Shown here in pieces: positions 1 through 64,000 of a DNA stretch of 64,000 nucleotides; position 1 is the first letter of the stretch, and every line of letters starts with the position of its first letter. The notes under the pieces are model-generated. The model had not been told where the DNA came from, did no database searches, and saw nothing but the letters and a program-made list of their open reading frames with translations. The stretch spans positions 1 through 64,000 of the forward strand of contig JACGCK010000062.1 of the NCBI GenBank assembly GCA_014925825.1, read 5' to 3'. The position numbers were made by a program, and so were the translations under genes. The DNA comes from Pholiota molesta (lineage: Eukaryota > Basidiomycota > Agaricomycetes > Agaricales > Strophariaceae).

Positions 1-33
1 GTACAGCTTAAGAACTACCCGTAAAGCGCCGCT

Positions 34-279
34 TTACACATCTGCATTTGGGACGGAGTCAACTTTGAATTGCCGTTCATATTCCGCCAAGGTGCTGGGG
101 TCGCTCTCTGTGCCACATTTTCTTGGATCGAGCGGTCAACATCCACATCGGGCAAAATGAGAGATCACAATATGCACCTACCTCGAAAGCTTGTCTGAGA
201 CTTCTAAAAATGGCGTCCATGGAACGGCCAGCGCAGAGAGGATGCCGGTAAGCACAACGAATGCAATTAGGAAGAGCAT
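34..279 (-). CDS. Secreted protein N-terminus, M43-like metalloprotease start (short or runs off the window)
   Basis: Two exons: 279-182, an intron at 181-122 (gtaggt...ag), then 121-34. The first about 20 residues (MLFLIAFVVLTGILSALAVP) form a clear signal peptide. After the intron comes R-K-C-G-T-E followed by a helical stretch ending VPNAD. A Cys-Gly-Thr motif just after the signal peptide is typical of the N-terminus of fungal M43 (MEP1-like) secreted metalloproteases. The reading frame stops at 36-34, giving only about 61 residues without the catalytic HExxH region. The stop codon overlaps a weak donor (gtgtaa), so the real gene may splice there and continue beyond base 1. A truncated relic is the alternative. 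Confidence 0.4.
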
Positions 280-953
280 GGTAGCGAAAGATGCACGAAT
301 CAACGAGACAGAAAAGCCAGTTGCCCAGGTATTGGGTATTGGGATCTATGCGTATTCGGACCAGCGAGCAAGAAGTAGAATCGATTCAGAAGACACCAGT
401 ACTTATACACAGCGCAGACCGCATTGGAAGGAGAATGTCTCGGTCGTGTCTATTGGAATCGAGGCTGCTTCATGGATCGACAAATCAGTTCAGAGAGACA
501 TGACGTGGATTGTGAGCCTTGTAGAGTAAGAGTTCTCGAAACTGCGGAACTTCGAGTTCGCAGTATAGAGGTCGGCAATTACACGAGGCGAGCAGCTTCT
601 GCATAATGAAGAAGGCAGGGGACCATCTGCGAGTGTCCTCGTTGAATCGTCTCCAGATCGTCTCTTCCAAACTTTGTGTTGCCGTTATTAGGACGAGAGA
701 TTTAGCGTTCAAAGAAGGTTAAAGTTTAAGTAAGTATGTGGCATGCGATAGACCATCGAGAGATCAAGACATTTTTTATAGATTCAAGATGAATCAATGA
801 TGGTGGTAAGAGGGTGAAGTTGTCAGGCCATCTAGCAACAAGTACAAGTTCGGCCTTTCCCGAGTCTTTAAATAGATCTGCTACAGCTCCAGGCTTGTTC
901 TATCATATTTTCTTCGCTCAGGATTTTCAAGGGTTGAGTCTGTCTAGGGCTCC
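280..953. other. Intergenic region between divergent secreted-protein genes
   Basis: I see no supportable gene. The several 60-110-residue open frames overlap on both strands and lack splice or family support. The part nearest 954 holds an AT-rich TATA-like stretch (tttaaata, about 866-873) placed to serve the plus-strand gene. About 30 bp at 350-385 resembles 29935-29970 (shared core agcaagaagtagaat). Confidence 0.5.
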
Positions 954-2037
954 ATGGCTATTGTGCCCTCGCGATATCTTTTGCTCTGGGTGTCACTGGT
1001 CCAATTTGTTGCATTCCTCACTGGCGCCTACGGTTTTATTCCTGCTTTTCCAACAAATAACACAGCAGCGTTGGTTTCTGACGTTTACAATGCCACGAAT
1101 GCCACGGATGCCTCTGTTTTGAGCGCTCAATGGTTTGCTCCCGGGTCGGTCCTCTCTCCTCTGGTTAAACTCCCTGATCTCACTCATGAATATCTCGCAG
1201 GTCATTCAATACCAGTATATCTTACTCTGTGGCTGGAAGCAACAGTTCAGGCATAAGCACGGTCCGTGTCATATTCTTCCTTTTAGATTGATGTCGAGCT
1301 TTGAGCTTATAATATTCCTGAAAAGGGTGTTCTGGTTCATTTCTTAGAAAAGAATGTTAATCAAACAACGCCGGCAAGTAGGTTTTCAAACATTTTATCG
1401 TCTCGGAATCTATATTCAACAACACATAGCTACAACGCCATGGATAGCCTTCGTATCTTGCGATTTTAATTCTACTGCAGGATCTCAGTTGGACGACATA
1501 TTTGATCTGGCACATTCGAAGGGTGCAATTTCTGCGGTAAATACCAGTGTGAACCTCTCATTTTTCATTTCAGTTTGACGAAGCTTCTAGGTGCTGTATA
1601 CGGTTTACTCCGTCGCGTGTATATTGAATCCGGAATATCTGGCTTCGTCTAAATTCCCTCACCCCATCGATGTTTTCTCCACGCAAGGATTAGCCTCATC
1701 TCGATTGCTCGAATCGCTATTCAGCCAGCTACCAATCGCCGGTCAGCCTGACCACACAACCCTGCTCACGTACGACCCCCTACAACTCAATAATTCTGCC
1801 AACGACATTGAGCAATCAATCAAAGCTGGTGGTCCGTTGTCACCTGGATATCTCTTGACCACATTAGAGGCTCGGAATGGCACGTCCAACAATATGTCCA
1901 CAGTAAATGTCACTCAGTCTGCGGGGAGTAACTCGACCAAAGTGGACTCAAGCGAGGGAACTTCTGTTTATGAGGGTCAAGGTGCTCGCATGTTAGCTGG
2001 GTTGCTACTAGGTTTCCTTGTAATATACACTTTTTGA
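954..2037 (+). CDS. Secreted, probably GPI-anchored protein with protease-associated (PA)-like domain
   Basis: Five exons (954-1144, 1201-1261, 1326-1377, 1430-1536, 1591-2037) join in frame to 285 residues. An N-terminal hydrophobic signal (about residues 8-28) is followed by a domain rich in N-glycosylation sequons. The middle segment reads WIAFVSCDFN...DDIFDLAHSKGAISAVLYTVYS, the pattern of the PA-like domain in basidiomycete PA-TM-RING-type proteins. The C-terminus is a short hydrophobic tail (MLAGLLLGFLVIYTF) with nothing after it, as in GPI-anchored proteins. No RING finger follows. Likely role (inference): cell-surface or vacuolar-lumen protein. The start is the first ATG before the signal peptide. 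Confidence 0.72.
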
Positions 2038-2204
2038 ACGCGAACACGAACTGTGAACTTTTGCACATTTGGGTTATGATGATGGGAGAACAAGAACAAT
2101 GATGGCGACGCTGTGGGAGGGCGGGAAGCGATTACATAAGGCAGCGTGGTTGAGATGCACGAGGCTGTTTTGAACAAGTTGGCGCTGGTCTCCGCACCGA
2201 CGAC

Positions 2205-4636
2205 ATGGACGTTGCAAGTGCCAGCCTTCTCAACTCTTGTATCGTAATGCTGAATCAATTTTAGGATGCTGTACAACCTACGCGAAACTCGCCTTTTATC
2301 AACTTTTTCGATATCTCGAACAACTTTCCATGGCAAGAACCACGCCCAGAGCAAATCCGCCAACGGCGAGCGTTGATGCACGATACCCTTCTTTTCGACG
2401 TTCTGTTAATGTCTGGAGGTGTTATCGAGCCGTACCTTTACTATCCACCTGATGACCCGCAGTCTCTACAAACACTACTGGACATCATCGAGTCTTCTAC
2501 CTACGACACACTGAAGAAGGACTGCCTTGTCTATTACTTATTGAAGTGGCACCAAGACGGTCGCGAACGTAACTTTCAACAGCAGCGGTGTATACCTCCC
2601 CAATTTGCCGCGCTTTCGGACGCGTATTGGCATCTTGACACGGGCATAAATGTCCCGGTATGTCTCCGTCAATCTTCAATACGATTCTTATTAAATTACA
2701 CGCAATAGAGAGCAGTGGCCATCCTTTCCGACGCGCGAATAAACAGAGACTATGCATCCAAAATCATTCATGCCATTTCCCTGTCACCTAATTCGGAACC
2801 GCTTATTCGAAGATACGTCCAAACGGCAAAGCCACTTCTCATTGAGCCTCTCGACATTGAATGCTACGCGTTGGCTTTGGCGGAGTCGAGTATCTTGGAG
2901 GCGTGGCAATTCTCGCGGACATTCAACGAAGCAGATCCCATGCGGGCTCGGTTGTTCAAAAAGATAGTTGAATGGACGGTTACCCGTATGAACAATCTAT
3001 TAAATATCATATTTCTTTGCTGACCGTCTTCTTAGCCAACCCCCGACCAATTGCTCTCTCGCAACTAATTACACTCCCGCTTTCCACTTTCGAGGAAGAT
3101 GTCTTCAACAACTTCGTGCAAAAACCACCATCTTCCATCAAATTCTCGGCGGTAGCCATTCTGCAAGACCTCATCTGTGTTCGCCTTATCCAAGGCGGCC
3201 GGTACAGCGAAGCCATCAAATTAGATCACCAATTCACGTCCATAACATCTCCTAAAAACCTTCCATTGACGAAAGACCGTTCAAAAATGGTCCACGATGT
3301 CTATACCGCCCTACCATCCATCGAACGCTCTATGATCGACTCCGAACTCGACCCTACCATTGTTCAGCCAGCGCCTCTCGTGCCAAAACCTCCTTCCCCA
3401 GCCCGCAGACCCGCTCCACCCCAAGAGGAACCAGGCGACATATCCCTATCGCAATCCTGGGAGGACGTGCACATGCCCGACCTGCAGGCGACCCAAGCGA
3501 CGCCCTTGCGCGACGTGCGGGTGCCCACTGCCACTCCTAAATTCGCCGCCGCTTTGCCGTCGACCTCTACCCCAGGCGGCGCTCCCATCCTGCCCATCAA
3601 CTTCAGTGGCATCGCCAGCACCAGCAAGGCGACGCCGCGCAAGAGCCTGCCGTTATCCGCCTTGCCTCTGACGTCATCCGTGGCGAAAGCACGGCCGTCG
3701 CTGAGCGGGGTCGGGCAGCGGATGGCGTTTGGCGGCAGTCCTGCTGTCTCCTCTCCAGCGAGCGGTGTGAGAATGCCAGCGCTCGGCACGCCGACGTTCA
3801 CCCCGGCGAGTCGCCAGCAGAACGCGTTCTACAAGCCCCCGCCGCAGAAAACGAACGGGGTGAAGCGTGCGTTTGAAGAAGAGGTTAGCCATAGTCCGGA
3901 ACGCCCGGATGCGGTTGTGCAGGATATGGACGTGGATATGGAAGTTCAGATTGAAGAGGAAGAGGTGTTCGTTCGGGATAAGCAAAATGGTGCCGAGGCC
4001 GGAAAAGAAAAGGAGAAGCCCAATGGACGTGGACGGAGGCGCGGGAGGATCAGCGCTGCGACTGAGGAACCGGAAGAAGAAGAGGATAACGTCCTTCAGT
4101 ATTCCGTTTTCGGGACTAGCAAAGAACCTGAAGCGTCACCGCCCTCCTTGCGTAGGAAGGCCGCCAAAAAGAAGGCCCCGCCAGGTTCGTTCGCGGTCTC
4201 GGAGGACGAAGACGCCATGGACGAGGACCACGATGGGCACAAACCGCGCAAGACCACCAGAACGCGCAAATCCACCAGTCGTGCGGATGTCGAGGAACCA
4301 CAGGCGAAGCCTCCCGCGAAGAAGGCCCGCCAGACCAAGGAGAAGGATCTGAGCCGGAGTATACCCGGTGGCTTCGGGGACGAGGAGCCGGAACAGGAGG
4401 AAGAGGACCAGGTTGCGCCGCTGCGCGCCCCGTCGCCGCCACGGAGAGGCGCGCGTAAACTCCGCGCGTCTCTGTCCGTCGAGTCCTCGGTGGACGAGAC
4501 GGAAGGGGTCAAGACGAGACGGCGCTCGTCGAGGCTGACGACAAATGGGAGTGTCCATGGGGGCTCGCCTGAACCTCCGTCTGCGCCAAAAACTAGGAAG
4601 ACAGCGACGAGGACGGCGAAGAAAAAGAAGAACTAG
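2205..4636 (+). CDS. ELYS-like domain protein (nuclear pore / chromatin-linked)
   Basis: The N-terminal half is an ELYS-like domain: NNFPWQEPRPEQIRQRRAL, then VEP-type helices with LRRYV/LAL-type repeats, on exons 2265-2657, 2709-2985 and 3036-4636, all in frame. A two-codon first exon (ATG GAC at 2205-2210, intron 2211-2264) gives 758 residues. That start is the least certain part. After about residue 350 the protein is disordered: Pro-rich linkers, acidic runs, basic AT-hook-like patches (RGRRRGR) and a Lys-rich end (TAKKKKN). In animals ELYS recruits the Nup107-160 complex to chromatin; fungal ELYS-domain proteins are nuclear-pore or nuclear-envelope factors. The basic, acidic tail suggests contact with DNA or histones (inference). 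Confidence 0.8.
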
Positions 4637-6408
4637 GATGTCGCGGCGTGAGGTTGGGTGGACTGTTGAGTTGTCAGGCGGTTTAGAAGGGTCAAGGAAT
4701 GACTGGATACATCCTGGATACATCTATATGTCTGAGTGATATCGTGTTTTCTTCCATAGTCCTATTGACTAATTATCAGGCATGATGGATCTAATTCTCT
4801 TGGTATACTTGATTATGAATTATGCTCCCTCCTGTCATTATTTAAGTACTCAACTATAGGTGAGTAAGATCTCGTTGCTAGACCTGCCAAGTAGGTTGGA
4901 TGTTAACTCGTTGCATTCAGATTTATCTGCGTGCCCAGTCTTTCAATTTATGTTACACAGAAGGATTCCTACAAAATTCTACAATGTCTTTTGCTCTTCA
5001 TTTTCACGCTCATGAGGAGATTCACGTGGTAGCGCTGATCAGCGATTTCGCGATGTTCGATGGAAGAAAACAACAGCATCCAAGAATGGTGTTGCGATTG
5101 TTCCAGGCACTTCGAAAATCCTCCGATTGATGCTCGCTGTATTTGTATTTCGTATCAATGTTTTTTAAATTTGTAGCTGACGGTTTCAAATTAGGATCGT
5201 TTACCCATCCACAGGAGAGCGCTTACTACATTGATCTTTCTTCAACATTTCGCTATCAGCAGCATCTGTTTTACCCTCGTCAAGGATCACTTGAGGGATT
5301 TCTTCATCGACGAATGGGATTTCTAAGGTGTTTGGGATAATCTTACCCTCGGTACGCCACGTTACCTTTTATTTTGGAGTGTACATACTTTTTATCTTCT
5401 CATATTAACTTGGGACCCGTGCTAATAGCAAATTCTGCAGAGAGCGAACATTCCCAAATCTATCGCTTTCGCTACATCGACTTGAACCAGTGAGTTTCTC
5501 GATGACTGGGGACTGCCTGCAGCAAGTCACCCGTCTGGATCGAACTGCGATATCTCCAAGTCTTTCGGATCTCAGAGTTTAGTGATAGTTCTGACCCTCT
5601 GTGGCAAATGGTGCACATCTCTATCTATCTCTATGCTGCAACTCTACCTGCCTTACTCAGTATCTAAGCTCCTTTTAGGGCAGGAGATCCCGCTATTTAT
5701 AGCACTCAATTTAACGCTCAAGGTGTCCTACAGACAAATGCGTGCGTTTATTTCCTTCCTGGATCTTATCTCGATTGTCAGGTTATGTTAATCACATATC
5801 TTTAAAGTATCACGGCAATGTCATAGGATCTGGGGATAGATACAACGAAACATACTCCGAGATTGAGACGTACATCCGGGCATATTTCAATGCCGACTCA
5901 AATGCGGTGTTATCGTACTGACATTGTCCACGACTGGCGCTTCTGCTGTGCAGACAGAATAGAACAGAATGCGGTTAACACGACTCCGGCGGGATCAAGA
6001 GCTCGATGCATAGGCCTCTTCTTGGACGGCCGCCATGCTTCTGACGTGACGGAGCCTTGATAATGTGGGTGTTTTGATCTTCGTGCGGTAGGTTTCCGGT
6101 ATATTCATAAATATTTGTTCTCACCTCGCAATCCTAGAAGTCGAGTGATCAGACATGGGCAATGATGAGCTTATGAACCGGTTCCTGGACAATCTCAAAG
6201 AGGAAGAGAAGACCAGCAGCAATGACAGTTAACGGGATAAAGATTTGGTTATAAATATCATACTCTTCAACGATATTTTATGGCCCTGACAGGTGGGAGA
6301 TTCGATATAAAAGCGCCTCTCGAGCTCGCCCTTACAATCCTCAGAGTCGCTCCCGATACTCCTCTACCACTCCAAAGCCACCTTACAGAGTACCACTAGT
6401 TGCCCATC
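4637..6408. pseudogene. Gene-poor stretch with decayed plus-strand coding fragments
   Basis: No intact gene can be built. Protein-like fragments occur in different frames: about 4984-5130 (MSFALHFHAHEEIHVVALIS), about 5221-5335 (ends LVKDHLRDFFIDEWDF then stop), about 5441-5580 (after a good acceptor; LSLSLHRLEPVSFSMTGDCL), about 5840-5920 (NETYSEIETYIRAYFNADSN) and a 25-codon frame at 6155-6232. Introns with good borders lie between some (gtacgc at 5351 to ag at 5440), but stops and frame changes remain. I read it as a relic of one multi-exon gene of unknown family. A gene broken by sequence errors is possible. Confidence 0.4.
6306..6312 (+). promoter_or_regulatory. TATA box of the Asn/Ser/Gly/Tyr-rich gene
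   Basis: TATAAAA lies 97 bp upstream of the ATG at 6409, followed by a pyrimidine-rich leader. Position and sequence fit a TATA-driven fungal promoter. Confidence 0.55.
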
Positions 6409-7055
6409 ATGTCCTACAACAACGACAACGGCACCTGTGGCTTCGACCAAGATGATTCTAACTCCTATGGGTCTTCCAATAACCGTTCGTCCAACTCTGA
6501 GTCCGGCTACGGCAGCTATGGCCCGAACAACAACTCTGGCTCGAATAATGACAACCACTATGGCTCGTCTAACAATGATAACTATGGCTCGAACAACAAC
6601 AACAACAGTTCGAACACCTACGGCTCCTCGAACGACGAGTCATATGGTTCTTCCAACACCTATGGATCCCCGAACAACAACAATGACTCTTATGGATCAA
6701 ACAACAAAGGATCTGGTCAAAATGACAATTCTTACGGATCCTCGAACAACAACAGCAACAACAACGACAGCTATGGATCTTCCACGAACGATTCGTACGG
6801 TTCGTCGAACAATAACAACACCAACTCTTCCAACACCTCCAGCGGTGGTAGTGGCGATCATGTCGATAAAGGTGTCAAAGATGCTGCTTCGAGAGCTGGC
6901 TATAATCTCGTGAGTTGGCTTCAAGTTTATGTGGATCTTGGGCATAACTACATAATCTAATGCGTTTTCGTGTTATGTAGGATGACAAAACCGCTGATCT
7001 CATCGGTGAGAAAATAAAGGAAGGTATGAGGAAGTTCGGAGGCCGAAATATTTAG
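6409..7055 (+). CDS. Low-complexity Asn/Ser/Gly/Tyr-rich protein
   Basis: Two exons (6409-6909, 6981-7055; donor gtgagt, acceptor tgtag) encode 191 residues. Residues about 10-150 are a degenerate repeat of SYGSSNNN-type units rich in Asn, Ser, Gly and Tyr, with no hydrophobic core, resembling prion-like or condensate-forming proteins. The C-terminus is different: a charged amphipathic helix, HVDKGVKDAASRAGYNL joined to DDKTADLIGEKIKEGM. That tail is probably the conserved part. A TATA box sits upstream. I do not recognise a named family. A role as a stress-induced hydrophilic protein is inference only. Confidence 0.7.
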
Positions 7056-9240
7056 GATGCTTTGTTTCTTACAAAACTGATATTGCTGATATTTTAAATG
7101 TGATCGACTGTTCATTGCAAAGGAAACTATGCAGGAGGCGTCTTTTGGTAGTATATTGGGATCAGTGAGATCGAACGGTATGTTCGGAATGAATAATACT
7201 GTATACCTTCTTGCCAAAGGCCAGTCCGGTTCATGACCTCACAATGTAATGATTGTACGAAGTCAGTAATCTTTTGCCTGTGCGCCTATAAGAACAGGAG
7301 GCTACTTAGTGGCATTACATGAAAAAATTTGAAAGAATCACTTCAAAATCGATTTGGGGCACTATATTCAACTCCTTGCTGGAAATATGGGTAATGCCTT
7401 TCGTTACAGGTGAGCTGGGTTTATGTAAATTCTCGGCTTTTGAGTCGCTATTTACCAAATGGCATTTCCTCAAATATTTGTCTGTATCGCTGTCTACCAA
7501 AGACAGCCCTTTGGCCGCTAGGGTCCTATAAGACCAATGGATTATTGAACGCGTCTACCGTCAGACGCCTTGTCGCAATTGTAAATTTTGGATGACTGAA
7601 GTAGTGGGAGAATCAGACTTTAAATGAACTTGTCACCCTGTATTCCCTCCCACTCATCTTTTTTCTTTCAAGATGACAATCATTACATGGACGCGATCAT
7701 TGAATCGCTGATGCCAGTGGTGGCAGTGGCAGGAAACACCGATCGTCACACCACGTGCTTCTGAGGAGCGCGTCGTCATGCAGAGCGTGACACGAAGCTT
7801 CGACAAAGCTTCGAGTTGAGTCGAAGTCAAGAGTTGGTCAAGAGTCGAGAGTTGGAAACCTGGAAAATCTTCTGCGCTAAACAACCTTCATCGGCGAACG
7901 TTTATGAAAGGTGTTGAATAGCTGAGAATAATCTGCGGCGCGAAGCTTCCTGCCGTTCATTACCCGTTTGATGAACCTAAGTATGGTCTTAGTAGGTCTA
8001 TCAGATGTTGCCTCTTGGCTTCTTGTTTGAAAGCTCTCGCCAACATGGCCAGGCTGTGTATTAATGCTGCTGCTCCCTCACCCTGATATGACTTTGGTGG
8101 TATAGAAAATTAATTCGATATTCTATTGGTGTTTCAACTTTCAAGGCTAATAAAAACTTGAACACCGTGACCGTGTTTCTGTCGTGACTTATCAGTTCAA
8201 ACTTTGTCCTCTCAAAGTACAGAAAGTCAAGCTGCCTACCTGGTGGCGCACCTGTAGGTAGCCATAAGTATCAGGAGATTAATGCCTAAGCATCGAAATA
8301 CGTTAGCTGCCACAAAGCTGCCAACCGAAACATCATTTGGTGTACATACCAATCATCTTGGAAGAAGTTACGGATGAAAGACAACAATCTCAAAAGCCGC
8401 ATGCCATTGAACCTTCAACTCAAAACTTGCTATGCGAAAAATATGCGAATAAAGTACGAGTAATATGCGAAATTGACAAGAGGCCCGGCGGAGGCGAGGA
8501 GCTCGTTGAATATCGCTGCGCAGCCTGTAAGTACTTGGAGTCGAAGCGGTGAAGAGCGATCTGTCGTGGGTTTGTTGGACTGAACTAATCCTTTTTCGTC
8601 ATATTGACTTCGCATTGACATAGAGTGTAGAGCTTCAAATATCATCGGTAATTCGGTAGCTTTTTTGCCATTTGGACGCGTATTGAATTCTGCCGCTGTT
8701 TGGCCGCAGTGATACGGAATCATTCTTCGAAGTTCTGTGGTTTGTTCTCTTCTCGCAATGTAAGTGAATTAATAAAGTTTATCGGCCTTTACTCTCTCCT
8801 TGACGTTGACAGAGTGAATGTTTGCTAAGTTTGAGCGTCAGTATTAATAGCGCCCAATGTGATCAAGCGATTGTGATTGCAATTTAAATCATTATTTGGT
8901 CATGATTGGCATAGCTCCGAAAGGGCGTTGCCGGTGCCCGAGTTGGGCAAGTCAAACTCTTTCGCCTCGAATCGCTCATACATTGATCCATGCTACGGTC
9001 TACCCAAGGTCTACCCATATAATTCTTTCCTGCTTGTGACTTGTCTTACGCGATTTTATTCTTCGACAACCTCGGCTCGCGGCTTGCTTCACTGCTTACC
9101 TTCGATGTACCTATATTCTGATCATGCTGCGAATTCTAAGGTCCCAGGTCTGCAAAGCCACTGATCTTCTCACTCCCCGACGGCCGTAGTGTTCTCCTTT
9201 ATGGCTCTTTAGCTTTGACCGGATGTCTCTGCTGTAAGTT
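7056..9240. other. Long stretch with no supportable gene
   Basis: About 2.2 kb of AT-rich sequence. Open frames (for example 7654-7884 minus, 8337-8552 plus) show no splice-linked partners, repeats or family motifs. Around 7795-7860 a cluster of short inverted and direct repeats (gaagcttcg / cgaagctt, gagttg, gtcgaag) could fold but suggests no known function. Confidence 0.45.
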
Positions 9241-9246
9241 TCAACT

Positions 9247-9908
9247 TTGGTCTTGTCATTGCACCTGACAATGGTGAGAGAGACAGCTCAAAATATGAGT
9301 TTCCACCATCACTGTCAGTCCAACTCCATCTCGCGATTCCGCTCCTGCGATAACACCTGTATCCTAATTCGGAAACTTGTCAACGATCCCACTATAGAAC
9401 TTCCCCCACAGTTCGATACTCATATGGCAAGCTTTCGAAAATATCTTCGCCGATGCTTGTGCTGACAAGCGTTCTCCGGGAGTTCATGTATTCCTGTGGC
9501 TGATTTTGGGAATATTACTGCCCACAAGCACTTCGATTATTATAATTCCCAGCTGCAAGTTCAGACCTGGTCAGACCCGCGTTCACAACTCCGAGTCAAA
9601 AGGACTCCTCTAGCCCCACGGTTCCTGGGACCTGCAAGGTCACCATTCTTTGCAATGCTTTTGGACGTGAGCGATGATTATTGGAGTCTTGGAGAATATG
9701 CCTTGCGGAATATCCAAATTTAGGCGAGACAATTTGGAGACTCTTGGAGGTTTCCACGAAAAGGGAAATGGCGGCTCTCGACACAGGTTCATTAAGAACA
9801 ACGGCAGTAGATCTCTCCGATTTCGATCTGTCGATAACGTCTTCCGATGCATCTCACTATATTCATCATGTCAATGCAACCACACAAATCTTAATTTCAA
9901 AGGTATAA
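9247..9908 (+). pseudogene. Unrecognised gene with frame break(s)
   Basis: Three overlapping plus-strand frames carry consecutive protein-like text. One contains FENIFADACADKRSPGVHVF (about 9433-9492). The next starts PVADFGNITAHKHFDYYN and ends LDVSDDYWSLGEYALRNIQI (about 9494-9723). The third runs NLGETIWRLLEVSTKREMAA to about 9908. The first two join if one C were added to the CC at about 9491-9493 (ttcctgtgg). So either the gene is decaying or a homopolymer base is missing. I could not assign a family. Directly downstream lies the promoter of the CVNH gene. Confidence 0.4.
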
Positions 9909-9909
9909 A
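9903..9909 (+). promoter_or_regulatory. TATA box of the tandem CVNH gene
   Basis: TATAAAT lies 184 bp upstream of the ATG, followed by a long pyrimidine-rich tract (ctcctctcctctctatctct, about 9964-9983) typical of strongly expressed fungal genes. This suggests a leader of about 150 nt (inference). Confidence 0.5.
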
Positions 9910-10092
9910 TGAGCGACATTTTTATTATCCTCCCCAGCTTACTAGCTTACCAGCTTCTTGCATACTCCTCTCCTCTCTATCTCTCTTGAGACCCGCACGT
10001 TTTTTTCTACACATCCAACCACCACCAAGCGCCTAGTACGTTCACTTCGCGTCTAACTAGAATTCGGCGTACTGACCAAGTCGTTCAGTATA

Positions 10093-11829
10093 ATGCCTTT
10101 CTCCGACGCTTTCCGCAAGGTCACCGTGAAGCAGGGTGTTCTCTCCGCTGAGTGCAGAAAAGCCGACAACAAGACTTGGATTTCTTCGTCTATCAACTTG
10201 GACGAGTTCCTCGGAAACATCGACGGCAAGTTCGTCCTCGGTAGCAAGGGGTTCAGCCAGTCCGCCCAGGACATCACTCTCGTCGACGGTGTCATCGCCG
10301 CCAAACTCAAGAACTCCGCTGGCAAGTACGTCGACGCCAAATACGACCTCAGCAGCCATGTACACAGCCAAGACGGTATTATTGCTGCTCGTGGTACTGG
10401 ATCGTAAGTGTTTGATCTGCCGGTTCCCTATTTGGCTTCGACGCTAAGCGCCCATCTTGCTTCTTCAGCGTGCTTGGCGTAGCCGCCGCGGGAGGCCTTG
10501 AAAGGACTTTGTCGGCCAGCAGCACCGCATCAGGGGCGAGCATGGCTAGCATGGCCAGCATGGCCAGCATGACCTCCTCGAGCTCGGCTTCGACTTCGAT
10601 GACCTCTGTCTCGCACGCGTCTTCTCAGTCGACCAAGACCTTCAAGTCTTCCTCTTTTAGGCAGTAAGCAAATACTTCTTATCGCATCAATTAATACGGT
10701 CTAATTCTCTATGTTTGTTCTTAGATTTAGCCAGCAGCTCCTCCTCGAGGAACACTGCAACAACTTCGCCCTGAAGGGTACTATCTTGCACTGCGACGTT
10801 CACCACGAAGACGGCCGCGTCACCCACGCCACCTTTGATCTCGAGATCTGCATCGGCAACGTTGAAGGACGCCTCGTATGGGATGCCAGTGGCTTCAGCA
10901 AGACCACCAAGGACATCGCTCTCGTTGACGGCTTCTTCCTGACTGCCAAGTGCCGCCACCACATCAACCACGACCAATGGATCATCGCCAGGCTCGACAT
11001 CCGCACCCGCCTCCGCATTCAAGGAGACGTCATCATCTTCGTCGAGACCAACAAAAAGCTCTCGATGATGCTCAGCGAGGTCCCCTGGATGAAATTCAAG
11101 GTCATCGCCGAGCCCGATCTCTCCGTCTTCAGCAAGCACCCCGTCGTGCAGCAGACCATGACCCGCATCGCCGAGAGCACCGTCGAGCACGTCACCACCG
11201 AGATGCACAAGATGCTCACCATCGCCATGGAGAGCGCGATCATCGCCATCACCGCCTCTGCGATGAAGCACGTCTCTACCCAGATGCAGCACACCGTCCA
11301 GGACGCCGTTGGCTATGCAGTGGCCAGCCCTTCCGCCACCGAGTCTGAGTTCCTTCACATCGGCGCGGCTGCTGGCTTCTTCGGAGGCGCCTACGGTGCT
11401 GGAGGTGGTGCCGTATACGGCGCTGGCGGCGCTGGTGGTGCCGTGTACGGTGCTGGCGGCGCTGGTGGTGCCTATGGCGCCGGTGGTGGTGCTGTCTACG
11501 GCGCTGGTGGCGGCGCTGTATACGGCGCTGGGGGCGCCACCGGTGGCACCTATAGCGCTGGCGGTACATACTACGGAGCTGGCGGAGCCGCCTATGGAAA
11601 CGGGGGCACCTTGGTCTCGGGAGGCAGCTACTTCAACGAGAGTGCCGGGGCATACCAAGCAGCGGGCTACAACAACGGCCAGGCTAGTGCGGGTATTCTG
11701 AGCAGGTCCGTCAGCGAGAGCAGCAGTGTCTCGGCCTCGGCCTCTGAGGCGCACACTGAGTCTAGCTCCGTGAGCGCTTCCACCTCCGCGACCCAGACTG
11801 CCAGCGCTGCTATTGCCGCCTCTTCTTAA
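10093..11829 (+). CDS. Tandem cyanovirin-N homology (CVNH) protein with Gly-rich tail
   Basis: Three exons (10093-10403, 10469-10663, 10725-11829) give 536 residues. Domain 1 (about residues 5-100): VLSAECR...WISSSINLDEFLGNIDGKF...DITLVDGVI, a standard CVNH pattern. A Ser/Met-rich linker follows, with a 9-bp repeat coding MASMASMAS. Domain 2 (about 175-280): TILHCDVHH...ATFDLEICIGNVEGRLVW...DIALVDGFFLTAKC. Then a long amphipathic helical region (about 285-385), a tail of GAGG(A/G)AVYG repeats, and a Ser-rich end. CVNH domains bind mannose-type sugars; there is no signal peptide. Exon 2 ends CA|gtaagc, so failure to splice intron 2 reads straight into TAA and yields a one-domain form. High GC at third positions suggests high expression. 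Confidence 0.85.
11381..11600 (+). repeat. Gly-Ala-Tyr coding repeat in CVNH tail
   Basis: Imperfect 24-33 bp units (ggtgctggcggcgctggtgg type) encode GAGGAVYGAGGAGG. Such arrays expand and contract by slippage, so length is likely to vary between strains. Confidence 0.7.
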
Positions 11830-12251
11830 TGGACATTATTTTTCTTTGCATATGCTCTGTATACCAAAAACAAGGCGCGATCGCCTTTCCTCTTGCACTC
11901 TCATTTCGTCCTAGTATCATGCTATCATATCCTGTTTCACAAATTATTACATACATAGTTGTCGTTTATTATCCTGCAATATATCTTTGCTTCTCTCACT
12001 TGCTAATGATTAGTGGCCGCCCGCTGTCCACTGCCTACTGCTTGAGCCAACAGTATCGAAGTACTTTCGGCCTGATTTTGCTCTAACTCGCTGTAGCTGT
12101 ATGAACTGACAGAAATTTGATGGTGCCATAATAAGTTTAGTATCTTTCTAATGCTCCTATGTGGACACTGAAATCGATTTGGGGTAGACTCAAAACCTTA
12201 ATATTGACATTTTACCTAGGTTCCGAGGAAAGTACAGTATTGTCGGTAAGT
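11830..12251. other. Intergenic 3' flank of CVNH gene and left flank of transposon block
   Basis: AT-rich, no gene seen. It includes the 3' untranslated region of the CVNH gene and ends at the target-site copy ACAGTCAC (12252-12259). Confidence 0.5.
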
Positions 12252-12481
12252 ACAGTCACCAAGGGGGTGCACGTACCAAAAAAACAGACCTAGGGTCGGT
12301 TTTTCTGTTAAGAGGTCATGGACATGGACTAACTAACTACATAATCAGTTCTCATGCCTATATATGGTAATATTACATCATTTTCTTTAATCATTTATGT
12401 CCTCCTGCCTTCTCCAAACCTCCCCAGCCCTCTGGCAAGCACTATATACTTGTCTGTGCAATTGCAAATGTTATATCCAAA

Positions 12482-13424
12482 TAGTGCTTGGAAGTCCGGT
12501 CTCAGGACCGGAAAAAGACCGAGACTGGACCGGACCTGAACCGGAAAAGACCGGAATATTGATGGACCGGAAAAGACCGAGACCGCGGTCCGGTCCACGG
12601 TCCAACAGGATTTGAAAAATAGATAGACCGATCAAAGACCGGTTTGGACCGGTCTCAACCGGTCTTTAGCTCTAAAATTTTGTAGACCTATAAAACGTCA
12701 AAAATCCTTTCGAATGATGTGTAAATCGTATTTTTAGCTTGATAATTGGCGAAGTTATTAATACTTTGGTTTAAGTAATTACTTTGAGTGCTTAAAAACG
12801 CTTTTACCCGCAGTTAAAACGTTAAGCGCGCGTACCTTTCGCAAACTAGCGCATAGATAGAAGACGTTTAGATCTACCAGATGCAATTTAGACCTTAATA
12901 TTTGAGAAACATTCGATTGAGCTATAGTAATATCTATCTTTTCTACTATTTTTGACTACTTTAAAGACGCTTTTGCCTATGCTTCGTTCGATATAGACTT
13001 CGCTCTTTCGCAAACTGGGGTCAAGCTAGATATTTAAATTACCTCTCTAACAAGCATACAGCCATATTATTCGGTTGAGAATTGATTGAGATATTCCAAA
13101 ATGCGCTCAATCACTGCAATTGCTAGTGTTTTAGTTATTTCTCAGTCATTTCTCCACCGATTTTCGTATTCTTTGAAGTTCTACATACTACATACAGTAT
13201 ACTACCCATTTGTTACCAGTCTAGACCGGTCTCTGACCGGTTGAGACCGGTTTGGACCGGTTACGGTCCAAACCGGTCTTTGGACCGCTCAAGACCGCAG
13301 TGGACCAGTCTTATGCGGTCCGGTCCGGTTTTTTGAGCTTTTTAAAAATAGATGGACCGGTCTCGGTCTCGGTCCAAGCCCTTGGAGGGTAAAAGACCGG
13401 ACCGGACCGGACTTTCAAGCACTA
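12482..13424. mobile_element. Inner 943-bp hAT-like MITE nested in the outer element
   Basis: It starts TAGTGCTTGGAAGTCCGGTC and ends with the matching GACCGGACTTTCAAGCACTA. It is flanked by a perfect 8-bp duplication TATCCAAA (12474-12481 and 13425-13432). Both subterminal regions (about 12495-12665 and 13220-13412) are dense arrays of GACCGG/CCGGTC motifs in both orientations, as expected of clustered transposase-binding sites. The centre is AT-rich and non-coding. It inserted after the outer element. Confidence 0.85.
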
Positions 13425-13503
13425 TATCCAAATAAATAAGTAAGCTAATACTCAGTTATTACTGAATTGAGCTGTTGGGGAGGGGGAATGCAGGAAGGGT
13501 AAG

Positions 13504-13590
13504 CTAGGATGAGAATAGAGGCACAGTCCATACATTTGGTACATAGGTCTGCCACTCCTGGATCTCCTTTGTGTACTTCTCCACATTGTC
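13504..13590 (-). pseudogene. Remnant exon inside the outer hAT-like element
   Basis: On the minus strand a short open frame after an acceptor encodes NVEKYTKEIQEWQTYVPN and ends at a stop (13506-13504). A donor at about 13651 with coding-like text upstream (VPCSEVLSP) makes this the last of two exon remnants. It is probably the tail of a captured or transposon gene. The family is unknown. Confidence 0.4.
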
Positions 13591-14035
13591 TGTGGGGAAG
13601 GGGTAGGATGGTGTATGCTAGCAGGTGCTGTACAATTTTAATTCACCTGGGGATAGAACTTCTGAACATGGGACATGGTGGTGGCTGAAATCTTTATTAG
13701 CTACCCTAACTTCTTTACACAGGTACAAAATGTCAAAAGAAATTTCGCTTTTCAGCTGAAACAAGTGCTGATTTCAGCCATAGACACTTCCCTTGGGACA
13801 CAGGGTGGCCAAATAAATTGAAAAAGTACAGTAAACCAGCCAAAACCCCATTAATGGTTTAAAAAGTGCTTAAATAGGCCTCACAACTTGGTCAATATGT
13901 TGAAAAACAACTTAAAATATAAGAAAAATGAGGGTCTGTGGAGGGGTCAGAATTTTTTTTTTCCAGCCCATGGGCTGGACTAACTAACCAGGTACCGGTC
14001 CAAAATTAGAGTTCACGCACCCCCTTGACAGTCAC

Positions 14036-15573
14036 GGTGTGAATTCACCCATGATCGTCCCAAAAATAGCAGGCATCGACCTAAAAATGGTAAGACGATT
14101 GTCACCGGCTACCAAGTCCCGAATTTAATCAATGGAGACCTATTGAACGAGCTTAATTGCCCACATGCGGCGCTCACATGTTATCATGGGAAGCATTTCG
14201 AGGCCAAGCGTGGTCGATTCAGATACCATTCCAGCCTTCTAGGTCTCCAACTTTTTGTTTCCGTTATATGCTGTATCGAGAAGAAGTGCCTGACCTTCTG
14301 TGGAAGCGATGCAATTCTGTTTGATTTTCTACTTATGTTCATTATACATACTTCCAAGCACGGAGCGATCTGACGCCGTCCGTCTTTGATTGTTCGCGGT
14401 GACGTCGACAGTCTTTGGTTGTCCGCGGTGACATCGAAAGAGTGCCCAGCCCAAGTATCATAAACGGTCATTAACGCACTACGTTTTCTAAGCATTCAAT
14501 GAGAATGATCATTTTGGATTTCTATTGAAGAAGAAAGGCGCATGATGTATCTGTGAGAGATTGTATGCCAAAATTATTGACCCTGCTTAATGGCAGCTTG
14601 TAAAATTATATGTTGTGGCGAATCTAGGACAGATGGAATGGTAGAGCGTTAGATTTCGGACTCTCCACAGCGTTGGAAGTTCGATAACAGAAGTCCCGAG
14701 TTGATATGTTGAAATCACTTGACCTTAGTGGCCCAAGCAGTCACACCAATTGAACGGTTTGCAGTTCTTGTACGCAACCTTCATAAAATATGTGGATGTC
14801 GAGATGGGGTAAACCTTTAATAAGTATTTCAATATTGGGATAATCATCTTTGCTTGGATGCAGTCAGGCTGGGCAAATTTGGTGTCTGATTCTGGTTGGA
14901 TGGATAGCAATAATAGCACTATATCCAAGCATCCTCAAAGCTGCGGAGAAGCAGGATGCAAATAACATCCATCGGCGGCCGGTTTATAACCACTCTTCAA
15001 GAACGGGGGCAAAACCGAGAAGTTGTAAGTGGAGATGCATACCGGTGATGCATTGATGAGTCAAGCTGGTCAAGCTTGAGTCAAGCCAAAGCCAAGGATC
15101 ACGGCTGTATGATTTCGGCTTGTCAACAGGCGGCGGACAGCTTCAAGTCAGATCTGCAGAGCATATGTACCTAAATAATGAATCATGCGGCGCATGGCAG
15201 TTAATAAATCATGAGAACAAATCTGAGGGCCGTCGGAAAGCTTGAGAGACCACCGAAAGTTATTATGAACAGGAAAAGCCACCGCCGCCGGCCATCTTGG
15301 AGACAGCTGGAGGCTCTTCGTCCGTCTAGCGCGGTCGCTGCCAGTATTAGGACGTTCCGCAAATTCCAGTATAATCTCCGGCATGCTAAACCGAAGTTTT
15401 AGAAACATACATCCACAACAAATCCAGCTGCCCTGCCCAGTTCAAACGACCTCGAGCAAGACAGAGCAGAAAATAAAATAAAAGGAAAGAAAAATCCGCC
15501 TCGCTGCTATTTACATTTACCACTGCATTAAGTAAACAAAACAATATCCCCGCAACGTCGAAAAATATCTGAT
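14036..15573. other. Intergenic, no gene seen
   Basis: About 1.5 kb right of the transposon block and downstream of the Sec24 gene. Open frames are short and unsupported. At 14647-14690 there is a weak tRNA-like pattern (see rejected). Around 15055-15090 short repeats of gtcaagc/agtcaag occur. Confidence 0.45.
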
Positions 15574-18500
15574 CTAGTAGCCGCTTCCACCAGCACCATT
15601 GACCTATAAAAAAGAAAAGACTGTCAGTAATGCAATTCCTGAGTGGAATACAATTTAATCCAAGCCACGCCAAGCGGGAATATCCATAGCCATCCACATC
15701 CACATCCAGCGCCCAACACCACCCCAAATTCCCAAAACGAAAAAATCACGAAATATTCACCTTATCCTTCAACGACGAGATGAACTGCTGGTAGCTCGGG
15801 AGCATATCCGCGCGGTCCTGGATCAGCATGCTCAGCGCCCAGAGCCGCAGCGGCGGCTCCCCGTCCTCCTTCACGATGTACAGGTGCGGGTAGTACACGC
15901 CGCGCCGCAGCTCGCGGATCTTCTGGATGATCGCGTTGATGCGCTGCGAGAACGGGTTCTCGAGCGTGCGCAGGGTCGTCTGGCGCGCAGCGGAAGGAAG
16001 AGTATGTGTCAGATTGAGTCACGGGAGAGTGGAGGTGGAGACTAGACGTACCTTTCCGCCACGGAGGACCTCGTAGCTGGGCAGGTCGAACACGTCCTGC
16101 ACGAGCTGGGGCACCGCGTCGCGGCCGACCCATAGGAAGATCGTCTGGCCATCCTCGATGAGGAACAGGCCGTGTCGCTCCAGTCGCTCCGAAGTGAGAG
16201 GCAGAGCGGGCGGGAGGATGACACCGTGTTCACCAATAGTTCCAGCCTGTCATAGAAACAACGGTTACTCGAATTTTCTAATAACAAGGATCAGGGAAAT
16301 AGCGTACCTCTGGAGGCATGTTGTGCAGAGAGTAGAACGTAGGATAGAGGTACGGAATCAGATTTTGGGAGGGCAGCGACGTCAACAGCGCTTGCGAGTA
16401 TGCGCGGATATCAGGGGGTATTTGAGCGCTTTGGCGAATACCAACCTGAAAGTCAAGCCCCAAGTCAACAACCACAACCACAACCACCATCTGAACCGAC
16501 AGAAAGGAGAACGCACATTCTTTAGCAAGCCAAGGACAAGCACCGGCAACACCTTCAAGTTGTCCGAAATTGCGAGTTGCGCGCTAGCACCTGCACCGCC
16601 CGACGTCATGCTCGTCTTGTACGCAATGAGCAGCTCTACAAGCTTCTGGAAGGTATAATCGCGGCTGTCTTCGAGCTTGTGCGAGAGCGAGCGCTCGACG
16701 GCCTTGTTCGCGAAGAACGTGACGATGGCGATCTGGTCCGCGGACGCAAAGACCTCCGAAAGATTTGTCGTCGTTGGGAGCGCCATGGTGATAACACGGA
16801 TGCGGCGTTCGCCTGGAGACAAAGGGAGGATATCAGCAATGGAGACAAGGGAGAAGGGGCGAAGGTAAAGAACGATGCGTACCATAGCAAGTGGTGTGCA
16901 GCACTGCGGTCTGGAAGACGACGAAAGGCGTAGTAATAGCCTCCTCGATCTGCACCTCAATGGCATACGACTGGTCCTGAGGAACGGCAGGCATAGCAAG
17001 GAGATCCGTGGAGCGGACGAAGAAATTGCCGTGGAAAGACGCCATGCGCAGACCTACGAGGGAGAGTGAAGCTTGTCAGCACTAGACATCAAGAACAGGA
17101 TGGGCATGACAATACGCACCTCGAGATGCACGCACGCGCATGACAGCTTCCAACATAATAGGAGTAGATATCACCTCGCCGAACTCGTGTGCGAATTTCA
17201 TCGCGTCCTCCGTACGACCGGCGTTGAAGGCAGGGTAGTAGTAGGTCTGTCCTGAGGTATAATGCGGGAGGCATGCTGCAGAGATAATTAAGTCAGCACT
17301 TTCTCTTTCCCGGTGGAAATGCGCCCAAAAGCTCACCGAGAGTGGCAACGTCCTGATATGTGGCACTGAACAAGAACATGTCAACCGAGACCTGTGTCCT
17401 TGAGCACTCAATCGCAAATGTCTTGTAGAAAGGAGACGCGGCTTGAAGCAATCCAGATTCCTAACAGACCAACAACGCGTAAATGACTTGCTCGTTAACT
17501 TGTACAGAAGAAAAGGAATTCACCTTGGCCGTGCCCAGAATTTTAGGATCCTCGCGGTTCTTCAGAGCTCCAGCACCCACGGAGGGCAATGTGGACGACA
17601 GAACGATGATTTTACCACCAATGGGCGCCTATAACCGATTCAATCAATAAAATGTAAATGAGGTACAAATCTTAAGGTCGAGGTACGTACCATCAATTTG
17701 AAGCCAGCTTGCAGAGCAGGGCCCATGGCGCTACCAATGATGCTGTTTTCTTGGAACATGTCCCCAATTCGTCCGAGCAGAGCTTCTAATGAGGCCCGCG
17801 CCTCAGTGATGTTCACCAACAAGTCGTTGGGTTTGGGCAAGAAGACATCATCGATATCCGACACGACGAGCATGGACGATTCCGTGGATCCAGCCTGTAA
17901 TTGGGATTTTAAGTAAATCCATGATTACAGAACGCGGATGGGCCTTACAGTCATAGAGAAGAAATAGAGAGAAACATCGTAGCAGATGATGGCGATTTTC
18001 GTTCGATCATCTTCGTTGGGGATGCGGTCCAAATTCTCGAGGATAGTCCTGGTGGCAGTGGCCACCATACCTAGTCATAAGTTAGCCTTGTAAAAACGGA
18101 AAACCCACGACGAAGTATACCTGATTGCACCGCGGTATGGCTGACGTCAATCAAGAACACATATACTGCTGGTTGGGGTGGGCGGACCATATACTCTGTA
18201 GGTGCCACGAATTCGACGACGGAATTGTTGAGTTCTGCACGAGCCCATCGGTCGCCTGGTTGATTACGAACTTGATCCCAGTCGAACAGCTGAGGGACTT
18301 CATTGGTCATATTGCACATGCAGCATCTCCATCTATGACAATGTGAGATTCAAGACCAAATATAAGAGATTATAACCCCATACCGGTTACCGCCATCAAT
18401 GAATTGGACATATGGGTTAATATAGGTTCTGCACCGGCGGCAGCGAGCGATGACTGTGTCGGTGACAAGAGGAACGGCTTCCTCTCCATCGTTCAATGAC

Positions 18501-19322
18501 CTGTAGGGAGTGAGGACAAGTGCAAGGGGGAGTTTAGATTTCGTCAAAAGTGATGATGTCGTGGGGATGGCGTTAATCGTGGATCTACAATAACTGTAAT
18601 CGGCGTTGGCACTAGGCGATGGCGATATACAAGAGTTGGGCGGCAGCCGAATTTCGGGCGGAGGTCGTTCTAGGTCGCGTGGCTCGGGCGGTGACGTGAG
18701 GAGATTGGTCGTGTAGAGTTGGAACTGCTTCTGGCCCATGCCCATCTGCCCAAACTGCCCCGCGAGTGCATCAACCGGAGCCTGCGCATACTGCGGTCGG
18801 TCGAATGCTGGTCCGTTGATGTACTCTGGCTCCGCCTGCCCTCCGTAGTACGCAGGTTGCGCAGGGGCTCCTGCTAGAGTCTGCTGGGCGGCGAACTGAT
18901 TCTCTGCGGCAAGGCCGGGCGTGAACAGTTGTCCTTGTTGGGGCTGCGCTTGAAGACCTGGCCCAGCTGCTCCGTACACGGGTTCCACAGGCGCATCTGC
19001 TCCATAATACGCCTGAGTTTGGCCCGCAGCGTACTGGCGACGTTTCCCGTGGTGCACTGGCTGTGGAGATCCCGACGCTGGAGTTGGTGGTGCCTCAGCC
19101 TGTGTCAGAGAAGGAGGGTCCCAAGACGTATGGCCGGTCGCGGTTTCTGCTCTTCAAGTCAATAAAAATGTATGGAATCAGGACATTGAGGCTGACCTAT
19201 GAACAAGTATCGCTGATGTGTAGCATCCCTGAATATGATTTAGCGCGATTTTTTGTGGATGAGGAGTGCACTGACCATTCCGCGGCCCATCCAGGGGGAA
19301 GTTGCTCTGCAGGAGAGGCCAT
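15574..19322 (-). CDS. SEC24: Sec24-type COPII coat protein with N-terminal WW domain
   Basis: Fifteen exons (first 19322-19276, last 15603-15574) sum to 2817 nt, 938 residues. Residues about 7-40 form a WW domain: LPPGWAAEW...[11 protein letters not shown], both Trp present. A Gln/Ala/Tyr-rich disordered region follows, then the Sec24 core: zinc finger CRRC...CCMC around [14 protein letters not shown], the trunk (vWA-like) domain with YVFLIDVS, beta-sandwich and helical parts, and a gelsolin-like end (FLWVGRD). Sec24 selects cargo for ER-to-Golgi vesicles as partner of Sec23. A WW domain is not part of canonical Sec24 and could bind proline-rich partners. The first three exons are small (47 and 32 nt, then a 766-nt exon), so the fusion rests on two splice choices. 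The Sec24 part is certain. Confidence 0.93.
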
Positions 19323-19805
19323 TAAGGATATGAAGCGGACAGAGAAAAGAGTTGTTTAATAGCGTAACGGTGGCCGGACTATCCTGCTATCTCGCCACGT
19401 CCTCCTGAATGCAACAACAAACACGCCAAAGCCAAACAGAACCATCGTGTCCTCTCCTCCACGTACAATCCACGTCTCTTCACAAATGCCACTCATTCCG
19501 AGTCACAGCTACGAACTCTTGTCTACAGCACCTGTTTCCTGTCGCTGTTATCTATGGTATCGAGGGAATAGATGCTTGTTTCGCGCTTCCGACGCTTGTT
19601 CTCATGGAAAATTCTGACCGAGTCTCCGACAAATCGCCAGCTATACTTACTTATACAAGCACTTCTCTGTGACTTTTTTTCAAACGACAAAAGAAGCACC
19701 ATCACAATCCTAGTGCAAACATGCATCTTATCAGCTGCTACTTGAAATATTGCACAACAACCATTTGTCGATATATTCAAAAAGAATGATGAAAAACCTT
19801 GATGT
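19323..19805. other. Intergenic between P450 3' end and Sec24 5' end
   Basis: No gene seen. It must contain the Sec24 promoter and the P450 terminator region. No clear TATA box. Confidence 0.5.
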
Positions 19806-22000
19806 TTAGGCGTCGATCTCGCGTGCCTCCAAAATAAGCTGCCTAGTCTTCTCTGATCTAGGCGTTACTGAACAATCAAAAGGAAGTGGGTAACTTCAAT
19901 ATCCCTGTAAGTAAATAGCCATATGATTATATATCTTTTGGCCTACCTAACAAGCCCATCAGTGTACTTGACGTCCAGCGGCAGCTCCTTTCCAGATGTA
20001 TCTTTGGCCTTGCCGATATTGAAAGTCGCAAGGATCGTAGCGATCGCCAACCAAACCTGTATGAACATGTCAGCATGGACTTTGTTTATTCATTCGTAAA
20101 AACACGTATACCGAAGCAGAAGCGAGATGTCGACCAGGACAGATTCTACGATTCCAGAGCATCTCAATAAACGGATCCAGCGGTAATATGGTTTGCTCTT
20201 ACCGTCTGCCGAATCCAAATGTGTAGCTCACATCGTCGTCATTCAGATCCCCATTCTCATTGAAGAACCTATCCGGGTTGAAGACCTCTGGATCCTTGTA
20301 TTTTTCTGAATCGCGTGACATTGCCCTTGAAGGTATGCTTGAGTACAGCATATACACATCTTATAATAATCCCCCGACATACCAGATATTGGGGTGAATC
20401 AAAGTACCTAAAAAATTTCTCTTTGTTTAAACCCCAGGTTTGTTGAAAACAACAATTCAAAAAGCTTACCTTTCGGAATATAATATCCCTGGTATACATC
20501 ATCCTCTTCACTGGCGTGCGGTATCCCAAGAGGTACATGTGGCTGCCAACGAAGTACTTCCCGCATAATGGCCGTAACATATGGCAAGGAGGCTTGATCA
20601 CCATAATTTGGAAGTCGATCACTACCAACTACTCGGCCAACCTCATCTTGTGCCTTCTTCTGCACGTCCGGATAGGTGATCATAGCAATGAAGAAAACCA
20701 TAATTGAGGACGAAGTCTAATACCACAAATCAATGCATGACTTTAATTTTGAGAGGGTTTAATAGAGTATTACCGTCCCCACTCCAGCTTCAATCGACAG
20801 AAAAGAATGATTAAATTATTAATATCCTGGATGTCATGTTATTGGCACGTACCACCGTATATTGCCGCAGTGGCTTCTTTCAACATCCTGATGTCGACTT
20901 CCGTGCGGGAGCTTTCCAAGAAGCTGGAAACTATAGATACACGTGTAGTTCCTGCCGCCTGTTGATAGTCCCGCGACATTATTTAAGTATTATTGTAGCT
21001 TATAAGTTCCACTCAAGAAACACACAAAATACGCACCAAAGAATCTGTGGCGTATTTAAACGGGGCCTCCTGTTGCTCATTCATCACCTTTTTAATGGCG
21101 GCTGCATAGCTCTTGAACCCACCCCCGGGAAGCCAGGACGGAATATAACGCAGGAAAGGAAATCTATTGACCATCCACGTAGGAGATTGTCCTTGAGAAA
21201 AGGCCACACGAGTGCTCTCCAAAATAGCGACCAAGTGGTCGTCCTTTGGTGCAACGTCATAGCCATAAGCGGCGGACAGGATGATAGACCCAGCATACCT
21301 AGCAGCAGGATCCGATTGCTGAAGTTAAAAGCATGAACAATTTAATTAAGGGGCCCATTTACGTTCTGATACGCTCCTCGACGTCTTTGGGGCTGATCAA
21401 AAGCGCATATAGCGCATCGTGCATTTTCTCCGTCTGTATTCGTCTGTACGCGAGAGCTGATTCGGGTTTAAAAGCTTGTTGAAGGATTTGCCTATGCTTT
21501 CGCCATTCAGGTCCATACTGTCTCATCTCAGTGTGAGTAATAAACCCCATGCTATACAAATATTTTCGGTGAGTAATTCACAGGAATGCAGTATTAAGGG
21601 AACACATACAGAGTGTGCATGGGTGTAACTGGGCGAGATGAATAATTCTGAGAGCGTATTTCGAGAAGCTCAGTTGCATCCTTCAAAGAGTTGAGTACAA
21701 CAACAGGTTTGTTTGAGATCCGCAAATACAGAATGTTCCCTGATAAAATCAGTATACATTGTCAACATATAGATCGCACGAAGTCATTTCACCGTAAATC
21801 TTTGCCCACTCTGCATAGACGCGCCACAGAAGCGGGACGGCGACATCAGCATCATTCCCTAAAAAGATTCCCTTAGAAGGTGGGCCAGGCGGGTGTGGTG
21901 GTTTATGTCTAGCAGCCTGCGTCGCCCGATTAAGCGCCCATAAAAAAATAATACCAGCGCCTGCAAACGATAACCCAAACGCAACTTGAGGAATAGTCAT
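19806..22000 (-). CDS. Cytochrome P450 monooxygenase, intact
   Basis: Twelve exons (22000-21793 through 19893-19806, including a 14-nt exon at 20787-20774) sum to 1536 nt, 511 residues. An N-terminal membrane anchor (about residues 5-25) is followed by the proline hinge PPHPPGPPSKG. I-helix GAGVGTTSS carries the conserved Gly-x-x-Thr-Thr. The ExxR motif is in IMREVLRWQP, then NPDRF, and the heme loop FGFGRRICPGRHLA with its Cys ligand. The C-terminus is TPRSEKTRQLILEA. P450s of this layout are ER-bound oxygenases fed by P450 reductase. The substrate is unknown; the sequence type resembles basidiomycete secondary-metabolism P450s. A TATATATA motif lies about 80 bp upstream. Confidence 0.93.
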
Positions 22001-22078
22001 CGCAGGGTCTAATATAAGAGAAGCTCCAAGAAGGAGTAACGAGAAGCCCAGGTGAAGAAGTTTCGTTGGATGCTACTT

Positions 22079-22088
22079 ATATATATAA
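22079..22088 (-). promoter_or_regulatory. TATA-like promoter element of the P450 gene
   Basis: The minus strand reads TTTTATATATATAAG about 80 bp upstream of the P450 ATG, a plausible core promoter. Confidence 0.4.
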
Positions 22089-22933
22089 AACCCTGCCCTA
22101 TACTTACGCGTTGGCCTTATGCACAGACCCCTGTGAGACCAGAAATTGGGCTAACTATAGATCTATACACATTTTTCAATTTGCTCGAAATTTGCCACTG
22201 CCAAACGTTAGGGGCAATTAAAGCCAGGAGTACTCACTCATGAGACGCAGACAGAGCATTGATCATAAGAATTGCCCAATATACAGTCAAAATAGATGAC
22301 ATTGAGTCGATTTCATTCAAACGTTGTGCTTGCCGTTATTTTTTCTTATTGGCGCGCTAATAATGCGAGGCTTCAGCCGACCGAGGAAGCCAAGAAGACG
22401 ATATCGCGTGGGAATAACGAATCTTGACGCACGTGATGACCGTTACCGTTTACTGGTAGACTAAGACTGTAGTATCAATGGTAGCCTCTTGGCTTGCAAA
22501 TTGAGCGTCCTATGAGTATTGCAATACGTACGTCGGTCCGTACGAGAGGATCGTAAAAATAATTGCGTGATTTCCGAGGGAAGAACACTAGTACATAGTT
22601 CGTAAGGGGAAAGGGAGATTTACTGTATCGCCGGTGTAAAAAGGTGTCTAAAGTCCAATAGTCCGAATCCATTGTTCTGTGTGTAAGGAGGTATCCTAGC
22701 CAAGGCGTCTCGGCTTTTTTGGCGCGTTGAAGGTATCAATAATCCAGCATTCTCAAAAAGAAAGAAAACAATGAAAGAAGAGAAGGACGAAAATGACTCC
22801 AAAACGACCAAAAGAATACAGAAATCGCGAAGAAACCAAGAAAAATATTGAAGCAAGAGAGCAGAAAAAAAAAGTAGGCCACCGAGCAAACGAATCCCGT
22901 TGACAATGTCGTCGAACAAGACGATGAAGTAGC
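22089..22933. other. Intergenic, no gene seen
   Basis: Upstream region of the P450 and 3' flank of the RRM gene. No supported frame. Near 22527 a palindromic cluster (tacgtacg, then cggtccg) occurs. Confidence 0.5.
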
Positions 22934-24917
22934 TTAAGCGGCAGAGCTTTGATAGACAGTATTGTAGTGGATTTGTTTGGCAAGGGCGTAGTGATGTTGG
23001 TGATCGGACATGGGACCATAATCAAGACCCCAGCTACTAAATCGGTGAGTTAAGACTATAACGATGGGTGCCAATGACAGGAACAAGTTACCCTGAACTA
23101 GCACGAACTTGGCCGAAGTCATGGAGGTCATCAAAAGCGTTAGACGAGAAAGCCTGGTTTGAGGAGACGGAGGATTGTCTAGAGTGCATCGTAGCAAAAT
23201 CGTAAGCAGCACCAGTGTTTGACATGCCGAAATTATTCATAGCCGCTGAACTGTTCATAATGTTGCAAGGATTGCAGCTCAGTCTATCTCCATTGATCAG
23301 GCCTCCTTGGGGAATAGATATGGCATTGTGAGGTCCAGTGGAAGCATGTGTAGGTTTATCGACAGATATGCTATCGCTGTCAGAAAGACCCCTGTTCAGA
23401 TCCAAGAGCATAGAGGTTGCAGGCCTGACGAAGCGAGCTTCGATCTGACAACTGCCATATAATTGACCGCTAAGGCTCTCCTTAGCCTCCTGCGCGACGC
23501 TAGCTCGGGAATACTGGACCAGAACAGACATTGTACCCAGAGGCGAGACTTGAACAATCTCGAGTTTTTCGATGCGACCGAAGGGGAAAAACAACGGATG
23601 GAGATCCTGAGCTTGAGAGAACAAGAGCGTTGGCAGGTTTGTCACAAGCAAAGATGTTGTTGGCACAAAGCTAGTGGTGAGAGAAGCGGGGTCCGCATCG
23701 TGAGACTCGAGAGAGGAGTCAGAGGAATCAGAGGTCATCACACGCTGCCTTTCGAAAGGCGCTGGGCTAGGGCTCGGCATATTCGAACGAGAGTCCAACA
23801 GCATAGCACGGTCACCACCGTCGAGAAAGCCTTCATGATAATACGTCAGAGATGTGAGCTCAAGGAACCTTCAGATAGAGACAGACCTTGCGAACGTTGC
23901 ACGACTGCCCAAGAAACATCAATCGCATGACCCCTTTACAAAATTCAGTTAGGATAAGTGAAAGTAAAACTTACTTACTTGACTTGAGTTCGGGTCAGTG
24001 CTGCCATGGCCCGTTTGGCCTCTTCGTGTGATGACATGACCACAAATCCTCGTCGTCGCGATGAATTGTCGACAGTGGCAAGAATGACGCAATGAGATAC
24101 TGTTCCATACTGGGAAAAGAGAGCCGCAAACTCATTTCTTATGTGGGTCAATTAGTGATCATATAATTTTGGAGTTTGGATCAAGCTTACTTGGAGAGAG
24201 CAAACGGAAGCCCAAGAACGTATAAATTACGACGATCGTCTGCGGAATTTTTGTTGCCTCGAGTGTGAGAGGGCGAGTTTGTCAAAATAGAAACGTAACT
24301 TATGGTAAACGTCAGCAATTGCCCCTCTGTCAAGTTCTCGAGTGATGGCTATCTGCGAGTGCATGTATGCAGAAAACGAGCACGAATCATTGCCAATATA
24401 CTCACAGAGGTGTTCCTGCCACTGTATATCCGTTCATGCACAGTGCCTTGCTAAACAAGAATTGAGGAACAAAATTTATAGTATACGATTCACGCACGCA
24501 GAGGCATCCCGATCAACGAATGTTATGTCGAGGCGCGGAGAAACGGCATCTCGTACTTCATGGTAGTTCCTTATTTCTCCTGTGGTAGAAGAAGTTGATA
24601 TCCGGGCACACTGTTTAGGACGCTGAAACACAAACCTATAAGGGTGCTAAACAAGGCGAGAATTTCCCGCTTATTGACTGTACATAAATAAGTCAGGACA
24701 CAACACATTGTGTTCGAAAGCAGAACATACCATGACTTGGGATGTTTTCGACGCTCACTGAGTTTGTTGGGCGAGTATCGGTGTTGGAATTGGCGTTGGA
24801 GTTGAACAAAGTACCGGCATCTGCTGCGAAGGACGCCCCAGGATTCCCACTAACATAAAGAGAGTTGGTTGGGGTACTCCGCCCAAACCTATATTTGACT
24901 CCGTTAATGAACTGCAT
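22934..24917 (-). CDS. Multi-RRM RNA-binding protein
   Basis: Three RRM-like regions on about nine exons. RRM1: LYVSGNP-type start in a variable N-terminus, then SVENIPSHV, REILALFSTL, DITFVDRDASA and ALCMNGYTVAG (24731-24400). RRM2: RNLYVLGLPFALS...LFSQYGTVSHCVI...RRRGFVVMSSHEEAKRAMAAL (24328-23979). RRM3: SLLVTNLPTLLF...LFFPFGRIEKLEIVQ (in 23830-23092). Later exons 23979-24137, 23887-23933, 23092-23830 and 22934-23036 join in frame. The C-terminal half is Ser/Asn-rich and ends IHYNTVYQSSAA. The join between RRM1 and RRM2 (24330-24410) is not resolved. The start at 24917 is the first in-frame ATG after an upstream stop; more N-terminal exons are possible. Likely role: mRNA binding (inference). 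Confidence 0.75.
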
Positions 24918-25397
24918 ATACTCGTTCAAGAGCGTTTTTTGTCGTTGGTATTGGGAAATTTGTTCACGGGGTATTTGGAAGGAATCGCCGAATGAGAATC
25001 AGGTCTTAAGCAGTAAATGACGTGTCTTATACAGGCGTGAGGGTATTAAGCAAGAAACAAGGTCGTAATGGAAGGAAAGCAAGAAAGATCGACGCGTCCG
25101 TTGTCCATCGGCGGGTACCTCTTATTGGGGGGAAGATTCTTCCCACGGCATCAATAGCAGCGCGTCATTTCACGTGACTTGATCACTTGACCTTTTCCGA
25201 TTAAAATATTTGAATTTCGCATCGACCCTCCAATGTCCAATTCAACGTCCAAACTCCTTGCAAACTGCCACTCTCATGTCCCCATTTCTTGCTCGAACTA
25301 ATCCGAGGAAGAACATCTTTTGTTTGAGCTTAGCTATACATATTAAACATACTTGGCTCACCTAGGATTCTGGCAAATCACCGTTACTTGGGTTCTC
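24918..25397. promoter_or_regulatory. Divergent promoter between the RRM gene and the RAD51-like gene
   Basis: This 480-bp gap separates two head-to-head genes. It contains ACGCGT (25092-25097), the MluI cell-cycle box bound by MBF and common before fungal S-phase and DNA-repair genes, and an E-box palindrome CACGTG (25171-25176). Sites are seen in the sequence; function is inferred. Confidence 0.45.
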
Positions 25398-26680
25398 ATG
25401 AGCCAGCCAGCTTCGAGGCGGTCTCTACTTTCGTTAAGGCTCCCCACAGATATCCTTGCAGCTCTGACGCGGCATGGCTATGAAACATTACAAGATCTGA
25501 GATCTACTAATGCAGAGGACCTGTCGAAAAGTTAGTGCAACGTTCTGCTCAATGAATCGTTATATAACGTCCCGTGTCATTATTAGCCCTCAACGTCCCA
25601 ATAGAAGATATTCAGGCAATCTACGCATGTTTTCAGAACGCTCCGACGTCAAGCGCTTCAATTTCAATGACTCAATCAGCAGCAAATATGGTACGAAAAT
25701 TGCAGAAAATATCTACCAAATGCGATCCTCTTGATGAGATCCTCGATGGAGGATTATCTGGTGGCCAAATTCTCGAAATATCTGGTCCTCCTGGAAGTCC
25801 CAAAGAAAGAATGGCAATAAACATTCTGAGATCCTTTGTTGAAGTTGGAGAAGAGGTTATCTTTGTTGGTAAATTTGCGCAATATGTTTGCTATATATAT
25901 TGCTCACACTAAGTTCGCAGATTGTCAAAACATGACTACCCCATCTATATTAACTCGAGCTCTAGACTGTCTGTACTCCTGCTATGTCTAATAGCATCTT
26001 CTTTCACTGACCGTGATTTGACTCTAGCGCCCACTTTGCAGGAACGTTTACACTACACAAGCGCCCAAACTCTGTTAGAATTCCTCATGTTTATACGACA
26101 TCTTCCACGTCTACTAAGTGCACATCCGCAGGCAAGTAATCTACATACGCATACGTTTACTCTTTTCGTTGACACTACTGAATTAGGTGTCGCTTCTTGT
26201 TCTCAGCTCAATTTCCATGCCATTTAAAAATCCAAACCTCGGCATCTCTCAGAAGAATTTCCACCTCGAAAGGGTCAAACAGGCCCTTTCTACAATCAGT
26301 GCATTGAACAACGTCACGGTAAGTCCTGACTGTGATCCATGGATACATGGACCATCACGAACGCATGAACAACCTCTTTAGGTGGTAATAACATCACAAT
26401 TGTCGACCAAGATGGTGAACGCAGATGGGACTGCCGGAACCTTTGACTCCGGTGCGAAGGGTACCATGCTACCTTCTCTAGGTAGTGTCTTCATTTTGAT
26501 CTTTCTTCAGAACGTTCTCAATTCTCATTTGTTTCCATTATACAGGATCCTCCTATCTTCCCAACGCAAAGGCCCATAGAGTGATACTGGCCCCTGATGG
26601 CATGTTTTCGGGGTATGTACCCGAATTATTCGGTATACTCGAGTAGAAGTTCACCCGCGGGCCCAACTACAGCGTTATAA
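25398..26680 (+). CDS. RAD51-like recombinase paralog with altered Walker A
   Basis: Exons 25398-25530, 25587-25868, 25921-25968, 26028-26131, 26187-26318, 26382-26481 and 26546-26612 join in frame. The end is either a stop at 26646 or, with a 34-bp intron, at 26680. The N-terminus is a helix-hairpin-helix type domain (LTRHGYETLQDLRSTNAEDL). The ATPase core starts at STKCDPLDEILDGGLSGGQI. The P-loop reads GPPGSPKERM where GPPGSGKT is expected, so the Thr/Ser that coordinates magnesium is lost. Walker B-like strand VSLLVLSSIS and later VVITSQLSTKM follow. RAD51 paralogs help load or stabilise RAD51 filaments, and some do not need ATP. Intron 4 is GC-AG (CAG|gcaagt at 26131). It could be the RAD51C or XRCC2 equivalent. 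Confidence 0.8.
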
Positions 26681-27545
26681 AACTACTGTCATCTCCCACA
26701 TGTGCACCTGGGAAAATTCCGTCAAAGAGCATTCCGTATTGCATCGTGTGTGCAGGCCTTCATGGCAGTCTTTGATATCTGCCGCTGACTGAACTCGTCT
26801 GTTTTTTATATATAGGAACCTAGCTAAAAATGTAGACTCTACAACTTTTTCTAGAAAAGCAGGGGAATGACTTAATGTGAACTCACTGAACACTGGCATA
26901 CGTATTGTCCCAGGACAGACTAGGGCTAAGGACTAGGAAAGGATTCTTGGAGGCTGTTATGTACATCGATGTATTCCACATTCTATCCAACGACAATATT
27001 TGTTTTGATCTGAAGAGTCTTCCATTTAATTTATTGGATGGCTGGCACAGACCAATCATGATCCTCGCTTAGGCTCGCTAGCCATTCAGCCAATGGTAAT
27101 ACTGCTTGCTCCTCAAATCGGGAATGTTGAATGACATTTACTTTTCGCAGGAGGCCAAAGGAACTCTGCTCATCTATTCCTCATGGAAATAATAGTTCTG
27201 TGGACATGGCTGTCATTGGAGACATCACAATCGTCTTGCGGCTCTTTCCTTTCTGACGATTTACCTCTGTTCAACCTCTGTTCCAAGTTCCAAGTTCCAA
27301 GTTCGAAGAGGTTTCTTTTTTTGCAAATATCTACAGGGCCATATATGCCGTTAGCCGATAGTTTTTGGGATATTTTGGGCAACAACCTCAAAAAGGGGCT
27401 AATCAACCCTGAATTAACTTATAAAGTCAATCAAGTCAATTTTCACAAGTTGTTCTCTCAAAAAGCGGGTACATACATATTATATGTACCGAGCACTCAA
27501 CGGCGCGAAGCTCTTATTCAACTGAGAAACATCGTTAATACATAG
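26681..27545 (+). pseudogene. Orphan exon-like segments of unknown family
   Basis: Two convincing coding stretches lack a complete gene. About 26920-27072 encodes RTRKGFLEAVMYIDVFHILS...FNLLDGWHRPIMILA then a stop. 27342-27545, after the acceptor ctacag, encodes PYMPLADSFWDILGNNLKKG...FHKLFSQKAGTYILYVPS and ends at TAG. A middle segment (27151-27245) begins after ttcgcag. I cannot join them without stops. A relic gene, or one damaged by missing bases. Confidence 0.35.
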
Positions 27546-27889
27546 GCCAGTGTGATATTCATAAGTAAGCCTGTTGGGCAGGGTTGGGCGCCTTGTGAGT
27601 CGTCCGGCATCTAAATTTTGGGGTGATTGGTCTGAAATTGCGGCGCGAGATCGCAATTGGATCGCATGGTAAGAAGTAAGTACACATTTAGTTTGTATTT
27701 AGTTAGATTAGAATCATTAGAGATTTACGGATTTTGCCATGCCCCTCATTGTCCGTATCCGCCTAGAAATGATGCCTGCGCTGTCTATTAATTGGTCTGT
27801 TTTGAGAGCCGAGTAGTATGCCTGAATAGTGGTCCTCTACCTCCATCTCCAAATCAACAGGCCATCAAGCAACCACCACCTACTTTTCC

Positions 27890-29232
27890 ATGTCCCAGAT
27901 CAAAGTCGAGACTCCGTTGGGGCCAGCACTCTTCAGCTATACCATTTCCACCCCAAAAGAGAAACAAGCAGAGGAAATCGATCGATCTCTCCCGACTGTG
28001 ATATTTCTGCACCCGGTATATAACGGGAAAGTTTTCTTTCACTGTGAGTTCCTCGTCCAATGCATCGTCTGGCCTCCTTGACTGACCCAGATCCTTTTTT
28101 AACTTTGAAGACCAGTTTGCGTCCCCTGAATTGAGGCGCTTCAATCTGGTGGCGCTAGATGCGCGCTCTCACGGAAAGACGATTGCAGACGTTCCAACAA
28201 CATTTCGAGCTATAGATGCGGCGGAAGATGTCGCTGCTTTCATGGTATGTCATAAATCAACGCCCTTCCAGTTTTCGAGACTTAGCTCAATGTATATTCC
28301 AGGACGCGTTAGGGCTTCCTGCATGCCACTTCTTTGGTGTATCTCTCGGTTCGGTTATCGCCCTTGAGCTAGGCATATCTCATCCAGAGAAAGTTCTGTC
28401 ATTATTCCTGATGTCGTTGATCCCATGGATTGAGGTTTGTCTGCGTTACTTTTACTTCCCCGCATTCGAGTCTCTCAATGATTGGGCTCCCTTGGGGCTC
28501 GCACATAATTCCAGCCCGAGCTCGTTGCCGCTGGACGTCAAGAGATCTACGAGTGTTGGGTAGAAGCTCATAAGGACTCCCACAACCCCAACGACAGTGC
28601 CATGCTCGACGCTGTATTTGGCGCCGTCGAACTTGGCTACAATAGGACCTCATCTAGCATTAGGACCTCATCTAGCATGGTTGATGCGTAAGTCCACCCG
28701 CCTTCCACCGTTATTTATTCTGATTCGCCTCACCCAGCCTTGTTCAATACGCCATCGAGCATTTCGCAATGGACAATTGGGCAAGACCAGATCAATTTGA
28801 GATATTTCACACCCTCTCTGTCAAGTTCTTCCTCGATCGCACGGTACCCCCGCTTTCCAGCCTCCAGAAGATTACTTGTCCCGTCAATCTCGTTCATTGT
28901 AGTGAGGACATCGCCTATCCATTACCGATAGTCGAGGAAACCGAGGTTCACCTCAAGGAAGCGGATGTGGACGTGCGAATTTCACATATACCCGACGCGC
29001 CCCACTTCGGGTGTGCCACTCATCCTAAACAGTATGTCACCTCCGACATCTCAGATATTTCTTCCGGACTAACGACCTTTTCCCTAACTCAACTTCGTGT
29101 CCAAAAAAAAATTATAGGACTATAGACCTCTTCAGCAAGTGGATGATGAGCATTCTTGGTGCCGCTAAGATACCCCCGCCCCGCCATCAGCCTTCTCACC
29201 CTTCGAGGCAGTTTTGGTTCAGTGTGGTTTGA
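27890..29232 (+). CDS. Alpha/beta-hydrolase fold protein
   Basis: Six exons (27890-28043, 28111-28244, 28303-28434, 28515-28687, 28738-29031, 29118-29232) total 1002 nt, 333 residues. Strand-turn motifs appear in order: PTVIFLHP (oxyanion region), LVALDARSHGKT, nucleophile elbow GVSLGS (Ser), the acid loop near VHCSED, and catalytic His in APHFGC. No signal peptide, so probably cytosolic. The family covers esterases, haloperoxidase-like and lactone hydrolases; the substrate cannot be read from sequence. A tandem 18-bp duplication at 28643-28678 adds six residues (RTSSSI then RTSSSM) in the cap region. The start is the only ATG in frame upstream of the first conserved strand. Confidence 0.88.
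28643..28678 (+). repeat. Perfect 18-bp tandem duplication inside the hydrolase gene
   Basis: taggacctcatctagcat occurs twice back to back. The frame is kept, so the protein gains six residues. Confidence 0.9.
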
Positions 29233-30360
29233 AAACTCAAGAATCGGACTCGGAAGACGAGCTAATACCGGTCGTTCCATGAGAAATTTACTTCGGACCA
29301 CATTTTCTTTACAGCATACTCTATATCACCATTTGTACAATATTTTATCGGATTTGTGGGAGGTTATCACGATCACGTCGTTCATGTCCCTTGCAATGCA
29401 CCATGATCACTCCACCCATTTACTACATAAAGATATTGAACGATCAGTCGATTGGGTTTGACGTTTGATAGCCGTAGGTGGAAAAATCTGTGCATATATT
29501 CCTTGAGCCAGCTGAAGAAAGGATCATGGAAAGTTATGGGACGTCGGTAGTCATTTTGCTTTCTTGAAGCGAAATGAACGCGAAATTTACTTGACTCACG
29601 GTTACAAGTTCCAATATGTGTGAAGCGTATTAAGGGTTCATTGACCGCGAGATAGTAGTCAGGAGATAACAATTTCGGCAATACTATCCAATAGCCAGCG
29701 TGCATCGTGGGCGGCCGCAGACTTCACATCCAAATCGCGATGATGATGCCAATCTGAATCCTAGATAATATGATATATCGCGACGAAGAATAGATAAGAA
29801 CCATGCCTACCTCTACGAATATTCCATGGTCGAGTCTCTGTTATCACATGTGTTGAAGTGTGTCGACAGAGATCATGCAAAGATCATTCATGCGTAGGAT
29901 AGAGACTTGCGGACCACCCCGAGGATTAGCCAGAGCAGCAAGAAGTAGAATAGATCTGAAGATAATCAACACTACTTGTCTTAGATTTTCGAAGAAAGAT
30001 AACCATTAAGCGTAGACGGTTCATGTCAACATGTCATACGAAGAACTTGCGAAGAATTTAAACAGATCCCAGTGCCAAGTGGGAAGCATTAGGCAAGCAT
30101 GCGGTTCACATCCGTCCGAGAGTTTATAAAATTGGGTGTTGAGTACATGCGTTGGCTGCTTGGTAGTGGGTTGGACTTAGCAAACGTATAGAATTGCCAA
30201 AGAATTGCGATGAAGAGTGGACTAACAGTGAATGCAAAGCTGTTGGAAGGGACGTTGCACCCAAGTTGCACCGGCCCCGGGACTATCCGGACCGGCAGTG
30301 TTGGGTCTGTTTTAGGAGACTATTGAATATTGAATCTTGATTCTTGCCCAATTCCATCAC
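29233..30360. other. Intergenic, no gene seen
   Basis: Open frames exist on the minus strand (29382-29705; 30089-30271 starting MQLGCNVPSNSFAFTVSPLF) but have no supporting splice structure or family. Confidence 0.4.
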
Positions 30361-30580
30361 CACCGATTTGTCTCCTGCACCATTGCTAGGATCTGAAAGA
30401 GACTTCTGTGGAAATGTTAATGCTGCCTTCTTTTGCTGACTGGCTTTGGCATACTATACAAGTCCACCATCTGCCGCCAGTGCTCGCCTCTTGTTTCGCT
30501 ATGCTAAGGTACGTTTATTCGCCATCCTTATGCTTCTATGTTAAGAGTTGTTGCAAATTGTTACCTCGCCCCCTACTTAG
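30361..30580 (+). repeat. Direct repeat unit, copy A
   Basis: About 215 bp from caccgatttgtctcctgcac to acctcgccccc, matched by copy B at 30857-31075 with clear substitutions (roughly 85% by eye). Shared blocks include accattgctaggatctg and ggtacgtttattcgcc. The copies are 496 bp apart. Neither copy encodes a sustained frame. Confidence 0.7.
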
Positions 30581-30856
30581 CTTTATCGAATTGTGCCGGA
30601 CTTATGCACTAGTCCCGCGGCCGTTCTGTAGCCTGTGTCTGAATATGGCACACAAACCCGAATTTCTATCAAGGTCAGATAGCTGTCCACCGGCTGGGAG
30701 TCTGTGTTTTGAAATGGCCTCATACGTGCAAGAGACTATGTCCATCTCGAGCTCAGCGGACGCCTTGTCACAAAGCCGATCAGTACAAGTAAGTACACAC
30801 CAGAAGCGACCAATTCCTTCATCTGCTCTTCCTGTTCTGTCCCTCCCTGCCATCGT

Positions 30857-31075
30857 CACCGATGTCTCCTGTACCATTGCTAGGATCTGGAATAAAAGAG
30901 AATCCTGTGGCATTGTTGATGCTACCCTTTTTTGCTAACTGGCTTCGGGATACTATGAAGCACCGACATCTGCTGCGCTCGCCTCTTGTCCAGTCGCTAT
31001 GCTAGAGGTACGTTTATTCGCCGTCTTTATGCTTCTATGTTAAGACTTGTTGCAGATATCTACCTCGTCCCTCTA
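30857..31075 (+). repeat. Direct repeat unit, copy B
   Basis: Second copy of the unit at 30361. It diverges after ctacctcgtccc. The duplication lies upstream of the NLR-like gene. Confidence 0.7.
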
Positions 31076-31144
31076 CAATTCATGCCAGGTCTTGCGTGCA
31101 TCATGTTAACGTGACGACTCCTGCCAGCGTCTGAGCGACTCTCA

Positions 31145-31940
31145 ATGCTCCATTCCATCGACTCTCCTTTACATGATATTGCGGTTTTGCCTCCTCCGGA
31201 CGAACGTCAACCAGGAGCTTTTTACCACGAGACCCTCTGTGGAATAACTCCTAGCACTACCAGTTCCAGACCTCAGCCTCTTCCGACCTCGTCTTTCCTC
31301 GCTGGCCCATCCAGGTCAAGCCCAATCCAGCCGGCTAGAAGCAACGTCGTTGTGCAGCGACGATGCATGACTGGTACCTCTTTCACGTCCCGTATGTCAC
31401 CCATCTGTAATGCAATCCTTTCTATACGGTCATCCTCACCTGCAGGGGAAGGACAACAATCTAACGACCTCAGCTTCTCTACTTCGATGTCTATATGTTT
31501 TCACCCACGATGGTCGCACTCCACGAGAGGGATGGCCATGTTCGAGATACAAGGGCTGCCATGTGTATCGGCATACCGTTGGATCGACTTATAAACTACA
31601 AGAGCAAAGGAGACACGATCCGCAGGAAGACGCAGTCACTAGACAGCACCGCGGTGTTGGAGTCTCCGAGTCGTACGGCTGGTGCTCACTCTTTTATAGC
31701 ATTCACTGCGCAGTCGCCGTCCTCCATCTGGTGGTGCTGATGCCGTCACGCCATGCTTCCGGCAAGCCGTCTATCCGTCCGTCCCTGGAGCCGCCGGTGC
31801 GTCTGGTTCTTTGTTTTTGCTTCTACATACTCTCCTACCCGCGAGCACTCTCATCGATTCATCGCACCTTCTCTACCATTGAAAACTTAACTATTTTCTG
31901 GTCTCTTGCAGCGCGACACCTCGAATCTCTTACATGACGT
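31145..31940 (+). other. Possible gene of unknown type, weak
   Basis: Two overlapping plus frames look coding in places. One begins MLHSIDSPLHDIAVLPPPDE (31145). The other, after a good intron (gtatgt at about 31392 to ctgcag at about 31445), contains CSRYKGCHVYRHTVGSTYKL, spaced like a Cys-Cys-His zinc-finger fragment. The two are in different frames, so no complete product can be given. 31941-32425 shows nothing convincing except short repeats of ggctatgcaatc (about 32193 and 32268). Confidence 0.3.
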
Positions 31941-32425
31941 CGCGGTATGGTGGGGCGACCAAGGCCCGAGGATAACCCGCTGATAATTACGACGCAATTT
32001 CATCATGTACACTCGCAGAGAGTGTACAACATACCCACGTGCGCGCTCTGATCTGCGTGCACACCCCTGCCAGAGTGAAAGTAGAGTAACTGTTATCGTC
32101 CTTTGATATACTTATGGCGTTCAAATTTCTGCACAGGTTATGTAAACCTTGAGTGATTCTTTGACATGTGCTCATGTCATTGTGTGCTGTGGCAGGCTAT
32201 GCAATCCTATTCCGTTTCCACGCTCACTGAACGTCGACCGTGGCAGTGATGGCGCAGGCTGTGTGTTAAGCTATGCAATCTCCGTCTGGACAGGTACGTT
32301 CCTACCACTTAACCACCGACCTTCACGGATCCTCTAAACCACATTCGTGTTGAAGCATTATCCCTTCCTTAGGCTTTGAACATCCTCGCTTGATCTTTTG
32401 TCGTCTTATCCGCTCCGATTTGCCA

Positions 32426-34953
32426 ATGGATCCGTTTTCTATCTCCTTAGGCGTGATTACTATAGTCACGGCGCTCAGGGACATCATCGAAACAGTGCAA
32501 GTCATTCGAGACTCCTTGTCAAAGGTGCGTTCGTCAAATAGAATTCGTGACCATCATCCTGCGTGCAGTGCTCATCTCGGAATCAACAGCGTCCGCAGAA
32601 CTATCGAAATGCTCAAAAGCTTGCAGATGAGGTGTTGAAGACATTGTATGGAATCGAGGAGATATATCAAGAGCACAAGCAAACTTTCGATAAATCAAAG
32701 TCTTTGAAAAAGGCGATCACTGATCTACAGATGTAAGTGTAACTCGGAAGCTGCAAACAATTATTTCGATACTTAGCATATGTATGTTTCAGAGAAATGA
32801 GATCGGTCTATGAGCAATGTGCCCGCCTGATCCCGCCCGTTTCCGAGAGGAAGAGAGATAAATACAAAATGGCCTTCTACTCATTCTGGAACCGCGAGAA
32901 GGTAGAGAATTTGCTCTTAGAGCTGAGGGTTCACGTCGACAGGTGCTCTCATGACTTTCATGTTAGTGCTCTTATCCGTGCTCGATTTGTTGGTGTATTA
33001 ATTCGCATACTTTGCCAGCTTCTAAGCGGTTTTCGAACGGAAGCGCACGTCCTTGAAATACGCGAGGCCATTGTTCAGTCAACCTCGCAAGGTTTTTCCG
33101 GATCCTATAGCCACAGCGGCCTCGGCACTACTACAAACATGACATCCAACGTGCTCAGACACGTATCCAATTCACAAATAATCGCATTCACCCAGTCAAC
33201 TTCTATGTCTATAACATGGATTCCCGATAGTGTTCCTACTCGTGACCTTTCTGATGCATACCTTCGGCGTGTGCTCGGAAGTGTACATCACTCCCTCCGA
33301 TCGATTTTGACCTGCTGGTCGCAGAATCTTCCAACAAACATGGAACTTTCGAACCCTGAAATTACCTGGAATCTAGAAGAACTACCTGTGTCCAAGAACA
33401 TTGTGCATGAGGACGCTGTTGCTGAAGCACTCCATTTCCAGTCCCTTTTGCGAGACAATCCAAGCAATTCATGCTTTGATCGTGTTGATGGGGCGATAAT
33501 TGAACTTACTAACGAACTCGACGATTTGGATATGCACGAAGACGCGGTCGTTCTGGCTGCATTAAGGGTTGACCTGTGGAGGGTGATAGTGAAACAGCAT
33601 CCCTCCCAAACCTCGTCCCTTGGGCTGGTCCATGCGCTCCATATGCTTGTTTCTTTGAATGCTTGGAGCATGGGGAATCGGAGACAAGCTTATTCCAGGA
33701 GCGAAGAGGCGATCAAAATTCTCCAGTCGTTGTCGGCGGCGCCCGCCATTCTGCCATTGAAGAAGTACGACATGATGCTCATGCCTATGCTTATGTTGGA
33801 ACAGGCATGGAATGAGCCACATTATGTTGAGTCTTTCCAGGAGGTCCAACTAGTGGTCGACAATGCAGGCAGGACGCTCGAACATACTTTGGGAATCACA
33901 GATTTCCGATCTGGCCCTGACGTCTCTTCGGCCAGCAACTGGGTTACCCTATCAGTTAACAACCAGATCTCGGACGACGATTGGTTCACATATGCACAAA
34001 ACCTTGATACCATGGCGCTTATCAGCCTTTGTGACTCCTCTGAACTGGCCGAGTTGGCCTTGAAAATTTTGAGCCACCTTCTCGCCAAGTACCCCGGCTC
34101 AAACCGCATATTAACCGAGCTTTTACGGCCGCTAGAATATCTTTCTGCCTTATTGGATGCGACCGACCCTCAGGCTGTCTTCAAAAACCTAAAATATGTA
34201 GAACAATACGTGGCTCTTCTTCGGCAACTGGCCCCTTTCAACGCTCAACGATACGTGCTACGGCTTGCATGCGCGCTCTGGTTGCACAGGGAAGCTTTGG
34301 TCACTCTAGGCAGATCGGCCGAAGCGGAAAGCATTTACCAGGACATAATTAGTCTGAAGGCCCTGGCTGCGGCGCCTCCACATTCCGATCTCCAAATTCC
34401 TTCTATAATAGAGGGAGATTTCTATGCCCAACTCGCGCAATACCATTATGATGCTGAGCATTTTACCGATGCCATCTATGCTGCTCAGAATGCGATCGCC
34501 CAATACACTGGTTTGGAATACATGCATCCTGGCCAGAGTCGAGCGAAACACATAAGCGCTTTGGCTTTGCTCTGCAGGTCTTTCAGTGCCACGAATCAGC
34601 ACGATGCAGTTATATCCGAAGGCTTCAAGGCTATAAAGATATTTGACGACTCCAATATACATAGCTCACCGGACCTCGTCGAATTCTATCGAGTGACAAT
34701 GGAAGCATTGGTAGCGTCAGCGCATCTGGGAGCACACTCAGAGGCGAAACTCTCGCAGGCAGAAGATATCTGGGCACGCATTCGAAAACTCGCTTACTCC
34801 GGAAAAGTCGACTACGAGTGGCCATTGGTCGATGCCCTGGAAAAATACAGCTATCTGCTCCAGAAGAATGGCAGGGTTGACGAGGTCACGAAGCATCTGC
34901 AAGAACGCCCTTTAGGTAGAGCTTATGCCATGGTTTCACTAACCTCCTGGTGA
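32426..34953 (+). CDS. NLR-type N-terminal domain plus TPR-like repeats, no NACHT
   Basis: Three exons (32426-32524, 32569-32732, 32793-34953) give 807 residues. The start MDPFSISLGVITIVTALRDI with the following helices and LQIEMRSVYEQCARLIPP matches the helical N-terminal domain that heads many basidiomycete STAND/NLR-like proteins. The usual P-loop NTPase that should follow is absent; no GxxxxGK[ST] occurs. From about residue 300 the protein is a series of 30-45-residue helical pairs (for example EAESIYQDIISLKAL, FTDAIYAAQNAIAQY) resembling TPRs, ending in an ordinary stop. Fungal NLRs act in self/non-self and biotic recognition; a form with signalling and sensor parts but no switch could be a partner or decoy (inference). 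Confidence 0.75.
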
Positions 34954-35366
34954 GGTCGGGGATTGTGGCCGCATCAAAGAGTTAGGTATCATCGGAATCC
35001 AATCACTAGTGGCCTCTCTAAATTTCACTACTTAAATATTTGAAGTCAAATATGTGTTGATAAAATTACGACAATAAAAGGATATTACAGCACTATGTAA
35101 TATTATAAAACAGGCAGGGCGCAGCGATAACAGATCGATAGCAGTGCGACATAGGGATCATGTGGGGGCAAGTCAGTTTCCATATTATACAGCATATTAG
35201 ACATGGGGTATACAACTGAAGGATGGAAGAATGAGCACAGTTGACTTTGAGCAAATTTCAGGCTGAAGAAAGCGAAGAACAGAGGAATACAAACAGAGCA
35301 TTGATATGTTATATGAAATAACAGATTAGTAGCAGAATATAAACGAACCAACATAAAGTACTTCAG
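34954..35366. other. Convergent 3' intergenic region
   Basis: AT-rich spacer between the NLR-like gene and the chromatin gene, whose ends face each other. No gene seen. AATAAA-like signal (acaataaaagg) at about 35070. Confidence 0.5.
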
Positions 35367-38300
35367 TCACTCGGGATTGACAAACAGGCCATTAGAACCC
35401 CAGCCAGCGTCAACAGCCTCTTTGAGCAGGAGATACTCGTCAGAGGAATTGTCGAGGTCAAGCTCCTCGTCCTGAGCGGCTCGTTCAAACGTTTGTTCAA
35501 GGACGCTCGAGTTCGAGAGGTTCATGGCGATCAGCTCTTCCCATGTGCATTCTTTGTAGGGGTAGCTGCCATATAAATCCGCGTCAGACTTATGAAAGAA
35601 AGCAAATCAGGACCTATGCATACCCCTGCCACTTGACGAGATAGTACACGCTCGTCCCCTTCCCACCAACGACTTTGCGGTGGCGGCCGACGAACGACTC
35701 AATAACGAAGGTCTGTTCTTCTGGTAGGACTTTTTTCTTCTTCGCCTTCGGACGTTGGCATTTAGGCCGACTGCAAGAGTTGCTCTCGAGTTTGTCGAAA
35801 TCGGGCTGAACCTTATGCGGGGATTCGGATTCTAATGAAATCCCATAATCGGAGGTATACATGAGGAAAAAATGCCAAATTATGCGAGGACAAGCCACTC
35901 ACCCTTACTGACGCAGATAGAAAACAGCCGAGAAGTAAAAAAAGATGATCAGGATCGACGACTTGCATGGATATGAGTCAACCACATACAGTAAGACGCC
36001 TGTTGCACATGGAGGGCACGTATACAATTCCGCGTCGTCCATGCTAGGATCATTAGGGCCAACCCCTACACATCCCAGATGATACCAGTTATCACATCTT
36101 GTCCGAACAAGTTGATCATCTATAAAGGTCGCTGAGGAAGAGCCACTCACAAATCGCATTTTATAAACTATGTAGAAATTTGATTATATATCAGCGACAA
36201 AGATGGAAAAGGCTCATTACTTCGATGCATACCTGATCGTAATCGGGCTTCTGAATTGTTGGCCACTTGACAGTGCGAACTTTCTGTTGGCCTCGAGGGA
36301 ATCTCATTGGAGTCTTTGGAAGTTCGACCTTTGTTTTCTTTGGAGATCGCGCTGGCTGTCCTCGAGCCTTGCCTTTCTCCTTCGCCTTTGGGAGAAGTTC
36401 TTGCTTAGTTCCTGTGGATTCACTTGCTTGATATCTTTTCGCAGGTTCGCTTTTTTGAGGGGGGGCTGCTCCTCCTCGTCGCTGTCTACTTCCTGATCGA
36501 GATTCTTGCGCTTTTTGACTCGCGTAACTGCAGCGCTGCGTCCTTTCTTTGCTAAAACCAAAAGACTCTTCTTCTTCACCGCAACAGTGCCGTTTTCGCT
36601 ATCAGCAACAGAGCCATCCTCGGTGGCAGCTTCAGATATTCCAGAAACCTTGCGCCTCTTTTTGAGAGGTATGATGGGTACGTCGTCATCTGCATCGAGC
36701 TTCGCAGAGTACTTCTTGAAATCGAAAGAGGAGTTCCCAACGTTATTGAGACCTTTCTCTGCATTATGTTCGGGCGGTGGAGTTTCGTTAGATAGGTCAG
36801 ACATAGGTGAGAGTTCCTTCGTAAGAATAGAAGCTGCTGGTAAAGCCTCATTAGGAGTAGGATTTGGCTGAGTTGCGACAATGGTAGACTGTTCAAGGCT
36901 TAGCTGCTCCTCTGCTTCAACTTCTGCAGCAATTGGGGTGCGAGGGACTGGACTGGTGTGGAATGGATCTCCAAAGCGTTCAACCTTGAGAACCCGGATT
37001 TCAGAAGGCTTGTTAATACCATTTTCCGTATCTGACTGCGGCGGGTTGACCTTTGGTCGATTGTCGACATCTTCATCATCGGAAGAGATTGAGATGATGC
37101 TCAGCGCTCGTTGGATTCGTTTTTTCTGGCCTTGATTCGCAACGACGGTTTTCTTGACTGGAGGTTTCTGCGGCGATGAATCCGAGATATAAATGAATTC
37201 TGGCTCGGTCGTCAGGCTGCGCCCATGTCCTGCGGAGCTTGTTTGCTTTTGTGTTACAAGTCGGTCTGGCAAGGCACCTAACTCCGTTTTGACTTGTAGA
37301 ATGACCTCGGGGCGCAACGTATCTTCGTCAACAGCAGAGATAGGTTCGACATTTGGGGATGCAGAATGAATACGTGGAGAAACGGGAGAGGGCGTTCGGA
37401 TGACATTTTCATCATGCTGAGGTGGTTGCTGTTTATCCGAGTCCTTAACCAAGGGAGACAAGACGCGCTCTATCGCAGCTTCGCCCGCGTGAATTGGTTC
37501 CACATGCTCTGTCACAGCGCCAGATTTATCCAGTACATCGTCCATTTCGAAACCGTCAGGCCAGAGCTCAGGTGGAGAGCAACTGGATGGTATAATGGGA
37601 GAGCATCTCGGTGTTGTGTCCTGGGCCTGGATAGATGAGAGGTCTGGTTCCAAGTCGTTCGGCGGTTCTTGACGATCTGGCTCTGCCGCTGAATGCTTAA
37701 CCGGAGAGGATGATACAATATCGTCCATCAGTAGGCTGTCCACCTGTTGTTCGTCTACGGTGGTGGTTGTTGTCTGAGATATAGGAAGCGCAACAGCAGT
37801 ATCAGTAGAAAGTACATATGTTGAAGCCAACGAAGGAGGTATCGTATCCTTAGGCTCTGTTGAAGTTGTCCGAATGGTATACGAAATAGATGGAGCGTTT
37901 TCCGATGTTAAAAGCTCTAACATCTCGATTGCAGGAGAAACGGGTGGAGGGCAATCCGTGGCGGGTAGAATGGGTGATAATTGCAGATCATGTTGAGGAG
38001 AAAGCTGAGGCTGAGGTCGGAAATCAGGCGGCGGTGTCAATGTACGATGGAACGTCTGTTCGGGCCCAGTCGCTAGTAACGGCGGAGAATCTGTGAATTC
38101 GGCCCCGTATTCTGGATCTGGTTCCGCAGATTTTTCAAGGACTTCGAGTGGAGGCAAAGGTGACGCCGCTGTGGGGGTGGAAGGTAGGGCCTTTTGCGAA
38201 TCTGAAGAAATCTGGACTTCCATCGAAACCTGCTTGGAGGTCACGTCTTCCATTGGGTCGTCGTGGCCTGCGCGATCTTCGTTCGTTGGCTGACTTTCAT

Positions 38301-41300
38301 TGATCGTTAAATCTTCCATCGACTGATCTGCCTGGATTGGTGTGGCCTCCACAGAAACCGATTTCTCTCCTTGCCCATTTTCAGTCTCAACGGTATCATC
38401 CAGCGTCTGGCCCACGACATCCTTATCTGCTTGGAATCCAGTAGTGTCGAGCTCTTCCTGCTTCGTTGCCCTTGAATCCATTTTCGACGACCCAAGCCCC
38501 GCACCCGCATAGACATAGGGGTGACCAAGTGCCTGCTGACGCAGTGCCGCAACTGTGCCTTCTAGAGGACTCGGTAGTGTATATGACCTGCTCAAAAATG
38601 GGGACGTCGTTGGCGTTTCTGGGCGACGCGGTGGTGATACGGGCGGGTCCATCAGGACGACCGTCGACTTTTGAGCCGAGCCTGTCATATCAAGATTAAC
38701 ACTGTACGGCTTCTGCGGGCTCGTAGCTTGTGCGTGCAGCAATCCTTTCACTGCGCGCGCCGCGATTTGCTCCGCTGGTTCATCGTCGATCTCTTCTTCC
38801 TTCAGCGTGCTGCGAGAGGGTCGTATAGGAGTCTGCGAGATATTCTTGTCTTTGTTCTTGTCTTTGAAAGCAGACGGTGGAAGCCTGATCACCAACGATG
38901 AACTTGCGCTCGGATTCGCACTTGCACTCGCATTCGGAGTTAGCGGACCAGGACCAGCAACACCTGGATCAAGACTATAAGGCCTCTGCGGGGTAACTGC
39001 TTGGGCATCCAGAAGGCCTTGAACGGCGCGTTCAGCAAGGTTCGTGACTGGGCTTATATTCGCCTCCTGCGAGTAAACGACCTCCTCCACTTTCGCTTTC
39101 CGTGGCTCTGCTAGCAAGGAGTGCGTTCTCGGTGTTCTGGTCGGAGTGCGCGGAGCTATAGAAGCTCTTCCGTCGAGCGGAGTAGACGTTCCAGCCTGAG
39201 GACGGGACGACGATCGCAAGAGGCGTCCTGGGTGGCTAGGTGTTGAAGATATAGGCCCTTGGCCAAAATCGGAGGAAAGCGACTTGGAGATGGGCGAGCT
39301 ATGAGTCCAGTCTCTCACGGGAGAGAATCCAAACTTCGATCCCGTTCCAAATCCTGTTGTAATTGGAGAACGCGACTTCGACGACGGGTGTGGCCCTGAT
39401 TGTGGATCAGATGCCGTTGGAATATCCGGATGAGCTATTGGCGAAGCGGCCGTGAAAGCGCCAGCGGGCTCCGACATCATCGAGGAACCTATGCGAGTCG
39501 GTGTAGTCACATTGACAGCCCGGTACTGGATGGGCTTGATCTTGATTTTGAGTGAGGCGGGGGGTCCGCCTTCATTTGCGAGTGTTGAGCCAGAAGCGGA
39601 AGGCGTATGTTTCTGGGGTGTGGTATGGAGTGGCATGGCGGTAGCATCTTTTGACAATTGAATGGAGTCAGAACTCAGAGCGTCTGTTAAAGTGGGATGG
39701 GTAGGGGTGGAGCCGGAGCCGCAGATCGCAGTGTCCTGCAGGACAATAGCTGACGTATCGTCAACTGGAAAACATATTACAGATCAGATAAGATAAGATT
39801 GTTGAGAAAACGAGAGAAATAAAGAAAGAAAACCGAGAACATGAAGAATGGACTGCAAAGGAGTTGAAGAAAAAAAACATACCCAATGTCTTTTCCGTAT
39901 GATTTTTCCTCTTACTTTTTCGCCTAGGATCGAGATTGGGACGCGAGCCAAACACATCAACGTCCATCGCTACTGTCTCCAGTCCTGTCTCTCCACCTTC
40001 TTCGGCAACTGCGTCTTCGGCAACGCACTGGACAATGGCATCCTTGCTCAAAACTTCCTTCTGCTTCTCCACATTTTCGCCACTGACAAGCGTTTTGACG
40101 AGCTCCAATAACCGGACTCTAGCACTGCCCGTAGCATGTATGCGCACCAAAGGACCTTCGGCACCGTTCTCATCGTGGACAGAGATGGTAGGGTTTCCGG
40201 TTTTCGTTGAGGTTATCGTGGAAGTGGCACCAGGGTCGTCCACTGCGCTATACAAAGTCGAGGTCGAAGTAGACGATATTGGGGGTGGATCGCTAAGATG
40301 GATATCGATGCTGTCGCGTGTCGCAGTCGAAGCGTTGGAGCTTAAAGTTGACAATGAACGTGTTTGCGGTTGGGTGGGTATGGGTTGAGCTACTGATACA
40401 GGGCTCGGCGAAGTCATGGCAGCAACGCGTGCAGGAGGCAACTCGGATGGCGGCAGGACTGCAATAGAGATAGAGAATGTTAGGCTGCTGTATTGAACCG
40501 GACCAAATGGAATGACAGATGGCCGGAGGAAATTCCGACATCGGCGACGACCATAAGCGCCCAGTAAATTCAAAAACAGAAGCGCCCGTGGAAACCACAT
40601 ATAAAAGAGAGGTCACTCACCCGTTTCCGCAGCAACCTCACTCCTTCTCCTCTCTCCATCAAGATTCTGGCTTTCCAATCGCAAAGCAGCTTCTCGATCC
40701 TTCATCTTCTCGCACCACGCCGCCATTGTCCGTTGCATCTTCTCCATGCTCTCGAGGCGCTCTATCACGCTCCGCCCTCTGGATCTCGGCTCCAAGTCTG
40801 GTTGTGCGATATCTTCGCAAGATTCTTCGCTCTGCGGCTGCCAGCCTCTCAACCCTGGCTTGGGCGTTGAAGCCGATCCGACTACAGAGGGAGAGACAGA
40901 CTCGCTTGGATCGAGTATATTACTGCCGAGTGCGCCGTCAAGGAACATTTGCACATCTATGCCTCTATCTGCCTCATCGTCAATATGCAGGTTGAACAAA
41001 CCACAAAAATTAACACCACTTACCCACTTGGCCCACAGGAGCGGCAGTAGCGTCTACGATGCCCAGCACCTCCCTGATTTCCGCTGTGGCCCTCTTCATT
41101 TCTCCCACAGGCTGGGCGAGGAGCGCGAGGTACCGCATAATTTTGTTCTGGCCATCCGCCAAGTTCTGCGTCTCAGTCTCCGACTTCTGTCTCTCCTCGT
41201 CCTCCGCCTTCTGTCTCTCCTCGGCTTCCGCCTTCTGTCTCTCCTTGGCTTCCGCTTTCTGTCTCTCCTCGTCCTCCGCCTTCTGTCTCTCTTTTTCCTC

Positions 41301-42890
41301 CGCCTGTTGTTTCTGCTTCCGATCAACCTCAATCGCACTCTGCATAATCCCTAGACGTTCATCCAACTTGGCGTAGCGCTCACAAGCAGCATCTTCCATG
41401 CGTTCGAGCCGGGTGATGATGGTTTGAAGCAGATTCTCTACGAGGGCGTCCGTGCGCGGCTCAGGCTGGGACGGAGGTGGCACTTGCTGTTGCTGCAATT
41501 CCGGACCACTTTGGGAAGGTAGACATGTAGAGAGAGGCTCCGTAGGGGATGGGCCGTTTTTGGAGGGTGAGGCAATCACATCTCCCTGAATTGGGTGTTT
41601 TTGAGAAAATTGCATGCTTGGGAGATGGGCGCCAAAGACATGTAATGTTAACGCTTGCTTCGGAAGTGGTGGTTGAGGACATGACGCCCAGAGACAAGAC
41701 CAATTGTTTGAATCTGCCGAAGCCAAATGGGCAAGCACATGATCGGAAAAATCTGTATCAGATGCGAATGCTTGTGTTGGACATCGACCGCGATCCCATT
41801 CGCAACGATGTGTCTTTTTGGTCGCGGATGCTTTGCGTCTATCAAGGCCTTGTATGACGTATCTTTGGGGATGACCTTCTGAAACCATGATTCTTGCTTG
41901 TGGAAAAACCTCCGGGATGCTGCTTATCCCGTCTAATGCATCAAGGAGAGGGCGCGTTTTAATAAAGGGGGTGAAGGTGTTTTGATAAAGGTTCCAGAAA
42001 GCGGTCTGTTTTATTTCTCCTTCCGCTTTGTAAACGAACATGGCTTTCATCCTTCGAAATTTTTAGTTTTTAGCGATATCAGTATTGATCGCACGTACCA
42101 TTCGTTGTATCGTTGGGGCTCTGGTTTTGCGCCAAGTTCATCCAGCTCTTCCTTGGTAAGTTCATAGTCTGGCGTGGGTTGTGAAACAGACGGTGGTGGA
42201 TGTGGAGATTGTTGCTCTGGCTTCGATACCTGTGCCTGCTGTTCGATCGGGACATTAGGCGAACACGAACTACCCTTGTTGGGCGTGCGTAGCAATCCCA
42301 TTCGTGAAGGCAGTTGGGGCTTCTGAGGGGAAGGAGTGCCGGTGGTATTGCATTCCCGAATAGGATGTGTGGGCGTGGAAGGTGGATGAGCATTAGGGTT
42401 GCCGCTGGAAGTGGGTGCAGGAATATGATCCGGCGGTCTGCTGGGTCCGGGATCTGGGGGTTGTTGGACCTGGTCAAGCTTGCGCTTTTTGGGTGGTTGC
42501 TGTTCAATGTGCTCTCGCGGGGGAAGTTGTGGCGGGCGCTTCGGGGACCTGACTGCATGATTGGGGTCCGTCGACCCAGCTGCGACTGCATGGTGGAGTC
42601 TGTCGGCCCAGCTGCGCCTGCCTAACTGAGTCCGGAATGCGCAGCTGCGTTCCTTCCCTGCGTTCAACCTTAGTAAGTCGATTGAAATTGAATGGAGTGG
42701 TTCCAGCATTTTTGGACGGCTCGCGGTGGAAGGCGAGGGCCTCGGGAGCCTTGCTTTGAACCGAGTTTGCACGACGAGGCTCAGGTTGCACATGCAGTTG
42801 CCCTTGTGCGGGAACAGGGACAGCAGGTGCGGAGGTTCGTGCCTCTGCGACCGCATCGGATTGCGGGGGGTACTTCGATTCAGATTGAGG
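35367..42890 (-). CDS. Giant chromatin protein: RFX-like + zinc fingers + coiled coil + PHD + chromodomain
   Basis: A chain of exons splices in frame: about 42890-42549, 42499-42099, 42051-41025, 40969-40621, 40458-39883, 39764-36233, 36167-36151, 36097-35990, 35907-35903 (5-nt exon), 35831-35624, 35565-35367. In order: Pro-rich N-terminus with KKRK; an RFX-like winged-helix region (NEWMKAMFVY...YVIQGLDRRK) as in ARID/RSC9-type remodelling subunits; Cys/His fingers (CEWDRGRC, CLWASC); a coiled coil with ERQKAE repeats; a long disordered middle with two copies of an AVxGLLxAQAxxPQxPYS motif; a PHD finger (FIKCDLCDNWYHLGC...CPPC); a chromodomain (YYLVKWQGYPYKECTWEEL). A reader of methylated histone tails in a remodelling complex is likely. 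The 5' end is not resolved, no ARID is seen, and it could be two genes. One frame problem lies at about 36370-36465. Confidence 0.72.
36368..36465 (-). other. Frame switch in the chromatin gene: small intron or missing base
   Basis: The large exon's frame ends at a stop just before the PHD exons, while another frame leads correctly into the PHD finger. Either a 56-bp intron (gtgaat at 36423 to caag at 36368) or one base change in the C7 run (36459-36465, minus strand) reconciles them. Confidence 0.6.
41155..41310 (-). repeat. 30-bp coding repeats (Glu/Arg/Gln/Lys coiled coil)
   Basis: Tandem copies of a unit reading tctgtctctcctcggcttcc on the plus strand encode ERQKAEAEE/ERQKAEDEE on the minus strand. 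A charged single helix or coiled coil, probably length-variable. Confidence 0.75.
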
Positions 42891-42899
42891 CGATGGCGA

Positions 42900-44334
42900 T
42901 GCATATCAGATGTAAAGAAATAATATCTCAGATACTGTTTTCAGTTGCCTGGTAAGCACTAGACCATGACCCGAGAACAAAACACAGACGAACCAAAACG
43001 AGGAACCCAAAGCAAAATGGAGAAAAGCGGATGTCTCGATCCAGGCCGCCTTCACACGCGTGTCTTCTATGAGTATCTTCACACAAATAACACGAGGATG
43101 ACGAATGGATGGTGATTGTAGATTCCTCTCCGCACAGAGGTAGAGAAGGAGAGCAGGTCTACGAACAAGCTAGGGTCGCCGCGCCATGGCTTCGTGGGCG
43201 TGTCGTGCAGGGATGAAAGGGAACAAGTGGTGATCCAGAACAAATATACCCACACAACGCGTACATAGGTACAAGCTCATTAGTGGCGCGTATGCCCAGT
43301 ACTTTGCGCGTTTACTCTGGCATAATACAGCTTGCGAGCTGCTCAAATTTGCAGTCGCTCCGATTCTTCTTCTTGTGTTCTTCTCCGGCTCTTGCTGCTC
43401 GTGAACCTCGAAAACTCAATGAGAAATTAAAGATTAACTGCTACATAACTGATTGTATAATAAGTATGATCTCCTCTATTTCGTCTCAAGTGGTATGCAG
43501 GCTCTCAAAGGCCGATTTTGAGCTACAAGCTCTAAGTGTCTTTTTTCTATCATATCTTGGTTTTTATTCTGACTTTTGCAAATGGGACGGCGTTCATCCT
43601 CCGAGCCATCCACGTCCGACATCATCGGCTGCAGGTTCCATCCCATTGAGCGCTTTGCGCACTGGGCTCGCCTTATGGTCTATTGAGTATTGTTTAGTGT
43701 CATAAAATTCAAACAGCAGGTTCGGAAGCTTATTGATTAATTAAATTTGACAACTTATAGCAAGTTGCTGAGTTTGATTTCTTCTTCATTGGAAGGTCAA
43801 TAAAGCTTTCAGCACTACTTAGAACGAACTGGTATAATTGAAGAGCAAATAGGGCACTCAAGCTGGTCTCCAACTTTTTGACCGTAAATCAACCTACGGC
43901 AACCCGCTGACGTTGCTCTTCAACCAGAACCCTGCCTAAATTACCTTCGCAGCCAAGCCAATCGAAGGCGGCTTGACAAAAGCAAATGAATGGCAACCCA
44001 GCCATCGCAAAATTTAAAACATTTATTGCGACCTCAAGAAGAGCCAGAAAACACACTACGACCATGAGCAAGGTCAATAAAGGGTTATAATAAGCACATC
44101 CTTACAACGGTTGCCCAGCGCCCAACATAGCAACCCTGCATTTTGCGCTATCGCTTGGTCCAAATTGTATGCTACTAACGCAAAATGGTTAGGTCGCTCC
44201 ACTCGATTATGTACTTAACGCCATTTCACCGACCCTCACCGACCTCAGTATAAAATGGGCGTAAGAAATTTCTATTTCGTCTTTCCACCTCGCTATATTT
44301 TCATCAAAGAGCCCTGTTCTGCGCCCCTCGTAAC
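42900..44334. other. Intergenic / 5' region of the chromatin gene
   Basis: Undiscovered 5' exons of the chromatin gene may lie in 42900-43250. The region 43280-44240 holds only unsupported frames and is AT-rich. A TATAAAA motif occurs at about 44250. Confidence 0.4.
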
Positions 44335-44471
44335 ATGAAGACTGAGCAAGTCAATCGACTTCTCGTAAGTTTATTTTAAACTAGGTGCTGCAGCTTCACA
44401 AAAATTTAATATTTCACCCACTGTAGCGCAACAAGGTGAATGGTGGAGAACATGGGATAAATTTGCGTTAG
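44335..44471 (+). CDS. Possible 24-residue peptide gene with one intron
   Basis: ATG at 44335 follows a TATAAAA about 85 bp upstream. Ten codons (MKTEQVNRLL), a strong donor gtaagt at 44365, an acceptor ctgtag, then 14 codons to TAG at 44469-44471. Too short for family assignment. Could be the 5' part of an untranslated RNA. Confidence 0.2.
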
Positions 44472-44852
44472 TTGAGAATGTGAGAGGTCTTGGGAGGTCG
44501 AGAGTGTGATGTATTGAATGGGTCGGTATATGGGGAGGAGAAAAGGTGCGCATGGGTCTCTTCATGAATAATGTGGCATATCGTTCATCCCTTCCACATG
44601 AGTTTCTTATTTATTCTTCGACCTTCGACTACTTATAGTCTAGCGACATTGAAAGAAAATTTGCCTCCCAAAATCTGGGGCTGCACATCGTTCTAATTTT
44701 CAAGTCAACTAGATCTATAGACTAGCGCTCGACAAATGCGCGCACACAACGCGTCCACAAGTCCAAACTAATTATCACAAGCTGATGGAGAACTCGTGAT
44801 TGGCAATCGAGCGCTATCTCCCCCGGTATAAGGAATCCCCAGAACCATCAGC

Positions 44853-46823
44853 ATGCCTACGTCCACCAACCTGCAAGGTATGTCTTCCGTATCATCGACT
44901 TGCTCCGCGATGTCACGATGGTGCAGCATCCGCCGTTTCCAAAATCGGTATCATCGGCGCGGGCCCAGCAGGTCTTGCAGCGTTGAAGACAGTGCTGGAT
45001 AGTCCACAATACAAAGCGGGTCAATGGATCCCAACAGCATTCGAGGCGCGAGAAATATAGGTGGCGTATGGTGAGCATACAAAACCTTCACTCATCCAAC
45101 ACCCATTCTAATCTCTAAAGGCTGCCCTCCGATCCCCTGTCTAAATCTGAGGCGACGAGCCCAGATGGCGGCGCAGTACCGCCCACACCGCTATACGACT
45201 CCCTAACCACTAATCTGCCCCACCCCATCATGGCGTTCTCGTCCTACTCTTTCCCGCAGAGACGCCCCTCTTCCCGCGCGCCGCAGCCGTATGCGCCTAC
45301 CTCGCCGATTACGCGGCGCACTTCCATCTGGCCCCGCACATCCGTCTCAACACGCGCGTGCAGAGCGTCGGCTGGGATCAAACGAAGAAGAAATGGGCTG
45401 TCGAGGTCCGTTCTCGATCTGCAACTGCTGCGCCCCAGCAAGAGCGCTACGAATTTGACATGGTGCTGATATGTAACGGACACCACAATGTGCCGCGCTA
45501 CCCCCCGATCCCGGGGTTGCAGTCCTGGCTCGACGCGCGCGTCGCGTCGCACTCTATTTTCTATCGCAATCCTACTGCCTCTATCCCGGTGTCTGATCTC
45601 GCGCATGCGACGATCCTCGTTGTCGGCGGTGGCCCTAGTGGCCAGGATGTGACGAGCGATCTGCTAGGCGTGGCGGGGAAGATTATATTCTCGTCCTCAG
45701 CCAACGCATCTGTCCCGCCGACGCCGTCCAAGGAGAACGCGCCGTCGACTTCTGTCATTAATAAACCTCGCACAATCAACTTTGATCCAGACCATAGTAC
45801 TGTGGTTTTCGCCGATGGGACAAAGGAAAAGGTGGACTACTGCATTCTAGCGACGGGCTACGAAGTCGACTTTCCCTTCTTCGATCAGCATCCCCAGCGC
45901 AATGATCCATCCAAATTTCACCTCCCAAAATCGCTCTCTAGTAAGATTGATCTCGATTCGAAGCAACTAACTAACTCGACATGGAGCGTCGCGCCTCTCG
46001 CGCGGCAGATATTCCCTTTCCCCGGATTCTTTTCGCCGAGCCTGCTTCATTTGCAAAACTTCAGCGCGCCTCCATCGACATCGATTGCCTTCCTGGGCCT
46101 GCTTGTCCGCGTCGCGCCGCTGCCGCTCGTCGAATGCCAAGCGCGCGCTGCCCTAGCGGCATTCGCCTACTCCTCCGCCATGGATTCAGACGGACGGTGG
46201 GAGAAGGAAGAACAAGAGCTACGAAGGCGAAAAGAATATTAAAAGAAGATTCAACCAGGAGCAGTTCCCCAGCGACGCGAACGACGCGACAGATGACCAC
46301 GCCCGGAAAGCCCGCTCGAAGCATACATCTCCCACCAGTGGCAGCGCTTCGGAGACGCGGAGCAGTTCGACTATCGCGACGCGCTCGACGTCCTCGCACA
46401 CACGCTCCCCCTCCATCCCCATGCAGCAACGGCACCACCGCCACCCCCGCACCAGACGAAGCCTGGGAACGCGCGCTCTACGCGCAGAAGGGGCCTCTGC
46501 GCGCCGCATGGCGCGCGCTCGAAGCCTCTGGCGAGGCCGCGCGCTGGCTGGAGGGCGTTGGGAAGGGAGGCTCCAAGGGGCCCAACGGGGAGCTGCGCAC
46601 GCCCGAGGAGGAATGGGTGGACCTGATGTGGCGTTTCTGGATGGTGGGATGGGAGGTAATCGATGGGGCTGGACGAAGGACGTGGGGGTCGTCAGGGTGG
46701 GCCTGGGAACGCGAGCGTCTGCGGATAGGTAGGATGGGGATGGGGGATGTCGGGATAGAGGAACTCTGTGTTGGTAGGTGCGGTTCCTCGGAAAAGGGGA
46801 ATCACGGTGATCTGGTCAGGTAA
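44853..46823 (+). pseudogene. Flavin-containing monooxygenase with several frame breaks
   Basis: Exon 1 (MPTSTNLQ) and an intron at 44878-44927 lead to the FAD-binding motif IGIIGAGPAGLAALK. The frame then breaks at 45053-45060, where FEARE is followed by a stop although the next frame gives IGGVWLPSDP. A second one-base loss at about 45256 precedes the segment TPLFPRAAAVCAYLADYA. The NADP motif VVGGGPSGQDV (about 45621) and ILATGYEVDFPFF are present. After RRRKEY-stop (46242) the conserved C-terminal text EAYISHQWQRFGDAEQFDYR sits in another frame, and a last segment (WERALYAQKGPLRAAW) in a third. FMOs oxidise N or S atoms with NADPH and FAD. Decay or missing bases are both possible. Confidence 0.8.
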
Positions 46824-47861
46824 GGAACGCTGCATACGGGTCATTACACCCCACGACGGCCATGGCCCATGTGGTTGCAATTGCGTTCTTCGGTTCCAAG
46901 TTAAGCGCCGGGGTCAGTGCTTATGTGCCCACGCAGAATCGGGCCTGCATTCTTCAATTAGCGCCTACCAGGTCCCTCCACATGCCCAGGCCTCTTTTCA
47001 TCACGGGGAATATCGAGAAATATTTTGGATATTCCAATTGGTGATGGACATCTTCCAGGGGATGCTTTGTTCTTACGGAACGCCTTATGTACTGCAACAT
47101 ATCACATTCACAGCAACGCAGGTACTTACATTTCGTTTCGGGCTCTAGGCTTAACCTTTGAACATCAACGCTGATCGCTGCGCTTCGACCCTTTCTTTGT
47201 ATTGCTGGCAAGGACATGTTGACCACTGACAACGCATATCATAAAATCTGAATGGTGAAATTTTTTCCATTTATAAGATACGGAAGTATGCATCTATTCA
47301 GATGTTAAGTTTCAAGGTATCGTGGGATAAGGTGTCTGAAACTGCGGACAGCTGAGTGTTCAAATCTATTCACATGTAAATTCTTATTCGGACTGAATAA
47401 TTTCTTTCAAAACAACATCTGACCGAGGACCGGATTCGTGTGAGAAGTCAAGTAAAGAATTGTACCGCTTCGCAAATTTCCAAGATTCAATCCACATCAA
47501 AGCCTACATTCAGGCGTCGGACTTCTGGAACTTGGAAAGCCAGCGAGCGCTCATCTGATCGTGTAATTATTGCGTCAGTTGTCGGAAATATGCGAAGTGT
47601 CGTCGGTGAGAATGACGAGAAGACAAAATATACAGTGTTCATATATATTGGGAAGCGTGGATCAGAACGCCTCAATAAGTTCATCTGCATTGCACGATGC
47701 GGCGGCGATGCCAGGCTTCGACACGAAGCTCCCTTAGATACTGGGGTTGGAAAGCCGATAAAGATTTACATTATAGTAGTAACCTAGGTAAAATAAATAC
47801 ATCTGATAGTAAACAAGTGAATATGGTTCAGAATTAAAGGAATGTGGTGGAAGCAACGGAT
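46824..47861. other. Intergenic between the FMO and second P450
   Basis: No gene supported. Frames at 46768-47148 and 47440-47787 have no splice or family support. Both neighbours end here (convergent). Confidence 0.45.
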
Positions 47862-49867
47862 TCAATGAGCTTCTGCGATAGACTGAACCAGTTGTGCAGC
47901 TTCTGGAGATCTAGGCTTGATCATGCACTTAAACGGAAGAGGATGGCTGCAGACATTGTTAGTAGGGAATATATCTGAGATCATAAAACAACATACACAA
48001 CCAAGGAGGAGCTGTACTTGATTTCCGCCTCGATGGGTTTACCATTCTCGTCGAGCGCTTTCGTAATTTCGAATGCTGAGAGGATAGAAGCCGTGGTAAG
48101 CCACAGAGTTGCCAGTGCCATAGACTTGCCAGGGCATTCCCTAAAATTTCATCAGAATATAAGTTAAGATAGAGTATGCGAGACCATACGTCCATACCTG
48201 CGACCGAACCCGAAAGCCATTGTAGAAGGCTCCCTGATTGCCAGATTCAGTCTTCCATCTTTCAAGAACCTCTCGGGCTCAAAGCGTCTGGGTTGGGGTA
48301 GTCCTCCTCGTTCCGCAACATCGCATAGGCATTGGCCAAGATGATAGAACCCTTCGGGATAAAGTAGCCGTTGTAAACGTCATCTTGGGTCAGTTGATGA
48401 GGAAAGGCTGAAATAATGTTAGATCAGCATGGCGTATAGATAAAGCTCGCTAGCTTACGGAATGGCGTAACAGGCTTCCATCTGTGAAACTTGCGATGAG
48501 CCGCAAGGACAGAATAGGATTAAAATAAAACGTACCGCAGGACTTCCTTGACAATAGCAGATATGTATGGCAGGTCAGCTTCATCGGTATATTCAGGTAG
48601 ACGTTTATTGCCAATAACAGAATCGAGTTCCTTTTGCGCCTTCGCTTGAACATCGGGGAATGACAACATCGCAAGGATGAGAGTATGAATAGCAGAAACA
48701 GCCGTATCCGAGCCCCCTTGCCGCCAGCATAAGCATGCGGTGCGATGAATGGAAACAGCTCACACACCGGCGAAGAACATTCCAGCAGTATCCCTAATAA
48801 TATCCTTCTGGCGCTGCGTGTCTGGCCCATCTTCAAGTTTTTCCAAAGCTTCAGATACAAATGATGGCTGCGCAGTCCCATTGGCCTGCGACGCACATCA
48901 GAACACCGGCCCAACGCGAGATCAGAATCAACGTACCAGATCCTTCACTGTTTCCCGGAAAGCCTCTATTCGGAATCTTTCCTGCAGTTCCTCCACTGCC
49001 TGGCTTTAGTTTGGAATCCAGCGCCAGGCATCCATTCCGGAATGTACTTGAGTGCTGGGATTGCGTCGACCAAGAAAAGCCCGGGAGTAGCGGACTCAGC
49101 CAGTCCCGTTATGGCATGTTCTGCCAGGCCGATAAAGGGATCGTTTTCGGGTTGGATGGTAATTCCGTAAGCCAGCGAAATTGTGATCCCGCCTACCATT
49201 CTGCGGTGGAAATATCAGAGAGAAATGATGTCGCGGAAATAAAGGCTCCTTACTCTCGAGTGATTTCCAAGCCTTTGGTTGGAGAGTGCAGAAGCTGAGC
49301 CAGCATACGTCTGACGAACATGGTCTCCCTAGGCCGGTGAAGAGTGGTCCCAGAGGAGTGGAAATGTCTAGTAAAGAGCTTGCGCCGTTCTTTCCATGCT
49401 TCGCCATACCCCATGGTCAAGAAGAGCCAGTTCCAGCCAACCCTATTATTTAAATCAATATGAGTAAGTGCATGCGAACAGAAGTTGCAGTCCTTTACAT
49501 TTCCAAAGCCATAACGCTGTGAGGACGACCCGAATAGATTGTAGCACGCTTCTCCAAAAGATCACTGGTAGCTTTGACGGAGTTTAGTACGATAAGGTCG
49601 ATTCCAGCCGCATTCAGGTGAAGAATATCCGAGTCTAACGTCAATTAGCGAGTGCTATGAAGTAGAACAAGCGCCACCAGACATACTGTATTTTCTTCCC
49701 CACTCTTCGTACGTCTCCCATTCAAAGCTGGTGGGGAGTTCTAGCACATTGCCAAGGAGAGGTAACTTTCTAGGGCCTGGTGGGAGGGGCAAACCAGAGC
49801 GATTGCGCTTACGAAGATATAGGAAAGCCACAAGGCCGAGTCCAAGAAGAGCAGATGTTGACAGCAT
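47862..49867 (-). pseudogene. Second cytochrome P450, two single-base frame breaks
   Basis: The layout is a full P450 (anchor LLGLGLVAFLYL; PPGPRKLPLLGN; YGEAWKERRK; I-helix GGSDTAVSAIHT; ExxR in VKEVLRWKP; heme loop FGFGRRECPGKSMA; end HPLPFKC). Exon borders are all good. The frame breaks at about 48986-48990, where WRN-C reads on to a stop although the next frame continues RFRIEAFRETVKDL, and at about 48278-48282, where DAL is followed by a stop although the next frame gives PERFLKDGR. Both fit loss of one base in a short A or T run. It is not a close copy of the intact P450 at 19.8-22.0 kb. It lies convergent to the FMO, as in a small metabolic cluster. Confidence 0.82.
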
Positions 49868-50978
49868 GTTGGAGAGATTTTCAGACTCTACTATAGCGAT
49901 ACGCGACCTCTATGGGTTGTAGCTATGCGAGTGGAATGAAGGGGAGGTCGTGAGTGTTACGCGCGGTATCATATTAAGTACAACCTGTGGGGAGCTGTGG
50001 ACCCTTAGAAAGGTAGAAGAGATCATGCTTCCACCAATTTGTTGATGCATTGATCTCCATCAGTTGGACGGCACGATGTCGAGATCGGCCTTGGCGCATC
50101 AGTCCACAATCGGAGAAAAGGACCCTGACATTTGGCAAAGGATAGATCCAGTCCGGACAACTTTAGACGATTGCGGCGATAGCCGCACGCAAAACGGACA
50201 GGAATAAGAAATTCTGCGCTGAAGCCTCGAAGGCCAAATCTGAATGCGGACAAAATTGGCGAATGGGCGCCAATATTAATTGGTAGGGGCCCAAAACTAA
50301 AAATTTGGAGCGCCGAGAGGCTGTATCCCAATTCGGACAAAGTTTCGAGATTTGGATATCTAGGCCGGACGCAGTCCGGACAAATTTTGGGAATTGGGTA
50401 CGGACAGAAAACCGAATATTCGACCATTTTGGGATCTGACCTTTGGCCAATTGCCAGGGTCTGAGAAAACACGTCCCTACAGGTCCCCTCTATGCAGGGT
50501 GTCGCATTTTTCTGAAGGGTTCCTATGTTCCTGGAGAGATATGTCACGAAAGAGACTTTGCTTTGAGAGCTGCACCGCTGCAGTTCAATGTCGCATCAAT
50601 TCGTCCAGAGCCACCGACTAGAACTGCTATCTTGTTCTATAAGTACCAATAATATTTATGTTTCTTCTCTAATGAAGGCTGAGTGAAGGCTGAGCGCTGA
50701 ATGATGAAGCGCCTCAAAATTGTACCTCGAGTCTCGACTTGAACGTGTGCTCAGAAGAATACGTTATCTAACCCCAGTCGGAACTGCTCATGATAGGTTC
50801 TGTTCAACAAATATTAAATACTTCATCCTGGGCTGCACGATGATCGGTCAAATATGTTACAGTGCCTATTCGTAAACCTCTGTCACTGAGTAAGTTCCTG
50901 AAATAAAAATAAAGGTGACGGACAGGCGACACAAACTATTTTTTCGTTCGAACTTGAGAGTAAAATTTCCGTCGGTCG
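49868..50978. other. Left flank of the 7.4-kb element, repeat-bearing
   Basis: No gene supported; the minus-strand frame at 50023-50547 is probably chance. Between about 50150 and 50410 the motif CGGACA recurs at least six times (50156, 50196, 50242, 50334, 50375, 50400), often as (a/t)(t/g)cggacaaa. CTCTGTCACT (50878-50887) is the inverse of AGTGACAGAG (51091-51100) inside the element. Confidence 0.45.
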
Positions 50979-50984
50979 AACGGT
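50979..50984. repeat. Target-site duplication AACGGT, left copy
   Basis: Directly abuts the left inverted repeat; identical to 58353-58358 after the right repeat. Confidence 0.7.
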
Positions 50985-51272
50985 ACGGTCGCCGACGAGT
51001 CTCAGCTTCGTTTCCAACTGCATTTGATCAATCGGTCGCCGACGAGTCTCAGCTTCGTTTCCAACTGCTTTTGATCAATGATGCATGATAAGTGACAGAG
51101 CCCACCGCGGTTCCCCGTCCCCCCTAAGTTCCTGACCTATAACATCTTAACATTTTCACAAAGAATGCTTAGTTGTTGAGGTCTTTTGTTAGCACTGCCG
51201 GCTGGGGTAATCGATGTCACCTAGATAGACACTCGTAGATAGCGCATCAAGCGCTCACAACTCTGTAGACTT
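50985..51272 (+). repeat. Left terminal inverted repeat with a 47-bp internal duplication
   Basis: The first 47-48 bp (50985-51032) are repeated immediately (51033-51079), differing at one base (ctgcA versus ctgcT). The second copy leads into gatcaatgat and agtgacagagccc, matching the right end. Degenerate similarity to the right end continues to about 51272. Confidence 0.8.
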
Positions 51273-51537
51273 GAATACTGGATAACTATTACACAAAGCA
51301 ATGTACAAGATGGCCGTTTCCATCCATTGAAAGCTGATATGATTGTGTTGTCATTAGCGAGAAGTATCTCCGAAGGGCTTTTCCCGGGCATTCTGTAGAG
51401 TTCTGCATATATTGGAAATTACTGATAGGCTATGTTTTTTCTGCTGCATTCTGGCTCATTCTATGACACGATGCACTGTGAAACTGGTATATAATCTCAA
51501 TATCATACGTATGAAAGGTGTTCTCATTGCGCGTTCC

Positions 51538-53126
51538 ATGCCGAATCCCAAAGGAAAGAATCAGTATGCCAATTGCCGTGAGTCCATCTTGTCTTGCCCG
51601 TAGTAGGATAATAAACTCACTGTATTATTTGGAATAGCTGATGCTGACGATGAGGCCGTAGCAAAGGCACTCGTCGAATACCATAGGCAAGGGGTTGTAA
51701 AGGTGCCTGAGATCTTAGGACTCTTGAAAGCGGAACTAGGCGTCGACATGAGGTATGCAGAAAGTTTGAGCATCAAGTTCAGGTTCCTTCCTCACTTACA
51801 CAACTTTGCGCTTCCAGCCGCAGCACATTGTTCCGACGAAAGAGCCAATTGGGACTACAAGGTGCCAGTGCCACTACCCGCGACCTCCCAGAGACAATCA
51901 AGCGCCAACTCGTTCTCGATGAACTGCGCGAAGATCCCTTGAATCGCATGGGTCCGCGCATGCTCCGAGAGGCCATCCTTCATCGTACAGGCGTCCACTT
52001 GACGAGGTGAGTACGAACATGATGTATACATTATTTATTGTTCGCTGATTTACCTGATCATAGGGATTATGTTAGTGACGAAATGCGACTCCACGAGCCG
52101 GACGGATTTGTCCATCGCGCACCAACAGCAAAGATCCTAAAGCGCGTACCATTGGAAGCTGACGGACCTAACCACGAATGGAGTGCAGATGGGCATGACA
52201 AGCTGTCGTCGATTGGATTCCCTATCTGGGGGGTGAGGGATAAGTGGGCGAGCCTATGGTTACTCTTGAAGACAGTCCCAAACAACCGACTGAAGATGGC
52301 CATTGCATATCTTTATCTACAGCTCGTGTATGAAATTGGAGGTGAGTTCGTTCATACTTTGTCAAAATTACAGTGTAATTAAAATCTTGACCAGGAATGC
52401 CTATTCAAAGTACTACAGATTGTGGCTCTGAAACAACACGCATGTTCGCTTTGGCGGATGCGTTAAGGTAAGCTTTTTCTATAGCTTTCAATGACACCAT
52501 CTAAATAGTAATTAATACCTTGGTCTTTGGCTCAACAGAGCTGCATTCTCAGACTTACCCACTGATGGAGATCGACCTGCACATCGTTTCTTGCGTAGCG
52601 TCCATAACATCACCATTGAACGGGGCTGGTACCGGCTGCGCGTTTCGTGGGGAGATAACATCAAGGTCACTTATCAAAGTGGCGCGCACCTCTATAACCC
52701 GCTGAATCCAATTCAATAGTGAGTACATTGATTTTTTCATTGCAGCATAGATTAATTATAAGTATTCTCAGCGACCTGCATCAATGGCTCTGGCCAAAGT
52801 TTGTTCAACAAGAGCTGGACAGCTTCCGCGATCGTATGAATAACCATGCTGTACGTTCCGACAGGCACAAGCACCTTCCTTCCGGTGTTTCTCCAAGAGT
52901 CGCATATGCACTTTATAGTAATTATGACGGTCGGCAATGCCTTATTCCTGTTGATCGTGAAGTTGTTAAAGCAATGATGGACGAAATCGGCGAAGACGTG
53001 ATTCGGTTTGTCTCTCGTGAGTACGAAGCGCGAGCAGAAGCGGCTTTTTCGACACTGGGGGTCTCAAAACTAACGAAGGCAAATATCTGGCAAATTTTTG
53101 TTGATATGATACCACTTATGTCTTAA
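51538..53126 (+). CDS. DDE integrase/transposase of the inverted-repeat element
   Basis: Seven exons (51538-51577, 51638-51752, 51818-52006, 52064-52341, 52395-52467, 52539-52718, 52772-53126) total 1230 nt, 409 residues with no internal stop. The N-terminal helical region contains RRKSQLGLQGAS. The catalytic core follows: first Asp in EWSADGHDKLSSIGFPIWG, second Asp in TTDCGSETTRM, Glu in VHNITIERGW, with 42 residues between the second Asp and the Glu. A C-terminal helical domain begins at DLHQWLWPKFVQQELDSFRD. This is the fungal integrase-core family found in many basidiomycete genomes. All catalytic residues are present, so it may be active. It probably cuts and joins the ends of the surrounding element. 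Confidence 0.88.
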
Positions 53127-53330
53127 CACTTGTAATATACATTTGGTGATATCTATGATTGTGTTTTACGGCGCTATCTTGTACTCCATCTTTATTGATA
53201 AGTAACTTTTGAATAATGTGATGCGAGACGGAATAGGGTCCAGTGTGTAGGTTATGCGAAAAAAAGGCATGCAGACACCAGAAAGCAAAGGAAATAAGTA
53301 TGATGGATGAAGGATGATGACCGAACGTCT
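53127..53330. other. 3' flank of the integrase gene
   Basis: AT-rich; likely contains its terminator. No gene seen. Confidence 0.4.
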
Positions 53331-53379
53331 AGACGCCGTTCCAACCGTATCCTGTATGTTGGCAAGCTCATTGGTGGCT

Positions 53380-54440
53380 CTTGCTCGCGGCGGCTTGACA
53401 GGACGGTGACGGCGGGCGGCTGCGAGCCCTCGACGGCGGTGGATGCATCAAGTTTGAGGAGACGGTGGCCATGACCAAGCTCGATGGGCCAAGATGGCGG
53501 CTCTTGCTCGCGGCGGCTTGGCATGTGTGGGAGGCGCCGGCGTCCGAGGGCGATAAGAGCCGGCAGGTGTTGAGGAGAGCGGGGATGGGTGGGCGCAGGC
53601 GTCCGCGGGTGGTAAGCGGCGAGTTCGTGCCCGTTGCAGTCCTCTCGCCTGCATCCTTGCTCGTCTGCGCCCGCCGCCTTCGGCCTTTGATCGCCAACCA
53701 CACCCAATCGCCGTCGTCCTTCGCAGCAACAGCGACATCCGTCGTGCCTAGCCACCCCCCGTGGCGATCCGTGCGTGATCCGTGCGCGAGCGGGCGTGGA
53801 TCCCAATGGATACGCGCCGCTGCCCCGCTGACGAGATCTCCAGGAAGAACGACCTGCACGAGAATCGGGGCAGACGCCGAGGCGAGCCCACGTCTGACCT
53901 CCGGCTGACGGGCTCCGTTGCTAGCGCGCACAATCGATGTCGAAAATTGTCGTCGTGGGCGGGGTTTGTGCGATGCCGCCGTGTCGGCGCGAGGTGCGAG
54001 GTTGTGGGAAATGAGGTCGTCGTCGTGGGTGGTGGTAAGCGGCAAGAGGCCGTTCGTGCCGCATGACGGATGAACGCGCAGCTACATGAGGTAGTCGGAG
54101 GTGTATGGCCGGTACGCGTTGTACATGGGTGCGCTTGTTGGTGTGTACTCCGTAGTGTCGCCGAAAACTCCCAAGGAGCTCAGATGGAGTAGTAGTGTTG
54201 CGGAACGAGTCAAAGTCCTCGTTGAACTCGGACATCTGACAGGACGGTGGTGGCTGCGAGCCCTCGGTGGCAGCGGGTCCGTCAAGTTCGGCGGTGACGG
54301 CGGCCATGAGCAAGCTCGATGGGCCACGATGGCAGAACGGTGACGGCGGGCGGCTGTGAGCCCTCAACAGCGGCTTCGATGGCCCAACGGCGGCGGCGGC
54401 TCCAAGCAAGTGACCAACGCCCTCCTAGCAGCTGGGCTCT
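53380..54440. repeat. GC-rich imperfect repeat block inside the element
   Basis: A block far more GC-rich than its surroundings. A unit of about 100 bp (gacaggacggtgacggcggg ... gccctcgacggcggt ... caagctcgatgggcc) occurs at about 53394-53493, again at 54237-54331 and partly at 54330-54390. The phrase gcggctcttgctcgcggcgg also recurs within 53373-53517. Long open frames on both strands result from base composition; none has splice or family support. Confidence 0.65.
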
Positions 54441-55310
54441 TCGTTTAGAAGCCCAGCACAGCACAAGTCTCGATTGAACTTGTGCTGCTTGCCCAAGGGC
54501 GCCATGTTGCGACTTGCGGTGGGCTGCCGTGTGTGTTCAAGAGGGCAAGTGCTTAGCGCTTAGCGCTTGCTGCCAGCGTCACATCCATCACGTGTGACGG
54601 TGTGATATGTCACCTACCTCTTCAAACTATAACCCATCCTGTGGCCCGAGGGATGTACGGCTAAGGTTCAAATGGCGCATATATATATTTATATTGCTTA
54701 TATCTATCTAATTCTAGACTTTGGCATTCTTCTGACCAGAATTGGTGGCAGCAGAGCACCATAGTTATTTGCTCTGCATGCCTTAGGTCGTACACAAATA
54801 AGAGTCAACAATAGATACTCCGAGTGTGAGTTCGATATCTTCGCTCAACTCTTGCTTTGCTCTCGCTTGTTTCTCGCAGTATTCATTACACTGTATGGCC
54901 CTAATAGATACTTCTAACGCATTTGAATTGTCCCAAGTAATATAAACAGCTAAACACCGGTATTTAAGTCTGCAGGCACCCTCAATGAGCAGTGAGCACC
55001 TTTTGTCCGATGACTGAAGGATATCAAACGAAGACGGGGCATAGTTCAGATATTTCCAAATAAAAATAAAATATATATATTGAAGTGAATTGGAACATAG
55101 CTACATTTGCGCTATGCGGATAAGGAAATTTAGAGGTTGGTTGATTAAAAAATAACTTAAACATGGTATCTGGAGAAAAGAACTCAAAAGGAAGGACGAA
55201 TATTCAACTTGATGGGCATAAATAAAGGAGTGAGTTTTATAAAGGAGTGACAGGTATTTAATTGAAATGAAATTAAGGAGACGATTGTACTCAAAATTTA
55301 AACGGCACCT
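54441..55310. other. Spacer downstream of the alpha-kinase gene
   Basis: No gene seen. From 54590 to about 54740 a segment beginning tgtgacggtgtgatatgtca and ending tctgacca, followed by tggtggcagcagagcacc, resembles a solo LTR end with a primer-binding-like site. Weak. Confidence 0.35.
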
Positions 55311-57800
55311 TCAGAACCCAATTCGGAGAGGGTGGTTCTTTGTTTTAGCATGCCCTGAATTGTGATCCAAGTCTTTCTTCGCACTGGGATCGAAATCAGA
55401 CTCAGTATCGGAATTAGAGTCGAAGTTCAAGGATTTCAGATCCCCGAGCTCGAGAATTTCACAATAGAAATTGCATTCATGTCGAGACATGAAGGCTTCG
55501 ATTTGTTTGCGACCCCCGTCCCAGTGTCCGGATGACTTGTCCCTGTGATTAAAGATATGCTAAGAATTCAATTTAGTGGGATTCAACAGATGCACGTACT
55601 TTGTATGAGCCTGCGGATCAAATAACACAACTTCTCTGCGATGCATGATTCTTCCTGGGAACACAAGACCTAAGAACGAAATGTGAGGCACATAGAGACT
55701 GGAGTCAAATAGACGAAGCAGTCCACACCTTGAATATCACTGAATAGCACCTCACCATGACTATGAATCAGAGTAGCGTGTAGAAACGCATTGACAACTG
55801 CTCCAACGCCATCTTTATGGTTGCAGATCTCTTTGTTTCCGCAGAATTTCACTTCCTTGTTGAGTGCGTTGTCGATCGGCAGAAGAGGCGTGGCGAGGAA
55901 ATGAGAGAAGAAAAGGTTTGCATCTTCATCTGCATCTTGGCCATACTTCTTTAATGGCTTGACAAGCTCGCCAACGAAGGCCTCATTGACGTTCCAATTC
56001 ATATCTAGATAAAATTAGAGTGAATTAGCCATTTCTTTATTAGAGAACATTGACTTACCTGGGAATTGGAGTGGCACTCCGTACTCATAGATACGTTCAT
56101 AGAAAATATCCATGAAGTATTGTCCAAGAACAAGTAGCTTCAATTCCTTTAAAAGGTCGTTCTGATTTGAAATCTCAACTGCGAATTGAGGCCTACACTG
56201 GAATAAAGCATAGTCTGTGTCGTTGATACGGCCCTAGGATGCAGAAAAAAAATTAACAGACAGCTGGCACAAATTGGCAAATCGGACTTACACGAAAGGC
56301 ATATTTTCCAAAGCCCTTTGAGAGGTAACCTCCAGCTGGTTTGCCGCCCTTTATGAACTTTTGCCAACCATCGACAACTTCAATGGCTTCAATGGCGGTG
56401 CGCTTCTTGAGCGTAGTGACTCCGGTATTGTCAATGTGGTATTCAGTCCGACGAAATTCAAATGTTTCGTATTTGAACTCGAGAGATTCATCCGTCACTG
56501 TCTTCATGGAGCGGAATGCGCTCTGAAATTGCGGCACTGCCGAGCGGGTAGGCTGACTCGATGCACCAAGCATTTCTGAACTTTGGAATTAGCATCCATA
56601 TAAATTTGATTTAACTTGTAGTATGAACTTACCCTGCTGAGGCTGAGATCCACGTCTACGCTTTGAAAGTGGTGGAGTTGTGGGCGCAGATTTTGCCCGA
56701 CGCTTCGAAGTGCCTTTAAGTGAAGCACCTTTGAAAATATCGGGAGACGAGTCAGAATTGTCGGCGTCGTCATCCTAAGATTTCACAAGATAAATTATTT
56801 AAGTACACCATGGTGAATCAAGTTGTATGTACACACCTTCTCAAAGACAGTGATACGGAGGGTCACCTTCGCTTCCTTCTCAGCCTTGCCAGTAAGAAGG
56901 TCAAGCTCTTTGAGCTGGCCAAAGAGCTCCTCAATAGTATGGTCTGCAAGCTCGAAGTCATCGATGCTATGGTGTGAGCTGCTTCCTTGCACAATACTAA
57001 AGTGACCTCTAAACCATGCCAGAGAATCAGTTAAAGATGTGAACCAAATTATAAAAAGAAACTTACCGATTGAAAATCAATTGAGGCTTTGTAATGCCGT
57101 TCGGTATCATCGAGTACTTCCTCTGCGCATTACAGAGAAGACTTTGTAATGCCGATCCAGCGTTCTCGGTATACTTGAACTTGTCGCAGAATGGATCCAT
57201 CTGAACCTGTAGGAAACAATGAATCATAAGCATTGTAACAAGCTGTAAATGAGACATAACATACTCGCTTTGATTTCCCCCCAGTGCGTGGCCAGTACCA
57301 AAGGCCGGCGTCGAGTTTGACAAAACCTGGCTTGGCAGAACGTCGCAAGGAATCCATCCTGTCTTTCTCGGCTTGGAGTGCAAGCGGCTTCTTCTGGTGG
57401 AGGCGACTGTTGCTAGCCTCTTTCTCCTTCGCATCGGCAGCATGCCCAATGCTCAATGCTAGGGTTTGAGGATTTTGAACGACGCGAGGATCTGGAATAG
57501 AATGTTGAATCAGTTACATGGTATTAAATGTGAAGTCAACTACTTGCCTTTCCTACAAGCTCCGCAGAATTGTTCATCGAGGAACTGGTAGATGGCCCCA
57601 CATCCTTGACAATTCTTTTCAGACTGGGGGTATAAAATGTTAGAGTAAGCTTTTTGTGAGGCTAAGTCAAGCAAACTGGAACGTACATTGATTCTCAGCC
57701 ATTCGGACGCCGGACTCTTGGATTTCTTGAAGCACTTCGCACATGGAACTGAAGGCGACAGAGCTGGAAAATCGATGGAGCAACCAGAGCATTGGACCAT
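55311..57800 (-). CDS. Alpha-type protein kinase with two N-terminal zinc ribbons
   Basis: Eleven exons (57800-57687, 57623-57548, 57491-57265, 57206-57067, 57008-56837, 56774-56633, 56575-56292, 56233-56059, 56004-55729, 55669-55600, 55542-55311) total 1908 nt, 635 residues. Two CxxC...CxxC ribbons come first (CSGC...CAKC and CQGC...CGAC), then a basic helix, a disordered linker with SKRRR, and the alpha-kinase domain from about residue 310: KGFGKYAFR, LKKYGQDADEDANLFFSHFL, HSHGEVLFSDIQG, VVLFDPQAHT, HWDGG and the terminal zinc-binding HECNFYC. Alpha-kinases (myosin heavy-chain/eEF2 kinase type) phosphorylate Ser/Thr, often in helices. Intron 2 is GC-AG. Being intact and inside the mobile element makes it cargo or an active partner. 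Confidence 0.88.
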
Positions 57801-58108
57801 AGTAGCAACGATGAATTTAGACTCGAAGTAGGAAGTTCAGGGAGTGGATTTTTGTTTTGGGTGCTATGTCTAATGTCTTGCCACCAACAATTTATATGCT
57901 AGCTCTCAGAAATTCATGGAAATTCATCGAAAAAACAAACAGAAACCATTTGAGAGACGATTCAATTTCCAATTTATTCAGAACACTACAGAACACTCGG
58001 GAAATACTCTTCGGAGATACAGATATTATACTCGCTAACCAGCAAACTTGCAACAATATACTGCCTTCATGATATTGGATTTCAAACATTCTTCTGCAAA
58101 GCCATTCT
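57801..58108. other. Upstream region of the alpha-kinase gene
   Basis: AT-rich, no gene. Holds the kinase promoter between the ATG and the right inverted repeat. Confidence 0.45.
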
Positions 58109-58352
58109 ACGTGTAACTCTACGAAATTACAAGCGCTTGTCGCAAATTCCGAGCGTCTATTTTGTTGACGTTGAGTCGTTGACTGGCTTAGCCGGCAGCG
58201 TGAATGAAAGACCTAGACAAATGAACATTCTCACAGATATGTTGCGTGTGTCGCACAGACTAAAATTAGCACGGCTAGTGTCAAGTGGGGCTCTGTCATT
58301 TATCATTGATCAAAAGCAGTTGGAAACGAAGCTGAGACTCGTCGGCGACCGT
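58109..58352 (-). repeat. Right terminal inverted repeat
   Basis: The reverse complement starts ACGGTCGCCGACGAGTCTCA at 58352 and continues through gatcaatgat and tgacagagcccc, then degenerate similarity to about 58109. Unlike the left end it has no 47-bp duplication. Confidence 0.8.
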
Positions 58353-58358
58353 AACGGT
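58353..58358. repeat. Target-site duplication AACGGT, right copy
   Basis: Identical to 50979-50984. Confidence 0.7.
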
Positions 58359-58833
58359 GGAAGCAAGTCTGCAATATAATTCAAGAGTCCATTGGTGTCA
58401 AATAGATTCAGCGGATTCGATATCTTTTATCGAAGCTTTGCGGTGTGCCTCGGTGTGCCTACGAAGCCATGTTATTTAAGGTTAAGTATCCAGTGTATGT
58501 AAGATGCGAAGCGGGCATGAATCTCACACACGTGCGGCAAGGTGCGGCACAGACTCCGAGTACTAGTGCCACAAAGTCCACATGCCACCATTTTGCTGTG
58601 TTTGCTTTTCTCCAAACAACAAAGTCTCCCACCACGAAGCGAAGAGGGTCCTTGTCGGAATTCTCCAATTCCATCAATAGATACGTTTGCAAATCGACAG
58701 ACATCAGCGAATCTTGAAACCCAAAAGAACATCCCGGTCCTACTGCCGGCGGCGTTAATTCTTAGTCTTTAAAAGGACTATGATGTCTCCATAACGTTTT
58801 CCAGTAGATCGTGTCCCCATCCCACGTCCGGCC
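58359..58833. other. Right flank of the element, upstream of the DUF6534 gene
   Basis: A minus-strand frame (58704-58459, starting MSVDLQTYLLMELENSDKDP) reads like protein but has no family or splice support. Otherwise promoter sequence of the gene at 58834. Confidence 0.35.
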
Positions 58834-60427
58834 ATGGCTTCTCCAGATGCTGCTACACCTTTTATTCCCCCAAACATCATGCTGTTGTGAGTAGTACCCG
58901 TCGTACAAATCATATTCCTCTAATTTCCTGCGTTAGGACTGCTCCACAGGTGTGCCCTCGTGATCGAAGAAAAATGGCGCGTCGATGCTCACTACATAAA
59001 ACTCTAGTTACTTGGGATAATGTTCAATTGGGGTCTGTGGGGTATGCTAACGGTCCAAGTTTGTAAGAAACCTCTCTTTTCCTCCTTGAACGGGTCTTTA
59101 TCTGATTTTATACCCGGTATGTTTAGACTTGTACTACTTGTGCTTCGAAGATTCGTGGCGCATACGCACCCTTGGTATGTAGGAAGCTTTCAAACATAAC
59201 CAACATCTAATCCTTCGCAGTTTGGGGGCTGTATATTCTCGAATGCATTCAAACAGCGCTGTCGAGCGCCGACATTATTCACTGGTTCGCATATGGATGG
59301 GGAAGAGCCGAAGTATTGACAGAGGCCTACGTTAACCCCATCGACCTCCCAATAATGGCCGGTCTCATCGCCATGATCGTACAGCTCTATTTTACCTGGC
59401 GTATCTGGATTCTGAGCAGTTCCTATCCCCTCGCTATCTTCATTGGTCTTATTTCCGTCGCGCAAGGCATAGCTGGACTTGTCGCTGGTATTCAGGTATG
59501 TGGCGCTTTTTGCAGTATCTGCGACGCACGCTTATCATCATTGATCTTCACAAGGCTCTTCAAATTGGCAACCTCACGCAGCTGACTGTCCTCATGGCGC
59601 CCAAGGTATTAATAGCACCATCTCTTCGCTATGAAACCTAGCTTAATATAATCCACAGATCTGGCTAGCTGGAGCGGCACTATCAGACACTCTCATCGCT
59701 ATTTCGATGACAATCCTGGTCTGTGCTTCTAGTTTAGCGAATAAACAAAGCGTCCATAACTCTTATGCCCAACGTCTTAGCTTTACCGTGCCAGGCAACG
59801 CAGCCTCGTTCCGAAGACAAATTATATCTTGAAGCGCATCATCGCTATCACAATTGAAACGAATACTTTGTCAGGTAAGATATCTATTCAATTTTGATAC
59901 CTATATCACTCTAACGCGCTGGCTTGATGGCAGCCAGCGTTGCTGTTCTGACCTTGATTCTTTTCGTCAAATTCCCGGTATGTTCCCTTGCCCGACTTCG
60001 TTCTAGCATCAGCTCATAATTCCGCTATAGCAATACACCTTGTTTATTTGCCCGTAAGATCAACCGTCTCTATTCTTCTGAGATATACTTACTGATTGTG
60101 CTTGATAGACCATATGCACTGGGAAAGCTCTACTCTAACACTCTTTTAGTCATTTTCAACAATCGGATGGCCATGCCCAGGGACAGAAGCCAGGCACAGG
60201 CATCTATCGGTCTCAAAGGCATGAACACAAACCATGTGCACACAAGTGACCACTCTTCTCGAATTCAAGACGACGGAATTAAAATTACTGTTCTCCGACA
60301 AACTGATAACGGACAGGGGGACATGGAATCGCAAAATGACATGGAGGTAGGTCTCGATTATTCATTCATTTATAACCTATTGATTGAGGGTGAGCCACAG
60401 CTGGGCAAGAGAATCTCCTTGGAATAG
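58834..60427 (+). CDS. Seven-helix membrane protein, DUF6534-type
   Basis: Eleven exons (58834-58886, 58937-58949, 59008-59062, 59127-59174, 59221-59495, 59555-59605, 59659-59718, 59781-59874, 59934-59977, 60031-60053, 60109-60427) total 1035 nt, 344 residues. Exon 2 is only 13 nt. Transmembrane helices: LLGIMFNWGLWGMLTVQV, DLPIMAGLIAMIVQLYFTWR, YPLAIFIGLISVAQGIAGLV, and others to SVAVLTLILFVKFP. The conserved end ALGKLYSNTLLVIFNNR is the signature of the basidiomycete DUF6534 family, a large group with unknown function, often of receptor-like topology. The C-terminal about 80 residues are hydrophilic and cytosolic. The last exon may splice once more (gtaggt at about 60347). Confidence 0.85.
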
Positions 60428-60824
60428 CCCGTTAGTAAGATAGATGTACAATACTGTTTCAAGGATTCTCCAAAATCAGTTCCAAATATAGATATCTCAA
60501 TGATGCCTAAAATAGACCTACAACATCTTAGGCGCTTCACACCACAGTATCATGATCAAGAGAATATGAAGTGAGATGAATTTGTGCGATCGAACTGCGG
60601 CGCACTTCTAGCCTCATGCTCAACATCAACCCTAATTTCAATTTCCTTGCCAATCGGGCTTGACAGCCTTAAGGCCTCGGAGTGGCGTCTGAATCGGACT
60701 GTCCTTCAATGTCTATATTACACGATCACATTCATCAGCCTCAGCCATATGTCACGTCGACTACACTAGTTAGTGTGAGTATATATGTAGTTTAACAGTA
60801 CAAAAACAAAAACCTCTTCCTAGG
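60428..60824. other. Convergent 3' intergenic region
   Basis: No gene seen between the DUF6534 and MAPEG genes. Confidence 0.5.
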
Positions 60825-61660
60825 TCAAGCTTGATTGGCGGCAAATTGCCCTGCCGCTTTGAAGAGAATCCTCAAAGGGAAAGCTTCGTGGCGAATATGT
60901 CAACAGGACTCGGCTGCATGTACACTGAAAAAGGGACTTACATAGGCCGAAGAAATAGAAGAAGGAACTGGAAACATTGTAAGGCGACGGATCATAAAAT
61001 CTGGACATATTTTTGTTACTTACCGAATCCATCCTCCAGCGATGTCATTGTAGTAGATGTACGTGGTATTATAGGCAACTCTGGTAGCGACACTGTAGAT
61101 AATAGGCATCGAAGGTGAACAAGTTACAAAACGGGGTTTCACCGCGCAAATAAAACCACTCACTATGTCAAAGACATAACGTTCAGCCAATGGGCATCAA
61201 GCCCAGCCAAATTCCCAGCCAGCTTTTCGCGGACCTCATCAGCCAAGTGACAGACATGAAAACAGGGCGTGCACACTCACTACCGCGGCAAACCAAAGCG
61301 GCATCGCCTCATTCCCGTTCTGGTGCGCGCCTTCCATGCGTGCTAGACGCAGCTGGGTTTCCTTTGGGACCTTGCCGCTCACGCTCTTCGCGTCGTTCGC
61401 GCGTGGTTGTGTGCTGGTTCAAGGCGATGATCAGACTTCCTGACCAGAGTAGAGCCGTGGAAGCCTTACTTGTTGAAACCAACGAGTTTGTCGATGGTCA
61501 TGTACTGTTGAAGCAGCCCTTGAGCCTATGAGCGGTCCGCAGAGTGAGATCGTACTCACCTTCATGGTATGAGGGTAGAACCCGTGAACCAGATCACAGG
61601 GATGGTGTACAGAGAAAGCGGCCTGCTGAGATCGATGAAGGACGACAGAAAAGAGGCCAT
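60825..61660 (-). pseudogene. MAPEG-family membrane protein with one frame break in exon 1
   Basis: The start MASFLSSFIDLSRPLSLYTI and helix VIWFT are followed in the next frame by FYPHTMK, TIDKLVGFN, QPRAN, then QLRLARMEGAHQNGNEAMPL, the strongest MAPEG signature, and LAGNLAGLD. Several short exons with good borders run to a stop at 60827-60825 (GQFAANQA). The frame breaks at about 61580-61583, where cggg would need to be cgggg. MAPEG proteins are four-helix microsomal enzymes of eicosanoid and glutathione metabolism. With only one base wrong in a G run, the gene is probably functional in the living strain. Confidence 0.78.
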
Positions 61661-62762
61661 GGTGGGCGTGGGTGGGGTCAGGTAAAGCTCAATCGAAGAG
61701 CTATCGCGGCACAGGTTGGGAGAAGAATGTGAGATTCGCCATAAACATTTCCGCGTATTTATACGCGCAACATACCCTTATCAAATATCGAAGAAGTGTG
61801 GCCGTTGTGTACCGGAATCATGAAGGGCGCTCACACGCTCGGAGTGTTTGACGTCTGAGACCCATAAGTATCTGAGACTTCATATCATGAGCAAACAAGA
61901 AGGATGCCAGTAGTTCAGTACTTCATTCCAGTCCCTTGAATGTCAGAAGAGCATTGGAACCTCGAGGGAGAGATTGCAGGGAGCCAACTGCGCAGAATAT
62001 TGTCGACCCAGGGACTCTGAATGCAATAAATAGGTTCAAAAGGTCGCACACACCCTCAGCAGCATGGACTGAGCGTGGACTCAACGTTTACCGTGGACTA
62101 CGTATCGTGGGTATCATCGGGGAGCATCGGGGAGCATCGGCGGAAAGAGAAAAGACAATAGTGGCTTGATGGTGTCAATGGCATTGTTGGAGTTAATTTC
62201 AGCAGATAAATGTGCTGCGCCAATACGTGGCTTAGAAAAGCTTAATTTCTTAAGTTTAATTTGAACAAATCATTTTCTACTTATTCTGCTCGCGCTACCT
62301 GCGAGAACGTCAACGCTTTCGCAAAAAAAAAAAGCCGGCAGTACAGTATCAAGAAGAGAAGAAAATAGCAAAAAACAACAGATCACAATCACAAGAGTAT
62401 TTATTTCCATGTGATGGGTAAGTAAAATTTGTCAAGAGCGAGCAGCGAGTTACTGTCAGTAACGGGGGGTATTGGTATTAAACAGGAACAAGAACGAGAA
62501 GTAAAAGCAAGAAAAAGAGCGGACAGTACAAGTAGTACAGGCAGTCATAAGTCATCAGAATGCGATGGGAGAGTATTCCTTCAGGCAAATGTCATGAGCA
62601 TGAACGGACGAAGCACAGAGACAGCAACATAAAGGGGGGCATAAACCAGACCAGAGACCAGAATCAAGAAAGAAAAGCAAGAAAAAAACCCAACAAAGCA
62701 ATAAGAGAACTAACCTAAGCACAAAACCCGGAATCCCAATCCTTTCCATTCTTCTCCACCCT
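61661..62762. other. Intergenic, no gene seen
   Basis: Contains the MAPEG promoter and the 3' flank of the channel gene. Tandem catcggggag (62118-62137) and a 12-A run near 62322 occur. No frame is supported. Confidence 0.5.
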
Positions 62763-64000
62763 CTAGATCAAATCCGGCGGGCCCCCACGCACGTCCACCT
62801 TCCCGCCCTCGTCCATCGTCGCATGCACATCCCCAACCCGGATCCCCATCTCCTTGCACGCCCGCTCCTCCACCTCCGCCAAGCCGAGCGTGTCCCGCGG
62901 GATCCACACCGTCCGCTGCGGCCGCGACGCCGCGGGGTGCGCGAACCCGTAGCTCTCCTCCGCCGACTCCGCCTCCCTGTCCGCCTCGTCCTTCCTCTTC
63001 TCCAGCACCGCGTCGCCCTCAGACGCGCGCGGCGGCTCCTCGTCCGCGGAGAACCGCTCGGGCGGCGTCGGCTCCGCGATCACGGGCGCAGTGTAGGTGC
63101 GGTCCTGCAAGCTCAGCGGCAGGGCAGAGAGCAGCGGGCCGTACGAGCTGTTGATGATGATCTGGAATCCCGCCTGAACAGAAAGACTCCGTGTTAGCCA
63201 TCATCTCCTGGTGAACCGGCGGGAGCAAAACATACAGTGAAGACGATCAGGACAACCATAAGCGCGCCTTCAGGCACCGCCTTGGCGAGGAAGAACAGCG
63301 CGGTGAGGCAGACCTGTTGGACATACAAGCCCACAAAGATATGCTGGAGCGCCTTGGGGAAGAACATACCGCCCGTATCCGTCGTCGTAGGTTGCTGATA
63401 GGCATACAGGAACAGGTACTTGTAGAGCTGATAAAACAGGAAAAAGGTCGCGCACGCCAGGCCATTGATGATCGGGGAAATAATAGAGTACCCCAGAGCT
63501 AAACAGGGGCGATATAACACGTTAGTTGGCAGTTCTCATGGGAATACAATCCAGCAAAGAAACACACCGATTACCACCAATAGTGTTACTCCAGGGAACA
63601 CAGTACCCCAGGCGACGCTCCTCGGAACATACTTGATGCCCCAAACCGAGCGGGGAGTAGATCCCAGAATGAACAGTTTAACATAATAAATGATGAGGGG
63701 CACGATCTGCAAGAAGCCTCCAGCCGCGCCGGAAAGTCCTTGTAGGATGATGTATCTGTTTGAACAGAGCACATTAGCACAGATTTCACATCACATAAAG
63801 AAGGCACGACGTGCGACATACGTCAAGAAGAAAGTTGACGCCTTGGGCAGATTCTGGGCGAGGATAGAGGGAATAGAAGTGGGCTGTGAATGATGTCATT
63901 CAACGACGCGATGATACCAGAAGAGAGGGTGACGATAAGGAACGAGTGCTAGAAACAAATAACGCATGAGATCGAAATGTATCAGCTTTATGGAACATAC
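62763..64000 (-). CDS. CSC1/RSN1-type calcium-permeable stress-gated channel, C-terminal part
   Basis: Partial: exons 63948-63822, 63755-63568, 63498-63236 and 63173-62763, preceded by an intron whose donor (gtatgt) is the last base pairs of the window, so upstream exons lie outside. The frame reads LNDIIHSPTSIPSILAQNLP, ASTFFLTYIILQGLSGA, PRSVWGIKYVPRSVAWGTVF, CATFFLFYQLYKYLFLYAYQ, GLYVQQVCLTALFFLAKAVP and ALPLSLQDRTYTAPV: the 7TM region of the TMEM63/OSCA/CSC1 (DUF221) family, which passes ions in response to osmotic or membrane tension. The C-terminal about 110 residues are charged and cytosolic, ending at GGPPDLI. Confidence 0.9.

Follow-up and report, generated by a model that had tools for sequence, protein, structure and literature searches.

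It is unusual for a transposon to carry a protein kinase. In the fungal TET+ IS3EU transposons, a transposase gene and an alpha-kinase gene lie in opposite orientations (Kojima 2025, PMC12730594). The sections of that account available to us give rust fungi and Tuber as the hosts and describe, for the rust families, 6-bp target-site duplications (TSDs), TAYGG..CCRTA ends and inverted repeats of more than 30 bp. There, a TET/JBP gene between transposase and kinase is the mark of the TET+ subset and not of IS3EU itself, and these sections propose no function for the kinase in the transposon. For IS3EU and GingerRoot elements, the accessible part of another description (PMC10045372) reports TA..TA ends, duplications usually of 6 bp and a DDE integrase-like enzyme; its main text does not contain the word "kinase". 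The alpha-kinase family has been called "highly expanded" in rusts (PMC4469406, seen in excerpt).

Here we describe a unit of 7.37 kb (about 50985-58352) in a 64,000-nucleotide stretch of the Pholiota molesta genome (the window), which has matching ends, AACGGT flanks and an integrase and an alpha-kinase inside. The original prediction had presented this pairing as undescribed. That claim fails, as an IS3EU with a transposase and an oppositely oriented alpha-kinase is published in the sections of PMC12730594 cited above, and the pairing of the two genes is already known for this superfamily. Possibly new are the three gene arrangements, the duplications of 4-6 bp and the absence of the ATP-site lysine from one kinase clade.

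Results and discussion

Termini and flanking duplication

Exact copies of the terminal sequence ACGGTCGCCGACGAG lie at 50985-50999 (+) and 58338-58352 (-). When as many as three mismatches were allowed, it matched five times in the window, a number reached by 0 of 100 dinucleotide shuffles. At the left end, a 47-bp unit is repeated in tandem (50986-51032 and 51033-51079, 98% alike); the right end matches the outer copy over 57 nt (93%) and the inner copy over 56 nt (96%). The inverted repeats are thus longer than 30 bp, and patchy pairing extends out to about 430 bp, with 51162-51203 against 58190-58231 at 76% and 51364-51420 against 57964-58020 at 84%. All features are collected in Table 1.

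Table 1 Features of the Pholiota molesta element (window coordinates; gene models are predictions)
Feature	Position	Strand	Remarks
Left target-site duplication AACGGT	50979..50984	.	ACGG at 50980-50983 when the terminal T is counted as part of the element
Left terminal inverted repeat, outer part	50985..51103	+	contains the tandem 47-bp unit (x2)
Left inverted repeat, inner diverged part	51162..51420	+	patchy pairing with 57964-58231
DDE integrase/transposase gene	51511..53126	+	7 exons, 418 aa, Pfam PF24764
Inter-gene interval	53362..54531	.	mostly G+C-rich; its fragments have matches at many other genomic sites
Segment	54619..54777	.	77-78% identical to a stretch found in each of the two long inverted repeats of sister element C300
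Alpha-kinase gene	55311..57800	-	11 exons (57800-55311), 635 aa, Pfam PF02816
Right inverted repeat, inner diverged part	57964..58231	-	
Right terminal inverted repeat, outer part	58288..58352	-	
Right target-site duplication AACGGT	58353..58358	.	or ACGG at 58354-58357

The perfect 6-bp AACGGT duplication that had been predicted is indeed present at both flanks, and its length depends on where the boundary is drawn. Since every sister element for which both ends are tabulated (7/7) starts with TACGGT and ends with ACCGTA, 50984-58353 is an equally good reading of the window element. The duplication is 6 bp (AACGGT) with AC..GT ends and 4 bp (ACGG) with TA..TA ends. A DDE enzyme fits the short flanking duplication, as had been proposed.

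Coding capacity

Both gene models were predicted from splice signals alone. A simple exon predictor returned an identical integrase model and, apart from four residues missing at one acceptor, the same kinase model; this agreement is not independent support because the predictor's codon table was trained on the same two genes. The integrase matched PF24764 with an E value of 4.2e-10, and its D166, D225 and E268 were conserved in 104/109, 103/109 and 102/109 aligned proteins, respectively. Together with the PF02816 assignment of the second gene, these predicted models bear out the intact D-D-E integrase and 11-exon alpha-kinase seen originally.

The kinase model includes one GC-AG intron. Four CxxC pairs lie near the predicted N terminus, and SDIQG at 532 and HECNFYC from 580 represent the DxQG and HxCNxxC motifs. 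The C-terminal part aligns with myosin heavy chain kinase A, the TRP-related protein 1ia9 and eEF2 kinase, which share these two motifs. Unlike these solved alpha-kinases, the window clade lacks the beta3 lysine and has the N-terminal CxxC pairs in addition. The beta3 lysine is the usual ATP-contact residue of an active alpha-kinase. Its place in the window kinase is taken by Gln397 (YALFQ), where the kinases of the sister elements C600a, C389 and C28 read AGKR or VAKR. When the C600a and C28 kinases were combined into a profile, this lysine aligned with LKRF of 4kuj, a short stretch that on its own is not significant. Homologue searches gave at least one match for the whole protein (7988 candidates with the most shared words scored) and at least two for the kinase region (2234 scored); these low numbers reflect the limits of the search and are no count of relatives. 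An AlphaFold model of the kinase built from 4 sequences had a mean pLDDT of 46.3 and was set aside.

Between the two genes, six open reading frames of at least 100 aa gave no Pfam match over the cut-off (one of them has a match of 12.6 bits where 28.1 would be needed), and a TET/JBP gene was likewise not found among them. The G+C-rich interval was considered as a third gene and rejected, as it had no Pfam match over the cut-off and its pieces recur across the genome; it looks like later nested repeat material. Genome-wide there were five Tet_JBP matches, 0 of them on contigs with an IS3EU-type integrase.

Sister elements and classification

The genome (65.6 Mb) was searched for relatives of both genes. 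Eight of the 13 alpha-kinase loci had one of the 12 related integrase loci no more than 4 kb away (binomial tail 8e-20, to be read as an order of size only since copies are not independent events). The other five kinase loci had no integrase found nearby, and four of the 12 integrase loci had no kinase match. For six of the eight pairs both enclosing ends TACGGT...ACCGTA were found, so that integrase and kinase lie between such ends in the window element, C578b, C300, C600a, C389 and C28, as the original prediction had anticipated; at C92 ends were looked for and none found. Besides the opposite orientation of the window element, same-strand and head-to-head arrangements occur, three in all. 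Ends of this kind, flanked by perfect 6-bp duplications, also bound two elements that contain the integrase only (C600b, C607). With TA..TA ends, the duplication measures 5 bp in C578b and C300 and 6 bp in C600a, C600b and C607; an exact flanking pair was absent from C389 (0) and C28 (1). Between C600a and C389, 4860 of 5004 aligned bases agree (97%; 302 gap columns, short flanks included). These two elements occupy different sites and have no flanking DNA in common past about 30 bp, and C600a is flanked by perfect GACGTG. The association also extends beyond this genome: integrase and kinase carry consecutive locus tags in Ganoderma adspersum (V8D89_002296 and V8D89_002297, respectively), and for the pair of Cerioporus squamosus the length of the longest contig, 454,473, is the same.

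These sister elements, which have the same kind of termini, corroborate a mobile element bounded by inverted ends. A chance neighbourhood, in which unrelated genes happen to sit between coincidental inverted repeats, could draw on the window element being single-copy in its own genome, but the sister elements already refute it, and the proximity tail and the precedent in the consulted part of PMC12730594 speak against it; its probability is negligible. From the ends, the duplication, both gene frames, the repeated co-occurrence and two near-identical copies at different sites, we read the window element as a putative IS3EU-type cut-and-paste DNA transposon with a DDE transposase and an alpha-kinase, with a probability of about 0.88; the assignment to IS3EU is based on ends, duplication length and gene content.

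As in the TET+ IS3EU elements of PMC12730594, as far as these are described in the sections cited, the window integrase (+) and kinase (-) are opposed; as in the rust families among them, the inverted ends exceed 30 bp and can be read as TAYGG..CCRTA, and the duplication is short. Unlike these, the window element has no TET/JBP gene and an agaricomycete host, its sisters also adopt the same-strand and head-to-head arrangements, and the duplication varies from 4 to 6 bp by copy and boundary. The pairing hence reaches beyond the TET-bearing rust and truffle families to a mushroom-type fungus, where it takes three arrangements and comes without a TET gene. TA..TA-readable ends and a DDE integrase-like enzyme are also shared with IS3EU/GingerRoot as outlined in the cited part of PMC10045372. 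Membership of another DDE superfamily (Ginger, GingerRoot or IS481EU) appears improbable, because the combination of an opposite alpha-kinase with TAYGG..CCRTA ends is reported for the fungal TET+ IS3EU in the same part of PMC12730594. By extrapolation from the described families, the transposase (51511-53126) would bind the TACGGT-ended inverted repeats and excise the element, which would then be inserted at a target site opened by cuts staggered by 4-6 bp.

Role of the alpha-kinase

In this group of transposons the alpha-kinase is a regular second gene and not a host gene captured on a single occasion. Whether it contributes to transposition is a separate matter, and we lean slightly towards a kinase that works for the transposon rather than riding along. 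We favour a role as an accessory transposition or anti-silencing factor, in which the predicted kinase would most probably modify either the transposase or a factor involved in chromatin or repair; transposition would thereby be licensed or silencing eased. A passive cargo, that is, a host gene that became trapped between IS3EU ends and hitch-hikes with no part in transposition, is a less probable reading. It would agree with the existence of integrase-only elements, with the loss of the usual ATP-site lysine from 7 of the 11 kinases compared, the window kinase included, and with a dN/dS between C600a and C389 that is greater for the kinase (0.55, 38 differences) than for the integrase (0.21, 7 differences). 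The kinase value stems from a predicted, N-terminally incomplete model, with two stop-codon pairs and two gapped codons set aside, and indicates weak selection on the kinase between these copies. Against a mere passenger, kinases accompany integrases only 29-52% identical to that of the window, the pairing persists in three arrangements as well as in TET+ IS3EU (PMC12730594, sections cited), and integrase and kinase trees agree where resolved. DxQG is kept in 8/8 and FDxxxH in 7/8 aligned kinases. Moreover, the compact integrase-only elements also lack the integrase N terminus in their predicted gene models and thus look like deletion derivatives.

Returning to a kinase that serves the transposon, we tentatively envisage it as a conserved working part of fungal IS3EU from rusts to mushrooms, which in the window clade would have become a pseudokinase or a kinase without the lysine and would control the transposase or host silencing through binding instead of ordinary phosphorylation; this fuller picture is doubtful. 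If a working, partly lysine-less IS3EU kinase were true, part of the fungal alpha-kinase expansion would be transposon-borne. We infer that transposon copies may contribute to the expansion in rusts, and the pairing bears on gene-family counts.

Copy number and insertion site

A search for further copies with the ends of the window element had been suggested. Related sisters exist, as does one relic; a second full copy was not found. In the genome DNA search, the left 526 bp matched only the element's own two ends, and as far as this search shows the element is single-copy in its own genome, the relic aside. The relic was the one further place found by a 22-base end pattern with up to three mismatches. 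It lies at C625:107971, where 33-35 bp made up of the left end and a shortened right end stand between ACAGTT copies. In the 35-bp reading it ends in TCCGTA; the duplication is 4 bp with TA..TA ends and 6 bp with AC..GT ends. We read it as an excision footprint or a deletion derivative. Further PF24764 matches on C456, C2, C23, C143, C90 and C597 form a different set; these six contigs carry none of the 13 kinase loci. With a view to an orthologous empty site, the flanks of the window element were compared with the genome: the right flank (1048 bp) matched only itself, and the left flank (1085 bp) had five other partial matches, all of which stop some 500 bp before the insertion point is reached.

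Structure and classification of the element

As predicted, a 7.37-kb unit with inverted ends was found between two copies of AACGGT on a contig (C578) that spans 263,687 bases of the 65.58-Mb genome assembly (625 contigs) and whose first 64 kb make up the window. The left end consists of a 47-bp unit present twice in tandem; pairing of the right end extends over 57 nt (93%) for the outer copy and over 56 nt (96%) for the inner one, and weaker, patchy pairing reaches inward as far as 51420 (left) and 57964 (right). Both genes assumed to be intact, integrase and alpha-kinase, indeed have open frames in the predicted gene models. Of 109 aligned proteins, 104 share the D-D-E residue D166 of the integrase, 103 share D225 and 102 share E268. 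This alignment comprised the window protein, six models from the same genome and those 102 of the best 120 homologues (239 found) whose length fell within a filter of 380–480 aa. Among these best 120 matches, the closest relative was a protein of Pholiota conissans (77% identical), and those with recognised names came from mushroom-type fungi. Between the two genes (53362-54531) lies a G+C-rich block of fragments matching many other places in the genome, with 58–66% G+C between 53500 and 54699 (measured in steps of 600 bases) compared to 37–51% around it.

Features of the element in the window
Feature	Position	Strand	Description
AACGGT copies	50979-50984 and 58353-58358		both flanks of the unit
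Integrase gene	51511-53126	+	7 exons, 418 aa, Pfam integrase core PF24764; predicted model
Alpha-kinase gene	57800-55311	-	11 exons, 635 aa, alpha-kinase domain PF02816; predicted model

Elements of such type have been classed as IS3EU (Kojima 2025, PMC12730594). In the parts of that paper covering them, every TET+ IS3EU family has a TET/JBP gene between oppositely oriented transposase and alpha-kinase genes, the rust families exhibit 6-bp duplications and TAYGG..CCRTA ends, and no statement is made on the kinase's job. For IS3EU, PMC10045372 gives TA..TA ends and duplications of usually 6 bp. The window element shares the published features, except that the TET/JBP gene is missing and the duplication length is ambiguous. 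It is therefore most probably a new element of an already published IS3EU/alpha-kinase kind, and the term "undescribed" in the original prediction has to be withdrawn. No other report of alpha-kinase-bearing transposons stood out among the papers listed in the literature searches, a scope outside which Repbase reports and most subscription journals fell.

A start TACGGT and an end ACCGTA are a possible reading in the window and in all seven tabulated sister elements. Under a TA..TA reading of the ends, the window element and a short relic on C625 have a duplication of 4 bp. For C578b and C300 it is 5 bp long, for C600a, C600b and C607 it is 6 bp, and C389 and C28 have no exact flanking pair. 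With the outer T and A counted as target, the duplication becomes 6 bp in the window (AACGGT) and the relic (ACAGTT). The proposed 6-bp duplication stands under the second reading and shrinks under the first, and the sequence fits both. By analogy with what is established for DDE enzymes, excision of the element by the transposase would be expected at the TACGGT ends, followed by insertion at a staggered cut. The relic (C625:107970), a 33–35-bp insert with ACAGTT on either side, carries a left end and a shortened right end (terminus TCCGTA) of the window-element type and reads as an excision footprint or a tiny deletion derivative. At C500, where the ends alone were read, a further pair is flanked by 5 bp (CATGG) by eye.

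Pairing of integrase and kinase

Genome searches revealed at least 12 loci with integrase relatives, the window included, and at least 13 matching the alpha-kinase Pfam model. Eight of these 13 have one of the 12 integrase loci no more than 4 kb away, against a chance expectation of 0.17% per locus (binomial tail 8e-20, for loci that are non-independent because one element is present in two copies, C600a and C389). These copies are identical at 4860 of 5004 aligned bases, a count that includes 302 gap columns and short flanks, and within the 10-kb flanking stretches compared no similarity extends beyond ~30 bp. Near identity inside unlike flanks is good evidence for a joint movement of integrase and kinase as a single unit.

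Both inverted ends were found around the two genes at six of the eight loci (window, C578b, C300, C600a, C389, C28), so that elsewhere in this genome, too, the genes co-occur between such ends, in five sister elements. C578b (C578:67047-73716) is a second, different integrase-plus-kinase element ~9 kb from that in the window. C100 begins at a contig edge and has a right end only; no ends were recognised around the pair at C92. The genes are convergent in the window, on the same strand in C578b, C100 and C300, and divergent in C600a, C389, C28 and C92. Four integrase loci gave no kinase match (C600b, C607, C21 and a fragment on C99), among them C600b and C607, two compact 2.1-kb elements whose ends are of the same type and whose 6-bp duplications are perfect. 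A 4.1-kb integrase block is 99% identical between C92:3541-7667 and C21:23166-27299; only at C92 is it accompanied by a kinase match, which lies beyond the limits of the block. No ends could be recognised. Further PF24764 matches, outside the 12 IS3EU-type loci and without an alpha-kinase match, occur on C456, C2, C23, C143, C90 and C597.

For other fungi, we compared the best 120 of 239 integrase matches with shallow kinase searches, a sample that gives no co-occurrence rate. In Ganoderma adspersum, integrase and kinase bear consecutive tags (V8D89_002296 and V8D89_002297), with a longest contig of 1,215,069 in both records; the records of a Cerioporus squamosus integrase and kinase likewise agree on a longest contig of 454,473. 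The third kinase match, from Melanogaster broomeanus, had no partner among those 120 integrase matches.

The kinase and its evolution

By sequence, the C-terminal part of the kinase aligns with myosin heavy chain kinase A, the TRP-related 1ia9 and eEF2 kinase, retaining DxQG and HxCNxxC. DxQG is present in all eight aligned kinases, FDxxxH in seven and HxCNxxC in four, where several models and one database protein end short of the motif. Lysine occupies the usual beta3 place, presumably contacting ATP, in three of 11 kinases (C600a, C389, C28), as aligned to LKRF of 4kuj, although this short stretch alone scores only 0.8 bits. Seven kinases (window, C578b, C100, C300, Melanogaster, Cerioporus, Ganoderma) lack it, showing YALFQ, YVITQ, YVLTQ, YAILQ or YALAQ instead, and C92 was unreadable. 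The lysine-less set is separate from C600a and C28 in both the integrase and the kinase tree, where long branches meet; the trees differ slightly in rows (Pholiota without a kinase row, Melanogaster without an integrase row).

We prefer to read the kinase as an accessory gene that this transposon group has retained; as a guess, its target might be the transposase or a protein acting in chromatin or in repair. That it is passive cargo seems to us rather unlikely, even though the changes between C600a and C389 lean against an accessory role: 25.5 amino-acid and 12.5 silent changes in the kinase (dN/dS 0.55; predicted model, N terminus missing) versus 3 and 4 in the integrase (dN/dS 0.21), numbers too small as proof of selection. 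Stop-codon pairs (integrase 1, kinase 2) and gapped codons (0 and 2) were set aside. Finally, the kinase parts of C578b and C100 are 93% identical and their integrase parts only 72%, suggesting that halves of elements may have been exchanged.
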